Assembly: GCF_020009625.1 (NCBI RefSeq)
Contig: NZ_JAIHLP010000002.1
Span: 248,001-312,000, forward strand
Direction: 5' to 3'
Source: Leifsonia poae
GTDB lineage: Bacteria > Actinomycetota > Actinomycetes > Actinomycetales > Microbacteriaceae
Length of the DNA stretch: 64,000 bases
The translations under genes and the position numbers were made by a program. The notes below the pieces were generated by a model that was given only the letters and a program-made list of their open reading frames with translations, searched no databases and was not told the DNA's origin. This document shows positions 1 to 64,000 of this stretch, piece by piece; within the stretch, counting starts at the first letter, position 1, and each line of letters begins with the position of its first letter.

Positions 1-103
1 CCTGCGCGGGGTTCTCGACCCGGCGGCGGTGTGGGGCCGGAGCCTGTTTAAGGGGTGTGCCTATCATGGGACGTGGACCATCCGATTGGGGAACCACCGT
101 CTC

Positions 104-1927
104 ATGAACACGAACACCCGCACACTCTCCGTGGCTGCGGCAGCCCTCGCTGTCGTGCTCGGCCTGTTCGGGGTGGAGTCGTCGGCATCGGCCGCGGCCA
201 TCCCGACCGATTCGCCTTCGGCCACGAGCGCGACCGGCGATGTCCAGCCCAACCCTTCGCTCAGCGAGCAGAACGCCGTCGGCGACCACGCCATGGGCTC
301 CACCATCGCAGCGCAGACGCAGAGCGGGTCGGGAGTCAAGCGGTTCGCGGCGGCTGCCGCGGCGGTTGGCGCTCCATCGGGACTGCCAGGACTGGATGTC
401 TCCGGCTGGCAGACCAACGTCAACTGGGCGCAGGTCGCGGCCAACGGCGCGAAGTTCGCCTATGTGAAGGCGACTGAGAGCACCGACTACACCAGTAGCC
501 AGTTCAGTCAGCAATACGACGGCTCCTACAATGCCGGGCTGATCCGGGGCGCCTACCACTTCGCTCATCCGAACGACAGCTCCGGGGCGGCCCAAGCGAC
601 CTATTTCGTTCAGCACGGCGGCGGCTGGAGCAACGACGGACGCACACTCCCTCCGCTGCTGGACATCGAGTACGGCACCGACGGCACCGGCACGTGCTGG
701 GGGATGTCGCAAGGAGCGATGGTGTCCTGGATCTCCAGTTTCACCAGCACGATGCTGAGTCTCACCGGGCGCTACCCGGCGATCTACACCACCACGGACT
801 GGTGGACGACGTGCACGGGGAACAGCGCCGCGTTCACGAACGATCCGCTCTTCATCGCGCGCTACCCCAGCTCGACGACGAACAGTCCGGGAACACTTCC
901 CGCAGGGTGGGCCAACTGGACGATGTGGCAGTGGGCCGATGCCGGAGTCTTCCCGGGCGACCAGGACGTCTTCAACGGAACCCAGGCCGGTCTGCAGGCA
1001 CTCGCTTCGCCGGTCTCCACGATCTCCGACGCCCCGACGTCTCGCCTGGCCGGCGCCGACGCTTTCGGAACGAGTGCGGCGATCTCTGCCTCGACCTACA
1101 GCCCCGGTGTCTCGGCCGTCTACATCGCGACCCGAACCGCCTTCCCCGATGCGTTGTCGGCGGGTGCGGCTGCCGGAAAGGCCCGAGGCCCGGTGCTGCT
1201 TGTGACGCCCACCAGCATCCCGTCGCCGACGGCCGTCGAGCTCGCCCGGTTGAAACCGCAGAAGATCATCATCGTGGGCGGGACGACCGCGATCAGTCCA
1301 GCCGTGATGAGCGCGCTGGCACGCTACACCACGGGATCGGTCACCCGGCTCGCGGGCGCCGATCGGTTCGAGACCTCCGCGGCGATCTCGGCCAGCACCT
1401 TCGCGCCAGGAGTCCCGGTCGCGTACATCGCGACCGGCGGGAACTTCCCTGACGCGCTGAGCGGCGCTGCAGCCGCCGCGGGGTCGGCCAACGGCCCGAT
1501 GCTCCTGGTGCAGCCCTGGACGATCAGCCCGCAAGTGGCTGCCGAGCTCGTCCGGTTGCGCCCGGCGAAGATCGTGGTGCTGGGTGGGACGACCGCGATC
1601 AACCCCGCCGTCGCCTCGCAGCTGACGAAGTACAGCAGTCAGGTCGTCCGTCTCGCGGGCGCCGACCGTTTCGACACGTCGGTGGCGATCGCTCAGGCCA
1701 CCTATCCCTCGACCGTCTCGACGCTCTACATCGCGACCGGTTTGGACTACCCCGACGCGCTCTCAGGTGCGCCGGCCGCCGGGCTGAACCGGGTGCCGAT
1801 CCTGCTCGTCACCCCGGCCAGCGTGCCCGCCTCGGTCGTCGCCGCGATCAAGCGGTTCAATCCGGCCAACATCGTGATCCTCGGCGGAACGACGGCCGTC
1901 ACCGTCGCGGTTCAGGCAGCGCTCTAG
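104..1927 (+). CDS. Secreted GH25 lysozyme with three cell-wall-binding-2 repeats
   Basis: The predicted product is a 607-residue exported muramidase. Residues 1-30 form a signal peptide ending in SSASA. A glycoside hydrolase 25 domain spans about residues 94-310. It opens with LDVSGWQ and carries the DIEYG acidic motif near residue 187, both typical of the catalytic face that hydrolyses N-acetylmuramoyl bonds. Three cell-wall-binding-2 repeats follow (about 313-410, 414-512, 515-607), each starting with RLAGADxF and ending near GGTTAI. These repeats anchor proteins to wall polymers non-covalently. I chose the ATG at 104 because an in-frame upstream start at 29 would bury the signal peptide. 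It stands alone and converges on pepN. A role in wall remodelling or killing competitors is inference. Confidence 0.92.
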   Translation: MNTNTRTLSVAAAALAVVLGLFGVESSASAAAIPTDSPSATSATGDVQPNPSLSEQNAVGDHAMGSTIAAQTQSGSGVKRFAAAAAAVGAPSGLPGLDVSGWQTNVNWAQVAANGAKFAYVKATESTDYTSSQFSQQYDGSYNAGLIRGAYHFAHPNDSSGAAQATYFVQHGGGWSNDGRTLPPLLDIEYGTDGTGTCWGMSQGAMVSWISSFTSTMLSLTGRYPAIYTTTDWWTTCTGNSAAFTNDPLFIARYPSSTTNSPGTLPAGWANWTMWQWADAGVFPGDQDVFNGTQAGLQALASPVSTISDAPTSRLAGADAFGTSAAISASTYSPGVSAVYIATRTAFPDALSAGAAAGKARGPVLLVTPTSIPSPTAVELARLKPQKIIIVGGTTAISPAVMSALARYTTGSVTRLAGADRFETSAAISASTFAPGVPVAYIATGGNFPDALSGAAAAAGSANGPMLLVQPWTISPQVAAELVRLRPAKIVVLGGTTAINPAVASQLTKYSSQVVRLAGADRFDTSVAIAQATYPSTVSTLYIATGLDYPDALSGAPAAGLNRVPILLVTPASVPASVVAAIKRFNPANIVILGGTTAVTVAVQAAL

Positions 1928-1947
1928 CCTCGCTCGCTCTGCGAGAA

Positions 1948-1993
1948 TGAGAACGGCCCACCGCATCCGGAAGGATGCGGTGGGCCGTTCTCA
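1948..1993. terminator. Bidirectional terminator between the lysozyme gene and pepN
   Basis: A perfect 21-bp inverted repeat (1948-1968 with 1973-1993) encloses a GGAA loop between two convergent genes. The stem is very GC-rich with A/T at the outer ends, so it should stop transcription from both sides. Confidence 0.85.
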
Positions 1994-2007
1994 CATTGCG
2001 CCGAAGA

Positions 2008-4548
2008 TCAGGCGTCGCGTTCTTGGGCGGCGAGGGCGCGTTCGATTCCGGCGAGGTTCTCGATGACGAGGCGGCGCAGTGCGGCGGGCTCTTTGTTGGC
2101 ATCGAGCCAGGCGCGGGTTGCGTCGCGCAGCTCGGTGTTCGCGAGCGGTGCGGGGTACATGCCCGCGACGAGGTACTCGGCGATCTTGTAGGAGCGGGAC
2201 TCCCAGACGCCCTGCAAAGCCTCGAAGTACGGCTTGACGAAGGAGGCGAGGACCGTTTTGTCGGCGGCGCGTTGGAAGCCCAGCCCGGTGTAGCGGACGA
2301 TCGTGTTCGCTGCGGTGTCGGTGGCGAACACCGAGTCCCAGGCGGCCTGCTTCTCGGCCTGTGAGGGCAGGGATGCGGCGGCCTGGGCGGCGAACTGGGC
2401 CCCGTTGGCGGTGTTGTCGGCCGACAGTGCAGTGTCGATTTCTGCACGGGTGGCCTTGCCGCCGGCAGCGACGGCGATCAGCAGCTCCCAGGCCAGGTCG
2501 GTGTCGACCTCGAGGCCGGGCAGCGTCGTCTCTCCGGAGCGGAGGGCGGCGACGGTGTCGAGTTGCGCATCCGTGGAGGCGAGCGAGGCGAACGCCTTGA
2601 CGAACTGGAACTGGGCGTCGCTGCCGGCATCGGCCTCGTGGGCGAGGGCCCAGAGGGCGTCGGCGGCCGTCTCGACGGTCGCCTTCTGCTTTGCGGGCGC
2701 GACGTACGATCCCGCCGCGAGGCCGAGCTGGGCGAGTGTGGTGCGGATGGTGGTCGACTCCGTCTCAGACGCGATGTTGCCGAGCACCAGGCGCACGTAG
2801 TCGGTGGCCGGGGTCTCGGCGTCGCGGGTCGCATCCCAGGCTGCGCCCCAGACGAGGGAGCGGGCGAGGGGGCTCTCGATCTTCGCCAGGTGCTCGATCG
2901 CCACGGCGAGGGAGTCGTCGTCGAGGCGGATCTTCGCGTAGGCGAGGTCGTCGTCGTTGAGCAGCACGAGCGCAGGGCGGCGCAGGCCGATCAATTCGGC
3001 GACGTCGGTGCGCTCCCCGTCCACGTCGAGCTCGATGCGGTGGTCGCGCACGAGACGGCCGTCCACCAGGTTGTAGAAGCCGATGGCGAGGCGGTGCGGG
3101 CGGATGGTGGGGTAGTCCGCCGCCGCGGTCTGCAGCACGGCGAACGACGTGATCGTGCCGTCCGCATCCACCTCGATCTCCGGGCGGAGGGTGTTGACGC
3201 CCGCGGTCTCCAGCCACTTCTCCGACCAGTCGGTCAGGTCGCGGCCGCTGGTGGCCTCGAGCTCGACGAGGAGGTCGCGCAGCTCGGTGTTGGAGTGCGC
3301 GTGCTTCTTGAAGTACTGGCCGACGCCGGCGAGGAAGTCGTCCTGACCGACCCACGCCACAAGCTGCTTGAGCACGGAGGCGCCCTTGGCGTAGGTGATG
3401 CCGTCGAAGTTGACCTGCACGTCTTCGAGGTCGTTGATGGTCGCGACGATCGGGTGGGTCGAGGGCAGCTGATCCTGCTTGTACGCCCAGCTCTTCTCCA
3501 TCGCGGCGAACGTCGTCCAGGCTTCGTGCCATTCGGTGGCTTCGGCGGTGGCGAGGGTGGAGGCGTACTCGGCGAACGATTCGTTCAGCCAGAGGTCGTT
3601 CCACCACTTCATGGTGACCAGGTCGCCGAACCACATGTGCGCGAGCTCGTGCAGGATCGTGACGACGCGACGCTCCTTGATGGCGTCGGTGACCTTCGAG
3701 CGGAACACGTAGGTCTCGGTGAAGGTGATCGCTCCGGCGTTCTCCATCGCGCCGGCGTTGAACTCGGGGACGAAGAGCTGGTCGTACTTCTCGAACGGGT
3801 ACGCGTAGTCGAACTTCTCCTCGTAGAACGCGAAGCCCTGACGGGTCTTCTCGAAGATGTAGTCCGCATCCAGGTACTCGGCCAGCGACGTGCGGGCGTA
3901 GACGCCGAGGGGAATGGTGCGGCCGTCGCGGCTGGTGAGCTCGCTGTGCACCGAGGTGTACGGTCCGGCGATGAGCGCGGTGATGTACGAGGAGATGCGC
4001 GGGGTCGGGAAGAACGACCAGGTCTTCTTGCCATCGCCCGCATCCGTCGGCTGGGGGGTGGGGGAGTTGCTCACCACCGTCCAGTGCGCCGGAGCCGTGA
4101 CGGTGAACGTGAACTGGGCCTTCAGATCGGGCTGCTCGAACACGGCGAACATGCGACGGGAGTCCGGCACCTCGAACTGGCTGTACAGGTACACCTCGCC
4201 GTCGACCGGGTCGACGAAGCGGTGCAGACCCTCCCCGGTGTTCGTGTAGATCGCTTCCGCGACCACCGTGAGTTCATTCTCAGCCGCGAGGCCATCGAGC
4301 TGGATGCGCACGCCGTCACTGACCACGGCCGGGTCGAGCTCGACGCCGTTCAGCTGCACGGAGTACACCTGACGGGTGATCGCGTCGATGAACGTCGACG
4401 CCCCCGCCGTGGCGCAGAACCGCACCGTCGTTTCACTCAGAAAGGTTTCCGGACCCGTTGTCAGGTCAAGCTTCACGTCATAGCTGGTGGTGCTGATGAG
4501 CGACGCGCGCTCCTGGGCTTCGACGCGGGTGAGGTTTTCTCCGGGCAA
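2008..4548 (-). CDS. pepN: Aminopeptidase N (M1 zinc metallopeptidase)
   Basis: This 846-residue cytoplasmic enzyme removes N-terminal amino acids from peptides. The M1 hallmarks are visible: the exopeptidase motif GAMEN near residue 265, the zinc site HELAH near residue 300, and the downstream NESFAEY that gives the third zinc ligand. Length matches actinobacterial PepN. The preferred start is a TTG at 4548, because AAGGAG lies just upstream and the protein then begins LPGENLTRVEAQERA, as expected for the family. Longer ATG-initiated readings add residues that look untranslated. It is divergent from rpiB, and mycobacteria also keep pepN, rpiB and a nei gene close together. Confidence 0.95.
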   Translation of the reverse strand: MPGENLTRVEAQERASLISTTSYDVKLDLTTGPETFLSETTVRFCATAGASTFIDAITRQVYSVQLNGVELDPAVVSDGVRIQLDGLAAENELTVVAEAIYTNTGEGLHRFVDPVDGEVYLYSQFEVPDSRRMFAVFEQPDLKAQFTFTVTAPAHWTVVSNSPTPQPTDAGDGKKTWSFFPTPRISSYITALIAGPYTSVHSELTSRDGRTIPLGVYARTSLAEYLDADYIFEKTRQGFAFYEEKFDYAYPFEKYDQLFVPEFNAGAMENAGAITFTETYVFRSKVTDAIKERRVVTILHELAHMWFGDLVTMKWWNDLWLNESFAEYASTLATAEATEWHEAWTTFAAMEKSWAYKQDQLPSTHPIVATINDLEDVQVNFDGITYAKGASVLKQLVAWVGQDDFLAGVGQYFKKHAHSNTELRDLLVELEATSGRDLTDWSEKWLETAGVNTLRPEIEVDADGTITSFAVLQTAAADYPTIRPHRLAIGFYNLVDGRLVRDHRIELDVDGERTDVAELIGLRRPALVLLNDDDLAYAKIRLDDDSLAVAIEHLAKIESPLARSLVWGAAWDATRDAETPATDYVRLVLGNIASETESTTIRTTLAQLGLAAGSYVAPAKQKATVETAADALWALAHEADAGSDAQFQFVKAFASLASTDAQLDTVAALRSGETTLPGLEVDTDLAWELLIAVAAGGKATRAEIDTALSADNTANGAQFAAQAAASLPSQAEKQAAWDSVFATDTAANTIVRYTGLGFQRAADKTVLASFVKPYFEALQGVWESRSYKIAEYLVAGMYPAPLANTELRDATRAWLDANKEPAALRRLVIENLAGIERALAAQERDA

Positions 4549-4636
4549 CGCTGACTCCTTCGGATGTTCTGGCGGATCGTGTCCACTGATCAACCCTAGA
4601 CGAGCGCACGGCTGAGGCTGCGGCAGAATGGAGATC

Positions 4637-5125
4637 ATGCGCATCCACATCGCCACCGACCACGCCGGTCTGGACTTCAGCACGCACCTTCAACAGCACC
4701 TCGCGGCCGCCGGCCACGAGGTCGTCGACCACGGGCCGCAGAGCTACGATCCGATCGACGACTACCCAGCTTTCTGCATCAACGCGGCCAAGGCGGTCGT
4801 CGCCGATCAGCAGGCGGGTGTCGAAGCACTCGGTATCGTCTTCGGCGGCTCGGGCAATGGTGAGCAGATCGCGGCGAACAAGGTGCAAGGCGCCCGTGCC
4901 GCCCTGGTCTGGAACCTCAGCACCGCTCAGCTCGCGCGCCAGCACAACGACGCGAACCTCATCTCTATCGGTGCACGTCAGCACACCGTCGAAGAGGCGA
5001 CAGGCTTCATCGACGCATTCATCGCCGAGCCGTTCTCGCTGGAGGAGCGGCATGTGCGACGGATCGCCCAGCTCGCCGAGTTCGAGGCCACCGGCGGCAT
5101 CGCGGGTAAGAACGTCGACCGCTGA
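4637..5125 (+). CDS. rpiB: Ribose-5-phosphate isomerase B
   Basis: This 162-residue protein interconverts ribose 5-phosphate and ribulose 5-phosphate in the non-oxidative pentose phosphate pathway. It opens MRIHIATDHAG and contains GGSGNGEQIAANK, the sugar-phosphate-binding loop of the RpiB/LacAB fold. The usual catalytic Cys of enterobacterial RpiB is replaced in the VFGGSGNG segment, as in the actinobacterial subtype. I prefer the ATG at 4637 over the one at 4628 because it matches the family N-terminus. Its TGA overlaps the ATG of the next gene (TGATG), implying translational coupling with nei. Confidence 0.93.
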   Translation: MRIHIATDHAGLDFSTHLQQHLAAAGHEVVDHGPQSYDPIDDYPAFCINAAKAVVADQQAGVEALGIVFGGSGNGEQIAANKVQGARAALVWNLSTAQLARQHNDANLISIGARQHTVEEATGFIDAFIAEPFSLEERHVRRIAQLAEFEATGGIAGKNVDR

Positions 5126-6098
5126 TGCCCGAGGGCCACTCCGTCCATCGCATCGCGCGCCAGTTCGCGCAGAATTTCGTGGGGCACCGCGTCGCGGTCT
5201 CCTCCCCCAGGGTCGGTTCGCGGCGGATGCGCGGAGGATCGACGGCCGCACGATGATCGACGCGCGCGCCGTCGGCAAACAGATGTTCCTCGAGTTCGAC
5301 AACGAGCTCTGGTTGCGCGTTCACCTGGGTATGTACGGCGCATGGGACTTCGCCGGTGAGATCACGGTTGACCCCACCATCGCCTCGGCGAATGGCCGTA
5401 TGGGTCAGACCAACCAGCGCGGAACGGTGCTCGACGACGCGGGGGAGAACTCTCTACACAGCATCGGGGCTCCGCGGAGGAGTCGGCTTCGCATGGCGGA
5501 GTCCGAGAAGGTGGGCGAAGAGCTGACGCAGTTTCCACCGGAGCCCGTCGGCCAGGTGCGTGTGCGACTGCTGAGCGACACCGCCGTCGCCGACCTGCGC
5601 GGGCCGACCGCGTGCCAGGTGCTCGAGCCGGCCGAGGTCGCCGCCGTGATCGCAAAGCTCGGCCCCGACCCATTGCTGGAGAACGACTCGGCCGTCGAAG
5701 ACCGGTTCGTTGCGACCGTGCGCAAGAAGCCGACACCGATCGGACTGTTGCTGATGGATCAGAGCGTCGTCAGCGGAATCGGCAACGTCTACCGCGCCGA
5801 ACTCCTGTTCCGGGCGAAGCTCAACCCGCACACCCCGGGGAAGCTCGTGCCGGAAGATACTGTGCGTGCGCTCTGGCAGGACTGGGCGAAGCTGCTCCGT
5901 ATCGGCGTGGAGACCGGTCAGATGATGACGATGGACGGGCTGGACGCCGACGGCCAGCGCAGAGCGCTCGCCTCCCGTGCCGACCGGCACTGGGTCTACA
6001 AACGGGAGGGTCTGCCCTGCCGGGTCTGCGGAACCCATATCCTGCTCGAAGAGATGGGCGCGCGCAAGCTCTACTGGTGCCCCAGCTGCCAGGCCTGA
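5125..6098 (+). CDS. nei: Fpg/Nei family DNA glycosylase (one apparent -1 frameshift)
   Basis: Base-excision repair glycosylase/AP lyase that removes oxidised bases. The N-terminus MPEGHSVHRIA supplies the catalytic Pro2 and Glu3. The C-terminus has the zinc finger CRVCG...CPSCQ. The middle GIGNVYRAELLFRAKLNPH is the conserved helix-two-turn-helix region. The frame breaks at the C5 run 5204-5208: adding one C restores SSPQGRFA, which matches mycobacterial Nei1, and joins to the 3' frame for a product of about 324 residues. The insertion between the N-lobe and VGQVRVRL is longer than in mycobacteria. It is coupled to rpiB, as in Mycobacterium tuberculosis. I regard the break as a likely base-calling error. 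Confidence 0.88.
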
Positions 6099-6112
6099 TC
6101 GAGGAGCACAGC

Positions 6113-6751
6113 ATGCGTCAGAACCCCAGTTTCACCCTCGCCGACGTCGAGGAGATCAAGCGGCTGATCCGCGAGAACCCGTGGGCGACGATCGTCAGCG
6201 CCACCGCGGACGGGCTCGTGGCCTCGCACTACCCGGTTCTCGTCGATGAGTCGCGCGAGGAACTCTCGCTCGTCACGCATGTCGGCCGTCCGGATGAACA
6301 GCTGCACGAGCTCGGGCAGCACGAGATCCTCGTCGTGATCCAGGGAGCGCACGGCTACATCTCGCCGGGGTGGTACGACGCCAAGCCGGCCGTGCCGACC
6401 TGGAACTTCACGGCGGCCCATCTGAGTGGCGTGCCCGAGATCCTGAGCGACGAGGAGAACTACCGCGTGCTCGGTGCTCTCGTCGACCATTTCGAGAGCA
6501 GGCTGCCGAACCCGCGCCAGATGGAGGGCACTCCGGAGAACGCCGAGTACGCGCAGCGCATCTCGGCCGGCACCGTCGGGCTGCGGCTGACTCCCTCGAA
6601 GATCGTCGCCAAGAGCAAGCTGAGCCAGAACACGTCGCGGGAGACCGTCGACCGGGTGATCGCCGAGCTGGAGGGCGATGGACCGTACGCGAGTGCGGCT
6701 CTCGCCGCCGAGATGCGGCGTGTGCATGAGCGGATGCGCGCCGCTCGATGA
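6113..6751 (+). CDS. PaiB-family FMN-binding negative transcriptional regulator
   Basis: The 212-residue product has the flavin-binding split-barrel layout of PaiB-type proteins. The N-terminal region contains IRENPWATIVSATADG, and HGYISPGWY followed by VPTWNF is the family signature around the dimer and FMN interface. Bacillus PaiB was described as a repressor of sporulation and protease genes, but most homologues are uncharacterised flavoproteins, so the regulator name is by family only. The gene follows nei by 14 bp and overlaps the next gene by ATGA, so nei, this gene and the amidohydrolase probably form one transcript. Confidence 0.82.
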   Translation: MRQNPSFTLADVEEIKRLIRENPWATIVSATADGLVASHYPVLVDESREELSLVTHVGRPDEQLHELGQHEILVVIQGAHGYISPGWYDAKPAVPTWNFTAAHLSGVPEILSDEENYRVLGALVDHFESRLPNPRQMEGTPENAEYAQRISAGTVGLRLTPSKIVAKSKLSQNTSRETVDRVIAELEGDGPYASAALAAEMRRVHERMRAAR

Positions 6752-8217
6752 CTCTGCTGCTCCGCGGTGGCCGCCTCCCGGGCATCGATGGCGCGGTCGA
6801 TCTTCTCGTCGAGTGCGGGCGGATCGCCCGGATCGCGAGAGCGGGACGGTTGCGTGCCGAGGAGACGGTCGCGGTCGATGGGCGCTGGGTCGTCCCGGGG
6901 CTGTGGGACAACCACGTGCACTTCAGCCAGTGGGCGTCGACCTCGCGACGGCTCGACCTCTCCGGCGCGAGGTCGGCGGCGGAGGCCGCGGATCGGGTGC
7001 GACGTCGGGTGGAGGAGAGTCCGGGCGACGACCCGATCGTCGGCTTCGGTTTCCATGATGCGCTCTGGCCCGATTCGCCATCGAGGGGCCTTCTCGATCG
7101 GGCCGGTGGTGACCGTGTCGTCGTTCTCATCGCCGGCGATCTGCACAGCTGTTGGGTGAATACGGCGGCGGCCCGGCGGTTCGCACCGCTCACTGCCGAC
7201 GACCCCGAAGCCTCCGTTCTCCGCGAGGAGGCCAGCTTCGCAGTGACGACCGAACTCGGTGCCGCTGATCCGACGACGCTCGACCGGTGGGCGGGCGACG
7301 CGGCGCGGGCAGCGGCGGCACGGGGAGTCGTCGGCATCGTCGACCTGGAGTTCGGCTCGAACCTGGAATCGTGGCAGCGCCGGATCTCCGCCGGCCTCGA
7401 CGCCGTGCGGGTCGAGTACGGGGTCTACCGAGAACAGTTGGACGGCACGATCAGGCTGGGGCTGAGCACTGGCGACCCGATCGAAGGGACCGGCGGCCTT
7501 TTGACGGTCGGGCCCTACAAGGTCATCACCGATGGTTCGCTGAACACGCGCACGGCGCTCTGCTTCGAACCGTATCCGAGCGGGGCACCGGCCGGGCACC
7601 CGTCCGGGATCAGCAACCTGACGCAGGAGGAGCTCATCGCCTCGATGCGCCTGGCCGCGGAGCACGGGATCGAACCGGCGGTGCACGCGATCGGCGACCG
7701 GGCGAACCGCCTCGCGCTCGACGCGTTCGAGGCGGTGAGTTGCCGCGGCCGGATCGAGCATGCGCAACTCGTCGCGCCGGAGGATGTTCCACGTTTCGCG
7801 CGACTCGGCGTGACGGCGAGTGTGCAACCCGAGCACGCGATGGACGACCGGGACGTTGCGGATGCGCTGTGGCCCGGCCGCACCCAGCAGGCCTTCCCGC
7901 TCGCCTCCCTCCACCGTGCCGGAGCTGCCCTGGCGCTCGGCTCCGATGCCCCGGTCGCACCTCTCGACCCGTGGATCGCCGTCGCTGCCGCAGTCGGACG
8001 GTCGCGTGACGGTCGCGAGCCGTGGCATCCCGAACAGTCGATCTCCCGGGTCGTCGCGTTCGAGGCGTCGGCGCGGTCGCGGATCGCGGTCGGCGAACCG
8101 GCCGATCTCGTCGTGGTGGAGCGCGACCCGGTCGCCTGCTCGCTGGCGGAGCTGCGCACGATGTCGGTGGCCGCAACTCTCGTGGGCGGTCGTTTCACGC
8201 ACGACCTGCTGCGCTGA
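6748..8217 (+). CDS. YtcJ-like metal-dependent amidohydrolase
   Basis: A 489-residue amidohydrolase of the Amidohydro_3 (YtcJ) group. The metal-binding DNHVHF lies near residue 53. Later ligands are suggested by VITDGS, HAIGDRA, IEHAQL and GSDAPVAPLDPW, the order typical of the TIM-barrel amidohydrolase superfamily. Its substrate cannot be read from sequence; close families hydrolyse N-acyl or cyclic amides. The start overlaps the preceding stop (ATGA), so it is co-translated with the PaiB-like gene. It converges on dps. Confidence 0.85.
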   Translation: MTLLLRGGRLPGIDGAVDLLVECGRIARIARAGRLRAEETVAVDGRWVVPGLWDNHVHFSQWASTSRRLDLSGARSAAEAADRVRRRVEESPGDDPIVGFGFHDALWPDSPSRGLLDRAGGDRVVVLIAGDLHSCWVNTAAARRFAPLTADDPEASVLREEASFAVTTELGAADPTTLDRWAGDAARAAAARGVVGIVDLEFGSNLESWQRRISAGLDAVRVEYGVYREQLDGTIRLGLSTGDPIEGTGGLLTVGPYKVITDGSLNTRTALCFEPYPSGAPAGHPSGISNLTQEELIASMRLAAEHGIEPAVHAIGDRANRLALDAFEAVSCRGRIEHAQLVAPEDVPRFARLGVTASVQPEHAMDDRDVADALWPGRTQQAFPLASLHRAGAALALGSDAPVAPLDPWIAVAAAVGRSRDGREPWHPEQSISRVVAFEASARSRIAVGEPADLVVVERDPVACSLAELRTMSVAATLVGGRFTHDLLR

Positions 8218-8222
8218 ACGGC

Positions 8223-8257
8223 GGAAGGGCCGCCCGACGGTGTCGGACGGCCCTTCC
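8223..8257. terminator. Bidirectional terminator between the amidohydrolase gene and dps
   Basis: Inverted repeat 8223-8238 / 8242-8257 with one mismatch and a 3-nt loop. It begins GGAAGGGCC and ends GGCCCTTCC. It lies between convergent genes. Confidence 0.75.
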
Positions 8258-8276
8258 CGGCGCTGTGCGCCGCGTG

Positions 8277-8759
8277 CTACTCGCTGATGTGGGCGAAAAG
8301 GAACCAGCGGTCTTTGTCGAGCCCGCGCGCGATCTCGATCGCCACATCCTGGCTGGTCTGGTCGAGCTCGTCGAGCTCTTTGACCGCAGCATTCACGCTG
8401 GCGAGCGCGGCATCGATCTGGCCGATCACCTCGGCGATCGTCTCATTCGACGGCCGGAAGCCGGCGGTGAGCTCCTTGGTGGTGGTCTTCGAGGCGACGG
8501 TGGCGAGGCGCCCATCGACAGGGAGGCCGAGCGCGACGATCCGCTCGGCGGCGAGGTCGGCCCACTCCTGGGCGTGGTCGACGATCGTGTCGAGGAGCTC
8601 GTGCACTCCGATGAAGTTGGCGCCGCGCACATGCCAGTGCGCCTGCTTGCCGTTGACAACCAGGGCTGTCAGGTCGATCACGACCGGGCTGAGGAACTGG
8701 GCGACTCCGGCAGCGACGTCCGGGTTGGAAACACTCTGCGATACGGCGATGTCCGTCAT
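8277..8759 (-). CDS. dps: Dps family DNA-binding ferritin-like protein
   Basis: A 160-residue protein that should form a dodecameric iron-storage shell protecting DNA from hydrogen peroxide. Ferroxidase residues are visible in KQAHWHVRG and HELLDTIVDHAQEWADLAAER (the His and Asp/Glu ligands shared between subunits). Length is normal. The start is the ATG at 8759; GGACG lies just upstream of it. Its start faces a histidine kinase gene across a 172-bp gap. Confidence 0.94.
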   Translation of the reverse strand: MTDIAVSQSVSNPDVAAGVAQFLSPVVIDLTALVVNGKQAHWHVRGANFIGVHELLDTIVDHAQEWADLAAERIVALGLPVDGRLATVASKTTTKELTAGFRPSNETIAEVIGQIDAALASVNAAVKELDELDQTSQDVAIEIARGLDKDRWFLFAHISE

Positions 8760-8857
8760 GGGGCGTCCTTTCGTTTGCTTGATTCCAACGCTACGCGGCC
8801 CGGGAATTCCGCAACGAAGCTGAGCCTGTGCTAAGTAAGTCGGCCCTGTCCGGAATC

Positions 8858-8873
8858 CGGGGGATAACCCCCG
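8858..8873. promoter_or_regulatory. Inverted repeat between dps and the histidine kinase gene
   Basis: CGGGGG and CCCCCG flank ATAA in the 172-bp divergent gap 8760-8931. It could be a small hairpin in a leader or a regulator site. I cannot place promoters in this gap with confidence. Confidence 0.35.
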
Positions 8874-8931
8874 ACCGGTTCCGGAAGGTTCCCGGATGGG
8901 GCGGAGCGGGCGCGCTCGCGAAGCTGGTCTC

Positions 8932-10331
8932 ATGACTTCCGCCGCACCTGTCTCCCCGCCCACCGAAACGTCTGCCACGCTGGGTACCGTGACCGCCACC
9001 GCACATGCTCCCTCCCGCGGGTATGGTGCGCTCTGGCGCGGTGTGCCCCGTGAGCTCGGTTTTCTGCTCCTCACGATGCCCATCGCGATAATCGGCCTCA
9101 GCGTGCTCCAACCCCTGTTCTGGGCGGGGGTGGGAACGCTGATCATCTACGTCGGCATCTTCCTGCTCATCGGCGCCTTCTATGCGGCGCGGGGTTTCGG
9201 AACACTCGAGCTCGTGCGGTTGGACTGGGCGGGCCGGGCACCGATCCAGCGTCCGCGGTGGACGACGGGAGACCGCGGGCAGGGCTTCTGGCGCGGGCTC
9301 TTCGGGCCGTTCGTGAACGGCCACTACTGGCTCTACCTGCTGCACACCATGATCATCAACCCGATCGTCAGCATCGTGTCGTGGTCGATCACCGTCGTCT
9401 GGACGGCCGGAGCGCTCGGCGGGCTCACCGACTGGTTCTGGGATCGGTTCATCCCGCACGACGGCCAGAGCGTCTTCCTCTCCCGGGTGATCGTCGACTG
9501 GATGTTCAATACCCAGTCGACTTTCGACCCCGTCGCGGGGACCGAGTCTTCTCACTCATCGCCGGGATCGTCTTCGCCCTCACTCTGCCGTTCGTCACCC
9601 GCGGCCTCACGGTGCTGCACCACGGGATCGCCCAGGGGGTGCTCGGCGCCTGGCGGTCCGATGCACTGGAGCGCGAGGTCGCTGACCTGTCGGCGTCGCG
9701 CGGTGCCGCTCTCGTCGCGGAGGACCAGGCTCTGCGCCGCCTCGAACGCGACCTCCACGACGGGCCGCAGCAGCGGCTCATCCGCCTGCAGATGGACATC
9801 GCCAGTGCGGAGCGCAAGCTGGAGAGCGACCCGGATGCTGCACGCGCCATTCTCGCTGAGGCCGGGGCGCAGGCCCGCGACACCCTCGAGGAGCTCCGTG
9901 CCCTCTCCCGCGGGTTCGCACCGCCGATCCTGCAAGACAGGGGACTGGTCACGGCCATCGAGTCGCTCGTGGCACGCAGCCCCATCCCGATTCAGCTGGA
10001 GACCGGTATCGCGCCCGGCACCCGCTTCTCGCCCGAGCTGGAACGCAGCGCGTACTACGTCGCCGCCGAACTCGCGACGAACCTCGCCAAGCATTCCGGC
10101 GCGACTTCCGCGCGGCTGTTCCTCGACACCCGTCTCGACGGGTCCGGCCGAAGCTGGCTCGATGTCTGGCTCACCGACAACGGGCACGGGGGCGCGTCGC
10201 TCGTCGACGGTCACGGCCTGAGCGGCCTCGGCGAGCGGGTGCGCGGGCTCCGCGGCGAGTTCACCGTGGACAGCCCGGTGGGAGGTCCGACACGAATCGG
10301 TGCGCACATCCCGGTGTCTGCCGCCGGATAA
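8932..10331 (+). CDS. NarL-type sensor histidine kinase (one apparent -1 frameshift)
   Basis: A membrane sensor kinase of about 466 residues. The N-terminal half has an actinobacterial sensor domain with four hydrophobic spans (LLLTMPIAIIGLSVL, GTLIIYVGIFLLIGAF and two more around 9345-9460). The C-terminal half has the HisKA_3 dimerisation box with the phospho-acceptor His in ERDLHDGPQQRL, then the ATPase N box AAELATNLAKHSG and GLSGLGERVRGL. The reading frame breaks at the G4 run 9537-9540. One added G rejoins the membrane half (ending FDPVAG) to the kinase half (DRVFSLIAGIVF). It is followed 19 bp later by its response regulator. Confidence 0.88.
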
Positions 10332-10350
10332 CGCGTCCTAGGCTGGAGGG

Positions 10351-11013
10351 GTGCCCCCGAGTGATCCCTCCCGCCTCCGCATCGTCGTCGCCGACGACTC
10401 CGTGCTGCTTCGGGAAGGCCTCGTGCGGCTGTTCGACGAGGCCGGCTTCGAGACGGTCGGCGCCTTCGGCGACGCCGACAGTCTGCTCGTCCGCATCGCC
10501 GAGCTGCAGCCGGATGTTGCCGTTCTGGACGTTCGGATGCCGCCCACGTTCCGCGATGAGGGTGTTCGCGCCGCAATCCGCATCCGGGCCGACCACCCGT
10601 CGGTCGCCGTTCTGCTGCTCAGCCAATACGTCGAAGGCACCTACGCACAGGAGCTGCTCTCGGCAGGGAACGGTGGAACCGGCTATCTGCTCAAAGACCG
10701 CATCGCTTCGCTCGAGGAGCTGAAGGATGCGGTCACCCGCGTCGCAGAGGGCGGAACTGTGCTCGACCCGCAGGTGGTGCGGGAACTGCTGGTGCGGCGC
10801 ACCGATCCACTCGCCGCGCTCACCCCGCGCGAGACCGAGGTGATGCAGCTGATGGCCGAAGGGCGCACGAACGCGGGCATCGCGCAACGGCTCACGATCG
10901 GTGTCGGCGCGGTCGAGAAGAACGTCACGGCGATCTTCCAGAAGCTCGGGCTGGAGGATTCGGGCGACGATCATCGTCGGGTCCTCGCCGTGCTCGCCTC
11001 GCTCCAGCGTTGA
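10351..11013 (+). CDS. NarL/LuxR-family response regulator
   Basis: A 220-residue transcription factor partner of the upstream kinase. The receiver domain (about 8-125) has the acidic pair in VADDS, the phospho-acceptor Asp in VAVLDVRMPP and the Lys in YLLKDRI. The C-terminal LuxR helix-turn-helix starts at LTPRETEVMQLMAEGRTNAGIA. The GTG at 10351 is used because the receiver domain begins immediately after it. Target genes are unknown. Confidence 0.92.
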   Translation: MPPSDPSRLRIVVADDSVLLREGLVRLFDEAGFETVGAFGDADSLLVRIAELQPDVAVLDVRMPPTFRDEGVRAAIRIRADHPSVAVLLLSQYVEGTYAQELLSAGNGGTGYLLKDRIASLEELKDAVTRVAEGGTVLDPQVVRELLVRRTDPLAALTPRETEVMQLMAEGRTNAGIAQRLTIGVGAVEKNVTAIFQKLGLEDSGDDHRRVLAVLASLQR

Positions 11014-11114
11014 CGTTCTGTACCCCCGCCGTTCACCCGCGGCCCTTGCCCGTTCGGCCGCCCGAGGCCAGAATGAGTGCAATCAACTCGCCGACGAGAA
11101 AGCAGGTGCTGCAC

Positions 11115-11327
11115 ATGGCTGGACTGGACGACATCACCAACAAGGCAAAAGAGTTCCTCGACAACAACGCGGTGAAGGATGCCCTCCACAGCGAACAGGC
11201 CGAGGGCATCAGCGACAAACTGCTCGACGGCGTCGCCGACGCGGCCAACAAGGTCACCGGGGGCAAGTTCGAAGAACAGATCGGCGGCGCCCGCGACGCG
11301 GTCGACGGCAAGATCGGCAACGAGTAG
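11115..11327 (+). CDS. Small antitoxin-like protein (MT0933/Rv0909 type)
   Basis: A 70-residue, charged, probably helical cytoplasmic protein, MAGLDDITNKAKEFL... ending DAVDGKIGNE, resembling the MT0933-like antitoxin family, whose mycobacterial member pairs with a toxin. No toxin gene is adjacent here: a tRNA follows and a two-component system precedes. It may therefore be a stand-alone stress protein (CsbD-like in style) rather than a working antitoxin. A longer start at 11073 is possible; the ATG at 11115 fits the family better. Confidence 0.7.
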   Translation: MAGLDDITNKAKEFLDNNAVKDALHSEQAEGISDKLLDGVADAANKVTGGKFEEQIGGARDAVDGKIGNE

Positions 11328-11410
11328 CCCCGCAGCCGTCGAAGACGCGCGAACGGCCGGTCCCGCACGCGGGGCCGGCCGTTCGTCGTCTCGGCTCACG
11401 CCGACCGATG

Positions 11411-11484
11411 TGGAGGGGATGACGGGAATCGAACCCGCGTAATCAGTTTGGAAGACTGAGGCTCTACCATTGAGCTACATCCCC
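11411..11484 (-). tRNA. tRNA-Gly (anticodon UCC)
   Basis: The minus strand folds as a cloverleaf with a 7-bp acceptor stem GGGGATG/CATCCCC, anticodon loop CTTCCAA (anticodon TCC) and T loop TTCGATT. A CCA is encoded at 11411-11413. Confidence 0.95.
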
Positions 11485-11651
11485 GTTCCCGCTCGGGAGC
11501 AGGCACCAGAACATCGTAGTACAGGTTTTGCGGCGGGCTCGACCGGCGCAGCGGGTCTCGCGCGGGTGCAGTAGACTTGCGCGTGGTCTTTCGCCCTCGA
11601 TGTGTTCGTTCGCGTCGCGGTTACGGACCGGGCGGGTTGAGGTCGCAAACC

Positions 11652-11729
11652 CGGGGCGTAGCTCAGCTTGGCTAGAGCGCCCGCTTTGGGAGCGGGAGGT
11701 CGCAGGTTCGAATCCTGTCGCCCCGACCA
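11652..11729 (+). tRNA. tRNA-Pro (anticodon UGG)
   Basis: Acceptor stem CGGGGCG/CGCCCCG, anticodon stem CCCGC/GCGGG with loop TTTGGGA (anticodon TGG), T arm GCAGG-TTCGAAT-CCTGT and an encoded ACCA end. The gap 11485-11651 holds only a plausible upstream promoter (TAGACT near 11571). Confidence 0.95.
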
Positions 11730-11781
11730 GACCTCATCCTGACGCAGAGACCACCGTTCAACTACAGGAGAACCCAACAAC

Positions 11782-13193
11782 GTGAAGACCACGGTCGAAA
11801 AGCTGAGCCCCACTCGTGCCAAGCTCACCATCTCGGTGACGCCGGAGGAGCTGAAGCCGTCCATCGCCCACGCTTACGAGCACATCGCCGAGCAGGTGAA
11901 CATCCCCGGTTTCCGCAAGGGCAAGGTTCCGCCGGCGATCATCGATCAGCGGGTCGGCAAGGCCGCCGTTCTCGAGCACGCCGTCAACGAGGGCCTCGAC
12001 GGGTTCTACCGTCAGGCCGTCGAAGAGAACGAGGTGCGTGTTCTCGGCCGTCCGGAGGCCGACATCACCGAGTGGCCGAACGAGAAGGACTTCTCGGGCG
12101 ACCTGCTGCTCACCATCGAGGTGGATGTGCGTCCCGAGGTGAAGCTCCCCAAGTACGACGCTGTGAAGATCACGGTCGACGCGGCCGAGGTCACCGACGC
12201 GGATGTCGACGAAGAGCTCGACACCCTGCGCAGCCGGTTCGGCACGCTGGTGACGGTCGACCGTCCGGCGAAGTCGGGCGACTTCGCCCAGATCGACCTG
12301 GTCGCCAAGATCGGCGGCAACGAGGTCGACACCGCCAGCAGCATCTCCTACGAGATCGGCTCCGGCGAGCTCATCGAGGGCATCGACGAGGCGCTCGACA
12401 CACTGACCGCCGGCGAGACCACCACGTTCGAGGCCCCGCTCATGGGCGGCGACCACGAGGGGAGGCCGCTGAGATCACGGTCACCCTGCTGGCCGTCAAA
12501 GAGCGTGAACTTCCGGATGCCGACGACGACTTCGCCCAGATCGCGAGCGAGTTCGACACCATCGGCGAGCTGAAAGAGAGCCTCAAGGGCCAGGTCGAGC
12601 GGGCGAAGACGTTCGGTCAGGGCACCAGCGCCCGCGACCAGCTCGTCGACAAGCTGCTCGAGCTCGTCGAGATCCCGGTTCCGCCGAAGGTGGTCGAAGA
12701 CGAGGTCCACCGTCACCTCGAGCAGGAGAACCGTCTCGAAGACGATGTGCACCGCGCCGAGGTCACCGAATCGAGCGAGAAGACGTTCCGCACGCAGATC
12801 CTGCTCGACGAGATCGCCCAGGCCGAGAAGGTCAAGGTCAGCCAGGACGAGCTCACCCAGTACCTCATCCAGGGTGCCGCCCAGTACGGCATGGAGCCGA
12901 ACGAGTTCGTCAAGATCCTGAGCGAGAACGGTCAGATCCCGTCGATGGTCGGCGAGGTCGCCCGCAACAAGGCGCTCGCGATCGTGCTCGGCAAGGCCGC
13001 TGTGACCGACTCGAACGGCAAGAAGGTCGACCTCTCCGAGTTCACGGCGCTGCCAGAAGACGACGAAGACGCAGAGAACGTCTTCGACGAGGTCGTCGAG
13101 ACGGCCGAGTCCGCCGACGTCGATGCCACCGCGGAGGAGCCGGCCGAGGAGAAGGCCGCGAAGCCGAAGAAGAAGGCCGCCGCCAAGAAGTAG
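11782..13193 (+). CDS. tig: Trigger factor (one apparent -1 frameshift)
   Basis: Ribosome-associated chaperone and peptidyl-prolyl isomerase of about 470 residues. The ribosome-docking signature GFRKGKVPP lies at about residues 44-52, the FKBP-type domain at about 160-240, and the C-terminal chaperone arms run to an acidic then Lys/Ala-rich tail ([10 protein letters not shown]). It starts with GTG at 11782 behind CAGGAGAA. The frame breaks at the G4 run 12459-12462. One extra G gives [19 protein letters not shown], the expected end of the isomerase domain. The rest of the protein is intact, so a sequence error is more likely than a truncated essential-type chaperone. Confidence 0.92.
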
Positions 13194-13203
13194 CAAACCG
13201 TGT

Positions 13204-13239
13204 CGAAAGGCCGGGCGCCGCAAGGCTCCCGGCCTTTCG
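13204..13239 (+). terminator. Terminator of tig
   Basis: A 12-bp stem (13204-13215 with 13228-13239) around a 12-nt loop, just after the stop codon. The 3' arm ends CCTTTCG. Confidence 0.7.
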
Positions 13240-13299
13240 CATACCCGTTGGGCGGGCGAGAGAGAGTGGACGCGGTCCGGACGAGGTAACGTTGGTTCC

Positions 13300-13411
13300 G
13301 ACAGTGCCTAGGGTTCCGTCCCCGCTCGGAGGATGCGGGGAGTCTGGTCCGAGCGGCACCACGGCGGAGCACCGCACCGCCGTCATCTGACAGGACAAAA
13401 GCCCGGAGGAT
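13300..13411 (+). promoter_or_regulatory. Guanidine-I (ykkC) riboswitch aptamer
   Basis: The three conserved blocks of the ykkC aptamer are present in order: CTAGGGTTCCG at 13308-13318, CTGGTCCGAG at 13344-13353 and GACAAAAGCCCGGAG at 13394-13408. Between them lie two hairpins (13319-13325/13335-13341 and 13361-13367/13377-13383), and the GGG of the first block can pair with the GCCC of the last. Guanidine-I riboswitches switch on guanidine export or degradation genes when guanidine binds. Downstream is an 8-bp hairpin (13416-13423/13428-13435), then the SD. I cannot exclude a ykkC subtype-2 aptamer (ppGpp, PRPP or nucleotide-binding), but the exporter-like gene favours guanidine. Confidence 0.78.
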
Positions 13412-13448
13412 CCCGTCGTCGTGCCGTCACGACGAACGAAAGGATCCC

Positions 13449-14315
13449 GTGCCTCCGCTCGCTCTCGGCCTCGTCATCGTCGCCGCTTTCGCCCACGCCG
13501 CCTGGAACCTCGCCTCGAAGCGGGCGAGTGCCACCGGGGCGCCGTTCATCCTGCTCGGGGCCGTCGCCTCGACCGTGCTCTGGGCACCCGTCGCGGGGGT
13601 CGAAGCCGCATTCGGTGAGGTGGACCTGCGCTGGCTGCTGCTGGGCTCGGGGGTCTCAGCGTTGATCCACGTCGGCTACATGTGGGTGCTGCAACGCGGG
13701 TACGCCGCCGGCGACATCTCTGTGGTGTACCCGATGGCGCGGGGGACGGGGCCGCTGCTCTCGGTCGTCTTCGCTATCCTGCTGTTCCATGAGCACCCGT
13801 CGGCTCTCGCCCTGGCGGGCGCGGCGGTCGTGATCGCGGGAATCGTCGGGATCGGGCTCTCCACCTCGCTCCCGGCTTCAGCCGGGCGACTGCTGGGCCC
13901 CGGGATCGCTTACGGTCTGCTCACCGGGGTGGCGATCGCGGTCTACACCCTGTGGGATGCGTTCACAGTGACCGACCTCGGCGTCTCGCCCGTGTTGTTC
14001 ATGGTCGGTTGCAGTCTGGGCGAGGTCGTGGTGCTGGCCCCGGTCGCGGTGCAGAGGCGGCCCGAGGTCGCCGCGGTGTGGCGGCGGTACCGCTGGCAGG
14101 TGATCGTCGTCGGAGTGCTCTCGCCGCTGTCGTACGTGCTGGTGCTCAGCGCCATCCGGCTCGCGCCGGTGTCGGTCGTCGCGCCGACGAGGGAACTCAG
14201 CGTCGTGCTGGTGAGTCTGGCGGGCTGGCTCATCCTCAAAGAGCCGAAGCCAGCACAGCGCATGGCGGGGGCGATCGTGGTGCTGGGCGGCGTCGCGATG
14301 CTGGCCCTCTCGTGA
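13449..14315 (+). CDS. EamA/DMT-family transporter under riboswitch control (candidate guanidine exporter)
   Basis: A 288-residue inner-membrane protein with about ten hydrophobic helices, in two EamA halves (about 1-140 and 145-288). The first half has YPMARGTGPLLSVVFAILLFHE and the second VVAPTRELSVVLVSLAGWLILKE, the paired signature of drug/metabolite transporters. It starts with GTG at 13449, behind GAAAGGA. The guanidine-I-type aptamer immediately upstream suggests the substrate is guanidinium or a related cation, by analogy with riboswitch-linked small multidrug exporters. That substrate is inference; EamA proteins also export amino acids and other metabolites. Confidence 0.85.
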   Translation: MPPLALGLVIVAAFAHAAWNLASKRASATGAPFILLGAVASTVLWAPVAGVEAAFGEVDLRWLLLGSGVSALIHVGYMWVLQRGYAAGDISVVYPMARGTGPLLSVVFAILLFHEHPSALALAGAAVVIAGIVGIGLSTSLPASAGRLLGPGIAYGLLTGVAIAVYTLWDAFTVTDLGVSPVLFMVGCSLGEVVVLAPVAVQRRPEVAAVWRRYRWQVIVVGVLSPLSYVLVLSAIRLAPVSVVAPTRELSVVLVSLAGWLILKEPKPAQRMAGAIVVLGGVAMLALS

Positions 14316-14405
14316 CGCGTCGCTCTGCCCAGGGCGAACAGGCCGGAATTGCCGGGTCGGCTCCGATAGATTCGATTCCGAAGCGACAAGGAAATGGAGC
14401 GACAC

Positions 14406-14999
14406 ATGGCCGACATGGGCATGCAACCCAGTGTTTTTGACCGACTGCTGAAAGACCGCATCATCTGGCTCGGTAGCGAGGTTCGGGACGAGAACGCGAA
14501 CGAGATCGCCGCGAAGCTGCTCCTCCTCGCCGCCGAGGACGCCAAGCGCGACATCTACCTCTACATCAACTCGCCCGGCGGCTCGATCACCGCCGGCATG
14601 GCCATCTACGACACGATGCAGTTCGTCCCGAACGACATCGTCACCGTCGGCATCGGAATGGCGGCCTCGATGGGCCAGCTGCTGCTGACCGCGGGCACCA
14701 AGGGCAAGCGCTACATCACGCCGAATGCGCGAGTGCTGCTGCACCAGCCGCACGGCGGATTCGGCGGAACCTCCAGCGACATCCAGACGCAGGCCCAGCT
14801 CATCCTCGACATGAAGAAGCGCCTGGCCGAGATCACGGCGGCGCAGACCGGCAAGTCGGTCGAGCAGATCAACGCCGACGGCGACCGCGACCGCTGGTTC
14901 ACCGCACAGCAAGCGCTCGAGTACGGCTTCGTCGACCACATCCGCGAGACGGCCACCGACGTGGTCGGCGGCGGCGGCACCGACGTGGACGCCAAGTAG
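14406..14999 (+). CDS. clpP1: ATP-dependent Clp protease proteolytic subunit 1
   Basis: A 197-residue serine protease subunit. The nucleophile Ser lies in GMAASMGQ, the catalytic His in VLLHQPHGG, and the Asp further on. Actinobacteria assemble mixed ClpP1P2 rings that work with ClpX or ClpC. The ATG at 14406 is preferred over the one at 14394, because GGAG sits at a proper distance and MADMG is the usual N-terminus. It is followed 26 bp later by clpP2. The 90-bp leader shows no clear terminator. Confidence 0.96.
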
Positions 15000-15025
15000 A
15001 AGACCACGGAAGGAACAAGACGACA

Positions 15026-15694
15026 ATGAACATCCCCAACTTCGGTGGTCACGCGTTCAACGGGGTTCAGGCCCCGGGTTCGCGCTACATCCTGCCGAGC
15101 TTCGAAGAGCGCACGGCCTACGGCTACAAGCGGCAGGATCCCTACGCGAAGCTCTTCGAAGACCGCATCATCTTCCTCGGTGTGCAGGTCGACGACGCGT
15201 CGGCCGACGACATCATGGCCCAGCTGCTCGTGCTCGAGAGCCAGGATCCGGACCGCGACATCGTCATGTACATCAACTCGCCCGGTGGCTCGTTCACCGC
15301 GATGACGGCCATCTACGACACGATGCAGTACATCCGCCCGCAGATCCAGACGGTCGTTCTCGGTCAGGCCGCGTCGGCCGCCGCCGTGCTCACCGCCGCC
15401 GGCAGCCCCGGCAAGCGGCTCGCCCTCCCGAACGCCCGCATCCTCATCCACCAGCCCGCCGTCGGGGAGGCCGGGCAGGGTCAGGCGTCGGACATCGAGA
15501 TCCAGGCGAAAGAGATCCTGCGGATGCGCACCTGGCTGGAGGAGACGCTGGCGCGTCACTCCAATCGCTCGCAGGAGCAGGTGAACAAGGACATCGACCG
15601 CGACAAGATCCTGTCGGCGGACGACGCCCTCGAGTACGGTCTCATCGACCAGGTGCTCACCAGCCGCAAGACGCTGCCGGCCCTGGTCAAGTAG
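15026..15694 (+). CDS. clpP2: ATP-dependent Clp protease proteolytic subunit 2
   Basis: A 222-residue paralogue of the upstream subunit. The catalytic Ser is in GQAASAAAVL and the His in ILIHQPAVGEAGQGQASDIE. The N-terminal extension SRYILPSFEERTAYG is typical of actinobacterial ClpP2. A good SD (GGAAGGAAC) precedes the ATG. It shares an operon with clpP1; a strong hairpin follows directly. Confidence 0.96.
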   Translation: MNIPNFGGHAFNGVQAPGSRYILPSFEERTAYGYKRQDPYAKLFEDRIIFLGVQVDDASADDIMAQLLVLESQDPDRDIVMYINSPGGSFTAMTAIYDTMQYIRPQIQTVVLGQAASAAAVLTAAGSPGKRLALPNARILIHQPAVGEAGQGQASDIEIQAKEILRMRTWLEETLARHSNRSQEQVNKDIDRDKILSADDALEYGLIDQVLTSRKTLPALVK

Positions 15695-15705
15695 CGGGTT
15701 CCAGC

Positions 15706-16455
15706 ATGGCCGAACGGGGCGATCGTCTTTTCGACGATCGCCCCGTTCGTCGTGTTCGGGCGTATGCGGACGCATCGTGGGATGCGACGGCGTGGCCGGC
15801 TTCCATTCCCGCGGTCGCGCAGCTGCTGCGTGACGGCCTGGAGCTCGCTCGCGGTGTCACGTTCCTCGTGGGGGAGAACGGCAGCGGGAAGTCGACGATC
15901 ATCGAAGGCATCGCCACCGCTTACGGACTTCCTCCGGAAGGCGGGAGCAATCAGGGCTCGCATGCCACGCGGGCCACCGAGTCGCCGCTCGGCGAGTGGC
16001 TGCAGGTGGAACGTAGCGCTGGGGCGCCGAAGTGGGGGTTCTTCCTTCGCGCCGAGACCATGCACGGATACTTCAGCTATCTCGAGTCACTTCCGGGCAG
16101 CCCTGATACACACCTCCACGCGCTCAGCCACGGCGAATCGTTCAACGACCTGCTGGAGCGCAAGCTGAATCATCCCGACTTCGTCGCCGGGTTCGTGGTG
16201 CTCGACGAGCCGGAGGCCGCGCTCTCGTTCGAATCGAGTCTGAAGTGGCTGGCCAACCTCAACGACATGGTGGAGCGCGGCACACAGGTGCTCTGCGCCA
16301 CGCACTCGCCCATTCTCGCCTCTCTGCCCGGCGCGCGACTGCTGGAGGCCGGAGAGTGGGGCATCCGCGAGAGCAGCTGGGAAGACCTCGAGATCGTGGC
16401 GCACTGGCGGTCCTATCTCGACGCGCCCGCTCGCTACCTGCGTCACCTCCTCTGA
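15706..16455 (+). CDS. AAA family ATPase (AAA_15/AAA_21-like)
   Basis: A 249-residue P-loop ATPase. Walker A is GENGSGKST at about residues 56-64, a signature-like LSHGES lies near 145, and Walker B VVLDEPEAALS is near 165, followed by the switch His in CATHSPIL. This is the compact ABC/SMC-head-like ATPase seen as a free-standing protein in many bacteria; its role is unknown. The only in-frame start before the conserved VRRVRAYADASWD is the ATG at 15706, which places a 15-bp terminator-like hairpin inside its first 14 codons. The preceding clpP2 is 12 bp away and no clear SD is seen. Confidence 0.82.
   Translation: MAERGDRLFDDRPVRRVRAYADASWDATAWPASIPAVAQLLRDGLELARGVTFLVGENGSGKSTIIEGIATAYGLPPEGGSNQGSHATRATESPLGEWLQVERSAGAPKWGFFLRAETMHGYFSYLESLPGSPDTHLHALSHGESFNDLLERKLNHPDFVAGFVVLDEPEAALSFESSLKWLANLNDMVERGTQVLCATHSPILASLPGARLLEAGEWGIRESSWEDLEIVAHWRSYLDAPARYLRHLL
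15713..15747 (+). terminator. Hairpin after clpP2, inside the first codons of the ATPase gene
   Basis: A perfect 15-bp inverted repeat (15713-15727 with 15733-15747) around loop TTTTC. It looks like the terminator of the clpP operon, yet it lies within codons 3-14 of the ATPase reading frame. It may lower expression of that gene. Confidence 0.65.
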
Positions 16456-16568
16456 ACGGCGGATCGCTGCGGGCGAACGCCGCGTGACGCAAAAGCGGGC
16501 GGCGTGCGCGTCATTGTCGCCCGCACAGGTTAGGCTCGTGAGAGATTCCCGACGAAGGAGGGTGACGG

Positions 16569-17842
<1,274 letters not shown>

Positions 17843-17843
<1 letters not shown>

Positions 17844-17863
17844 CCTCGCCCTCTGCGCGAGGC
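17843..17863 (+). terminator. Short terminator of clpX
   Basis: GCCTCGC (17843-17849) pairs with GCGAGGC (17857-17863). The stem begins in the last base of the stop codon. IS-derived sequence starts directly beyond it. Confidence 0.5.
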
Positions 17864-18085
17864 GACACGGGAGTGATCACCGATCACGGTATGAACGAAC
17901 GCTGCGCCCATCAGCCGATGGCTGGTGCTGCTGCTGCGTTTGCCCGCCTGGGTCGCGGCACGGTTTCGTTCACCCCGATACCGGCCGACGAACCGATGCC
18001 GGCCGCCATCGGAAACGTTGCCCAGTTTCTTGGCGCCGATCGCGACCGGCCCGAGACGCTTCAACCAACGTCCCTGGGCGGTACA
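17864..18085 (-). pseudogene. Degraded IS481-family transposase remnant
   Basis: On the minus strand this segment begins with an element end (TGTACCGCCCAGG, 18073-18085) nearly matching the TGTAGTGCCCAGG end of the intact copy at 49648. It then jumps into the catalytic core: from about 18031 to 17861 it reads KKLGNVSDGGRHRFVGRY ... FVHTVIGDHSRVA, closely matching the intact transposase in the same order. The helix-turn-helix, the last catalytic residues and the other end are missing. Beyond 18085 comes CCTAGC, which fits the NCTAGN target of IS481. It is a dead copy left between clpX and the CLC gene. Confidence 0.85.
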
Positions 18086-19341
18086 CCTAGCGGCCGGATC
18101 AGCATCTCGGGTGCTTTCGTGACCAGGAGCCAGGTCGGCAAGATCACGAGGCACAGCAACGGGAGCACGACGATGCTGCCGGTGGCTGCGACCGCGATGA
18201 AGAGCGCGATCCAGCCGTCGCGCGAGACGGCGAGGGTCATGCCGAGGATGCCGGCGCCCACCGCGACGACAGGCGGGATGCCTGGCACCAGCGCCGTGGC
18301 GAGCACGCCGACCGCCGCTCCGACGAAGACCGACGGAAAGATTCGTCCACCCCGGAACCCGGAGCCTGCGGAGACCAGGAGCGCCACCAGCTTCACGGCG
18401 ACGATCAGCAGTACCGCCCCGGCCGAGTAGTCGCCCCGGTGGCTGACGAGTTCGCCCATCTGTTCAAGACCCTTGAACAGCGTGATGCGTCCGCCGAGCG
18501 CTCCGAGCAGACCGAGCACCAGGCCGCCGGCGGCGGTGATCAGCAGCGGGTTCCGAAGGGAGTGGAAAGCACGGTGCACGTGGGGGAAGAGGAAGACGCC
18601 GGCAAGGCCGACCAGCGCCGCTACGACCCCGATCGCGGCGGCGCTCACCAGGTCGATCCAATGCACCGCTGTGTACGCCGGTAAGGGAAGAGCGAACTGT
18701 GGACGGGTCAGCAGCGTGGCGGTGAGGGAGCCGGCGGCCGCAGCGACCAGCGGGAGGAACAGCCTGTCCCAGAGCGCGCCGCCGGTCTTCAGCGCCGCGA
18801 CGATGCCGGTGAACACGAGGGCGGCGGCGACCGGCGTGCCGAACATCGCGCCGATGGTGCCGGCCGCTGTGACGAGGACGACGAGTTCGGTCGGTACCGA
18901 CCTCCAGACCCGGGCGACCAGCCAAACGAGGAGACCGGTGTTGATCGCGATGATCGGGTTCTCCGGCCCCAGACTGACGCCGCCGGCCAGGGCGAGCAGG
19001 GTGACCAGGGCGAGCGAGGGAAGGACGAGCGGTCGGGGCGGTGCAGCGACGAGCTCGGTCGTCGCGGAATCTTGCCCTCCGTGGCCTGGGACCAGCCAGA
19101 TCACGAGGCCGACGGCGATGCCCGTGGCGGTAAGCACCGCGATGGTCCACCATCCGGAGTCCGGGTCGATGCCGAGCGCTCGGGGGAGTCGCTCCCAGAG
19201 TCCGGACTGCACGAGCGTGGCCGCGCCGTCGAGGGCAGTGAGGGTGAGCGCTGAGACGATCCCGATGATCAGGGAAGGGAGGCTGAGCGCGAGGAGTCGC
19301 TTGACCGTCTGAGCGCCCGTGTCAGTCGTGGTGGAACTCAT
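18061..19341 (-). CDS. CLC-type chloride channel/ion transporter family protein
   Basis: A 426-residue polytopic membrane protein. The CLC selectivity motifs are recognisable: GGVSLGPENP (GxGPE-like) and GSGFRGGRIFPSVFVGAA, with about ten hydrophobic helices. Whether it acts as a Cl-/H+ exchanger or a channel is not decided by sequence alone. The final ten or so codons (after MLIRPL) and the TGA lie in the terminal repeat of the IS481 remnant, so the native C-terminus was replaced. It lies 60 bp downstream of the M3 peptidase gene on the same strand. Confidence 0.85.
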   Translation of the reverse strand: MSSTTTDTGAQTVKRLLALSLPSLIIGIVSALTLTALDGAATLVQSGLWERLPRALGIDPDSGWWTIAVLTATGIAVGLVIWLVPGHGGQDSATTELVAAPPRPLVLPSLALVTLLALAGGVSLGPENPIIAINTGLLVWLVARVWRSVPTELVVLVTAAGTIGAMFGTPVAAALVFTGIVAALKTGGALWDRLFLPLVAAAAGSLTATLLTRPQFALPLPAYTAVHWIDLVSAAAIGVVAALVGLAGVFLFPHVHRAFHSLRNPLLITAAGGLVLGLLGALGGRITLFKGLEQMGELVSHRGDYSAGAVLLIVAVKLVALLVSAGSGFRGGRIFPSVFVGAAVGVLATALVPGIPPVVAVGAGILGMTLAVSRDGWIALFIAVAATGSIVVLPLLCLVILPTWLLVTKAPEMLIRPLGVPPRDVG

Positions 19342-19401
19342 CCGACCCTCCCCGCGTCGGGTTCAGAGTAGTGCGCGACGCGGGGAGAGGCTAGTGGCAA
19401 T

Positions 19402-21458
19402 TCAGCCGGAGAGCCCCCGTCGCCTCAGCAGCGGTTCGATCACGGCATCGCGGCCGCGGAAGTCACGATAGGCCTCGAGCGGGTCCTTCGACCCGCCCAC
19501 GCCGAGGAGACGCTCGCGGAAGCGGTCCCCGTTGGCGCGGTCGAGTCCGCCGTTCTCCCGGAACCAGTCGACCGTGTCGGCGTCGAGCACCTCGCTCCAG
19601 ATGTACGAGTAGTACCCGGCGTCGTAACCTCCGGAGAAGGTGTGTGCGAAGTAGGTGCTGGCGTAGCGTGTGGGCACGGCCGGGTTGTCGAGACCGGCCG
19701 CCGCAAGTGCTTTCGCTTCGAAGTCCGCCACATCTGTGACGGTGTCATCGGCCGTGATGCTGTGCCAGGCCTGATCGAGCAGGGCCGCGGCAAGATACTC
19801 ACTCGTCTTGAAACCCTCGTTGAAGGCCTCGGATGCATGCAGCCTGTCGACGAGTTCGCGCGGCATCGGCTCGCCGGTCTCATAGTGAACGCCATAGTTC
19901 TCCAGGATTTCTGGCCACAGCATCCACATCTCGTTCACCTGGCTCGGAAACTCGACGAAGTCGCGGAAGACGTTGGTGCCGGCGAACTTGGGGTAGGTGA
20001 CGCGGGCGAAAAGGCCGTGCAGTGCATGCCCGAACTCATGGAACAGGGTGTTCGTCTCGTCGTAGCTCAGCAGGGTCGGCTCGCCGGAGCAGGTTTCGGA
20101 ACATTGAGATTGTTGACCACGACGGTGGGGGTGTCCAGCAGGGTGGACTGCGAGACGAGGGGGTTCATCCATGCGCCGCCGCGCTTCGAATCCCGGGTGT
20201 ACAGGTCGAGGATGTAGAGGCCGAGAGGCGTTCCGTCTTCGTTGCGCACCTCGAACACCCGCGCCTCCGGGTGGTAGGCGACGAGGTCGGTGCGTTCGGT
20301 GAAGGTGATGCCGTAGAGCTGGTTGGCGGCGAAGAAGACGCCGTCGCGCAGCACCCGCTCCGCTTCGAAGTATGGTCGCATGGTGGCGACGTCCACCTCG
20401 TACTTCGCCTGTCGGACCTTCTCTGTGAAGTAGGCCCAATCCCACGCGGCGATCTCGAACTCGCCCGCCGTCTGCTCGTGCAGATCGGCCTGCTTTTGCA
20501 GATCGGTCTGCTCCACTTGTGCGTTGCGGGCTGCTGCGGGCGCGAGACGGGTGAGCATCTCGGCGACGGCCCGGGGAGTCTTGGCGGTCTGTCCGGCGGT
20601 CACGGCGGCGGCGTGCGTGTCGAATCCCAGCAGCCGGGCCCGCTCCGCGCGGAGCCGGGCGATCTCGATCACCAGCTCGCGGTTGTCGTGTTCGCCTCCA
20701 TTGATGCCGCGGGCGCGGGAGGCGGTCATGATCCTCTCTCGCACCGATCGATCGTTGATGCCGGCCAGATACGGGTGCCCGGTCGGGAGAACGAGGGAGA
20801 CGACGTACTTGCCGTCGAGCCCGCGCTCTTTGGCGGCTTCGGCGGTGGCCGAGATCTCGCCGTCGCCGAGCCCGCCGAGCTGGGCGACGTCGTCGAACAC
20901 GACGGCGAGATCGTTGGTGTCGGCGAGGAGGTTCTTCTCGAAGCGGGTGGTGAGGGTGGAGAGCTGCTTGTTGAGGTCGCGCAGCGCCTGTTTGTCGTCG
21001 TCGTCGAGGGCGGCGCCGGCGAGGGTGAACTCCGTGTAGTACCGTTCCACCAGATAGCGGGACTCGTCGTCGAGTTCCTGTTGGTCCAGTGCCTCGTGCA
21101 CGGTCTTGATCCGCCAATAGAGCTGCGGGTCGAGACGGATGGCGTCTTCGTGCGCGGCGAGCAGCGGGGCGATCTCTTCTTCGAGCGCATTCGTGAAGTC
21201 GCTCGAATCCGACGAGCTCTTGTTGTAGAAGACCTCAGCCACTCGGAGGAGCGTCTGCCCGGATCTTTCGAGCGGAAGGAACGTGTTCTCGAAAGTCGGC
21301 ATGTCGCGCTTCACTGTGATCGCGCGGATCTCGGCCAGCTGCTCCTGGAATCCGCGTTCGAACGCGGGCCGGTAGTGCTCGTCGCGGATTTCGGCGAACA
21401 GCGGGAGCTGGTAAGGGAGTGTGCTCGGTTCGAAGAAGGGGTTCACGGTTTCTGCCAT
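19402..21458 (-). CDS. M3 family zinc oligopeptidase (Dcp-like; one apparent -1 frameshift)
   Basis: A cytoplasmic metallopeptidase of about 685 residues that cleaves short peptides. The zinc motif HEFGH is in LFHEFGHALHGLF, with the downstream Glu in FVEFPSQVNEMW. The N-terminal helical half MAETVNPFFEPSTLPYQLP is typical of Dcp and oligopeptidase A. The frame breaks at 20084-20085: one extra C on the plus strand (G on the coding strand) restores NVPKPAPGEPTLLSYDETNTL. Both halves are otherwise complete. It is divergent from the ArsR-type gene across a repeat-rich 117-bp gap. Confidence 0.88.
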
Positions 21459-21500
21459 CTTCCCAGCCTAGAACCGGCCGTGCACGGGAGGGAACGTTTC

Positions 21501-21559
21501 GCAAAGAATTGATTGCAAAGAGAACATTGCAAAGAGATCCTTGCAAAGAGCCCTTTGCA
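21501..21559 (+). repeat. Four 14-bp tandem operator-like repeats upstream of the ArsR/MFS operon
   Basis: GCAAAG recurs at 21501, 21515, 21529 and 21543, exactly every 14 bp; the last three copies read GCAAAGAG. The final copy is also half of an inverted repeat (TGCAAAG-N4-CTTTGCA, 21542-21559), 17 bp before the regulator ATG. This is the shape of a multi-site operator, probably bound by the downstream regulator and able to affect the divergent peptidase promoter too. Confidence 0.7.
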
Positions 21560-21575
21560 TTGCTAGCCTTGCCTC

Positions 21576-22214
21576 ATGACGACCGAAGACAAGCCGGAGA
21601 CGCCGCTCCCGTACAGCGAGGCGCTGAGCCTCGAGGCGCTGCGTGCACTCGCGCATCCGCTGCGCGTGCGCATCATGAACGAGCTCTCGGACTTCGGTTC
21701 GATGACCGCGAGCGGGCTCGCCGAACGTCTGGGGGAATCGAGCGGCGCCACGAGCTACCATCTTCGCCAGCTCGCGAAGCACGGCATCATCGTCGAGCTC
21801 GAAGGCAAGGGGTCGGCTCGGGAACGCTGGTGGAACATGGCGCCCGGTGGAATCACGATCGGCTCGGTCGAGACGCTGAAGACGCCAGCCGGCCGTGAGG
21901 CGACAGAACTGATCTCGCGCGAGTGGCAGCAGAACAATGAGCGCAGGCTGACGGCCTTTCTGCGCTACGGCCTCGACGTCCTCGGCCCGGAATGGTCGGA
22001 GGCGTCGACCCTCTCCACCACTCATCTACAGCTGACCATGGAGCAACTCGCTGAGATCGGTCAGGAGTACTACTCGATGGTGACCCAGCTCAAGGCCAAA
22101 TGGCAGGCGGCCGGCTACGTCGTCTCGTCTGACGACATCGTCGACGAGAACGACGATCGTCGCCGCGTCCAGGTGCAGTTCAACGCATTCCCGCTGGTCG
22201 AAGGGGCTGCCTGA
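21576..22214 (+). CDS. ArsR-like winged-helix transcriptional regulator
   Basis: A 212-residue regulator with an N-terminal winged helix (about 15-95): EALRALAHPLRVRIMNEL, then the recognition region LGESSGATSYHLRQLAKHGI, the HTH_20/ArsR form. The C-terminal half is longer than in metal-sensing ArsR proteins and has no Cys cluster, so the signal is probably not a metal. Its TGA overlaps the ATG of the MFS gene (TGATG). Autoregulation through the 14-bp repeats upstream is inference. Confidence 0.88.
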   Translation: MTTEDKPETPLPYSEALSLEALRALAHPLRVRIMNELSDFGSMTASGLAERLGESSGATSYHLRQLAKHGIIVELEGKGSARERWWNMAPGGITIGSVETLKTPAGREATELISREWQQNNERRLTAFLRYGLDVLGPEWSEASTLSTTHLQLTMEQLAEIGQEYYSMVTQLKAKWQAAGYVVSSDDIVDENDDRRRVQVQFNAFPLVEGAA

Positions 22215-23485
22215 TGAGCACCACGGAGACGACGGTCGTTCGCCGCACCGCTCTGAGCGGCGGGTTCAACCGACTCTGGGTCGCAGCGATCACCAGCAAT
22301 CTCGCTGACGGGATCGGCCGAACGGCGGTTCCGCTCATCGCGACGACGCTGACTCGCGATCCCGCTCTGATAGCCGGGCTGACCGCGGTGACGTTCCTGC
22401 CGTGGCTGCTCTTCGGAATTCCTTCGGGCATGCTGCTCGATCGCGTGGATCGCCGGGTGGCGATGGCGGCGGCGAACAGTCTTCGGTTCGCCGTGGCTGC
22501 CCTCCTTGCGGTGTTCATCACCACGGGCAGCCTCACGATCTGGTTGCTGTACGCCTGCGTGCTGCTCTTCGGGCTCGGAGAGACCATCTTCGACAACGCG
22601 ACGACAACCGTCGTGCCGAGCCTGGTCACGCGCGATCAGCTCGATCGCGCCAACGGCCGCATGCAGTCGGCCGAGATCGTCGTTCAGAACTTCATCGCAA
22701 CGCCCATCGCCGGCTTTCTGTTCGCGGCGGCCATCGTGCTTCCCATCTGGCTCACCGGCGCGGGGTTCCTTATCGCGGGGATGCTCGCGCTTACCATCCC
22801 GGCGGCCGCCGCACGTGGGTACCGCGCCGGCGAAGCGGCGGACGCAGCGACCCCACGACCGCGATTCCGTTCCGTGGTCACCTTCCTCTGGCAGCACCGC
22901 TTTCTGCGGGCGATGATCGTCCTCACGTCGCTCACCGCCTCGGCGCTGGCTTTCGCCCAGGGCAGTGTCGTGCTGCTGCTCATTCAGACGTTCTCCGTTC
23001 CGACGGCGCTCATCGGCGTCGTCACCGCCGGCATCGGCGTCGGCGCACTCATCGGTGCGCTCGTCGCCAGTCGGCTGGTCGAGCGGTTCGGACGTGGCCG
23101 GATCATGTTCTGGGCGATGTTCGTGAGCGGTATCGGCATCCTCGGTGTCGGTGTGACCGGAAATGTCGTCGTCGCGATCTCGGCCTACGCCGTCGGCGCA
23201 CTGGGTGTCGCCGTGTGGAATGTGCCCTGGGGCGCGCTGCGTCAGGCGATCGTCCCATCGGACATGCTCGGGCGGGCGATGGGCATCGTGCGCACCATCG
23301 GCTGGGGACTCACACCGATCGCGACCGTCCTGGGCGGTTTCGTCGCCCGGATCGACCTGCGGCTCCCGTTCGTGATCGGCGGCGTGATCGTGCTGCTGCT
23401 GACCATCGCGGCCATTCGCCTCATCCACTCGGCAGGGTCTCAGACCCCGGGTGCGGAAATCACTTCGGAAGGTACCGGATCATGA
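22214..23485 (+). CDS. MFS transporter (MFS_3/enterobactin-exporter-like)
   Basis: A 423-residue inner-membrane transporter with about 12 helices. The short cytoplasmic loop GMLLDRVDRRVAM is the A-motif, and FGLGETIFDNATTTVVPSLV is characteristic of the MFS_3 group of efflux proteins. It is coupled to the ArsR-like regulator in front (1-bp overlap) and the small protein behind (ATGA), so all three genes are one unit. The exported substrate is unknown. Confidence 0.87.
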   Translation: MSTTETTVVRRTALSGGFNRLWVAAITSNLADGIGRTAVPLIATTLTRDPALIAGLTAVTFLPWLLFGIPSGMLLDRVDRRVAMAAANSLRFAVAALLAVFITTGSLTIWLLYACVLLFGLGETIFDNATTTVVPSLVTRDQLDRANGRMQSAEIVVQNFIATPIAGFLFAAAIVLPIWLTGAGFLIAGMLALTIPAAAARGYRAGEAADAATPRPRFRSVVTFLWQHRFLRAMIVLTSLTASALAFAQGSVVLLLIQTFSVPTALIGVVTAGIGVGALIGALVASRLVERFGRGRIMFWAMFVSGIGILGVGVTGNVVVAISAYAVGALGVAVWNVPWGALRQAIVPSDMLGRAMGIVRTIGWGLTPIATVLGGFVARIDLRLPFVIGGVIVLLLTIAAIRLIHSAGSQTPGAEITSEGTGS

Positions 23486-23673
23486 CTGCTCTGCCTCTCA
23501 GCACCCGCACCGGCTGGTTCGACCGTGCTGTTCTGCGCATCGGCCGCGCACTCACCGACTGGGCGACCGAACACTCCGCCCTGCACACCGCTCCGGATTA
23601 TGCCGAGCAGGTGCGCCGAATCGAACACTCACGGGATGCGGCGGCCGGCGAGGCCCTGCGGCTGACCCGCTAG
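23482..23673 (+). CDS. Small conserved-looking protein at the end of the ArsR/MFS operon
   Basis: A 63-residue soluble protein, MTALPLSTRTGWFDRAVLRIG ... GEALRLTR, rich in Arg and Ala. I recognise no domain. Its start overlaps the MFS stop (ATGA), supporting real translation. Its stop codon overlaps the stop of the convergent gene at 23670. Confidence 0.55.
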   Translation: MTALPLSTRTGWFDRAVLRIGRALTDWATEHSALHTAPDYAEQVRRIEHSRDAAAGEALRLTR

Positions 23674-23939
23674 GACTCCTCGTCGAACTCGTCGGGTTCG
23701 TGCTCGATGGGCTGGGTGATGGTGGCGGAATCTTCGTCGGGGTTGTACCGGATGACGGTGCCGTCGTCGAGTTCGATCACCGGCTTTCCCTCCAGCCAGG
23801 TGAGGGTCCAGCGCCAGCCCGTGGTCTCGACGTCGGTCGCGATCAGTTCCTCTTCGACGGTGCTCACGGCGATGCCGACGACTTCCGGCAGCGATGCCGG
23901 CGCCGCGGAACCGACCGCCCAGCGCGTGCCCAGCTGCAT
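23670..23939 (-). CDS. Hypothetical protein, acidic, coupled to the acetyltransferase gene
   Basis: An 89-residue protein with an acidic C-terminus (EHEPDEFDEES). The central part WRWTLTWLEGKPVIELDDGT looks like a small beta-rich fold. No known family is recognised. The start at 23939 overlaps the stop of the upstream acetyltransferase (TGATG), so it is the last gene of a minus-strand run from valS. Confidence 0.6.
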   Translation of the reverse strand: MQLGTRWAVGSAAPASLPEVVGIAVSTVEEELIATDVETTGWRWTLTWLEGKPVIELDDGTVIRYNPDEDSATITQPIEHEPDEFDEES

Positions 23940-24397
23940 CAGGACTCCGATCTCGGCAGGTCGATCTCGTACGTCACCCAGGAGGTGCGGTTCGCGAGCG
24001 AATCGTAGAGCTGCTGTGCCGTCTGGTTGTCGTGCGCTGTGATCCACTGGACGACACCGAGTCCGCGCTCGTCTGCGCGAGCGCGGACGGTATCGACGAG
24101 GCGCCGGCCGATGCCTTTGCCTCTGGCGTCTTCGATCACGTAGAGGTCGTCGAGGAAGAGGCCACGGTCGCCCTCGAGCGGCCGGGCGAACTCGCGGATG
24201 TGCGCGAGACCGACGAGGCGGTCGCCGTCCACCGCGACGAGTCCGTCTTCTTCGTGGTCGGGCGCAGTCAGCCACGACCAAAGCAGCAGCGCTTTCTGAT
24301 CGGTCAACGTCGTCTCGTAGAAAGCCGCGTATTCCTCGTAAAGACCGAGCCAGGCGAAGAAATCGCCATCTGCGACCGGTCGAACCTCAATCGACAT
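23939..24397 (-). CDS. GNAT family N-acetyltransferase
   Basis: A 152-residue GNAT enzyme. LFLDDLYVIEDARGKGIGRRLV is the beta4 strand plus the acetyl-CoA pyrophosphate loop (motif A, R/Q-x-x-G-x-G/A), followed by GVVQWITAHDNQTAQQLYD (motif B). The substrate is unknown. It is a close paralogue of the next gene upstream on this strand (24510-24955), with the same order FF-WL-LY, LTDxKALL and HxREF, so the pair arose by tandem duplication. Confidence 0.86.
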   Translation of the reverse strand: MSIEVRPVADGDFFAWLGLYEEYAAFYETTLTDQKALLLWSWLTAPDHEEDGLVAVDGDRLVGLAHIREFARPLEGDRGLFLDDLYVIEDARGKGIGRRLVDTVRARADERGLGVVQWITAHDNQTAQQLYDSLANRTSWVTYEIDLPRSES

Positions 24398-24509
24398 GGG
24401 TGCCTCCGTTCGCCATTCCCCGCAAGGCTGGATGTGGTGCTGGATCGACCTTATCGCGCGCATCCGCGACGGTCGATGCGTCGGGGGGATACCGATGCGC
24501 GCTTGGGGG

Positions 24510-24955
24510 TCACGGTACGAGGTCGTACGTGACCCATTTGGTCTTCTCGGCGACACGATCGTAGACGCGCCGAGCGGTCTCGTTGTCTTTGGCGGTGATC
24601 CACCGCACGACGGAGAAACCTTCTTCGCGGGCGCGATCGCGCAGCGCCTCGAGCAGAGCCGTGCCTGTGCCGGCGCCACGGGCATCGGGCGAGACGAAGA
24701 GGTCGTCGAGGTAGAGTCCGCGGCTGCCGTTGAGCGGTCGTGAGAACTCCCGCACGTGGGCGAGACCGATTGGCTTGTCGTCGCCGTTCACAGCGAAATA
24801 GGCTTCGAGTTCGTGGCCGGCATCGGTGATCCAGCTCCACACCAGAAGGGCCTTCTCGTCGGTGAGGGGTTGGTCGTAGAACTCCCGTAGCCGGCGTACA
24901 GATCGAGCCAGCTGAAGAATTCGTTGTCGTTCACCCGTCGGACCGTCGCGGTCAT
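24510..24955 (-). CDS. GNAT family N-acetyltransferase, paralogue (one apparent -1 frameshift)
   Basis: The restored product is about 148 residues: MTATVRRVNDNEFFSWLDLYAGY, then REFYDQPLTDEKALLVWSW, with GLYLDDLFVSPDARGAGTGTAL as the acetyl-CoA loop. One base is missing at 24884-24887 (a G or C next to the run CCC on the plus strand). Its ATG overlaps the valS stop (ATGA), so it is translated after valS. The gap 24398-24509 to its paralogue shows nothing definite. Confidence 0.8.
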
Positions 24956-27561
24956 CGTTCCTCCTCGGTCGGGGCCTGGGCAAGCAGGATATCCGTCACC
25001 GAGAGCTCCTCGGCGGATTCGAACCGCAGTTCGCCGATTCTGCCGACCGACTTGAGGTCGCGTGCGGCGAGCTCGACGGCGGTCACGACCGCAGGTGGTC
25101 CGGCGATGACGGCGTATTCGACCGCGGCCTTCTGCGAGGCTTTCGCGGTGGTCTTCGCACCGCGGATACTGGTGAGGGCTTTGCCGACCAGACCGAGCAC
25201 ATCCGCATGCTCGGACCAGTCGCCGGCGACGGTCGCCGTCTCCGGCCACGCGGCGACGTGCACGGAGCCGGTGTTGAACCACGACCATGCCTCCTCGGTC
25301 GCGAACGGCACGACGGGCGCGAACAGGCGAAGCAGGGTGGAGAGTGCCACACGCAGCGCGACGACGGCGGAGGTCTGTTCGGTCGAGGCCTCGCCGTAGG
25401 CCCGCTCCTTGACGAGTTCGAGATAGTCGTCGCAGAAGGTCCAGAAGAAGGTCTCGCTCACCTCCAGGGCGCGGGCGTGGTCGTAGCCATCGAGCGCGGC
25501 GGTCGCCTCGGCGACCACGGTCGACAGATTGTGCAGCATGCTCCGGTCGAGTGCGTTCGTGACCAGGGCGAGCTCGTCGGTCGGGGGTGCCTCGAAGCCA
25601 AGGATGAACTTCGCGGCGTTCAGGATCTTGATCGCCAGGCGGCGACCGATCTTGATCTGTGTCGGGTTCTGCGGGTCGAACGCGGCATCGGTTCCGAGGC
25701 GCGAGGATGCGGCCCAGTAGCGCACCGCATCCGAGCCGTGCTTCTCGAGGATGTCGGCGGGAGTGACGACGTTGCCCTTGGACTTGGACATCTTCTTACG
25801 GTCGGGGTCGACGATGAAGCCCGACAGCGCTGCGTGCGCCCAGGGGGCGACGCCGTTCTCCAGCTGGGAGCGCAGCATCGTCGAGAACAGCCAGGTGCGG
25901 ATGATGTCCTGCCCTTGGGGGCGCAGGTCGAACGGGTACACGGCGGCGAACAGGTCATCATCACGATTCCAGCCGCCGGCGAGCTGCGGGGTGAGGGAGG
26001 AGGTCATCCAGGTGTCCATCACATCGTGCTCGCCGATGAAGCCGTTCGGCTGGTTGCGTTGCGCCTCCTCAAAGCCGGGCGCCGCATCCGACGAGGGGTC
26101 GACGGGCAGGGCGTCTCGGGACGGCAGGATGGGCTTGTCGAACCGCGGGTTGCCGTCGCCGTCGAGCGGATACCAGATGGGGATGGGCACGCCGAAGAAG
26201 CGCTGACGCGAGATCAGCCAGTCGCCGGTGAGTCCGCCGACCCAGTTCTCGTATCGCACGCGCATGAAGTCGGGGTGCCAGTCGAGCTCCTGGCCGAGCT
26301 GGATGAGGCGGGCACGCAGTTCTTCGTCGCGCGCGCCGTTCTTGACGTACCACTGGCGGGTCGACACGATCTCGAGCGGCTTGTCGCCCTTCTCGAAGAA
26401 CTTGACGGGGTGCTGGATGGGTTTGGGGTCGCCGATCAGATCGCCCGCGGCCCGGAGCAGCTCCACCACGGCCTGCTTGGCCGAGAAGACCGTCTTGCCG
26501 GCGAGCTCGGCGTAGGCCGCCTTGCCCTCGGCGGAGGTGATGGCTTCGGGGGCGTCGCTCACCAGCCGGCCGTCGAAGCCGAGGATCGCCCGGTTGGGCA
26601 GATCGAGCTCCCGCCACCAGGTGACGTCGGTGATGTCGCCGAAGGTGCAGATCATCGCGATTCCGCTGCCCTTGTCGGGCTGCGCGAGGTGGTGCGCGAG
26701 CACAGGGACCTCGACTCCGAAGACCGGCGTGGTGACCGTCGTGCCGAAGAGCGGTTTGTAGCGCTCGTCATCCGGATGCGCGACCAGCGCGACACAGGCC
26801 GGCAGCAGCTCCGGACGGGTCGTCTCGATGAAGATCGGTCCGCTCTCGCCGTGGAAGGCGACGCGGTGGTACGCGCCGGGCTGTTCGCGGTCTTCCAGCT
26901 CGGCCTGGGCGACAGCGGTACGGAAGGTGACATCCCACAGGGTGGGCGCCATGGCCTGATACGCCTCGCCGCGCTCGATGTTGTTGAGGAAAGCCAATTG
27001 CGAGGTGTGGAGCGACTCGGTGCCGATCGTGCGGTAGGTCTGGCTCCAGTCGACGGAGAGGCCGAGCGAGCGCCACAGCGCCTCGAACTGCTTCTCGTCT
27101 TCGACGGTGAGCCGCTCGCACAGTTCGATGAAGTTGCGGCGTGAGATCGGCTTCTGATCGGCCGCCTTGCTGCTCTTGTTGTCTCCGCCTTCGAAGGGCG
27201 GGGCGAAGTCGGGGTCGTACGGCAGAGTCGGGTCGCAGCGCACACCGTAGTAGTTCTGCACACGGCGCTCGGTGGGGAGGCCGTTGTCGTCCCAGCCCAT
27301 CGGGTAGAAGACGTGCTGGCCGCGCATACGGTGGTAGCGGGCGACCACATCGGTGTGCGTGTAGCTGAACACGTGCCCGATGTGCAGGGAGCCGCTTGCG
27401 GTGGGGGGCGGCGTGTCGATGGAGAACACACATCGGCGCTCGGCGGTCAGGGCGGCGGCGCGATCGAAGAGATAGGTGCCATCGGCCTGCCAGCTGTCTC
27501 CCCACTTGGTCTCCAGCCCCTCGAGGGCGGGCTTGTCGGGCAGGGGGCTGACGGCGCTCAT
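24952..27561 (-). CDS. valS: Valyl-tRNA synthetase
   Basis: An 869-residue class Ia synthetase that charges tRNA-Val. HIGH is intact in GSLHIGHVFSY, KMSKSKGN is in the catalytic C-terminal part, and the CP1 editing domain lies between. The zinc cysteines of some bacterial ValRS are not obvious. I chose MSAVSPLPDKPALEGLE at 27561; an upstream in-frame ATG adds nine residues without family support. It heads the minus-strand run that ends with the two acetyltransferases. Confidence 0.96.
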   Translation of the reverse strand: MSAVSPLPDKPALEGLETKWGDSWQADGTYLFDRAAALTAERRCVFSIDTPPPTASGSLHIGHVFSYTHTDVVARYHRMRGQHVFYPMGWDDNGLPTERRVQNYYGVRCDPTLPYDPDFAPPFEGGDNKSSKAADQKPISRRNFIELCERLTVEDEKQFEALWRSLGLSVDWSQTYRTIGTESLHTSQLAFLNNIERGEAYQAMAPTLWDVTFRTAVAQAELEDREQPGAYHRVAFHGESGPIFIETTRPELLPACVALVAHPDDERYKPLFGTTVTTPVFGVEVPVLAHHLAQPDKGSGIAMICTFGDITDVTWWRELDLPNRAILGFDGRLVSDAPEAITSAEGKAAYAELAGKTVFSAKQAVVELLRAAGDLIGDPKPIQHPVKFFEKGDKPLEIVSTRQWYVKNGARDEELRARLIQLGQELDWHPDFMRVRYENWVGGLTGDWLISRQRFFGVPIPIWYPLDGDGNPRFDKPILPSRDALPVDPSSDAAPGFEEAQRNQPNGFIGEHDVMDTWMTSSLTPQLAGGWNRDDDLFAAVYPFDLRPQGQDIIRTWLFSTMLRSQLENGVAPWAHAALSGFIVDPDRKKMSKSKGNVVTPADILEKHGSDAVRYWAASSRLGTDAAFDPQNPTQIKIGRRLAIKILNAAKFILGFEAPPTDELALVTNALDRSMLHNLSTVVAEATAALDGYDHARALEVSETFFWTFCDDYLELVKERAYGEASTEQTSAVVALRVALSTLLRLFAPVVPFATEEAWSWFNTGSVHVAAWPETATVAGDWSEHADVLGLVGKALTSIRGAKTTAKASQKAAVEYAVIAGPPAVVTAVELAARDLKSVGRIGELRFESAEELSVTDILLAQAPTEEER

Positions 27562-27654
27562 GATTCTCCGAATCGATATGTGCGGCACCGTGTCGATGAA
27601 GAGGTGCCTGAGTGTGCGATTCCTCCAGGGTACCCGAGCGCCGGGCCCGCGGCG

Positions 27655-29010
27655 TCAGGTGGCCGGCACCGCCTGAGCCGGGAGCGGGGCGAGCTCATCG
27701 ATGATCGGCTTGCGTCGGGCGGCGATCACAGCTGTGGCGAGCGTGATGACGCTCATCAGGCCGAGGACGATGCCCGGGTACCACCAGGCATTGCCCGTCG
27801 CGTGGCCGAGCAGGGCGGTGAGGATCGGGACGAACGCGGTGAGCAGCGCGGCGATGCTGTAGGCAACCGAGAGCCCGCTGTAACGGACTTCGCTCGGGAA
27901 CAGATCAGACATGAGACCGCCGAGTCCCGCCCAGGAGAGTGTGGGGAGGATCCCGCCGATGATCATGCTGGCGACCAGGATGGGGAAGGTGGCGAACTGC
28001 AGTAGGAAGTACATCGGAAAGGCGATGATGAGCGTTCCGACGGCACCGATGGCGACCACCCGGGCGGAGCCGATCCGGGTGGCCCAGACCCCGAAGAGGG
28101 GGATCGTGACGAGCTGAAGCAGGCCGCCGATGGTGGTCGCGATGAGCAGATCGTTGTAGCTGAATCCGAGCGTCGCGGTTCCGTACTGCACCATGTAGGT
28201 GTTCATCAGCGAGTACGACCCGATGCCGAGGATGGCAGCGCCGATGGCGATGAAGAACGCCGACGGCGCCTTGCGGAAGACATCGAGCACGGGGAAGCGG
28301 TCTCGCCTGCCTGTCGCCAGCAGTTCTTTGAACACCGGCGTCTCGTCGATCGACCAGCGCAGGTAGAGGGAGACGAGCAGGAGTGGGATCGCCGTGAGGA
28401 ACGGGATGCGCCAGCCCCACGCGGCGATGTCGGCGGATGACATCCCGAACGAGAGGGCGATGAAGACCACGGCGCTCAGGATGCTGCCGACAGGCGAGCC
28501 GAGCTGGGGGAGCGCGGCGTAGAAGCCGCGACGTTTCGGGTTCACGTACTCCGTCGCCAGGAGGATCGAGCCACCCCATTCCCCGCCGAGCGAGAAGCCC
28601 TGCACGAGGCGCAGCAGCACGAGGAGGATGGCTCCGAACCAGCCGGCCTGCGCGAAGGTGGGGAGCACGCCGACCAGGCCGGTGCCGATCCCCATCATCA
28701 GGATGGTGATGAGCAGGGTCGGCCGCCGTCCGATCCGGTCGCCGAGGTGCCCGAACACGATCGCGCCGACGGGGCGGATGACGAATCCGGCGGCGATGGT
28801 GAGGAATGCGGCGAGCACGCCGCCGAAGACGCCGAGCGGCTCGAAGAAGAGCGGGCCGACGAAGAACGCGCTGAAGTAGGCGAACAGATAGAAGTCGTAC
28901 GACTCCAGCGAGGTGCCGACGAAGGAGGCGATGGTCACCCGCCGAGCCGTTCCGGGGGTGATGCCGGGGCGATCGGTGGTGCTGAACGTGATGGTGTCTG
29001 GGGAACTCAC
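27655..29010 (-). CDS. MHS-family MFS transporter (metabolite:H+ symporter type)
   Basis: A 451-residue transporter with 12 predicted helices. GHLGDRIGRRPTL is the MFS A-motif and RLVQGFSLGGEWGGS is diagnostic of the metabolite/H+ symporter (ShiA/ProP/KgtP) branch, usually importers of organic acids or osmolytes. The GTG at 29010 follows AAGGA. It is divergent from a TetR gene with a perfect palindrome between them, so it is probably repressed by that TetR. Confidence 0.88.
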   Translation of the reverse strand: MSSPDTITFSTTDRPGITPGTARRVTIASFVGTSLESYDFYLFAYFSAFFVGPLFFEPLGVFGGVLAAFLTIAAGFVIRPVGAIVFGHLGDRIGRRPTLLITILMMGIGTGLVGVLPTFAQAGWFGAILLVLLRLVQGFSLGGEWGGSILLATEYVNPKRRGFYAALPQLGSPVGSILSAVVFIALSFGMSSADIAAWGWRIPFLTAIPLLLVSLYLRWSIDETPVFKELLATGRRDRFPVLDVFRKAPSAFFIAIGAAILGIGSYSLMNTYMVQYGTATLGFSYNDLLIATTIGGLLQLVTIPLFGVWATRIGSARVVAIGAVGTLIIAFPMYFLLQFATFPILVASMIIGGILPTLSWAGLGGLMSDLFPSEVRYSGLSVAYSIAALLTAFVPILTALLGHATGNAWWYPGIVLGLMSVITLATAVIAARRKPIIDELAPLPAQAVPAT

Positions 29011-29049
29011 GACGGTCCTTGTCAGGGTTTGCTCGGCGGAACAGGGATA

Positions 29050-29066
29050 ATTGGATCGAGTCCAAT
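29050..29066. promoter_or_regulatory. Palindromic TetR operator candidate
   Basis: ATTGGA-TCGAG-TCCAAT, a perfect 6-bp inverted repeat with 5-bp spacer in the 78-bp gap between the divergent MHS transporter and TetR genes. It lies 22 bp before the TetR start, the usual position for an autoregulatory operator. Confidence 0.7.
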
Positions 29067-29088
29067 AATAGGCAGAGAGGAGGAACGC

Positions 29089-29718
29089 ATGAGCGGCGCC
29101 GCGCATTCCGCATCCGGTCGTCCCCGCGTGTCGTCGCGTGAGACGCTGGCCGAAGCCGCTGCCGAACTGTTCCTCGAGCAGACCTACGCCGGCACGACGA
29201 TCGACGAGATCTCCCAGCGCGCAGGGGTGAGCCGAGCGACGTTCTTCAACTATTTCGGCTCGAAGAGCGACCTGCTCTGGCTGGAGGTCGATGAGAGTCT
29301 CAGCGAATTCGACGGAGTGCTCGAGAACATCTCGTCCGACCACCCGGTGATGACGGCGGTTTTGGAGGCCGTGCTCGCACTGGCCGGGAATTTCGGACCG
29401 GCACGGCTACCGCTGGCTGTGACGCAATATGAGCTCATGGGAACCAACGCTGAACTCGAGTCGTCGGCGTTGTCTCGCTTCCTGACCCTGGTCCGCGTTC
29501 TCAGCCGTTCGATCGCGCGGCGCATCGGGGAGCCGGCCGATGCCCTCGTGCCGCGCAGTATCGCGACCGCGGTGATCGGTGCCGCCGTGGCGGCCGCCTC
29601 GGTGTGGGCGCGATCGGGCGTGAGCCGGGGGCCGTTGGCACCGGTTGTCGCTCGCGCGATCGAGCCGGTGTGTCGTGGCTACCAGGCCGCCCTCGATGAT
29701 CGTGCCGTGACCGGGTAG
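29089..29718 (+). CDS. TetR family transcriptional regulator
   Basis: A 209-residue repressor. The N-terminal helix-turn-helix reads LAEAAAELFLEQTYAGTTIDEIS then AGVSRATFFNYFGSKSDLL. The C-terminal ligand domain is not assigned to a subclass. GGAGGAAC is the SD for the ATG at 29089. It probably controls the divergent transporter and itself; the inducer is unknown. Confidence 0.9.
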   Translation: MSGAAHSASGRPRVSSRETLAEAAAELFLEQTYAGTTIDEISQRAGVSRATFFNYFGSKSDLLWLEVDESLSEFDGVLENISSDHPVMTAVLEAVLALAGNFGPARLPLAVTQYELMGTNAELESSALSRFLTLVRVLSRSIARRIGEPADALVPRSIATAVIGAAVAAASVWARSGVSRGPLAPVVARAIEPVCRGYQAALDDRAVTG

Positions 29719-29736
29719 ACTGGACGAACCGACATC

Positions 29737-29939
29737 GACCCGGCCATCACCGGTGAGTCTTCGGAAGAACGGTCGTCCTCGTGACGGCCCAGTAGAACCG
29801 AACGGGGCTGGCCCGTCACAGCCAAGGAAAGAGCGGTCGCCCTCACCGAGAGCGTGGAGGCGGCAAGCGGGGTGGTACCGCGGCAAGCGCTTCTGGCGCC
29901 TGGCGTCCTCGTGCAGATGACCGACCTGCCAGGAGTGAG
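29737..29939 (+). promoter_or_regulatory. Translational T-box riboswitch of ileS
   Basis: This leader senses uncharged tRNA-Ile. A short stem I, CCGGCC-ATC-ACCGG, presents the Ile specifier codon ATC at 29746-29748. The T-box core AAGCGGGGTGGTACCGCGG at 29865-29883 holds the TGGT that pairs with the tRNA ACCA end. CCTGGC (29899-29904) can pair with GCCAGG (29928-29933), which overlaps the ileS SD, so control is by SD sequestration. Ultrashort stem I and translational control are known for actinobacterial ileS T-boxes. Confidence 0.92.
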
Positions 29940-32900
29940 ATGCCGTATCCCCAGTCCCCGGACGATCAGACGCCCGCCGGCGTCACGCCGAGCCCCAGCT
30001 TCCCGCAGCTCGAGACGGAGATCCTCGCCTTCTGGAAAGAAGACGGCACCTTCCGCGCATCGATCGAGAACCGCGCGGATGCACCCGAGTGGGTCTTCTA
30101 CGACGGCCCGCCCTTCGCCAACGGTCTGCCGCACTACGGTCACCTGCTCACCGGATACGCGAAGGATCTCTTCCCCCGTTTCCAGACGATGCGGGGCAAG
30201 AGGGTGGAGCGCCGATTCGGCTGGGACACTCACGGTCTTCCCGCCGAGCTGGAAGCCGAGCGGCAGTTGGGCATCACCGACAAGAGCCAGATCGAAGAGA
30301 TGGGCATCGCGGCCTTCAACCAGGCCGCCCGCGACTCGGTGTTGCACTACACCCGCGAGTGGCAGGAGTACGTCACGCGCCAGGCCCGCTGGGTCGACTT
30401 CGACAACGACTACAAGACGCTCGACGTCACCTTCATGGAGTCCGTGATCTGGGCGTTCAAGCAGCTGCATGAGAAGGGTCTCGCCTACGAGGGTTACCGC
30501 GTTCTGCCGTATTGCTGGCGAGACCAGACCCCGCTGTCGAACCACGAACTGCGCATGGACGACGACGTCTACAAGATGCGACAGGACCAGACCGTCACGG
30601 TGACGTTCCCCCTCACCGGTGCCAAGGCGGAGGCGCTCGGCCTCACCGCGGTCCGCGCCCTCGCCTGGACGACGACTCCGTGGACGCTCCCGACGAACCT
30701 GGCTCTCGTCGTCGGACCGGAGATCGAATACGCGGTCGTCCCGGCTGGACCGAACGGGGCGGCCGACAGTGTCGGCGCTGGTGTGCATGATGATTTCGGT
30801 GCGGAGTACCTGCTGGCGAGCGAGCTCGTCGGAGGCTACGCGAAGGATCTCGGCTACGAGACGGCGGCCGATGCCCTCGCGGCGGTGTCGCGACACATCC
30901 GGGGTTCGGAGCTCGAGAACGTCACATACGACCGGTTGTGGGACTACTACGCGGACGCGGAGGAGTACGGCACCCAGAATGCGTGGCGCATCCTCGTCGA
31001 CGGCTACGTCACCACCGAAGACGGCACGGGCATCGTGCATCAGGCGCCCGCTTACGGCGAGGACGACCAGCGCGTCTGCGAAGCCGCGGGTATCCCGGTG
31101 ATCATCTCGGTCGACGACGGGGCCCGGTTCCTGCCGTCGGTCGAGGAGGTTGCGGGACTGCAGGTGTTCGAGGCGAACAAGCCGCTCACCAAACTGCTGC
31201 GGGAGAACGGACGTCTTCTGCGGCAGGCGAGCTACGAGCACTCGTACCCGCACTGCTGGCGTTGCCGCAATCCGCTGATCTACAAGGCCGTCTCGAGCTG
31301 GTTCGTGCGGGTCACCGAGTTTCGCGACCGCATGGTCGAGTTGAACCAGCGGATCGACTGGGTTCCCGAGAACGTCAAAGACGGCCAGTTCGGCAAATGG
31401 TTGAGCAACGCCCGCGATTGGTCGATCTCGCGCAACCGCTACTTCGGCTCCCCGATCCCGGTCTGGAAGAGCGATGACCCGGCCTACCCCCGCATCGATG
31501 TGTACGGCTCACTGGCCGAACTCGAAGCCGACTTCGGCCGGCTCCCGCTGAACGGCGACGGACAGCCCGACCTGCATCGGCCGTACATCGACGAGCTCAC
31601 CCGACCGAATCCGGACGATCCCACCGGTCGCTCCACGATGCGGCGCATCACAGATGTGCTCGACGTGTGGTTCGATTCCGGCTCGATGCCGTTCGCCCAG
31701 GTGCACTACCCGTTCGAGAACCGCGATTGGTTCGAGGCGCACAACCCGGCTGACTTCATCGTCGAGTACATCGGGCAGACGCGCGGCTGGTTCTACATGA
31801 TGCATGTGCTCGCCACGGCGCTGTTCGATCGGCCGGCATTCAAGAATGTCATCAGTCACGGCATCGTGCTGGGCAGCGACGGTCAGAAGATGTCGAAGTC
31901 TCTGCGCAACTATCCGGATGTCAACGAGGTCTTCGACCGCGACGGCTCGGATGCGATGCGCTGGTTCCTGATGTCGAGCCCGGTGCTGCGCGGCGGCAAC
32001 CTGGTTGTGACCGAGGAAGGCATCCGCGAGGGGGTTCGCCAGGTGCTGCTCCCGCTCTGGAGCACCTGGTACTTCTTCTCCCTCTACGCCAACGCCGCCG
32101 GATACGAGGCACGTCGGCGCACCGATTCGAACGATGTGCTCGATCGCTATCTGCTCGCCAAGACCCGGGATCTGGTGAGCGAGGTGACCGCCGACCTCGA
32201 GGCGCTCGACAGCACGCTCGCCGCCTCGAAACTGCGCGACTTCGCGGATGTGCTCACCAATTGGTACGTGCGACGCTCCCGTGACCGGTTCTGGGAGGGC
32301 GTGGGGGACGACGGCCGCAACGCGGAGGCCTTCGACACATTGTTCACCGTGCTCGAGACGGTCACGCGGGTGGCAGCGCCCCTGCTTCCGCTCGTGAGCG
32401 AAAGCATCTGGCGCGGTCTGACCGGCGGTCGCAGTGTGCACCTGACCGACTGGCCGGAGGCGGGGGAGTTCCCGGCTGATGTTGCGCTCGTAGAGGCGAT
32501 GGACCGCATCCGGGCGATCAGTTCGACCGTGCTCTCCCTGCGCAAGCAAGCGGGCCTGCGGGTGCGACTGCCGTTGGCCGGCCTCACGATCGTGGCCGAG
32601 AACTCGACCGCCCTTGCGGCGTTCGAGTCGATCCTGCGCGACGAACTGAACGTCAAGGCGGTCGAGTTCGTCGAGCTTCACGATGACAGCGCCGAGAGCT
32701 ACGGCATCACGAGCAGACTGACCGTCAATGCGCGCGCCGCCGGACCACGGCTCGGCAAGGACGTGCAGCGCGTGATCATGGCCGCGCGGGAGGGCGACTG
32801 GTCGGAGCTGAACGGTGTGGTCACGGCCGGCGGGATCGACCTTGCTGACGGAGAGTACGAGCTCGTTCTCGAGACCGCGCAAGCCGATGGCGACTCGACA

Positions 32901-33257
32901 GTGGCGCTTGCGCTGTTGCCGGACGGCGGCTTCGTTCTGCTCGACACGGCCACCACGCCGGAGCTGGAAGCGGAAGGGCTCGCGCGCGACGTGATCCGAG
33001 CCGTGCAGGACACTCGCAAGGCGGCTGGACTCGATGTGAGCGACCGCATCCGGCTGAACCTGGCGTTTGCGAGCGCGGAGGACGCGCGGGCGATCGAGCT
33101 CGCGCGCGGCGTCGACATCGCCGCCGAGACGCTCGCCCTCGACGTCGAATTCGGGGCCGCGGAGGCGGCGTACGAGAAGACGTTCGAGGCCGGGTTGTTC
33201 GCGAATGCGGGCGCGTTCGCGGTCGGCGTGACACGTGTGGAGGAGGACGCCCGATGA
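29940..33257 (+). CDS. ileS: Isoleucyl-tRNA synthetase
   Basis: A 1105-residue class Ia synthetase. The HIGH signature appears as HYGHLLTGY, the catalytic loop is [11 protein letters not shown], and the CP1 editing domain lies between (TTPWTLPTN). Length, the KMSKSxRNYPD form and the absence of a C-terminal CxxC zinc finger place it in the eukaryote-like IleS2 type, which is often insensitive to mupirocin; resistance is not shown here. AGGAG lies 4 bp before the ATG. It is the first gene of an ileS-folC-DUF4233-ndk operon with ATGA overlaps throughout. Confidence 0.97.
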
Positions 33258-34633
33258 GAGACGACATCCCGATGGATGAGGACGAGGCGCGCGAGGCGGC
33301 CGAAGCCGTCTACCAGGCGCTCCTGGCGAGGGTGGGCGAGGGGAGTCCGGAACACCGGCTCACCGCGACGCGACGGGCGGTGGAGCTTCTCGGCGACCCC
33401 CAGCGCGCGTACCCGATCATCCACATCACCGGCACGAATGGCAAGACGAGCACCAGCCGTATCGCCGAGAGCATCCTGCGGGCGTACGGGCTGCGCACCG
33501 GTCTGCTCACGAGTCCGCATCTTGTGCGCTTCAACGAACGCATCGTGATCGACGGTGTGCCGATCAGCGATGAGGACCTCGCCCGAAACTGGGAGGATGT
33601 TCGCCCGTACCTCGAGATCGTCGACGGCGAGCTCGTGGCCGAGGGAGAGGCCCCGCTCACCTTCTTCGAGGCTCTCACGGCGCTGGCGTTCGCGAGCTTC
33701 GCCGACGCTCCGGTGGATGTGGCCGTGATCGAGGTCGGCATGGGTGGGGAGTGGGATTCCACAAACGTGGGCGACGGTCAGGTCGCCGTGTTCACGCCGA
33801 TCTCGCTCGACCACACGAAGGCCCTCGGCGACACAGTGGGCGCGATCGCCCGCACGAAGTCCGGAATCGTCAAGCCCTCGGCGGATGTGGTCAGCGCGAT
33901 TCAGCCGCCGGAAGCGCTCGTCGAGCTGGTGCACGCCGCCGAACTCACCGAGTCGACGTTCGCCGCACAGCCGGCGGAGTTCGACGTGACCACGACATCG
34001 GTCGCGGTGGGCGGTCAGCTGGTGAGCATCCGTGGGCGCGCGGCCACCTACAACGAACTCTTCCTGCCGCTCTATGGCGACCACCAGGCGCAGAACGCCG
34101 CAGTGGCCGTCGCCGCGGTGGAGACCTTCCTCGGCCGGGGGAGCCAGCCCCTGAACGCCGATCTTCTCGAAGAGGGGTTCGCCACGGCGACCTCGCCCGG
34201 CCGGTTGCAGCTGGTCGGGATCGAACCGAGCGTCCTCGTCGACGCTGCGCACAATCCGGCAGGGGCGGAGACCCTCGCCGCCGCCCTGCGCACCTACTTC
34301 GACTTCGACGAGATCACGGTCGTCTTCGGGGTGCTGGCCGACAAGGATGCGCGGGGGATCGTGCGGGCGCTGGCGACGGTGGCCGAGCAGTTCTACCTCA
34401 CACCCGTCCGGTCGGAGCGGTCTCTCGGCATCGACGAACTCGGCGAACTCGTGCTCGAACAGACGCACGAGGATGCCACCTACGTCTACGGCGATGTCGA
34501 GGAGGCGCTGGTCGCCGCCCGCGACTGGGCGGCAGAACGCCCGAAGCGGGCCGTCGTCGTGACCGGCTCGATCGTGCTCATCGGCGACGCCATGGCGATC
34601 GCCGAGGCCGGTGGCTGGAAGGAGACCTCATGA
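33254..34633 (+). CDS. folC: Bifunctional folylpolyglutamate/dihydrofolate synthase
   Basis: A 459-residue Mur-ligase-fold enzyme adding glutamate to dihydropteroate or folates. The P-loop is [13 protein letters not shown] near residue 57. The family motifs [13 protein letters not shown] and [13 protein letters not shown] mark the folate and C-terminal domains. Its ATG overlaps the ileS TGA. Confidence 0.95.
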
Positions 34634-35073
34634 GCGACGGGCCCGCGACGGAGGTCGAGCCGGACGACCAGCACCCCGCTCGGCCGGGCCGACCCGCCCG
34701 CCCCCGACGCACTCGGAGCGTCCGCGAGAGCCTCGGCTCCATCGTCCTCGCCTTCGAGTTCGTCATCGTCTTCCTCGGTGCGCTGGTGCTCTTCGGACTG
34801 AAGACACTGTCCGCTCCGCTCGCCCTGGGCGGCGGCGCGCTGATCCTCGTGCTGATGATCGTCGCCATCGGACTACTCCGTGGCCCGGTCGGCATCGTGT
34901 TGGGCTGGCTGATCCAGCTCATCGTCGTCGCGACCGGTTTCCTGGTGCCGGCGTTCTTCGTCGTCGGGGCGATCTTCACCGCCCTATGGACGTATTGCAT
35001 GATCGCCGGCGCCAGAATCGACCGCAACAATCAGGCCGCGAACGCGGCCGCCCGTCAGAAGGAGAATCCATGA
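34630..35073 (+). CDS. DUF4233 domain membrane protein
   Basis: A 147-residue protein with an acidic and then Arg-rich N-terminus and four hydrophobic spans from residue 38 to 125 (IVLAFEFVIVFLGALVLFGL first). This family is regularly found between folC and ndk in actinobacteria; its function is unknown. ATGA overlaps on both sides show tight translational coupling. Confidence 0.88.
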   Translation: MSDGPATEVEPDDQHPARPGRPARPRRTRSVRESLGSIVLAFEFVIVFLGALVLFGLKTLSAPLALGGGALILVLMIVAIGLLRGPVGIVLGWLIQLIVVATGFLVPAFFVVGAIFTALWTYCMIAGARIDRNNQAANAAARQKENP

Positions 35074-35492
35074 CCACCGTCGTCGAAGAAACCCTCGTGC
35101 TCGTGAAGCCGGACGGTGTGGCGCGCAGCCTCACCGGCGAGATCCTGCGCCGCATCGAGGCGAAGGGCTACTCGGTCGTCGACCTCAAGATGCTGCAGGC
35201 CGACCGCGACCTGCTGGCCCAGCACTACGCGGAGCACGAGGGCAAGCCCTTCTATGAGCCGCTCGTCGAGTTCATGGAGAGCGGCCCGATCGTCGCCATC
35301 CGCGTCGCCGGCAACCGGGTGATCGAGGGATTCCGTTCGCTCGCCGGTACGACGGATCCGACGACGGCGGCGCCGGGAACGATTCGAGGCGATCTCGCCC
35401 GCGATTGGGGTCTCAAGGTGCAGCAGAACCTCGTGCACGGCTCGGACTCTCCCGAGTCGGCTGCGCGCGAGCTCGCTCTCTGGTTCGACTGA
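35070..35492 (+). CDS. ndk: Nucleoside diphosphate kinase
   Basis: A 140-residue enzyme that moves the gamma phosphate between nucleotides. ETLVLVKPDGV opens the fold and NLVHGSDSPESA contains the phospho-His. Full length. It is the last gene of the ileS operon; a strong terminator follows. Confidence 0.97.
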   Translation: MTTVVEETLVLVKPDGVARSLTGEILRRIEAKGYSVVDLKMLQADRDLLAQHYAEHEGKPFYEPLVEFMESGPIVAIRVAGNRVIEGFRSLAGTTDPTTAAPGTIRGDLARDWGLKVQQNLVHGSDSPESAARELALWFD

Positions 35493-35506
35493 CGGCAAAC
35501 GAACAC

Positions 35507-35541
35507 GGGCGCCGACTGTACACCCAGTCGGCGCCCTTTTT
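35507..35541 (+). terminator. Rho-independent terminator of the ileS-ndk operon
   Basis: A perfect 12-bp GC-rich stem (35507-35518 with 35525-35536), 6-nt loop and five T residues at 35537-35541. Confidence 0.92.
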
Positions 35542-35552
35542 GTCGTCCGCGG

Positions 35553-36158
35553 TCAGACGAAGACGTTGTGGATCCAGTCGAGCCGGATCTGCGCGAGAAC
35601 GGCGACGATGACGTAGCTGACGATCGTGATCAGCGGTACCCAGCCGTACACCTTGCCGAAGAACCGGCGAGCGGATGCCGGAACAGGAATGTTCCCCTCT
35701 TTGAGGTTGTAGAGCGTCACGGCCCAGAATGTCGGGATGGTGACCGCCCACGTGACCATGCAGTAGGGGCAGAGAACGTTCAGCACCGTGATCGACTGCG
35801 TGATCAGGTAGATGACCAGCACGAGCGCGCCGATGACGCCGAGGTTGAAGAGCATCCAGTACCACTTGGCGAACCGCGCACCGGCCAGGATGCCGACACC
35901 GACGGCGATCACCGCCGTCCAACAGGCGAGGCCGATCAGGGGGTTCGGGAACCCGAAGATCGAGCCCTGCGGCGAGTTGAGGTTCTTCGAGCACCCGACC
36001 AGCAAGCTGAAGTTGCAACCGAGCTGCGCGTTGGGATGCGCCAGCACCGTGAGCTTGTCCAATGTGAGTTGGAAAGCGGCCCAGAAGCCGATGGCCCCGG
36101 CGACGATGAGGAAGATGGCAAGGGCTGTCGGACGTTTGTTCGGCGAAGTCAGTGACAC
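35553..36158 (-). CDS. VKOR family (vitamin K epoxide reductase-like) membrane protein
   Basis: A 201-residue protein with about five hydrophobic helices. The redox centre CPYC is in NVLCPYCMVTW and the partner Cys pair in QLGCNFSLLVGCSKN. In actinobacteria VKOR replaces DsbB and re-oxidises an extracytoplasmic DsbA using menaquinone. The start is GTG at 36158; no DsbA partner is in the window. Confidence 0.92.
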   Translation of the reverse strand: MSLTSPNKRPTALAIFLIVAGAIGFWAAFQLTLDKLTVLAHPNAQLGCNFSLLVGCSKNLNSPQGSIFGFPNPLIGLACWTAVIAVGVGILAGARFAKWYWMLFNLGVIGALVLVIYLITQSITVLNVLCPYCMVTWAVTIPTFWAVTLYNLKEGNIPVPASARRFFGKVYGWVPLITIVSYVIVAVLAQIRLDWIHNVFV

Positions 36159-36233
36159 CGTCGGATTATGGCATAGCGACTCGCGTGTCGGCAGGGAAGA
36201 ACGTCGATCCCGGCGCGGGCATGCGATAATCAT

Positions 36234-36465
36234 CGAGAAGTCTTTTCGGCCGTGTGCCGAGAGGGCGCCAAAGAAGGCTTGAGGGCGTGCAACGCCCAGT
36301 ACGTGCCGGCCGAGGAGGCCGGTGAAGACATCGAGAAAGTGCGATCAGAGCCACGAGCCGGTCGTGCATATGGAGAATTGCTGAACGGGCGCGGAAGCGC
36401 CGGTTCCGCTTACGGAGAGTCCCGGTGTGCGGGGAACCGCGCTCCGGTCGAGGAGTGCACCAGCG
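36234..36465 (+). promoter_or_regulatory. Structured 5' region of rne
   Basis: This 230-bp stretch before rne holds several short stems: GGGCGTGCAACGCCC near 36283, CCGGCC-GAGGA-GGCCGG near 36308 and CGGTTCC/GGAACCG bracketing the last 50 bp. In other bacteria the rne leader is an autoregulatory target of RNase E. I recognise no named RNA family and see no convincing ORF. GAGGAG at about 36449 is the SD. Confidence 0.4.
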
Positions 36466-39042
36466 ATGGTGGAAAACGAAAATACTGAGAACAGCCAGAA
36501 CAACGGAACGGATGCGGGCACGGAAGCGGGGGTGAAGAAGCGTTCGCGCCTCTTCGGCTCGCGGAAGAGCGCCAAGAAGGCACCGGCGAGTGCACCGGAG
36601 ACGGTGGCGACCCCGGTCGAGCCCGTCGTGCCGAGCACCGTCGCCGCCGAGGCGCCGGCGGAGATCGCCGACCCCGTCGCCGACGATCCGGCGGGCACCG
36701 CGCCTGCGCCGAGCGAGGAGTCCGTCATCGACGAGCCGACGATCGGGGTCTCCACGACTCCGTCCACCCCGACCGGCCTGCCGGGCCTGCCGCCGACGAC
36801 CCTGCTCTTCCAAGCGCCCGACATCCAGCCGTTGCCGCCCCTGCCGGGCGACGACCTGGATGACGACGGCCCGACCGTGCGCCGGCGATCCCGCCGCCGG
36901 GCAGGCGAAGAGAACCGGTCCGGCTCAAATGACCCGGCCAACACCGTCGTGAAGGTTCGTGCCCCGCGCGAACCGGAGCTGATCACCGAACCGCAGAAGG
37001 TCAAGGGCTCGACCCGCCTCGAGGCGAAGAAGCAGCGGCGACGCGACGGTCGCGACGCCGGGCGTCGACGGCCCGTGATCACCGAAGCGGAGTTCCTGGC
37101 CCGGCGTGAGTCGGTCGACCGGCAGATGATCGTCCGCGAGAAGAGCGGGCGTATCCAGATCGGCGTGCTGGAGGACAAGGTCCTCGTCGAGCACTATGTG
37201 GCGAAGTCCCAGGAGGCGTCGCTGATCGGCAATGTCTATCTGGGTCGCGTGCAGAACGTGCTTCCGAGCATGGAAGCGGCCTTCGTCGACATCGGTCGCG
37301 GCCGCAATGCCGTGCTGTACTCCGGTGAGGTCGACTGGGAAGCGGCCGAGACGGGCAACCAGCCACGTCGGATCGAGCTGGCGCTCAAGCCGGGCGACCG
37401 GGTGCTCGTGCAAGTCACGAAAGACCCGGTCGGCCACAAGGGCGCCCGTCTCACCAGCCAGGTCTCGCTGCCCGGCCGCTACCTCGTCTACGTGCCGAAC
37501 GGCTCGATGAACGGGATCAGCCGCAAGCTTCCCGACACCGAGCGCGCCCGCCTGAAGAAGATCCTCAAGGAGGTCCTTCCGGAGAACGTCGGCGTGATCG
37601 TACGCACGGCGGCCGAGGGCGCCACCGAGGAGCAGCTGACGCTCGATGTCACCCGCCTGACGGCGCAGTGGGCCGACATCAGCAAGCAGGTGGAGAACGT
37701 CCAGGCCCCGGCACTGCTGCACAGCGAGCCGGATCTGCTGATCAAGATCGTGCGGGATGTCTTCAACGAAGACTTCCAGAAGCTGATCATCGCCGGTTCG
37801 GACCCCCAGGCGACCATCGAGATGTATCTGCGCCAGGTCGCGCCCGATCTGCTCGACCGTGTCGAGACGTACACCGGTGAGCGCGACGCCTTCGACGAGT
37901 TCAGAATCACGGAGCAGATCGAGAAGGCACTCGACCGCAAGGTCTGGCTGCCGTCGGGTGGATCGCTCGTGATCGACCGCACCGAGGCCATGACCGTCGT
38001 CGATGTCAACACCGGAAAGTTCGTCGGCTCCGGCGGAAACCTCGAGGAGACCGTCACCAAGAACAACCTGGAGGCGGCAGAGGAGATCGTCCGCCAGCTC
38101 CGTCTGCGCGACATCGGCGGCATCATCGTCGTCGACTTCATCGACATGGTGCTGGAGTCGAACCGCGACCTGGTGCTGCGTCGACTCATCGAGTGCCTCA
38201 GCCGCGACCGCACGAAGCACCAGGTGGCCGAGGTCACCTCGCTCGGCCTCGTGCAGATGACCCGGAAGAAGTTGGGTCTCGGGCTTCTCGAGACCTTCAG
38301 TGAGGCCTGCGAGGTCTGCGCCGGCCGAGGCGTGATCGTGCACCACGATCCGGTCGTGAAGCATCGCCAGACCCAGCAGCAGCAGCAGCCGAACGAGCGT
38401 CGGCGCGGTCGAGGCGGTCAGCAGTCGGGCGGCAACGGCAACGGCAACGGTTCCTCCAACGGGGGAAGCGGAACCGCATCGAACGGCAACGGGCACGCCC
38501 CTGTCGTGACGCACGCCATCACCGACGACGCCAAGAGCGCGCTGGCGCAGATCGCGGCGAGCACGCTCGCCACGCACAGCCACGACGGCGAAGCCGCCGA
38601 GGCGGCTGCCGACGGCGCGCACGGCAAGCATGTCGCCGCGGAGGAAGCACCGGCCGCGGCGCCGGCCGCCGAGTCGGTGCAGCAGGCCGAACCGGCCAAA
38701 AGGCAACGAAAGAAGAGCGGCGGATCGAAACGCGCCGCATCCGTGGAGCGCGAGTCGGATGCTCCGGCCGCCGAGGGCGCTACGACGCCCGAGGTCCAGG
38801 ATGCTCCTGTCGCGTCAGAGGCGCCCGTCACGCTCCTCGACATTCCGGTCGTCAGCGCGGCTCCGCCCGCCCGTCGACCCACGTCGAAGGATGCGGAGCT
38901 CCTGCTCGACTCGGTGCTCGACGCCTTGCCTCAGCCCAAGCAGCCGGGCCAGGGTCGCAACCGGAGCCGACGCGTGAGCACGGCGGCGATCGCCGGCGGC
39001 TCGGTCGCACCCGAGATCACCCGGACCGAGACCGAGGAGTAG
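36466..39042 (+). CDS. rne: Ribonuclease E/G family endoribonuclease
   Basis: An 858-residue RNA-processing enzyme. A Pro/Ala/acidic and then basic N-terminal extension (1-200) precedes the S1 domain (GNVYLGRVQNVLPSMEAAFVDIG), the 5' sensor/RNase H-like part and the DNase I-like catalytic motifs TEAMTVVDVNTG and IIVVDFIDM (two metal-binding Asp). The Zn-link is CEVCAGRG. The C-terminal 250 residues are low-complexity (poly-Q, Gly/Asn-rich, Ala/Pro/Glu), as in actinobacterial RNase E. The ATG at 36466 is used; rplU and rpmA follow after an opposing gene. Confidence 0.95.
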   Translation: MVENENTENSQNNGTDAGTEAGVKKRSRLFGSRKSAKKAPASAPETVATPVEPVVPSTVAAEAPAEIADPVADDPAGTAPAPSEESVIDEPTIGVSTTPSTPTGLPGLPPTTLLFQAPDIQPLPPLPGDDLDDDGPTVRRRSRRRAGEENRSGSNDPANTVVKVRAPREPELITEPQKVKGSTRLEAKKQRRRDGRDAGRRRPVITEAEFLARRESVDRQMIVREKSGRIQIGVLEDKVLVEHYVAKSQEASLIGNVYLGRVQNVLPSMEAAFVDIGRGRNAVLYSGEVDWEAAETGNQPRRIELALKPGDRVLVQVTKDPVGHKGARLTSQVSLPGRYLVYVPNGSMNGISRKLPDTERARLKKILKEVLPENVGVIVRTAAEGATEEQLTLDVTRLTAQWADISKQVENVQAPALLHSEPDLLIKIVRDVFNEDFQKLIIAGSDPQATIEMYLRQVAPDLLDRVETYTGERDAFDEFRITEQIEKALDRKVWLPSGGSLVIDRTEAMTVVDVNTGKFVGSGGNLEETVTKNNLEAAEEIVRQLRLRDIGGIIVVDFIDMVLESNRDLVLRRLIECLSRDRTKHQVAEVTSLGLVQMTRKKLGLGLLETFSEACEVCAGRGVIVHHDPVVKHRQTQQQQQPNERRRGRGGQQSGGNGNGNGSSNGGSGTASNGNGHAPVVTHAITDDAKSALAQIAASTLATHSHDGEAAEAAADGAHGKHVAAEEAPAAAPAAESVQQAEPAKRQRKKSGGSKRAASVERESDAPAAEGATTPEVQDAPVASEAPVTLLDIPVVSAAPPARRPTSKDAELLLDSVLDALPQPKQPGQGRNRSRRVSTAAIAGGSVAPEITRTETEE

Positions 39043-39063
39043 TTTTCGGGTCCGTCCATTCGA

Positions 39064-39100
39064 GGCGCGGGATCAGTGCTTGCGCACTCGATCCCGCGCC
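39064..39100. terminator. Terminator after rne, overlapping the end of the opposing gene
   Basis: An 11-bp inverted repeat (39064-39074 with 39090-39100) starting GGCGCGGGATC. It covers the stop codon and last codons of the minus-strand gene. Confidence 0.65.
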
Positions 39101-39348
39101 TTGATGCGTAGTCCGCTCGCACGCAGCCGCACGACGAGTTCCTTGCCGCCCACCGGCTCTGCGCCCGCGGCGACGAGATCGTCGTAGCTGCGGTCGGGCA
39201 CGTCATAGTGGTCGAGGTCGAACGCACGACGCGCGATCCCATTGGCGGCGGCGAAGTCGTGCAGCTCGTCGAGGGAGGCATCGCTGACCAGATGCGACCA
39301 CAACATGCCGTGAGCGGGCCATTCCGGGGGATCGATCAGGACCGTCAT
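39073..39348 (-). CDS. DUF4031 domain protein
   Basis: A 91-residue protein starting MTVLIDPPEWPAHGMLWSHLVSD, matching the short DUF4031 family found beside housekeeping genes in actinobacteria. DLDHYDVPDRSYDDLVAAGAE and the basic C-terminus RIKARDRVRKH are typical. No biochemical role is known. It is convergent with rne. Confidence 0.85.
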   Translation of the reverse strand: MTVLIDPPEWPAHGMLWSHLVSDASLDELHDFAAANGIARRAFDLDHYDVPDRSYDDLVAAGAEPVGGKELVVRLRASGLRIKARDRVRKH

Positions 39349-39444
39349 ACAATGATTGTAGGAACCGGCGCCGATGTCGGTTCCGCACCCTCCCGAAACC
39401 CCCGGGGAGACTCGCCTCCAGTCGAGCTCGACGGGGGTCTGAGT

Positions 39445-39474
39445 TTGACCGGGGGACGGGGCATCGGGTAAAGT
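39445..39474 (+). promoter_or_regulatory. Promoter of rplU-rpmA
   Basis: TTGACC (39445-39450) and TAAAGT (39469-39474) are separated by 18 bp, a good vegetative-sigma promoter. It leaves a 5' leader of roughly 170 nt before rplU, containing GC-rich stems (CCGGCGCATGAAGCGCCGG near 39535, CGGCTCGGTACGAGCCG near 39602) that could regulate ribosomal protein synthesis. Confidence 0.65.
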
Positions 39475-39653
39475 TGACCGTTGGTGTGTGTTGGGCGTCG
39501 CCCGCACGATCGCCAAGGTTTTCTGAGAATCGCACCGGCGCATGAAGCGCCGGTCGGAATCGCCAGTAACTTCCTGAAGATAAAGAGTAGGACCAGGTCC
39601 ACGGCTCGGTACGAGCCGAGGGGAGCTGTTCCCCAGAGAAAAGGTACGTAAAA

Positions 39654-39962
39654 GTGGTTTACGCAGTTGTGCGCGCCGGTGGCCGCCAGGAAAAGGTCGA
39701 GGTCGGCACCATCGTGACGATGGACCGCATCAAGGCTGACAAAGACGGCAACGTCGAGCTCGCCGCTGTGCTGCTTGTTGACGGGGAGAAGATCACCTCC
39801 GACGCGAAGTCGCTCGCCAAGGTGAAGGTCACCGCCGAGGTCCTCAACGACCTCCGCGGCCCGAAGATCGTCATCCAGAAGTTCAAGAACAAGACCGGGT
39901 ACAAGAAGCGCCAGGGGCACCGTCAGGAGCTCACGCGCGTCAAGGTCACCGGCATCAAGTAG
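39654..39962 (+). CDS. rplU: 50S ribosomal protein L21
   Basis: A 102-residue ribosomal protein, [17 protein letters not shown] with the [15 protein letters not shown]-terminus. The start is GTG at 39654. rpmA follows 30 bp later, the universal bacterial pairing. Confidence 0.97.
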
Positions 39963-39992
39963 CGTCGAGCACAGGCTTAGGAGAAGAAGCAG

Positions 39993-40250
39993 ATGGCACA
40001 CAAAAAGGGAGCGAGTTCCACTCGCAACGGTCGTGACTCGAACGCTCAGCGCCTCGGCGTGAAGCGCTTCGGTGGTCAGGTCGTCGGCGCCGGCGAGATC
40101 ATCGTCCGCCAGCGCGGCACGCACTTCCACCCCGGCGTCAACGTCGGTCGTGGGGGCGACGACACGCTGTTCGCTCTGGCCGCCGGTGCGGTCGAGTTCG
40201 GCAGCAAGGGCGGCCGCAAGGTCGTCAACATCGTGGCGGCCGAGGTCTAA
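39993..40250 (+). CDS. rpmA: 50S ribosomal protein L27
   Basis: An 85-residue protein, [16 protein letters not shown], with the peptidyl-transferase-proximal N-terminus and [25 protein letters not shown] lies upstream. There is no N-terminal cleavage extension like that of Firmicutes L27. Confidence 0.98.
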
Positions 40251-40276
40251 CCCCTCGTTCCACACGCAACACTTCC

Positions 40277-40309
40277 GGATGGGCGGGCTTCGGCCCGCCC
40301 ATCCTTTTT
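40277..40309 (+). terminator. Terminator/attenuator between rpmA and obgE
   Basis: A 12-bp stem (40277-40288 with 40293-40304) closed by a TTCG tetraloop and followed by five T residues. It lies 26 bp before the obgE ATG, so it limits read-through into obgE. Confidence 0.9.
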
Positions 40310-40334
40310 CCCCAGGCAGTACAAGGAGCACATC

Positions 40335-41903
40335 ATGGCAACGTTCGTCGACAACGTGACGTTGCATTTGCGCGCCGGTCACGGCGGCAACGGATGTGTA
40401 TCGGTCCGTCGCGAGAAGTTCAAGCCGCTCGCCGGGCCGGATGGCGGCAACGGCGGGAACGGCGGCGACATCGTTCTCGTCTCCGACCCCCAGGTCACCA
40501 CACTGCTCGGTTTCCACCGGGCACCGCACCGCTCGTCGGACAACGGCGGATTCGGCATGGGCGACCACCGGAGCGGTTTCAGCAGCCCCGAGCTCGAATT
40601 GGCGATTCCGGTCGGCACGGTCGTGAAAGATGCCGACGGCGTCGAATTGATCGACATGGATGAGCCGGGCATCCGCTACGTGGTCGCTCCGGGCGGCATC
40701 GGGGGTCTAGGGAATGCGGCACTCTCGAACCCGAAGCGCAAGGCGCCCGGTTTCGCTCTGCTCGGAACACCCGGCTGGGAAGGCGACATCCTCCTCGAGC
40801 TGAAGACCGTGGCGGATGTGGCACTGGTCGGCTACCCGTCGGCCGGCAAATCGAGCCTCATCGCGGCGCTGTCGGCAGCGAAGCCGAAGATCGCCGACTA
40901 CCCGTTCACGACCCTTCACCCCAACCTCGGCGTCGTTCAGGCGGGGGAGTCGCGCTACACCGTGGCCGATGTGCCGGGCCTGATCGAGGGAGCGAGCGAG
41001 GGCAAAGGTCTTGGTCTCGAGTTCCTGCGCCATGTGGAGCGCTGCAGCGCTCTTCTGCACGTTCTCGACTGCGCGACGCTCGACCCGGGCCGTGACCCGA
41101 TCAGCGATCTCGATGTGATCCTCGGAGAGCTCGGCGCCTACCCGGTGCCGGAGGGCCAGACGCCCCTGCTGGAGCGACCGCAGCTCATCGCGCTCAACAA
41201 GATCGATGTGCCCGAGGCCAGGGAACTGGCGGAGTTCGTTCGCGCCGATCTCGAACAGCGCGGCTACCGCGTGTTCGAGATCTCGACGGTCAGCCATGAG
41301 GGGCTCCGGGCGCTGTCGTTCGCGCTGGCCGAGCTCGTCGAGGCCGCCCGAGCAGCCGCGGCCGCGGCCGAGGCGATCCGCCCGCGTATCGTGATCCGGC
41401 CCAAGGCCGTCGATGACTCCGACTACGTCGTGAAGGTCGAAGGCGGTTCGGACGGGCCGGTCTATCGCATCCTCGGGGCGAAGCCCGAACGCTGGGTGGC
41501 GCAGACCGACTTCGCCAACGACGAGGCCGTCGGGTTCTTGGCCGACCGTCTCGCCAAGCTGGGTGTGGAGGATCGGCTCTTCAAGGCGGGCGCCGTCGCC
41601 GGTTCCACGGTCGTGATCGGTCGAAACAACGGCGTGGTCTTCGATTGGGAGCCCACGCTCACCTCGACCGCCGAATTGATCAGTTCCCCGCGCGGAACGG
41701 ATGTGCGGGTGGACGCCAACCTGCGGCCGACCCGCAATCAGCGCCGCGAAGACTACTTCGACCGCATGGATGCGAAGGCCGAGGCGCGAGCCGAATTGCT
41801 GCGGGAGCGCGAGGCCGGTCTGTGGCGGGACGACTACGAAGAGAATGACGAAGCCGCCGGCACCGGCAGCGGTGCCGAGACCAAGGAGACCGACTCGGAA
41901 TGA
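40335..41903 (+). CDS. obgE: GTPase Obg/CgtA
   Basis: A 522-residue ribosome-assembly GTPase. The Gly-rich Obg fold (1-160: [25 protein letters not shown]) is followed by the G domain with G1 [19 protein letters not shown] and ALNKIDV, then an OCT domain and an acidic tail. AAGGAG precedes the ATG. It overlaps proB by ATGA. Confidence 0.97.
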
Positions 41904-42715
41904 CGATCGACGAGCGCAGCCAGGTTCCCTCCGCGAGACGCGTCGTCGTCAAAGTGGGTTCGTCCTCCATCAGCGGAGACAACGCGGGGCAGATCGGGCC
42001 GCTCGTCGATGCGCTCTCGGATGCGCACGGTCGTGACACCCAGGTGATCCTCGTCTCTTCCGGTGCGATTGCGACCGGCATGCCCTACCTGGCGCTCGAT
42101 GGACGACCCACCGATCTGGCGACTCAGCAGGCGGCTGCGGCGGTCGGGCAGAACGTGCTCATCTACCGCTATCAGGACAGCCTCGACCGCTACGGCATCG
42201 TGGCCGGTCAGGTTCTGTTGACGGCCGGCGACATGGAGACGCCGACGCACCGCAGCAATGCGAAACGGGCGATGGAGCGTCTGCTCGACCTGCGCATCCT
42301 GCCGATCGTGAACGAGAACGACACGGTCGCGACCCACGAGATCCGATTCGGGGACAATGATCGGCTGGCCGCTCTCGTTGCCTTGCTCGTCGAAGCCGAC
42401 CTGCTGGTGCTCCTCTCGGATGTGGATGCGCTCTACACCCGCCCGCCGCAGGAGCCCGGCGCGGAGAGGATCGATGTCGTCGCCTACGACGACGAGCTCC
42501 GCGGGGTGGAGATCGGCGCGACCGGTCTCTCCGGTGTCGGAACCGGCGGTGCGCTGACGAAGGTCTCTGCCGCCCGCCAGGCCGCCGAACGGGGAACCGC
42601 GGTCATTCTGACCGCCACCTCGTTGGTCGCCGAGGCACTGCGGGGCGAGCGGGTGGGTACCTGGTTCGCGCCCGCGAAAGACCGGGCCTCCGAGGGCAGC
42701 ACGCGCACGCCCTAA
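41900..42715 (+). CDS. proB: Glutamate 5-kinase without PUA domain
   Basis: A 271-residue amino-acid kinase that phosphorylates glutamate in the first step of proline synthesis. [12 protein letters not shown] is the ATP-binding start. [24 protein letters not shown] and [12 protein letters not shown] are family motifs. The C-terminal PUA domain of the 370-residue form is absent: the gene stops cleanly after the kinase domain, as in some related actinobacteria. It is coupled to obgE and lies 9 bp before proA. Confidence 0.95.
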
Positions 42716-42724
42716 ACTTGATCC

Positions 42725-43990
42725 ATGTCTCAGACTCTGGATAGCGTCGCGCTGGTCGACCGGCTGGCCGCCGCCAAAGCTGCGTCCGTGCAGCTCGCCA
42801 CGGCGACGACGGACAAGAAGAACGCCGCGTTGCTGGCCATCGCGACCCGGCTGACGTCGAATGGGACGCGCATCCTCGAAGCGAACGAACTCGACCTGGC
42901 CAACGGACGAGAGAACGGCCTCTCTACCGGGCTGATCGACCGCCTGACGCTCACCGACTCGCGCCTTGCCGGGCTCGCCGAAGCGGTGCGCGAAGTGGCC
43001 GCACTCACCGACCCGGTGGGTCAGGCGGTGCGTGGCAGCGCCCTGCCGAACGGCATCAAGATCACCCAGGTGCGCGTTCCGTTCGGTGTCGTCGGTGCGA
43101 TCTACGAAGCCCGCCCCAATGTGACGGTCGATATCGCCGCCCTGGCGCTCAAGAGCGGCAATGCGGTCGTGCTCCGCGGGGGCAGCGCGGCCATCAACAC
43201 CAACAGGGTGCTCGTCGACGTGATCCGCGAAGCCCTCGGCGACGCGGGTCTGCCGAGCGGTTCCGTGCAGACGATCGACGAGTTCGGACGCGACGGCGCG
43301 ACCGAGCTGATGCGGGCCCGAGGTCTCGTCGACGTGCTCATCCCTCGGGGAAGCGCCGACCTCATCCGCACCGTCGTCACCGAGTCAACTGTGCCGGTGA
43401 TCGAGACGGGCGCCGGCGTCGTGCACATCGTGCTCGACGAGAGCGCCCGCGAAGACTGGGCCGTCGACATCGTGCGCAACGCGAAGGTGCAACGCCCGAG
43501 CGTGTGCAACGCGGTCGAGACTCTGCTCGTTCATTCCGCAGCGGCGCAACGACTGCTGCCACCGGTGCTCGCAGCGCTCGTCGAGGCCGGGGTGACCGTG
43601 CACGCCGACGACAGGGCCATCCGCTTCGCGCCTGATGCAGTGCCCGCCACCGACGAAGACTGGGCCACCGAGCACATGAGCCTCGACATCTCGGTGAAGA
43701 TCGTCGACTCGCTCGACGAGGCGATCTCGCATATCCGGCGCTACTCGACGCAGCACACCGAATCGATCATCACGAACGACGTGGGGAACGCCGAGCGCTT
43801 TCTGGCCGAGGTGGATTCCGCCGTCGTCATGGTCAACGCCTCCACCCGGTTCACTGACGGTGGGGAGTTCGGCTTCGGAGCCGAGGTGGGCATCTCGACT
43901 CAGAAGCTGCACGCCCGCGGCCCGATGGGCCTGCCCGAACTCACCAGCACGAAGTGGATCGTTCGCGGGTCAGGTCAGATCCGTCCGTGA
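42725..43990 (+). CDS. proA: Glutamate-5-semialdehyde dehydrogenase (gamma-glutamyl phosphate reductase)
   Basis: A 421-residue aldehyde dehydrogenase-fold enzyme for the second proline step. The catalytic Cys is in QRPSVCNAVETLLVH. VPFGVVGAIYEARPNVTVD and FGFGAEVGISTQKLHARGPMG are typical. Full length; functional partner of proB. Confidence 0.97.
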   Translation: MSQTLDSVALVDRLAAAKAASVQLATATTDKKNAALLAIATRLTSNGTRILEANELDLANGRENGLSTGLIDRLTLTDSRLAGLAEAVREVAALTDPVGQAVRGSALPNGIKITQVRVPFGVVGAIYEARPNVTVDIAALALKSGNAVVLRGGSAAINTNRVLVDVIREALGDAGLPSGSVQTIDEFGRDGATELMRARGLVDVLIPRGSADLIRTVVTESTVPVIETGAGVVHIVLDESAREDWAVDIVRNAKVQRPSVCNAVETLLVHSAAAQRLLPPVLAALVEAGVTVHADDRAIRFAPDAVPATDEDWATEHMSLDISVKIVDSLDEAISHIRRYSTQHTESIITNDVGNAERFLAEVDSAVVMVNASTRFTDGGEFGFGAEVGISTQKLHARGPMGLPELTSTKWIVRGSGQIRP

Positions 43991-44040
43991 GCCACCACTA
44001 GACTTGCCTCGGGCGTTCGCGCCGGGAAAGGAAAAACTCC

Positions 44041-44277
44041 ATGTCACATCTGACGGCCGTGCTGGCTGCAACCGAGGCTCACGTCGAGCTGCCGATGCCC
44101 ACGTGGGCGTTCGGCGCGATCGCGCTGGCCGTTTTCACCGTTCTCGGCTTCGTGATCTGGACCTACCGCGACGTGGCGAACCGCCACAGCCACAAGGCCG
44201 CCCCCGGCGCCACCGAGCACGCGACGGCCCCCGGTGCCACCCACCACGGCGCCGGCCACCCCTCGCAGGGGCACTGA
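44041..44277 (+). CDS. Small single-pass membrane protein with His-rich tail
   Basis: A 78-residue protein. Residues 20-42 form one membrane helix (TWAFGAIALAVFTVLGFVIW); the remainder is a His/Ala/Gly-rich tail, ATEHATAPGATHHGAGHP. No domain is recognised. It sits 50 bp after proA behind GAAAGGAAA and 12 bp before nadD. A metal-binding tail is possible but unproven. Confidence 0.7.
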   Translation: MSHLTAVLAATEAHVELPMPTWAFGAIALAVFTVLGFVIWTYRDVANRHSHKAAPGATEHATAPGATHHGAGHPSQGH

Positions 44278-44289
44278 CCCTCCGGGCGT

Positions 44290-44891
44290 ATGGAGCTGAC
44301 GGAGAAACGTCGACCGCGGGTCGGCGTGATGGGCGGAACATTCGATCCGATCCATCACGGCCACTTGGTTGCCGCCAGCGAGGTCGCCCAGTCGTTCGAT
44401 CTCGATGAGGTCGTGTTCGTCCCCACCGGCCATCCGTGGCAGAAGGGCGATGTGACCCCGGGGAGCACCGCTATCTGATGACGGTGATCGCCACGGCATC
44501 GAACCCGCGCTTCACGGTGAGCCGCGTCGACATCGATCGCGAGGGGCCCACCTACACGATCGACACACTGCGCGACCTGCATATCGCCCGTCCCGAGGCC
44601 GATCTGGTCTTCATCACGGGAGCCGATGCGATCGCGCAGATCATCAGTTGGCGCGATGTGAATGAGCTCTGGGACCTCGCCCACTTCGTGGCTGTGAGTC
44701 GTCCGGGACATGACTTGAGTATTTCTGGATTGCCGCAGCAAGACGTAAGCTTGTTGGAAGTTCCGGCCCTGGCGATCTCGTCAACCGACTGCCGGAGCCG
44801 GGTGAGCAGGGGATTCCCCGTCTGGTATCTCGTACCCGATGGCGTTGTTCAATACATCTCCAAACACCATCTGTATCGGAGTGTGGCATGA
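44290..44891 (+). CDS. nadD: Nicotinate-nucleotide adenylyltransferase (one apparent -1 frameshift)
   Basis: An enzyme of about 200 residues that makes deamido-NAD from nicotinate mononucleotide, essential for NAD synthesis. [19 protein letters not shown] is the nucleotidyl-transferase signature; [10 protein letters not shown] is the ISSTxxR motif near the end. The frame breaks at the G4 run 44460-44463: one extra G gives [19 protein letters not shown], the expected join. Because NadD is normally indispensable and both halves are perfect, a base-calling error is the best explanation. It overlaps the next gene by ATGA. Confidence 0.92.
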
Positions 44892-46171
44892 CTTTGTGGC
44901 AAGACCCGCCGCCACAGACACGGCGACAAGCCCGCGAGAACGAGCGTTCTGCGGAGCAGAAAGCCGCTGGGCAGGCATCGCGTCGAGCAGGCACGGCCTC
45001 GCCGACGCCTGCCGGTGAGATCCCGACGGTGACAACGCCGTTCACCTTCTCCGCTGGCCGGCCGAGCGAGACGCCGGAACAGTCCGCGCTGCCGGATATC
45101 CCGGCCACGGCTTTCGAAGAGCCGGGTGTCTCGGCGCCGACCCGTCCGCACCTGCCGAGTTCCGGTTCTTCTTTCGACGCGCTTCTCGCTCCGAAAGACG
45201 ACGATCCAGACGCGGGCCAGGCGACGTCGCCGTTGTATCGGCAGGCGCCGTCGGAGACGTCGGTCGAGCCCGTCACGCAGCCGGTTTCCCTTGTGCCGCC
45301 GGTTGTCGAGACTCCGCCGATCCCGTCTCAGGTGATCGCGCCTCCGATGCCCGCCGTCGTCCCGATCGCCACGCCCGAACGTGCGCTGACCCGCCGTGAG
45401 TTGCGCGCGATGCAGCAAGCGCAAGAAGCGAACCAGCAGGCCGGGCATCCCGAGTCTGTCATTCCGGTCACTTTCTCGCCCGCAACGCACGAGGTGAAGC
45501 CCGCAGAGCCGTCGGCATCCGCAGAAGACGCGTCTGAGCCCCGTTCTTGGCCCTTCGCTGCAGTGCCCGCGTCAGCGGACCCGATCGCCACGGCGGCCCC
45601 GGTCGAGCCGGTGTCGGCCGTGTCCGTGTCGGCCGAGTCGGCGCTGCCCACCGCGCAGGGTGAGGCCGACGCCGCTCCTCAGCCGTATCAGCCCCCGGTC
45701 GGCCACTGGTCGACGGCCGCCGAGCTCGACGACAAGAACCAGCCGTTCGACCAGATCATCTCCCGCAGTGTGGGAGTTTCGGGGTCGGCGACGACGACGA
45801 ATGCGCTCATCCTTCCGACGCTTCCCACTGCCGATGCAACCGGTCCGTTGACGAGCACAGGCGAGATCCTCGTCACCGGCTCCATCGACCTGCCGCGCGG
45901 GCTCGGAGCCACGGGAGCGCATCCCGACCGCATCGACTCCTCCGATATCGACCGCTTGCTGGACGGCGAGGACAACGAGTTCAATACATCCGAGGTCGCG
46001 CCGATCCGCGCGTCCCGTGCTGTGAGCACGCACACCTCGACCCGCGGTGTCATCACGCCACCGAAGAAGCGGCACGGGCGGCTTCCCCTCGTGCTGTCGA
46101 TCACGGCGGCCGTACTGCTCGTCGGTGTCGTCGGTCTGCTCGTTGCGGCCTATGTGCTGAAGGTGTTCTGA
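44888..46171 (+). CDS. Proline-rich single-pass membrane protein between nadD and rsfS
   Basis: A 427-residue protein. The first 390 residues are low-complexity (Pro, Ala, Thr, Ser, Glu) with a basic N-terminus ([15 protein letters not shown]) and a short repeat-like [19 protein letters not shown] near 160. The C-terminus is one membrane helix after KKRHGRLP. The long soluble part would be cytoplasmic by the positive-inside rule. No domain is recognised. It is translationally coupled to nadD and located before rsfS, as in relatives, which hints at a conserved cell-envelope role. Confidence 0.7.
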
Positions 46172-46223
46172 TCAGCACCGACGTCCGTCTCATTCTTTCC
46201 AACCCTTTGAGGGAGTTCCCCCT

Positions 46224-46601
46224 GTGACCGCATCCGAACACTCGCGGGAGATCCTGCAGATCGCCGCCCGCGCGGCCGACTCGAAGGCGGGCGAAGACCT
46301 CGTCGCCCTCGACGTCTCCGGCCCGCTGCCTCTGACCGACATCTTCCTGCTCGTCACCGGCCGCGTCGAGCGCAACGTCGTGGCGATCGCCGGTGAGATC
46401 GAAGACCAGCTGAACGACGCTGGTGTGAAGACGCTGCGCCGCGAGGGCAAGGCGGAAGGGCGCTGGGTACTGCTCGACTTCGGCGACCTCGTCGTGCATG
46501 TCTTCCACGAGGAAGACCGGATGTATTACGCCCTCGAGCGGCTGTGGAAGGACTGCCCGGTGGTCCCCATCGAGTTGCCCGTTCACGAGCGCGCGGAGTA
46601 G
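46224..46601 (+). CDS. rsfS: Ribosome silencing factor RsfS
   Basis: A 125-residue protein that binds ribosomal protein L14 and blocks 50S-30S joining in stationary phase. It has VALDVSGPLPLTDIFLLVTG and DFGDLVVHVFHEEDRMYYALERLW, the family core. The start is GTG at 46224 behind GAGGGAG. It closes the obgE-proBA-nadD cluster. Confidence 0.95.
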   Translation: MTASEHSREILQIAARAADSKAGEDLVALDVSGPLPLTDIFLLVTGRVERNVVAIAGEIEDQLNDAGVKTLRREGKAEGRWVLLDFGDLVVHVFHEEDRMYYALERLWKDCPVVPIELPVHERAE

Positions 46602-46706
46602 CTCGCGATGACGGTATCGATGATTCCGAGGGTCGCTCGTTTTTTTCTGAGCGCCAACGTGTAGTACGCTAAACGAGTTGTCTTCGAGAGATCGAGAACA
46701 ACTTCT

Positions 46707-46782
46707 GGGTCTGTGGCGCAGCTGGTAGCGCACCTGCATGGCATGCAGGGGGTCAGGGGTTCGAGTCCCCTCAGATCCACCA
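46707..46782 (+). tRNA. tRNA-Ala (anticodon GGC)
   Basis: Acceptor stem GGGTCTG/CAGATCC (one G-T pair), anticodon loop ATGGCAT (anticodon GGC), T loop TTCGAGT and an encoded ACCA. Its last 15 bases form part of a 16-bp repeat reproduced at 48085-48100 by IS insertion. Confidence 0.95.
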
Positions 46783-46783
46783 A
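46768..46783 (+). repeat. Left target-site duplication at the tRNA-Ala 3' end
   Basis: CCCTCAGATCCACCAA, identical to 48085-48100. It directly abuts the first base (TGT) of the IS481-family element, so it is the left copy of a 16-bp target duplication. Confidence 0.85.
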
Positions 46784-48084
46784 TGTGATGAGTCGGGACA
46801 TCGTTGATAGATGTGTCGAGACATCGTTGATATTAGGAAGAGCCCGGCCATCGGCCGGGCTCTTTTGTTTGGTCGCGCCAGTATTTTCTGTCGGGTTCGA
46901 TGTGGTGGATGCTGAGGATCTCGCCGGTGTCGAGGTGAGTGACTCTGGCGCTGGTTTCGTCGACGAGGATGAGCACGGCTGTGCCGGCGTGGTTGTGGCC
47001 GATGCCGAGGTGGTGGAGGTTCCCGGCTCGGCGGAGGGTGAGTTTGCCGAATCGGTCGACGGTGTCGAAGCGGACGCGGTAGTGGGCGCTGAGGGTGTTC
47101 GGGTTCGGGTGGGCTTTGATGGTGGCGGCGTAGGCCTGGGCTGGGGTTAGCCGGTCGAGAGCGCGGTGCGGGCGGCGCTCGTTATAGATGACCCGGAACT
47201 GGTCGAGCTGAGTTTGCAGTTCGGCGATCGTCGCTGCCGGAGGCTGGCTGGCGAGCCAGCGTTTGAGGGTTTGGTGGAAACGTTCGATCTTGCCTTGGGT
47301 TTGCGGGTGATAAGGGTGCCCGTTCTTCTGCTGGATGCCGAGGGCGGCGAGGAGGTATTCGAATGCGTTCTTTCCGCCGGTGAAGCGGGCAGTGTAGACG
47401 GTGCCGTTGTCGGTCAGTGTGGAGGCGGGCAGCCCGTGGGTGTTCGTCGTGGCGGTGAAGGTGCTGACGACGTCGGGACCGGTGACCCGGTCGTGGGCGG
47501 TGCAGGACAGCAGCATGCGGGAGTGGTCGTCCAGCCAGTTCAGGATCTCGACATCGGTGCCGTCGGCGAGAGGCCAGTGGGTGAAGTCGGACTGCCAGGT
47601 CTCGTTGGGTTGGTGCGCTTCGAACCGGAGGTAGGAGGACTTCGGGCGCTTCTTCGGTTCCGGGGTGATCAACCCTGCAGTGTGGAGGATGCGGCGGATC
47701 GTGGAGGTGGAGGGGACCGGGAGATGTTCCTGGTCGAGGTGCCAGGCGATCGTGACCGGTCCGGCATCCAGCCCGTCCGTGGTCAGCTGCTGGCGCAGCG
47801 CGATGATCCGCGTCCGGACGTGCTCGGGCGTGCTCGTCGAGGAGGCGTGCGGGCGGCGGCTGCGCGGTTCGAGTGCGTCGAGCCCACCGGTCTCGTAGCG
47901 GGTGACGAGGGTGTGCACCCATTGCCAGGAGACGTCGAACTTGCGGGCGGCCTCAGCCTTGGTGAGCCCCTGGTGGACCACGGACAGGACGATCACGCGC
48001 GCCTTCGACATGCCTCATCGTCGACCGCGGACCACTATCAACGATGTCGCGACTCATCTATCAACGATGTCCTGAACCCCAACA
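46784..48084. mobile_element. IS481-family insertion sequence next to tRNA-Ala (1301 bp)
   Basis: The element starts TGT and ends ACA, the IS481 style, and is flanked by 16-bp direct repeats. Each end carries two copies of GACATCGTTGATA about 23 bp apart (left 46797-46832 region, right 48037-48072 region), which look like paired transposase-binding sites. It carries one transposase gene on the minus strand. The tRNA stays complete, but its terminator is now 1.3 kb away. Structurally intact, so probably a recent insertion. Confidence 0.9.
46833..48011 (-). CDS. IS481-family transposase
   Basis: A 392-residue DDE transposase. An N-terminal helix-turn-helix (GLTKAEAARKFDVSWQWVHTLV) is followed by an rve integrase core with the catalytic residues in WQSDFTHWPL, STLTDNGTVYTAR and QTQGKIERFHQTLKRW. 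A C-terminal extension (after PAQAYAATIKAHPN) is longer than in the other IS481 copy here. No internal stop, so it should be active. Confidence 0.94.
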   Translation of the reverse strand: MSKARVIVLSVVHQGLTKAEAARKFDVSWQWVHTLVTRYETGGLDALEPRSRRPHASSTSTPEHVRTRIIALRQQLTTDGLDAGPVTIAWHLDQEHLPVPSTSTIRRILHTAGLITPEPKKRPKSSYLRFEAHQPNETWQSDFTHWPLADGTDVEILNWLDDHSRMLLSCTAHDRVTGPDVVSTFTATTNTHGLPASTLTDNGTVYTARFTGGKNAFEYLLAALGIQQKNGHPYHPQTQGKIERFHQTLKRWLASQPPAATIAELQTQLDQFRVIYNERRPHRALDRLTPAQAYAATIKAHPNPNTLSAHYRVRFDTVDRFGKLTLRRAGNLHHLGIGHNHAGTAVLILVDETSARVTHLDTGEILSIHHIEPDRKYWRDQTKEPGRWPGSS

Positions 48085-48100
48085 CCCTCAGATCCACCAA
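48085..48100 (+). repeat. Right target-site duplication (original tRNA-Ala tail)
   Basis: CCCTCAGATCCACCAA, identical to the tRNA-Ala 3' end at 46768-46783 and directly following the last base of the IS. The terminator beyond it shows this is where the tRNA gene originally ended. Confidence 0.85.
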
Positions 48101-48103
48101 ATC

Positions 48104-48133
48104 GCCCCCGAGACACGCGTCTCGGGGGCTTTT
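48104..48133 (+). terminator. Original tRNA-Ala terminator, displaced by the IS
   Basis: An 11-bp stem (48104-48114 with 48119-48129), loop ACGC and four T residues. Confidence 0.85.
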
Positions 48134-48245
48134 CGTCGCCCGGGTTCCGTCGCGAGCCCGGCGCGTATGGGCTACGGGTGAGCTGCGCGTGTCCTAAGAT
48201 TCCAGGCAGCCCAGCTTCCCGGAACTTGACGCATAAGGACCAGCG

Positions 48246-49523
48246 ATGACCGACCTTCCCCGCCGCCATCAGCGCGCCTCGTCGGCGACGGCGGTGCGGC
48301 ACGGCCGGCTTCCACGTCGTCGCGCGGTGGGGGCGATCGCCAGGCTGCTGGCGGCGGCCGTCGCCGTCGTCGCGGTGAGCGCCGGGTCGGTGGCGGCGTA
48401 CGCCGTGTGGGATGTCACGCGCTCGTTCAAGCCGACGATCCACCTGCCAGGACTTCCTGGGCACACCGACCAGGCCATCCCGAATGTGGGTGCGATCGAA
48501 GGAGGCGTGAACTTCCTCATCGCGGGCACGGACAGCCGGTCCGGTCTGGGTGGTGTCTACCAATCGAGCGAGGAGCAAGACGCAAGCTCCGGTGCGGGCA
48601 ACAACGATGTGACGATGCTGCTGCACATCGCTCAGGATCATCGGAGCGCGATGGTGATCAGTTTTCCGCGCGACCTGATGGTTCCGATCCCGGACTGCCC
48701 GGCAGCATCGGGAGACGGCACGGCCTACGGAACGGACAAAGGAATGTTCAACACGGCGCTCTCGCGCGGCGGCCTTCCGTGCGTCGCGCTCACCGTGGAG
48801 AAGATGACCGGCATCACGATCCCGTTTGCGGCCGAGATCAACTTCACTGGTGTCAGCGCGATGTCGACGGCTGTCGGCGGTGTCACCGTCTGCCTGGCGA
48901 CGCCGGTCTCCGATGACTTCACGAACCCGCCGTTGGATCTTCCTGCCGGCCAGAACACGCTGGTCGGAGACGAGGCGCTCTCGTTCCTGCGGAGTAGGCA
49001 TGGCGTCGGCGACGGCAGCGACCTGGGGCGGATCAGCAATCAGCAGGTGTTCCTGTCTGCCCTCGCACGCAAAGTGGTCGACGGCGGAGTTCTCGCGAAT
49101 CCGCTGCAGCTGTACGGGCTCGCCAAGGCCGCCGCCACCAACATGACGCTCTCCGACTCGCTGAGCCCGACGACCCTGGTGCAGATCGGGCTCGCATTGA
49201 AAGACACCGGTCTCGACAACGTGGTGTTCATGCAGTATCCCGCGGTCACGGATCCGGACAACAAAGAACGCGTGGTGCCGAACGAGTACGCGGCCGAGTT
49301 GCTCGGAACGGCTCTGGTGAACGACCGGCCGGTGAAGCTGACCGGCTCGACCGGCGTCGCGGCCGAAGACCCGACGCCGACCGGAGGCGCCACGTCGCCT
49401 GCGACGCCGGCCACCCCGCCTGACACCTCGGCGACGCCGACCCCCGGAGGACCTGTTGCGCTTCCTCCCTCGGTGACCGGACAGACGGCTGCTCAGCAGA
49501 CCTGCACGAAAGGCAACAACTGA
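48246..49523 (+). CDS. LytR-CpsA-Psr (LCP) family protein
   Basis: A 425-residue type II membrane protein. The basic N-terminus is followed by one helix (about 32-55), then an extracytoplasmic LCP domain with FLIAGTDSRS, the FPRDLMVPIP motif and FLRSRHGVGDGSDLGRISNQQVFL, which hold the phosphate- and lipid-binding Arg/Asp residues. The tail is Thr/Pro-rich. LCP enzymes attach wall glycopolymers (arabinogalactan, teichoic-type or capsule) to peptidoglycan. AAGGACCAGCG precedes the ATG. Confidence 0.93.
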   Translation: MTDLPRRHQRASSATAVRHGRLPRRRAVGAIARLLAAAVAVVAVSAGSVAAYAVWDVTRSFKPTIHLPGLPGHTDQAIPNVGAIEGGVNFLIAGTDSRSGLGGVYQSSEEQDASSGAGNNDVTMLLHIAQDHRSAMVISFPRDLMVPIPDCPAASGDGTAYGTDKGMFNTALSRGGLPCVALTVEKMTGITIPFAAEINFTGVSAMSTAVGGVTVCLATPVSDDFTNPPLDLPAGQNTLVGDEALSFLRSRHGVGDGSDLGRISNQQVFLSALARKVVDGGVLANPLQLYGLAKAAATNMTLSDSLSPTTLVQIGLALKDTGLDNVVFMQYPAVTDPDNKERVVPNEYAAELLGTALVNDRPVKLTGSTGVAAEDPTPTGGATSPATPATPPDTSATPTPGGPVALPPSVTGQTAAQQTCTKGNN

Positions 49524-49647
49524 CGTTCAGGGCGACGGCGGCGTGATCAGGAAGTGCCAGCCCAACCACCACCAGAACAGCAGGATCGTCAGACGGGCCG
49601 CCCGGTCGGCCATCACCACGTCGAGGAGGCTGGCGAACGGCGCTAGA

Positions 49648-50743
49648 TGTAGTGCCCAGGGACGTTGTTTGATTTGGCATCCGTGACATGGCGAGAACCT
49701 CCGGGCCAGAGTGGGAGTTGCTTAGACACTCACTCGAAACCTGGAGGTTCTCGTGTCTCACGGTAATGCGGCTTTGACGCCGCGGCAAAGGTTGCGTGTT
49801 GCGCGACTGATCATCGACGAGGGCTGGACCGTCGCTGCGGCGGCTGACTACTTCCGTGTTTCGTGGCCGACCGCCGCGAAATGGGCACGCCGCTACGTCG
49901 AACTCGGCCCGGAGGGGATGACAGATCGGTCCTCCCGCCCGCACGCGCATCCGAATCGGACCCCGCAGCTGCTGGTGAAGAAGATCGTGCATCTGCGGAT
50001 CAAGAAACGCCTTGGTCCGGTGCAAATCGCTGGCCGGCTGGGGATGCCGGCGTCGACCGTTCACGCGGTTCTGGTGCGTTGCCGTCTCAACCGGCTCACC
50101 CATGTCGATGTGAAGACCGGGGAACCGGCCCGACGTTACGAACACGACTACCCCGGATCGCTGATCCATGTCGATGTGAAGAAGCTCGGCAACATCCCCG
50201 ACGGCGGCGGGTGGCGGTTCGTCGGCCGAGCCCAGGGCGACAGGAATCGGGCGAAGACGCCGGGCAAAGACCGCAACCAGTACTACAACCCGAAGATGCG
50301 ACACGCGTTCGTGCACACCGTGATCGATGACCATTCCCGCGTCGCCTACGCCGAGATCCACGACGACGAACGCGCTGAGACTGCGATCGGAGTCCTCCAA
50401 CGGGCGACGTCCTGGTTCGCCGATCGTGGAGTCCGCGTCGAACGCGTCCTCTCCGACAACGGCTCCGCCTACCGCTCCCACGCCTGGCGACACGCCTGCA
50501 CGGACCTCGGCATCCGCCCGAAGTTCACCCGCCCCTACCGGCCGCAAACGAACGGCAAAATCGAACGCTTCCACCGCACGATGAGCGACGGATGGGCATT
50601 CGCCCGCCACTACAACTCCGAGTCAGCCCGCCGCGCAGCCCTCCCCGCCTGGCTCCATCACTACAATCAACACCGACCCCACACCGCCACCGGAAAGCTC
50701 CCGCCCATCACCCGGCTATCGAGCAACCTACCTGGGCACTACA
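49648..50743 (+). mobile_element. IS481-family insertion sequence (1096 bp) in a CTAG target
   Basis: Terminal inverted repeat TGTAGTGCCCAGG at 49648-49660, mirrored as CCTGGGCACTACA at 50731-50743. The target duplication GCTAGA lies at 49642-49647 and 50744-50749, fitting the NCTAGN target known for IS481. It carries one transposase gene. A decayed relative lies at 17864-18085. Confidence 0.93.
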
Positions 50744-50748
50744 GCTAG
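49753..50748 (+). CDS. IS481-family transposase
   Basis: A 331-residue DDE transposase. The N-terminal helix-turn-helix is in WTVAAAADYFRVSWPTAAKWA. The integrase core has SLIHVDVKKLGNIPDGGG, VLSDNGSAYRSH and PQTNGKIERFHRTM with the DDE triad. The start is GTG at 49753. The last codon and the TAG stop (50746-50748) lie in the duplicated target GCTAGA, not in the element, so the stop codon is provided by the insertion site. Intact and probably functional. Confidence 0.94.
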   Translation: MSHGNAALTPRQRLRVARLIIDEGWTVAAAADYFRVSWPTAAKWARRYVELGPEGMTDRSSRPHAHPNRTPQLLVKKIVHLRIKKRLGPVQIAGRLGMPASTVHAVLVRCRLNRLTHVDVKTGEPARRYEHDYPGSLIHVDVKKLGNIPDGGGWRFVGRAQGDRNRAKTPGKDRNQYYNPKMRHAFVHTVIDDHSRVAYAEIHDDERAETAIGVLQRATSWFADRGVRVERVLSDNGSAYRSHAWRHACTDLGIRPKFTRPYRPQTNGKIERFHRTMSDGWAFARHYNSESARRAALPAWLHHYNQHRPHTATGKLPPITRLSSNLPGHYS

Positions 50749-50831
50749 ACGTGCTGAGCCACGATGGGATTGCAGAACGAGGACAGCCATCACGACGCCG
50801 CACGCGATGAAGCCGGCCATGGTGACGACTC

Positions 50832-51467
50832 TCATGGCTGTCTGCCTCGCCGGAGAAGCACGTAGCCTCCCAGGAGCCAGAGCGCGATGAGCAATGCCCG
50901 GCTGGGTGGCCAGGCGATCAGAGGGTCGAGCAGGTCGGAGAGCGCTGGGAACGGCGTCGTGGCGGCGGGCGCCCCATGGCCGAGGAAGAAGGCGACAATC
51001 TCCCACGCGCATCCGATCACGATCACGGTCGACCAGGCGATGGCGGCGCGACGGATCGCTCGACGGGGAGGAATAGCGCGCTCGCGACCGCGCGGCCCCA
51101 CCCAGATGATCGGCACAAGGAGGACCCCACCGCCGACGATGAGGACGGTGTCCACACCGCCGTAGAGGGGCGAGAGCGCGAGGACGAGGGTGAGGGCGAC
51201 GATGAGCGTCCCGATCAGCAGCCCACGCGAACTGTTCTCACGCACGGTCGGGGACTCGAGCGGGATGCGCAGCCAGCCGAGAGCGTCGAGGGCCAGCACA
51301 ACACCGGCGGCGAGGAAGATCCAGGCGTCGACGGGTGCGCCCCGGATGAAATGGAAGGTTGCGGTGAGAACCAGCACCAGGATCCAGCACGCGCGGGTGA
51401 CGGCCGCGACCGTGATTCCGCCGGGGTGTTCCGGTCGCTCGGAGACCGCCTGTGGTTCCTCGGGCAT
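50832..51467 (-). CDS. Uncharacterised polytopic membrane protein
   Basis: A 211-residue protein with about six hydrophobic helices, starting MPEEPQAVSERPEHPGG and ending LWLLGGYVLLRRGRQP. A central cytoplasmic loop is basic (GPRGRERAIPPRRAIRRAA). I recognise no functional domain. It is coupled (ATGA) to the small membrane gene that is split by the IS, so the two may have formed a membrane complex. Confidence 0.7.
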   Translation of the reverse strand: MPEEPQAVSERPEHPGGITVAAVTRACWILVLVLTATFHFIRGAPVDAWIFLAAGVVLALDALGWLRIPLESPTVRENSSRGLLIGTLIVALTLVLALSPLYGGVDTVLIVGGGVLLVPIIWVGPRGRERAIPPRRAIRRAAIAWSTVIVIGCAWEIVAFFLGHGAPAATTPFPALSDLLDPLIAWPPSRALLIALWLLGGYVLLRRGRQP

Positions 51468-51562
51468 GACGGGACTCAGGCTACGCGCAGATCCCCCCGG
51501 AGCGGAAGCCGGGTTGCCATTCGGGGTCGGCCCCCTTAGCGTCAGAAGATGATGACGGAGAT

Positions 51563-52954
51563 GTGGTGACCGCGGAGCCGACGACGTCGGTGCAGCGCCG
51601 AGTGCTGATCGTGGCGATCCTCGCCAGCTTCGTGGCCTTCCTCGACGGCGCGGTGATCAACGTCGCGCTTCCCGCGATCGACCGAGAACTCGGAGGCGGG
51701 CTACCGCTTCAGCAGTGGGTTGTCGACGGATATCTCGTCACACTCGGTTCCCTCATCCTGATCGCCGGTTCCCTCTCCGACGTCTTCGGTCGCAAACGGG
51801 TGCTCTACGCAGGCCTGGTCGGCTTCGGCATCACGTCGCTGCTCTGCGCCTTCGCGCCGAGCGGCGTCTTCCTGGTGGTGGCGCGCGCCCTTCAGGGCGT
51901 GACAGGCGCTCTGCTCGTGCCGAGCTCCCTCGCGCTGATCATCTCGACGTTCTCTGGTGCGGCGCAGGCCAAGGCGATCGGGCGCTGGACGGCGTGGACC
52001 GGTGTCGCGATGATCGCCGGTCCCGTTCTCGGCGGCATCTTCGTGGACACCCTGTCCTGGCGGTGGGTGTTCGTGATCAATGTGGTGCCGATCGCGGTGA
52101 CGCTCGCGTTGATGCTCACGCTGAAAGAGCCCGACAAGGGGATGGGCGGCCGCGTCGACGTGCTCGGTGCGGTTCTCGGCTCGCTCGGTCTCGCCGGCAC
52201 GGTGTACGGGCTGATCGAGCAGGGACCGGATGGCTGGGGGAGCCCTCGGGTGCTCATTCCGCTGATCGCCGGTCTTGTGCTGCTCGCGGCCTTCTTCTTC
52301 TGGCAGACGAGGGCGAAACGGCCGATGCTGCCGCTCGGCCTGTTCCGTGTTCACAACTTCTGGGTGGGGAACATCGCGACGGCCCTCGTCTACGGCGCTC
52401 TCGCTTTCGGCCCGCTCATGGTGACGCTGTACCTGCAGCAGGTCGTCGGCTTCGCGGCGACCGCAGCGGGTCTGGTCTTCATCCCGTCCACGATCTGCAT
52501 GCTGCTGTTGTCCGGCTTCTTCGGCAGTCTGGCGGGCCGTCACGGGCCTCGTCTGTTCATGGCGATCGGCCCGATGATCGCCGCGTGCGGGTTCCTTTGG
52601 CTGCTCATGCTCGGCCCGGACGTCAGCTATCTGTTCAATCTGTTGCCGGCCGTGCTCTTGTTCGGTGTCGGCCTCTCGATCACGGTCGCCCCGCTCACGG
52701 CGGCGATCCTCGGATCGATCCACCCCGCGCAAGCCGGGATCGGTTCGGCTGTGAACAATGCGGTCTCGCGGATCGCGGGTCTCATCACGGTGGCCCTCGC
52801 CGGGCTTATCATCGGCGAGCAGCTCGACCGGGCGGGGTTGGACCGGGCGATGCTGTGCACGGCGCTCCTTCTGCTCATCGGCGGCGTGGTGTCTGCAATC
52901 GGGATCCGCAATCGGGAGCCCGCCGCGGCCCCGGTTCAGACCGCGATCGACTGA
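51563..52954 (+). CDS. DHA2-family (EmrB/QacA-like) MFS exporter
   Basis: A 463-residue drug:H+ antiporter type transporter with 14 predicted helices. FLDGAVINVALPAIDREL in helix 1 is the DHA2 signature, GSLSDVFGRKRVLYAG the A-motif, and RALQGVTGALLVPSSLALI motif C-like. The start is GTG at 51563 (GTG at 51566 is equally possible) behind ACGGAG. The 3' end overlaps the convergent UbiA-type gene by 19 bp. The substrate is unknown. Confidence 0.9.
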   Translation: MVTAEPTTSVQRRVLIVAILASFVAFLDGAVINVALPAIDRELGGGLPLQQWVVDGYLVTLGSLILIAGSLSDVFGRKRVLYAGLVGFGITSLLCAFAPSGVFLVVARALQGVTGALLVPSSLALIISTFSGAAQAKAIGRWTAWTGVAMIAGPVLGGIFVDTLSWRWVFVINVVPIAVTLALMLTLKEPDKGMGGRVDVLGAVLGSLGLAGTVYGLIEQGPDGWGSPRVLIPLIAGLVLLAAFFFWQTRAKRPMLPLGLFRVHNFWVGNIATALVYGALAFGPLMVTLYLQQVVGFAATAAGLVFIPSTICMLLLSGFFGSLAGRHGPRLFMAIGPMIAACGFLWLLMLGPDVSYLFNLLPAVLLFGVGLSITVAPLTAAILGSIHPAQAGIGSAVNNAVSRIAGLITVALAGLIIGEQLDRAGLDRAMLCTALLLLIGGVVSAIGIRNREPAAAPVQTAID

Positions 52955-53778
52955 CCGGCGAGAGCCAGCATCACGACGTCAACGACAGCACACGTCATGA
53001 TGAGCCGCATCAGCAGACGGGTCGGTGTTGCCCGAACGACCAGCACGACGCCGAGCACGGCGGCCGCCGTACCCAGCACGAGTCCACCGATGAACAGCGG
53101 ACGTGGTGGCCAGCCCGGCCCGGTCGTGATCAGCACGGTGGCCACCGCGAGGCAGGCGAAGGCGATGAGTCCGCTGGATCGCGTGCCGAGTCGGTGCGGC
53201 ATTCCGCGGATCCCGGTGTTCGCGTCGTCGGCGAGGTCGGGGAGCACATTCGTGATGTGGGCGGCCACCCCGAGGAGTGCAGCGGCGGCGAGCACCCAGC
53301 CGGTGGCGAGTCGGGGGGTCGTCTGACCCAGGGTGGCAATAGCCGGGAGAAGACCGAAACTGATGATGAACGGAACGAACGACACGACCGTGGCCTTGAG
53401 GCCGAGGTTGTACGCCCACCCGCCGGCAATGGCGACGGCATGGGCGACCAACGCTGCGGGGCCGAGGAAGAAGGTGAGCGCGAGGGCGACGGCCAGCGCG
53501 ATGAAGGCGGCCACCCGGACCGTCGGCACGCCGATCGCGCCGCGAGCGGCCGGTTTGTCCGGGCGCTGTACCGCGGCATCCCGCGCGGCATCGAGCCAAT
53601 CGTTCGACAGACCGATCGAGAGCTGCCCGAACAGGATTGCGGCCGACAGCAGCGCCACACGTGCCGGCGCGTAGCCGAGGCCGACGCCGAGGACGCCCGC
53701 GACGACCGTCACGATCAGGGTCGGCCCGGGGTGGCTGGCGAGCAGGAGCGCCGCCGCCTTGTTCGCCATGTTCGCCAT
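52936..53778 (-). CDS. UbiA family prenyltransferase
   Basis: A 280-residue membrane enzyme with eight or nine helices. The first Asp-rich site is GLSNDWLDAARD (NDxxD) with the basic RPDKPAARG after it; the second is LPDLADDANTGIRGMPHRLG. These bind prenyl-diphosphate through Mg2+. The acceptor (quinone, lipid or wall precursor) is not evident, and there are no quinone genes nearby. The start is ATG at 53778 or 53769. Confidence 0.88.
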   Translation of the reverse strand: MANMANKAAALLLASHPGPTLIVTVVAGVLGVGLGYAPARVALLSAAILFGQLSIGLSNDWLDAARDAAVQRPDKPAARGAIGVPTVRVAAFIALAVALALTFFLGPAALVAHAVAIAGGWAYNLGLKATVVSFVPFIISFGLLPAIATLGQTTPRLATGWVLAAAALLGVAAHITNVLPDLADDANTGIRGMPHRLGTRSSGLIAFACLAVATVLITTGPGWPPRPLFIGGLVLGTAAAVLGVVLVVRATPTRLLMRLIMTCAVVDVVMLALAGQSIAV

Positions 53779-53807
53779 CGTAGGCCGCCGCGGCGAACTG
53801 TAAAAGA

Positions 53808-53825
53808 CTTGCGTTCGATTGCAAG
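53808..53825. promoter_or_regulatory. LacI operator candidate
   Basis: CTTGCGTTCGATTGCAAG: an imperfect palindrome (CTTGC...GCAAG arms, central TCGA) of LacI-family type, in the 67-bp gap between the divergent UbiA-type and LacI genes and 20 bp before the LacI ATG. Confidence 0.6.
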
Positions 53826-53845
53826 GATTTGCGTAGGCTGGGCTC

Positions 53846-54880
53846 ATGTCGAAACGTCTCGCCGAGGTGGCGCGCAAGGTCGGGGTGAGCGAGGCCACCG
53901 TCAGTCGCGTGCTGAACGAGAAGGCCGGGGTATCCGATGCCACGCGCGAGGCCGTGCTGACGGCGCTGGACGTTCTCGGCTATGAACGTCCGAGCAAGCT
54001 GCGCGGCGAACGCGCGCGGCTCGTGGGGCTCGTCCTCCCGGAGCTGCAGAACCCGATCTTCCCCGCGTTCGCCGAAGTGATCTGCGGTGCCCTCGCTCAG
54101 AACGGCTACACCCCGGTGTTGTGCACGCAGACGGCGGGTGGCATCTCGGAGGCCGACTACGTCGAGCTGCTCCTGCAGCAGCAGGTGTCCGGGGTGGTCT
54201 TCGTCGGCGGTGCGTACGCTCAGGAAGACGCCTCTCACGAACACTACGACCGGCTCACCCATCTGCACCTGCCAACGGTGCTGGTGAACGCGCCGGTCGA
54301 CGAACTCGATTTCGCCACCGTCTCCTGCGACGACGCCGTCGCCACGGCTCAGGCGCTCACCCATCTGCGCTCCCTGGGGCACACCCGGATCGGGCTGCTG
54401 CTGGGACCGAGGGACCATGTGCCGTCGCAGCGCAAACTGGCGGCGGCACGACGGATCTTCGACGGGTGGGGTGTTCCGCTGGACGACGACCTGGTCGTGC
54501 ACTCGCTCTATTCGCTCGAGGCGGGGCAGGCGGCGGCATCGCGACTGCTGCGCTCCGGGGTGACGGCGATCGTGTGCGCGAGCGATCCGATGGCGCTCGG
54601 TGCCGTGCGAGCCGTGCGGCGCGCCGGGCTGTCCGTGCCGCAGGATGTCTCGATCGTCGGCTATGATGACTCGGCGCTCATGAACTGCACGGAACCTCCG
54701 CTGACCACAGTCCGTCAGCCGATCGAGCCGATGGGGCGCACCATCATCGAGCTGCTCCTGCGCCAGATCTCGAGCGATTCGGCGACGACCGACGAGCTGT
54801 TCTTCGAACCGGAGCTCGTGGTGCGCGGGTCGACGGGGCCGGTTCCGGTGGGGCTGGTGGCGACAGGCGCCCGAACGTGA
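53846..54880 (+). CDS. LacI family transcriptional regulator
   Basis: A 344-residue repressor. The helix-turn-helix and hinge (RLAEVARKVGVSEATVSRVLNE) are followed by a periplasmic-binding-like sugar domain (GLVLPELQNPIFPAFAEVI) ending with SIVGYDDSALMNCTEPPLTTV. The start is ATG at 53846. The downstream GH3 gene overlaps its stop (GTGA), so the regulator and hydrolase form an operon and the inducer is probably a sugar released from that hydrolase's substrate. Confidence 0.92.
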   Translation: MSKRLAEVARKVGVSEATVSRVLNEKAGVSDATREAVLTALDVLGYERPSKLRGERARLVGLVLPELQNPIFPAFAEVICGALAQNGYTPVLCTQTAGGISEADYVELLLQQQVSGVVFVGGAYAQEDASHEHYDRLTHLHLPTVLVNAPVDELDFATVSCDDAVATAQALTHLRSLGHTRIGLLLGPRDHVPSQRKLAAARRIFDGWGVPLDDDLVVHSLYSLEAGQAAASRLLRSGVTAIVCASDPMALGAVRAVRRAGLSVPQDVSIVGYDDSALMNCTEPPLTTVRQPIEPMGRTIIELLLRQISSDSATTDELFFEPELVVRGSTGPVPVGLVATGART

Positions 54881-56070
54881 CGGGACGACCGTCCCGGCGC
54901 CTTCTCGGGCGCGTCATCGCAGCCGCAGGGCTCGTCGCGCTGGTGGCCGGATGCGGCACCGGATGCGCGGAGCAGACCCCTCGCTCCACCTCTGCTTCGA
55001 CAGCGGCGGCATCGGTGACCCCGACACCGACCGTGGATCCGCTCACCGCCTTCGTCGATGCCCGTCTGGAGTCGATGACGCTGCGCCAGAAGGTGGCGAG
55101 CCTCTTGATGCTGCACCAGCCGGGCACCGACGGCGCCGCGCTGCGATCATTCGTCGACCGGTACGGGGTTGGCGGCATGATTCTGATGGGGGACAACGTT
55201 CCACCGACACCGGCCGCCCTCGCGGCCGAGACAGCGGCCATGGTGTCAGATCCCGCGCTTCCGCCGCTGATCGCGATCGACGAAGAGGGCGGGGATGTCA
55301 CACGTCTGCCGTGGGATGACCTTCCGGGGGCGGAGTCGCTGCGGGTCCAGCCGCCGGAAGCGACGGAGCAGGCCTTCTCCCGCCGGGCCGCCTTGCTCGC
55401 TCAGGTCGGTGTCACGGTGAACTTCGGGACCGTGGCCGATGTGACGGCGGATCCGGCATCGTTCATCTTCGATCGCGTGCTCGGGACGGACCCCGCTTCG
55501 GCGTCCGCGCATGTCGCGGCATCGGTGACGGGGGAGCGCGGCACCGTGTTCTCCACGCTCAAACATTTTCCGGGTCACGGCGAGACCGAGGCGGATTCCC
55601 ACGACAGTGTTCCCACCACACCGGTCACGCTCGACCAGTGGCGGGCGAAGGATGCGCCGTCGTTCGTCTCGGGGATCAAGGCGGGCGCTGAGCTCGTGAT
55701 GTTCGGACATCTCGTGTACAGCGCGGTCGATTCCGCGCCGGCCTCGCTCTCTCCCGCCTGGCACCGCATCCTGACGGAGCAGCTCGGATTTCAGGGTGTG
55801 ACGATCACCGACGATATGCGCATGCTGCAGGACACCGGTCTGGCCGAGTATCAGAACCCGGCGGAGAACGCCGTGCGGGCCCTGGCGGCGGGCAATACGA
55901 TGCTGCTCTTCGTGCTGCCGGCCGATCCGGCCGCTGCGGGTATGGATCCGGATGCATTGGTCGATGCTGTCGTCGCGGCCGTGCAGCAGGGACGCATCAG
56001 CCCGGCGCAGATCGACGCCGACGCCCGCAAGCTCCTCGCGTTGCGACACTCGCTCGCTGCAAAACAGTGA
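54877..56070 (+). CDS. GH3-family lipoprotein glycosidase (NagZ-like N-acetylglucosaminidase)
   Basis: A 397-residue exported lipoprotein. The signal peptide has lipobox VAGC (Cys near residue 26), then a Thr/Ser linker, then a GH3 TIM barrel. IDEEGGDVTRL, LKHFPGHGETEADSHDSVP (His of the NagZ-type His/Asp dyad) and VTITDDMRM (nucleophile Asp) identify the NagZ-like group that removes N-acetylglucosamine from muropeptides or chitin fragments. The C-terminal second GH3 domain is absent, as in NagZ. The start is GTG at 54877. Confidence 0.9.
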   Translation: MTGRPSRRLLGRVIAAAGLVALVAGCGTGCAEQTPRSTSASTAAASVTPTPTVDPLTAFVDARLESMTLRQKVASLLMLHQPGTDGAALRSFVDRYGVGGMILMGDNVPPTPAALAAETAAMVSDPALPPLIAIDEEGGDVTRLPWDDLPGAESLRVQPPEATEQAFSRRAALLAQVGVTVNFGTVADVTADPASFIFDRVLGTDPASASAHVAASVTGERGTVFSTLKHFPGHGETEADSHDSVPTTPVTLDQWRAKDAPSFVSGIKAGAELVMFGHLVYSAVDSAPASLSPAWHRILTEQLGFQGVTITDDMRMLQDTGLAEYQNPAENAVRALAAGNTMLLFVLPADPAAAGMDPDALVDAVVAAVQQGRISPAQIDADARKLLALRHSLAAKQ

Positions 56071-56179
56071 CGCGTCAACTTTCTTTCCGGATTTCGGAAT
56101 AGAGCGCTTGTCCATGCGCTTGCATACTCCTGAGCGGCGCGAGAGCCGACTCGCCCTTGACTCTTGAAGGAGAAACCGA

Positions 56180-56736
56180 ATGAGCACGACCATCGAGATC
56201 CCGGGTACAAAGCCGGAACCTGGACCATCGACCCCTCCCACAGCGAGGTCGGATTCAGCATCCGTCACCTCATGATCAGCAAGGTGAAGGGCGTTTTCGA
56301 GAACTTCGACGCGACGTTCGTCACGGCAGAGAACCCGCTCGAGTCGACCGTGAGCGCCAAGGCGGAGGTCGCCTCGGTGAACACGAAGGACAAGAACCGG
56401 GATGCGCACCTCCGCACCGGAGACTTCTTCCTCGCCGACGAATTCCCGCACATCGAGTTCGTCTCCACCGGAGTGCGGTCCGAGGGCGGCGACTTCCTCG
56501 TCGACGGCGAGCTGACGATCAAGGGCGTGACCAGGCCGGTCACCTTCGACTTCGACTTCGGCGGCTTCGGGCAGGACCCCTACGGCAACTACAAGGCCGG
56601 CGCGACCGCCAAGACCAAGATCAACCGCGAAGAGTTCGGTCTGACCTACAACGCGGCCCTCGAGACCGGTGGGATGCTCCTCGGCGACGAGGTCACCATC
56701 ACCCTCGAACTGCAGGCTGTGCTCGCCCAGAGCTGA
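56180..56736 (+). CDS. YceI family protein (one apparent -1 frameshift)
   Basis: A lipocalin-like lipid-binding protein of about 185 residues. GTWTIDPSHSEVGFSIRHLM opens the fold and LTIKGVTRPVTFDFDFGG is typical. GAAGGAGAAACC precedes the ATG at 56180, but that frame (MSTTIEIPG) shifts at CCCGGG 56200-56206; one extra G or C joins it to YKAGTWT. An in-frame TTG at 56164 would avoid the shift but lacks an SD and family support. A cytoplasmic location is expected, since no signal peptide is seen. The gap 56071-56179 shows no further gene. Confidence 0.85.
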
Positions 56737-56754
56737 GCCTCAGGCTTCGAATAC

Positions 56755-56786
56755 GTCAGGGATCCCGCTTCGGCGGGGTCCCTGAC
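56755..56786. terminator. Bidirectional terminator between YceI and FUSC genes
   Basis: A 14-bp stem (56755-56768 with 56773-56786, one G-T pair) closed by a TTCG tetraloop, between two convergent genes. Confidence 0.88.
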
Positions 56787-56810
56787 AGCGTTGAGGGGGT
56801 CTCGCGCGCC

Positions 56811-57862
56811 TCAGACGGAATCCTCGCCGGTGATCTCGTCGTGGATCCGGCGAAGATCCTCCATGAGGGAGCCGAGCAGCACCCAGTGCCGGGGGTCGGG
56901 AGTACTGATCACCAGCGGAGCCGTGAGCACTGGGATGCCAGCCGTGCGGGTGTCCGGTTCGGGCTGCGGCGCATCCGGGTCGCGGGCGAGGAGCCGCAGG
57001 TCGTGCGCCGAGCGTTCGAGCTCATCGGCGATCGCGCGGATGGTCGGCTCGGCAGCCAGGCTGTCGTCGTAGTGGTCGTGGAATGCCCGTGTCATGCCGA
57101 GGGCCCTGGTGATCAGGGGGCGTAGGCGGGCGAAGAGTTCGTCGTCGTGCTCGAGCACGCGCCGATGCTTCGATTGTCGAGGATTGAGGGTGAGGCTTTC
57201 GCGGCCCTGCACGAGAGCCGCGTCGGCCTTCTTCTCCATCGGCCGCAGCAGGCGAGCCTCCAGCAGGAGCTCGTTGAGCCCGGCTGTCGTCTGATTCACC
57301 ACGAGGGCAGTGGCGAGACGCTCCAGCGTCGCCGCGATCTCGTTGGCGAGACGGAGGACGGAGGTGTGGGCGGGAGCCAAGAGCACGGGCGGGACGATCA
57401 CGATGTTGACGACGACGCCGATGATCGCGCCGATGATCGTCTCGATGATGCGCGCGGCGGCATAGTCGGGCGTGGACGCCCCCACCGAGAGCACCAGCAT
57501 GGCCGTGATCGGCACCTGGTTCGCCGTTCCCGGTGTGAGCTTGAGAGCCCAGGCCAGGATGATGGAGATCACCACGGCCAGCAGCACGATCCAACTGTTG
57601 GTGCCGAAGGCCAGCCCGATCGCGTAAGCGATCAGAACCCGACGATCACGCCGAGACTGCGCTCTATCGCCCGGCCGACCGACTGGTTCACACTCGGCTG
57701 AACGACGAGCAGGGCCGCGATCGTGGCGAAGACGGGAAGATTGCCCGGAACGAAGACGCTCGCTGTCACCCAGGCGAGGATCATCGCGATCGCGGTCTTC
57801 GCCACCTGCAGGAACGGGACGCGTGTGGACGTCCGGATGTTCGCGGGGAGTCGAAGAGGCAC
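56811..57862 (-). CDS. FUSC-family membrane protein (one apparent -1 frameshift)
   Basis: The restored product is about 350 residues: an N-terminal block of about six hydrophobic helices (VFATIAALLVVQPSVNQSVGRAIERS, then AVVISIILAWALKLTPG) and a cytoplasmic helical tail ending HDEITGEDSV. This is the fusaric-acid-resistance/aromatic-acid-exporter layout. The frame breaks at 57638-57640 (CCC on the plus strand); one extra base restores GVIVGVLIAYAIGLAFGTNS. The substrate is unknown. Confidence 0.83.
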
Positions 57863-57880
57863 CCCTCCAGGGTACCGGCG

Positions 57881-58984
57881 TCAGGCGACGGTTCCGGTGA
57901 GACCCAGGAAGCGACCGTAGGCCCGCGCACCACGGTCGAGCCGGGTGAGCTGACCTGCGGTGAGCGGGCGACTGAACGGCTGCGGAGCGAGGGTCACCCG
58001 TTTCGCGGTCGTCGTGCGCTTCCAGGTGCCGACGGCTCGACCCCGTGCGAGGACGACCGGGGCGAAGACGCCGTTCCCGCCCGGGACGACGAGGTCGGCA
58101 TGGGCGGGGTCGAGCACCGGCCCGCGGATCTGGTAGCCGATGATGTACTCGTCGAAGCCAGGCAGGAGGACGACCGCGGCCCTCTCTGCGGCCGTCGTGG
58201 GTGCGAGCGCCCGGTCGGCGAGCTCGCTGGTGAGCCAGTACTCCACGCCGTCGACGGTCAGTGAACGGAGTCGGTCACCGGCCACCGCGAGCGCTGTCTT
58301 GGTGCCGACGACGGTGCCCTTGGTCCACCAGACGAAATCCTTGAGCGTCGCCGGTCCGTGCCCGGTGAGATACCTCACGAGGAACTCAGCGAGAGCCTCG
58401 TCGTGGTCGAGCCGTCGCGGGTGAGCGATCCACTCCTCGGCCAGCACGAGCGACTGCTGCGTCTTGTGCGCGGGGCCCCAGACGAGCACACCGATCTGGG
58501 CCAGATAGTAGATGAGGTGGTAGCCGCGCTGACCGGTGGTCGCGATGCCGTTCTCCTCCCAGAGCGACAGGAGCTCGGCCCGAGAGATGCTGCCGCCGCC
58601 GGCGATCGCGCCGGTCGCCACGTCGCGGGCCCGGATGAAGTCGGGCGACTCGAGTTCGAGCTGGCGGTGACGCAGGGTGAGACCGGCCAGCATCCGTTCG
58701 GTGGTGAGGGAGAGCATCCACCCGAGGTCGGCTGGTGGCACGAAGTGGAGGGTGCCGCGCATCGGCCAGGAGCGCACGATGCGTCCAGCGTCGAGTTCAG
58801 CGAGCACATCCTGTTGCGTGGTGCCGGGCGCGCGGATGCCGAGTGCCCAGCATGCGGCACCGAAATCCTGGGCCTGCACCGCGAGCATGCGCTCGACGAC
58901 GGCCGAGGGGCTGCTCTCGGTCGGCCCCTCCAACCCGTGGGCGAGGAGACGGAAGCGGAGCAGATCGGCGGCGCTTGCTGTCAT
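57881..58984 (-). CDS. Winged-helix DNA-binding protein (HTH_42, AlkZ-like)
   Basis: A 367-residue member of the HTH_42 family. The AVQAQDF element resembles the QxQ/QxD catalytic motif of AlkZ-type DNA glycosylases, and WPMRGTLHFV is a further family signature. VLLPGFDEYIIGYQIRG lies in the C-terminal domain. Family members unhook interstrand crosslinks or remove alkylated bases, often near antibiotic genes; no such cluster is seen here, so a general repair role is inferred. The start is ATG at 58984. Confidence 0.85.
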   Translation of the reverse strand: MTASAADLLRFRLLAHGLEGPTESSPSAVVERMLAVQAQDFGAACWALGIRAPGTTQQDVLAELDAGRIVRSWPMRGTLHFVPPADLGWMLSLTTERMLAGLTLRHRQLELESPDFIRARDVATGAIAGGGSISRAELLSLWEENGIATTGQRGYHLIYYLAQIGVLVWGPAHKTQQSLVLAEEWIAHPRRLDHDEALAEFLVRYLTGHGPATLKDFVWWTKGTVVGTKTALAVAGDRLRSLTVDGVEYWLTSELADRALAPTTAAERAAVVLLPGFDEYIIGYQIRGPVLDPAHADLVVPGGNGVFAPVVLARGRAVGTWKRTTTAKRVTLAPQPFSRPLTAGQLTRLDRGARAYGRFLGLTGTVA

Positions 58985-59041
58985 GGGGTCAGTATCCTGC
59001 ATGCGGCCGACAGCGCGACGGCCCAGCTGTCGGGCTGGATG

Positions 59042-60107
59042 TCAGTGCAGGATGCCGAGCTCGGTCAGCTGGTCGCTCAGGCCGGCGCCGTCCGGCGCGT
59101 AGACCCAGGGCGCGCCGCTGAGACCGGTGTGCTTCTCCGCTTTGGAGCGGCCGCCGGCGAGAACGGCTTCGCCGGTCGACAACTGGCGGATGGCGACTGC
59201 GGCGACGCTGTCCGGGTGGGCGACCGTGAATTCGCCGTACAGCGTCTCGTCGTGCTGGCCGTCGTCGCCCACGAGCAGCCATTTGAGCCCGGGGAACTCC
59301 TCGGCGAGTCGGATCAGGTTGACGCGCTTATGCTCGCGTCCGCTCCGGAACAACCGATCGTGGGTGGGCCCCCAATCGGTGAGCAGTAGCGGGCCGGCCG
59401 GGAAAAGGTTGCGGGAGAGGAAACGCGTGAGGGTGGGAGCGACGTTCCAGGCGCCCGTCGACAGATAGATGACGGGTGTGCCCGGGTTGGTGGCGGCCAG
59501 ACGCTCCAGCAGCACCGCCATTCCGGGCGTCGGCACCCGCGCGTGCTCGTCGAGGACGAAGGTGTTCCAGGCGGCGAGCAGTGGGCGGGGAGTGCGGTGA
59601 CCATCACCGTGTCGTCCACATCGGAGATGATGCCGAATGTGGCCTTGGGGTCGACGATGAACACGGGGGACTCGAACACGCGGCTCGAATCCGAGGTGTA
59701 GAGCCGGACGGTGTGCCATCCGGGCGCGAGGTGCACGGGGATGACGGTGTCGATCACGCCGCCGCGATCGGGCATCACTGTGTGCGTGTTCCCCTCGATC
59801 TCGACGACGACCGGAACATCGGCGACGGGCACGCTCGTGAACGAGCGCCAGCCGCGGATGCTCTCTTCCCGCTTGCGGTGCTTCCGCTCGGCGCGGCTCC
59901 CCGGCTTGGGTCGCGCGCGAGCACCACACGGGCGAGGATGCGCGCCCAGCTGGGTGATCCGTATCCGGTGTACGGCACGACGGTCGCCAAAAAACCGCGT
60001 TTGCGGGCGCGCCGAGCGCGGAACTCATGGAACGCATCCTCGATGCGAGCCGCGCGATGCATGATGGGCTCGACGCTCGCGCCGCGCGTGTCGGGTGATC
60101 CGGACAT
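59042..60107 (-). CDS. App1-family phosphatase (DUF2183; two apparent -1 frameshifts)
   Basis: The restored product is about 355 residues. An N-terminal basic region is followed by a beta-sandwich-like middle (VADVPVVVEIEGNTHTV) and a HAD-type core: FGIISDVDDTVMVTA holds DxDDT, the phosphatase nucleophile motif, PVIYLSTGAWN is motif II, and WLLVGDDGQHDETLY is motif III. Yeast App1 is a phosphatidate phosphatase. Breaks occur at 59899-59902 and 59587-59590 (four-base C and G runs); one extra base at each restores one frame. Two deletions in one gene fit sequence error or real decay; error is favoured given the rest of the window. Confidence 0.82.
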
Positions 60108-60236
60108 ATGTGCCTAGTTTCTCATGAACCCTCGGGCTGTTCGCGCGCAGCCCCCAGATGTGGGGGACAGAATAACGGCGAGTCGAACGGTTTTCCCGAG
60201 CGGAAATGAGGTTTCCCCGAATATGATCCGAGTAAC

Positions 60237-60255
60237 GCACTGATCATTTCAGTGC
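60237..60255. promoter_or_regulatory. TetR operator candidate
   Basis: GCACTGA-TCATT-TCAGTGC, a perfect 7-bp inverted repeat, 60 bp before the TetR gene. The 207-bp divergent gap 60108-60314 also has a CCCCCA/TGGGGG hairpin (60151-60166) and TTTCC/GGAAA boxes near 60193-60206. Confidence 0.6.
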
Positions 60256-60314
60256 GGGGCTGGGGACCCGTACCAACGTAGTGTTGACGTGCAGCAAAAG
60301 AAGGAGTTGCCCTC

Positions 60315-60974
60315 GTGCCCATCAATGATCTCGTGGCAGGCCAGAACCCGACAGGGGCGCCGTTGGTGCGCACCGAGCCGATTCAGGAGCGGAGTGCTGC
60401 GCGAATCGACGCGCTGCTCGACGCCGCGGCCGAGGTCGTCGACGAGATCGGATTCGACCGGCTGACGACCGCGATGGTGGCCGAGCGCGCCGGTGCGTCG
60501 ATTGGAACTGTCTACCGCTACTTCCCGGACCGCATCGTGCTGCTGCAGGCATTGCGCGACCGGGCCGTGCAGCGTTACCGTTCCGCGGTGGTCGAGACGA
60601 TCCGCGAGGCAGCACCGGAGCACTGGTGGAACGCCGTCGAGTGCGCCATCGACGCGTATGTGGCGATGTTCCGGGCGGAGCCGGGCTTCCGCATCATCCG
60701 GTTCACCGACGCCGAGCGTTCAGGGCTGAGCGACGAGGGGGCCGGTGAAGAGGAAGACTTCTTCGCCCACCGGTTCGCCGAGATCCTCTCGGACGAGTTC
60801 GGCCTTCCCGCCGGTGACGAACTCAAGTTCCGCCTCGAGATCGTCGTCGAGCTCTCGGATTCGCTCATCAACCGTGCCTTCCTTCTCGACGCCGACGGCG
60901 ACGAGCGCTTCATCGAGGAGGCCCGAGTGGTGGCCCGCGAGTACCTCGCGAAGCGCTACGGCGACGGCGAGTAA
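60315..60974 (+). CDS. TetR family transcriptional regulator
   Basis: A 219-residue repressor. The helix-turn-helix AAEVVDEIGFDRLTTAMVAERAGASIGTVYRYFPDR spans about residues 38-75. The C-terminal domain is acidic (DEGAGEEEDFF). The start is GTG at 60315 behind AAGGAG. It lies upstream of an osmolyte ABC transporter on the same strand but 287 bp away, so control of that operon is uncertain; autoregulation through the palindrome upstream is likely. Confidence 0.9.
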   Translation: MPINDLVAGQNPTGAPLVRTEPIQERSAARIDALLDAAAEVVDEIGFDRLTTAMVAERAGASIGTVYRYFPDRIVLLQALRDRAVQRYRSAVVETIREAAPEHWWNAVECAIDAYVAMFRAEPGFRIIRFTDAERSGLSDEGAGEEEDFFAHRFAEILSDEFGLPAGDELKFRLEIVVELSDSLINRAFLLDADGDERFIEEARVVAREYLAKRYGDGE

Positions 60975-61046
60975 TCGGAACCTTCGTTTCGCAGCACGGG
61001 TCTTCCCGTGCGTGCCGGCGCTCCTGACCCTCCGAGAAAGCTGGGA

Positions 61047-61316
61047 ATGTCGGAGGTCGATGGCAGATTCGTCTCCGAAGCGGGTTGCATACCCGTCGAG
61101 GGCGCCGCGCGCGCCGAGAGCGAAGGAAAGGGGCCCAGATGCGTCAGATGCGGGTTGCCATATTTCGACGCAATACTTTGCCAATCCTGCGGAATGGTGT
61201 TTGGGTTGAAGGACAGGCCTGTGCTGATCCGATGTGCCCTTCGAGGAATGAGCCGCAGTTATGATCGAGTTCCGCTCGGTGACGAAGCAGTTCCCCGACG
61301 GTACGCTCGCGGTTGA
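61047..61316 (+). CDS. Possible small zinc-ribbon protein (doubtful)
   Basis: An 89-codon frame with two CxxC pairs, CVRCGLPYFDAILCQSCGMVFG, a plausible zinc ribbon. It fills the otherwise empty 286-bp gap 60975-61260. Its 3' end overlaps the start of the ABC ATPase gene by 56 bp. Its codons use many A/T third positions, unlike neighbouring genes, suggesting either non-coding or acquired DNA. No clear SD (GAAAGCTGGGA). Listed as a candidate only. Confidence 0.3.
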   Translation: MSEVDGRFVSEAGCIPVEGAARAESEGKGPRCVRCGLPYFDAILCQSCGMVFGLKDRPVLIRCALRGMSRSYDRVPLGDEAVPRRYARG

Positions 61317-62142
61317 TGACTTCTCCCTCGTCATCCCGTCGCGCGAGATCACCGTGCTCGTCGGTTCGTCCGGCAGCGGCAAGACGACCATCCTGCGCAT
61401 GATCAACCGGATGGTCGATCCGACGAGTGGAACCGTGGAGATCGACGGCGAAGACGTCATGTCCCTCAAACCGGTTCAGCTGCGTCGCAGCATCGGCTAC
61501 GTCATGCAGAACTCGGGCCTGCTCCCGCACCGCAAGATCGTCGACAACATCGCCACCGTGCCGCTGCTGCGCGGCGTGACGAAGAAGGATGCGCGTGCGC
61601 GCGCGCTGGAGCTGATGGACACGGTCGGCCTGGAACGCTCGCTGGCCGACAAGTATCCGAGCCAGCTCTCCGGCGGCCAGCAGCAGCGGGTGGGAGTGGC
61701 ACGTGGGCTCGCGGTCGACCCGAACATCCTGCTGATGGATGAGCCGTTCGGCGCCGTCGATCCGATCGTGCGCGACGAATTGCAGAACGAGCTGCTGCAC
61801 CTGCAGCGCGAGCTCGACAAGACAGTGGTTTTCGTGACGCACGATATCGACGAGGCCTTCCGGATCGGCACCCAGGTCGTCATCTTCCGCAAGGGCGGGA
61901 TCGTCGCGCAGCGGGGCACGCCGGCCGAGATCCTCGCGAACCCGGCCGATGAGTTCGTCGCATCGTTCGTGGGCGTCGAACGGGGAAAGCGCGCCCTGCA
62001 CATCCAGCGCACTCCGACGGGCGATGTGCTCGTCGACAGTGAGGGCCGGGCGGCGGGCGTACTCGCCGGTGCCGCCAGCGAGGCAAGGGCCACGACCGTT
62101 CCGGTCGTGGGTGCTCCGGCGCAGGGTGAGGAAGCGTCGTGA
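61261..62142 (+). CDS. OpuC/ProV-like ABC transporter ATP-binding protein
   Basis: A 293-residue ATPase for quaternary-amine uptake. Walker A is GSSGSGKTT, the signature LSGGQQQRVGVARGLA, Walker B ILLMDEPFGAVDP, and the switch His is in VTHDIDEAF. The Q-loop is MQNSGLLPHRK. The short C-terminal region lacks a complete CBS pair. Together with the next three genes it should import glycine betaine, choline or a similar osmoprotectant. It overlaps the first permease by GTGA. Confidence 0.93.
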   Translation: MIEFRSVTKQFPDGTLAVDDFSLVIPSREITVLVGSSGSGKTTILRMINRMVDPTSGTVEIDGEDVMSLKPVQLRRSIGYVMQNSGLLPHRKIVDNIATVPLLRGVTKKDARARALELMDTVGLERSLADKYPSQLSGGQQQRVGVARGLAVDPNILLMDEPFGAVDPIVRDELQNELLHLQRELDKTVVFVTHDIDEAFRIGTQVVIFRKGGIVAQRGTPAEILANPADEFVASFVGVERGKRALHIQRTPTGDVLVDSEGRAAGVLAGAASEARATTVPVVGAPAQGEEAS

Positions 62143-62825
62143 GTTGGCTGTGGTCGAATCTCGACCTGGTCTGGTCTCTCACGGTCGCTCATGTGACACT
62201 GAGCTTCTTCCCGATCGTGATCGGCTTCGTCGTCTCGTTGCCGATCGGCTGGGTGGCGAACCGGTACCACGCGAGCCGGGCGGTCATCCTGACGATCGGC
62301 GGCATTCTGTACGCCATCCCGTCCCTTCCGCTGTTCATCGCGATGCCGGCGCTGATCGGTACCAAGATCCTCGATCCGATCAACGTCGTCATCGCGCTCA
62401 GCCTCTATGCGCTCGCCCTGCTGGTGCGAACCAGTGCAGACGCCCTGGCCAGCGTTCCGGGTGATGTCCTGCAATCGGCGACCGCCGTCGGGTTCAGCAC
62501 GTGGCGCCGGTTCTGGGCGGTCGACTTCCCGCTTTCCGGTCCGGTGCTGCTCGCGGGGCTCCGCGTCGTTTCGGTCAGCACGGTGAGCCTGGTGAGCGTC
62601 GGCTCGCTGGTCGGTGTGTCCAACCTCGGCACGATGTTCGTGCAGGGGCTCAACCAGTACAACAATGCGGAGGTCGTGACCGGCATCGTCGCCGTCGTCG
62701 TCGTCGCGCTGGTGTTCGATGTGCTGCTGGTGCTGCTCGGCCGTTTTCTGATGCCATGGACGCGGCTCGGAACCTCCAAGCGCGTGACCCGCCGCGCCGA
62801 GCTGAAGGCGGTGACGGGAGCATGA
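62139..62825 (+). CDS. OpuC-like ABC transporter permease
   Basis: A 228-residue permease with five or six helices. The EAA-type loop is VLQSATAVGFSTWRRFWAVDFPLS, which docks on the ATPase. The start is GTG at 62139, overlapping the ATPase TGA; it overlaps the second permease by ATGA. It forms a heterodimeric channel with the following gene. Confidence 0.92.
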   Translation: MSWLWSNLDLVWSLTVAHVTLSFFPIVIGFVVSLPIGWVANRYHASRAVILTIGGILYAIPSLPLFIAMPALIGTKILDPINVVIALSLYALALLVRTSADALASVPGDVLQSATAVGFSTWRRFWAVDFPLSGPVLLAGLRVVSVSTVSLVSVGSLVGVSNLGTMFVQGLNQYNNAEVVTGIVAVVVVALVFDVLLVLLGRFLMPWTRLGTSKRVTRRAELKAVTGA

Positions 62826-63562
62826 CCGACATCATCGCGGCGTTCGCCTGGGTTCTCGACCCCGCCCACTGGGGCGGCCCCAGCGGGATCGGGGTGCGGC
62901 TGGGCGAGCACGTCTGGTATTCGTTCCTCACGTTGATCCTCGCTGCCGTGATCGCGCTGCCGATCGGCTTCGCGATCGGCCACACCGGGCGGTTCCGAGG
63001 GCTCGCGATCGGCGTCTCCGGCGCCCTCCGGGCCATACCGACCCTCGGTCTCGTCGTCTACCTCGCCCTGATCACCCTGAACCTGAGCATCGTTCCGCCG
63101 CTGATCGCGTTGACGATCCTGGCGATCCCCCCGGTGCTCGCCGGTGCGTACTCCGGGCTTGAATCGGTCGACCGGCGCACCATCGACGCGGCGCGGGCCA
63201 TGGGCATGACCGAGATGCAGATCCTGGTCAAAGTCGAGCTTCCGCTCTCGCTACCGCTGATCATCGGCGGTCTGCGCTCGGCCGCCCTGCAGGTCATCGC
63301 CACCTGGACCGTCGCGGCGATCCTGCCGGTCGGCGGACTCGGCCGGTTCTTGTTCGACGGTCTATCCGTTCAGAACTACGGCGAGATGCTCGGCGGCTCG
63401 ATCCTCGTGATCGTGCTCGCCCTCATCACCGACGGTCTCTTCGCCCTCATTCAGCGGCTCGTCGTCCCACGGGGCGTCGCCGCCGGAAAGGTCGAAGACG
63501 TCCGCACCAAAGACCCGTGGCGTCCCCTCGGGATCGTAGTTCCGGGACGAAGCCCCAACTGA
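62822..63562 (+). CDS. OpuC-like ABC transporter permease, second subunit
   Basis: A 246-residue permease. The EAA loop is IDAARAMGMTEMQILVKVELPLSLP; six helices with ALRAIPTLGLVVYLAL. It is longer than the first permease by an N-terminal segment and a soluble tail. It is followed 46 bp later by the binding protein. Confidence 0.93.
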   Translation: MTDIIAAFAWVLDPAHWGGPSGIGVRLGEHVWYSFLTLILAAVIALPIGFAIGHTGRFRGLAIGVSGALRAIPTLGLVVYLALITLNLSIVPPLIALTILAIPPVLAGAYSGLESVDRRTIDAARAMGMTEMQILVKVELPLSLPLIIGGLRSAALQVIATWTVAAILPVGGLGRFLFDGLSVQNYGEMLGGSILVIVLALITDGLFALIQRLVVPRGVAAGKVEDVRTKDPWRPLGIVVPGRSPN

Positions 63563-63608
63563 CCCATCGCAGCACTCCATCCATCGCACCAACGAAAGAG
63601 AGAACCCC

Positions 63609-64000
63609 ATGTTCGGATCCAAGAGAGGCCGCATCGCGGCCGGCGCGATCGCGGCGGGAGCCCTCCTGGCTCTCAGCGCGTGCTCGTCCGGCGGCGGCGC
63701 GCTCAGCGGAAACACCAGCTCGTCGTCCAGCGACACCATCACCATCGGCTCCGCCGCGTTCGGCGAGTCCGAGATCCTGATGGAGATCTACGCACAGGCA
63801 CTGGAGGCCAACGGTGTGAAGGTCACCACGAAGCCGAGCATCGGTCAGCGCGACGTCTACCTCGCAGCGCTGAAAGACGGCTCGATCGATCTGGTTCCGG
63901 AGTACAGCGGCAACCTGCTCCAGTTCTACGACAAGAGCAGCACCGCATCGTCGAGCGACGACGTCTACGCCGCGCTCAACGACGCGCTGCCGAAGGGCTT
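63609..64000 (+). CDS. OpuC-like substrate-binding lipoprotein (5' part, cut by window end)
   Basis: The N-terminal 130 residues are visible. Lipobox LSAC with Cys at residue 25, then a Ser/Gly linker and the start of an OpuAC domain, TITIGSAAFGESEILMEIYAQ ... KDGSIDLVPEYSGNLLQFY, which is typical of glycine betaine/choline/carnitine binding proteins. No stop occurs before 64000. It completes the ABC transporter encoded just upstream. Confidence 0.93.
   Translation, partial: MFGSKRGRIAAGAIAAGALLALSACSSGGGALSGNTSSSSSDTITIGSAAFGESEILMEIYAQALEANGVKVTTKPSIGQRDVYLAALKDGSIDLVPEYSGNLLQFYDKSSTASSSDDVYAALNDALPKG

Follow-up and report, generated by a model that had tools for sequence, protein, structure and literature searches.

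What does the RNA ahead of an EamA-type transporter gene of Leifsonia poae sense, and what is the transporter for? In the window, meaning the whole stretch of 64,000 nucleotides analysed here, the original prediction placed a guanidine-I type riboswitch in control of a candidate guanidine exporter.

Identification of a ykkC-fold RNA

A scan of the whole window at Rfam gathering thresholds revealed only three tRNAs and no ykkC RNA. In a permissive scan of positions 13190-13460, RF00442 was matched over its complete length (model positions 1-107) at 13297-13411 of the forward strand with 55.9 bits (E 1.3e-9), below its gathering score of 63. The ykkC covariance-model search that had been proposed as a check was thus positive over the full length at permissive settings and negative at the gathering threshold. 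In the genome as a whole (4.14 Mb, 5 contigs) the window RNA was the sole RF00442 match at E <= 10 (E 4.7e-9), and model R1, whose training set includes the window RNA, placed it at the same site with 108 bits. Three conserved blocks were identified, CUAGGGUUCCG (13308-13318), CUGGUCCGAG (13344-13353) and GGACAAAAGCC (13393-13403), in the order that had been predicted together with two hairpins; the complete model match and the covarying helices confirm that a ykkC-family RNA is present (Table 1).

Thermodynamics alone says little for the fold, the folding energy having a z-score of -0.95 with 34 of 200 shuffled sequences equally stable. Covariation says more. Based on 25 aligned relatives (window RNA included), standard pairs occupy 95.0% of the pair cells and 14 pairs show two-sided changes, while the observed covariation was reached by 0 of 500 shuffles on any of five measures and slid structures pair at only 24-54%. 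A larger alignment of 75 rows, which were fitted to the model and include four weak matches, agrees on the covariation of the aptamer.

Table 1. Features of the RNA and of the transporter gene (positions within the window)
Feature	Position	Strand	Evidence
ykkC-fold aptamer, subtype 2d type	13297..13411	+	RF00442 and R1 matches
5' tail CGACAG (CGAYAG in most relatives); last base is the first of P1	13299..13304	+	Alignment: (nearly) invariant except Y
P1, 5' strand GUGCC; partner GGCAC 13355-13359	13304..13308	+	One P1 pair UA in 4/25, CG in 21/25
Variable hairpin, 13319-13325/13335-13341	13319..13341	+	Two-sided changes in 4/4 modelled pairs
Specificity marker: A in guanidine-I (A34 / A46), C here	13354	+	C in 25/25 aligned relatives
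P2 hairpin, 13361-13367/13377-13383	13361..13383	+	Two-sided changes in 8/10 modelled pairs
P3 region: CAUCU 13384-13388; GG/CC stem 13393-13394/13402-13403; GGAGGA 13405-13410	13384..13410	+	Alignment; comparison with guanidine-I and PRPP/ppGpp loci
Platform: GGAUCC 13408-13413 predicted to pair with GGAUCC 13442-13447 over the Shine-Dalgarno	13408..13447	+	Covariation; ensemble pairing probability 0.92-1.0
Inner hairpin, 7 bp	13417-13423/13428-13434	+	Inside the platform
Shine-Dalgarno-like GAAAGGA, 4 bases ahead of GTG 13449	13438..13444	+	Sequence
EamA/DMT transporter ORF, GTG start, 288 aa, distantly related to TIGR03340 phn_DUF6	13449..14315	+	Pfam EamA, TIGR03340

Assignment to a ykkC subtype

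In guanidine-I riboswitches the ligand is contacted by G33 and A34 of the AG bulge, by G63, by the backbone of G64 and by the Hoogsteen edge of G81 (PMC11661666), and a pyrimidine in place of the A of this bulge (A46) marks ykkC subtype 2 (PMC6031431). The window RNA has C13354 at the marker, as have all 25 aligned relatives (window included). GGAGGA and, after P2, CAUCU were each found in 24 of the 25, the exception being L017, which reads GGGGGA and differs after P2. All 24 loci grouped as guanidine-I carry A at the marker together with CACGG and GGGAG; 17 of them come from the same class and 7 are Clostridial, and the groups were assigned after letters and neighbours had been viewed. The RF00442 loci had been collected irrespective of gene context, and 67 of the 70 were then grouped (L028, L197 and L201 stayed ungrouped). 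Marker letters of the 2d loci were taken from the alignment; a regular expression misread 3 of 26 (L001, L006, L016). The CACGG/CAUCU stretch can be aligned in two ways, cmscan placing UCUGA opposite CACGG, and the motif is lost in both. In our own alignment A13407 stands where guanidine-I has G81.

Membership in guanidine-I was rejected on a score below the gathering value, the changes of A34 to C13354 and of G81 to A13407, the loss of CACGG, the replacement of GGGAG by GGAGGA and a different gene context. With both pocket bases changed, CACGG gone and a score under 63, the guanidine-I type assignment of the original prediction is not upheld; its own nearest alternative, a subtype 2 aptamer with another ligand, is what C13354 at the marker supports. 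In a comparison covering 2a and 2b, both of these subtypes were rejected as well. Clostridial loci ahead of purC-, purL-, ABC ATPase- or ilvB-like genes (identified by eye) do have C at the marker; following P2 they carry UACAC or CACAC, and their 3' tail is a different one (8 of 10 loci parsed), as against the CAUCU and the EamA gene of the window.

Subtype 2d is described as an orphan ykkC class located ahead of EamA (phn_DUF6) and TauE transporters (PMC7266159, PMC5912903), and was named in a 2020 review as the ykkC subtype with its ligand still to be found (PMC7266159). No later report of a 2d ligand was present in the open-licence literature searched, in which 2d is named only in papers of 2018 and 2020 (subscription papers could be missed). 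With an EamA gene downstream, and based on its letters, its gene context and the published description, the window RNA fits subtype 2d; taken by itself it is a typical representative of this published class of orphans. The suggestion that an EamA protein in this role would be a different architecture for guanidine efflux is likewise superseded, since this context is already published for 2d (PMC7266159).

Several other ykkC variants were encountered. A Clostridial one (L203, near 1501-1606) has G at the marker (GAGGG) and GGCACC after P2, precedes a thiC-like gene (by eye) and possibly represents another ykkC specificity. L026 also reads GGCACC after P2, the nearest long downstream ORF being transposase-like (by eye). 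A second variant group with CACCU or CAUCU after P2 and mostly UCGAG at the 3' side (L045, L046, L053, L055, L061, L068, L079) stands ahead of another branch of EamA genes in distantly related actinobacteria. In L027, from the same order, a 2d-like variant stands before an MFS transporter (Pfam MFS_1), and in L062, from a distant genome of the same phylum, the ORF behind a divergent variant (CACCU after P2, tail GGAGGG) was judged by eye to be a window-like EamA.

The downstream transporter

As had been predicted, the RNA lies directly ahead of a gene for a two-domain EamA/DMT transporter. The product was matched by Pfam EamA (PF00892) in two stretches with 64.1 bits (gathering 28.2; E 2.1e-17), and by TIGR03340 (phn_DUF6) over the full length with 108.4 bits (E 4.9e-31), which misses the cutoff of 288.15, a value reached in none of the 199 genomes of the family. 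Hydropathy gave 12 windows, two pairs of which overlap, compatible with the 10 helices claimed earlier. The protein weakly resembles SMR (a sub-cutoff Pfam match) and EmrE; its best match among solved structures by sequence profile was LicB (E 4.8e-6), a choline importer. The neighbours of the gene, identified by eye from their translations, are a trigger-factor gene on one side and clpP genes on the other. The trigger-factor gene (11782-13193) is spread over two ORFs, 11782-12573 and 12072-13193, that overlap and use different frames, and is therefore either frameshifted or affected by an assembly error.

Expression platform

Just after P3 lies the motif GGANCC, complementary to a segment that overlaps the Shine-Dalgarno sequence. 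Among the matches listed, the fourth base is paired as CG in 57, UG in 9, AU in 9, GC in 3 and UA in 1 of 83 distinct tails, a standard pair being formed in 79 and failing in 4. These tails were obtained from 97 sequences (71 of the 105 confirmed named loci and 26 others; 34 loci confirmed later were left out) by removing identical tails for this count, the named and unnamed sets overlapping and hence being non-independent; L068 and L079 lack the motif. Pairing of each tail with its own partner averaged 6.05 compared with 5.66 after permutation (maximum 5.78 in 200 permutations), the best register being taken both ways. The best 7-base register lies away from the Shine-Dalgarno in 6 of the 83 tails (L017, L120, L125, L085, L119, L077), all four failures included. 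Tails with an AU pair come from Saccharopolyspora, Leucobacter and L007 as well as from three Microbacterium loci, so that the base pair has probably changed more than once.

In the predicted leader fold the state with the Shine-Dalgarno shut has -70.2 kcal/mol as against -66.9 kcal/mol for the aptamer fold. Since GGA 13408-13410 is needed by both P3 and the Shine-Dalgarno helix, the two helices are mutually exclusive. The pairing of GGAUCC with the Shine-Dalgarno region and its covariation make a translational ON switch the likely function of the platform, as judged from its anatomy.

Distribution of the RNA

With RF00442 the RNA was found in 19 of the 199 genomes of the family, the gathering score being reached in none of the 199; stricter filters were used in this search, so that some RNAs may be missed. 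In all 19 a single TIGR03340-like gene (E <= 1e-10) is present and stands behind the RNA, split over two frames in G106. The 25 aligned loci are followed by EamA in 23 cases and by TauE in 2. A pattern scan of named genomes gave at least 119 stretches, at least 105 of which were confirmed by R1 (71 of 80 plus 34 of 39), and 14 without a convincing R1 match were dropped. All of the confirmed loci are actinobacterial by record title. Among the matches listed, the 105 loci are followed by window-like EamA genes (80), distant EamA genes of 29-33% identity in Mycobacterium/Mycolicibacterium (3), another EamA type (2) or TauE-like genes (16, the match being confined to 41 residues in L069 and to 72 in L149), while 4 sit at locus ends; TauE identity was checked with Pfam for two proteins.

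EamA genes without the RNA occur in 21 of the 40 EamA carriers of the family. A search with R1 for missed RNAs found none in 18 of these, and the other 3 yielded one weak match, in L243 (10.5 bits, E 0.26), which lies some 2 kb ahead of the EamA gene. L246 has the trigger factor-EamA-clpP locus of the window without the RNA, and several RNA-less orthologues follow a pyrH-like gene (by eye). In L237 and L238 the RNA-less orthologue overlaps a regulator gene lying upstream of it, which Pfam assigns to RpiR/SIS in L237, and is adjoined by a ketopantoate-reductase-like gene. In eight loci of Amycolatopsis and Saccharopolyspora (L074, L080, L106, L107, L112, L125, L131, L144) a glyoxalase/VOC ORF (Pfam-checked for L125 only) lies 3' of EamA in the same orientation; the gap is no more than about 50 bases in six of the eight.

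Association with phosphonate genes

The aminophosphonate oxidase HpnW (TIGR03364, over cutoff) was found in 55 of the 199 family genomes: in 19/19 with the RNA and in 36/180 without it (Fisher p 1.7e-12). At genus level the counts are 14/14 RNA genera and 30/85 overall (p 3.8e-8), shared ancestry being controlled by genus only and genome size left uncontrolled. Of the 21 EamA carriers that lack the RNA, 6 have HpnW (p 1.4e-6), so it is the RNA, not the transporter as such, that tracks the pathway, and a link through the transporter only was rejected. PhnX-like genes are present in 18 of the 19 RNA genomes (10 over cutoff; no family-search match in G106) and in 46 of the 180 others.

In 14 of the 19, based on 20-kb stretches, PhnD, PhnC, HpnW and PhnX-like genes all lie within 10 kb of the RNA, PhnX-like being cut by a contig end in G176 and PhnD partial in G106. 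In six of the 14 (G176, G110, G140, G120, G031, G096) the matches to EamA and PhnD stand in this order on one strand, within 142-289 bases of each other. The remaining five, including the genome of the window, have the four genes together elsewhere; in the latter HpnW (402.6 bits), PhnX-like (244.8) and HpnZ (446.2) are adjacent, all over cutoff, in a phosphonate cluster 1.8 Mb from the RNA. The PhnD neighbour was matched by Pfam Phosphonate-bd (E 2e-48) and passed the subfamily model TIGR01098, though not the PhnD equivalog. PhnC, HpnW and PhnX-like exceeded the NCBIfam cutoffs in the representatives scanned, and the GntR neighbour scored below the PhnF cutoff. Clusters without the RNA are found among the 36 RNA-less HpnW genomes, e.g. 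G178, G164 and G111, of which G164 has all four genes.

In the 105 named loci among the matches listed, stretches of 8 kb or less, PhnD was found in 30, PhnC in 24, HpnW in 13 and PhnX-like in 8. Among these matches the loci with phosphonate genes belong to Microbacteriaceae by title except L098 (Aeromicrobium; PhnD and PhnC), L101 (family not in title; PhnD) and L108 (Mycobacterium; a PhnC-like ATPase), and no PhnD, HpnW or PhnX-like gene was found in the 8-kb loci of Amycolatopsis, Saccharopolyspora, Mycobacterium/Mycolicibacterium, Kribbella and Labedaea. None of these three was matched in the 20-kb stretch around the TauE-type RNA of G604. L178 (Curtobacterium) has an RNA of the same type ahead of TauE rather than EamA, and its 8-kb stretch also encodes a PhnC-like ATPase.

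Phosphonate biosynthesis was rejected as the link: PEP mutase was over cutoff in 0/19 RNA genomes (sub-cutoff matches in 18), which gives no support to the view that these bacteria make phosphonates. The HpnW co-occurrence and the covarying platform are new here; neither the platform nor the link with HpnW and PhnX-like genes was found in the available parts of the two papers on 2d (PMC7266159, PMC5912903).

Proposed function and alternatives

We consider it about an even chance (probability near 0.5) that the RNA is a subtype 2d switch which senses an aminophosphonate or one of its catabolites and exerts translational ON control over a DMT exporter. The ligand is inferred from the co-occurrence and linkage of RNA and HpnW and from the reaction of PbfD1, a TIGR03364 member that oxidises N-methyl-AEP to phosphonoacetaldehyde (PMC10590968). 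Without ligand, GGAUCC at the end of the aptamer would pair with the Shine-Dalgarno and shut the ribosome site; with ligand bound, the same bases would be held in P3, leaving the Shine-Dalgarno free and allowing the transporter to be made. The most likely ligand would come from aminophosphonate catabolism, the candidates being AEP (2-aminoethylphosphonate), N-methyl-AEP, 1-hydroxy-AEP and the aldehyde derived from AEP, and the exporter may relieve a build-up of this compound or of a toxic analogue brought in by the phosphonate ABC importer. Put more broadly, and somewhat more tentatively, 2d may be a class of riboswitches that recognise an organophosphonate arising in aminophosphonate catabolism; in it the guanidinium site would have been traded for a phosphonate site, and it would guard a transporter that prevents poisoning by the pathway of phosphonate import and degradation.

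Part of the evidence runs against a phosphonate ligand: the cluster is 1.8 Mb away in the genome of the window, HpnW occurs in 36 genomes without the RNA, and 16 of the 105 loci among the matches listed have TauE instead of EamA. The leading rival, itself unlikely, is a proposal printed in 2018, by which the RNA senses a small toxic guanidine-like cation that EamA and TauE export, the nearness to phosphonate genes being shared neighbourhood only. The weak resemblance of the EamA protein to SMR and EmrE agrees with it, as does the next called gene, which is on the opposite strand in many loci (e.g. Microbacterium), so that the transporter often stands alone; the HpnW cluster in 19/19 RNA genomes, linked in 14, and the replacement of pocket A34 and G81 by C and A argue against it. 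TauE/SafE genes are annotated as sulfite exporters and follow the RNA in 16/105 loci among the matches listed, and a TIGR03364 enzyme yields methylamine besides phosphonoacetaldehyde (PMC10590968). Both facts would suit a ligand exported by EamA and TauE that either leaves the pathway as a final product or by-product (methylamine, acetaldehyde, glycolaldehyde, phosphate) or is an analogue of the sulfonate or phosphite kind. None of the results obtained here speaks directly against such a ligand, but small volatile aldehydes and amines would hardly require an exporter, and we think this improbable.

Equally improbable is that, with the same RNA and ligand class, EamA imports the phosphonate, the switch inducing uptake rather than relief: the LicB match points that way, but each of the 19 RNA genomes already has PhnD and PhnC, components of an ABC importer. 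An aptamer for ppGpp, PRPP or a nucleoside diphosphate (2a to 2c) is very improbable, for the A-to-C marker shared with the Clostridial purC/purL/ABC ATPase/ilvB-like loci is outweighed by their UACAC or CACAC after P2, their other 3' tail and their gene context. Least credible is the reading from which this work set out, a guanidine-I riboswitch driving a guanidine exporter. RF00442 is indeed the best Rfam match and a DMT superfamily transporter lies downstream; the sub-gathering score and the changes at the marker, CACGG and GGGAG, in which the RNA is unlike 24/24 guanidine-I loci, stand against it, as do the EamA and TauE genes behind the 25 aligned loci.

Co-occurrence in 19/19 genomes with one catabolic pathway narrows the hunt for the 2d ligand to a handful of compounds, and by making the ligand question testable it renders this locus a better lead than an ordinary class member. 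If the aminophosphonate reading is true, a carbon-phosphorus ligand would be added to the known range of riboswitches, and the ykkC scaffold would be shown to move between cation and oxyanion.

Comparison with known systems

With the published 2d candidate the window RNA has in common the ykkC core, the changed guanidine pocket and the position upstream of EamA (phn_DUF6) or TauE; no separating feature was seen, 2d being known here by its description (PMC7266159, PMC5912903). It shares with the guanidine-I riboswitch (RF00442) the overall fold and the CUAGGGUUCCG, CUGGUCCGAG and GGANAAAAGCC blocks, and differs in the change of A34 to C and of G81 to A, the loss of CACGG, longer conserved tails and another gene context. 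The C at the marker and the conserved tails are common to the PRPP (2b) and ppGpp (2a) riboswitches, which have CACC(G) or CACU after P2 where the window has CAUCU, differ in the 3' tail, and precede biosynthesis genes rather than a transporter. G48 and C49 (plus C78 in one of the alignments) of the PRPP 5-phosphate site (PMC6031431) are kept in the window RNA and would suit a phosphonate group, which is suggestive only.

The catabolic cluster of HpnW/PbfD, PhnX-like and HpnZ (TIGR03364, TIGR03351, TIGR03366; PMC10590968) is represented in the window's genome by all three genes over cutoff. Finally, TIGR03340 (phn_DUF6), the phosphonate utilization associated putative membrane protein, aligns over its full length with the EamA protein of the window, at 108 bits compared with a cutoff of 288, and the TIGR03340-like gene is linked to phosphonate genes in 14 of the 19 RNA-bearing genomes of the family.
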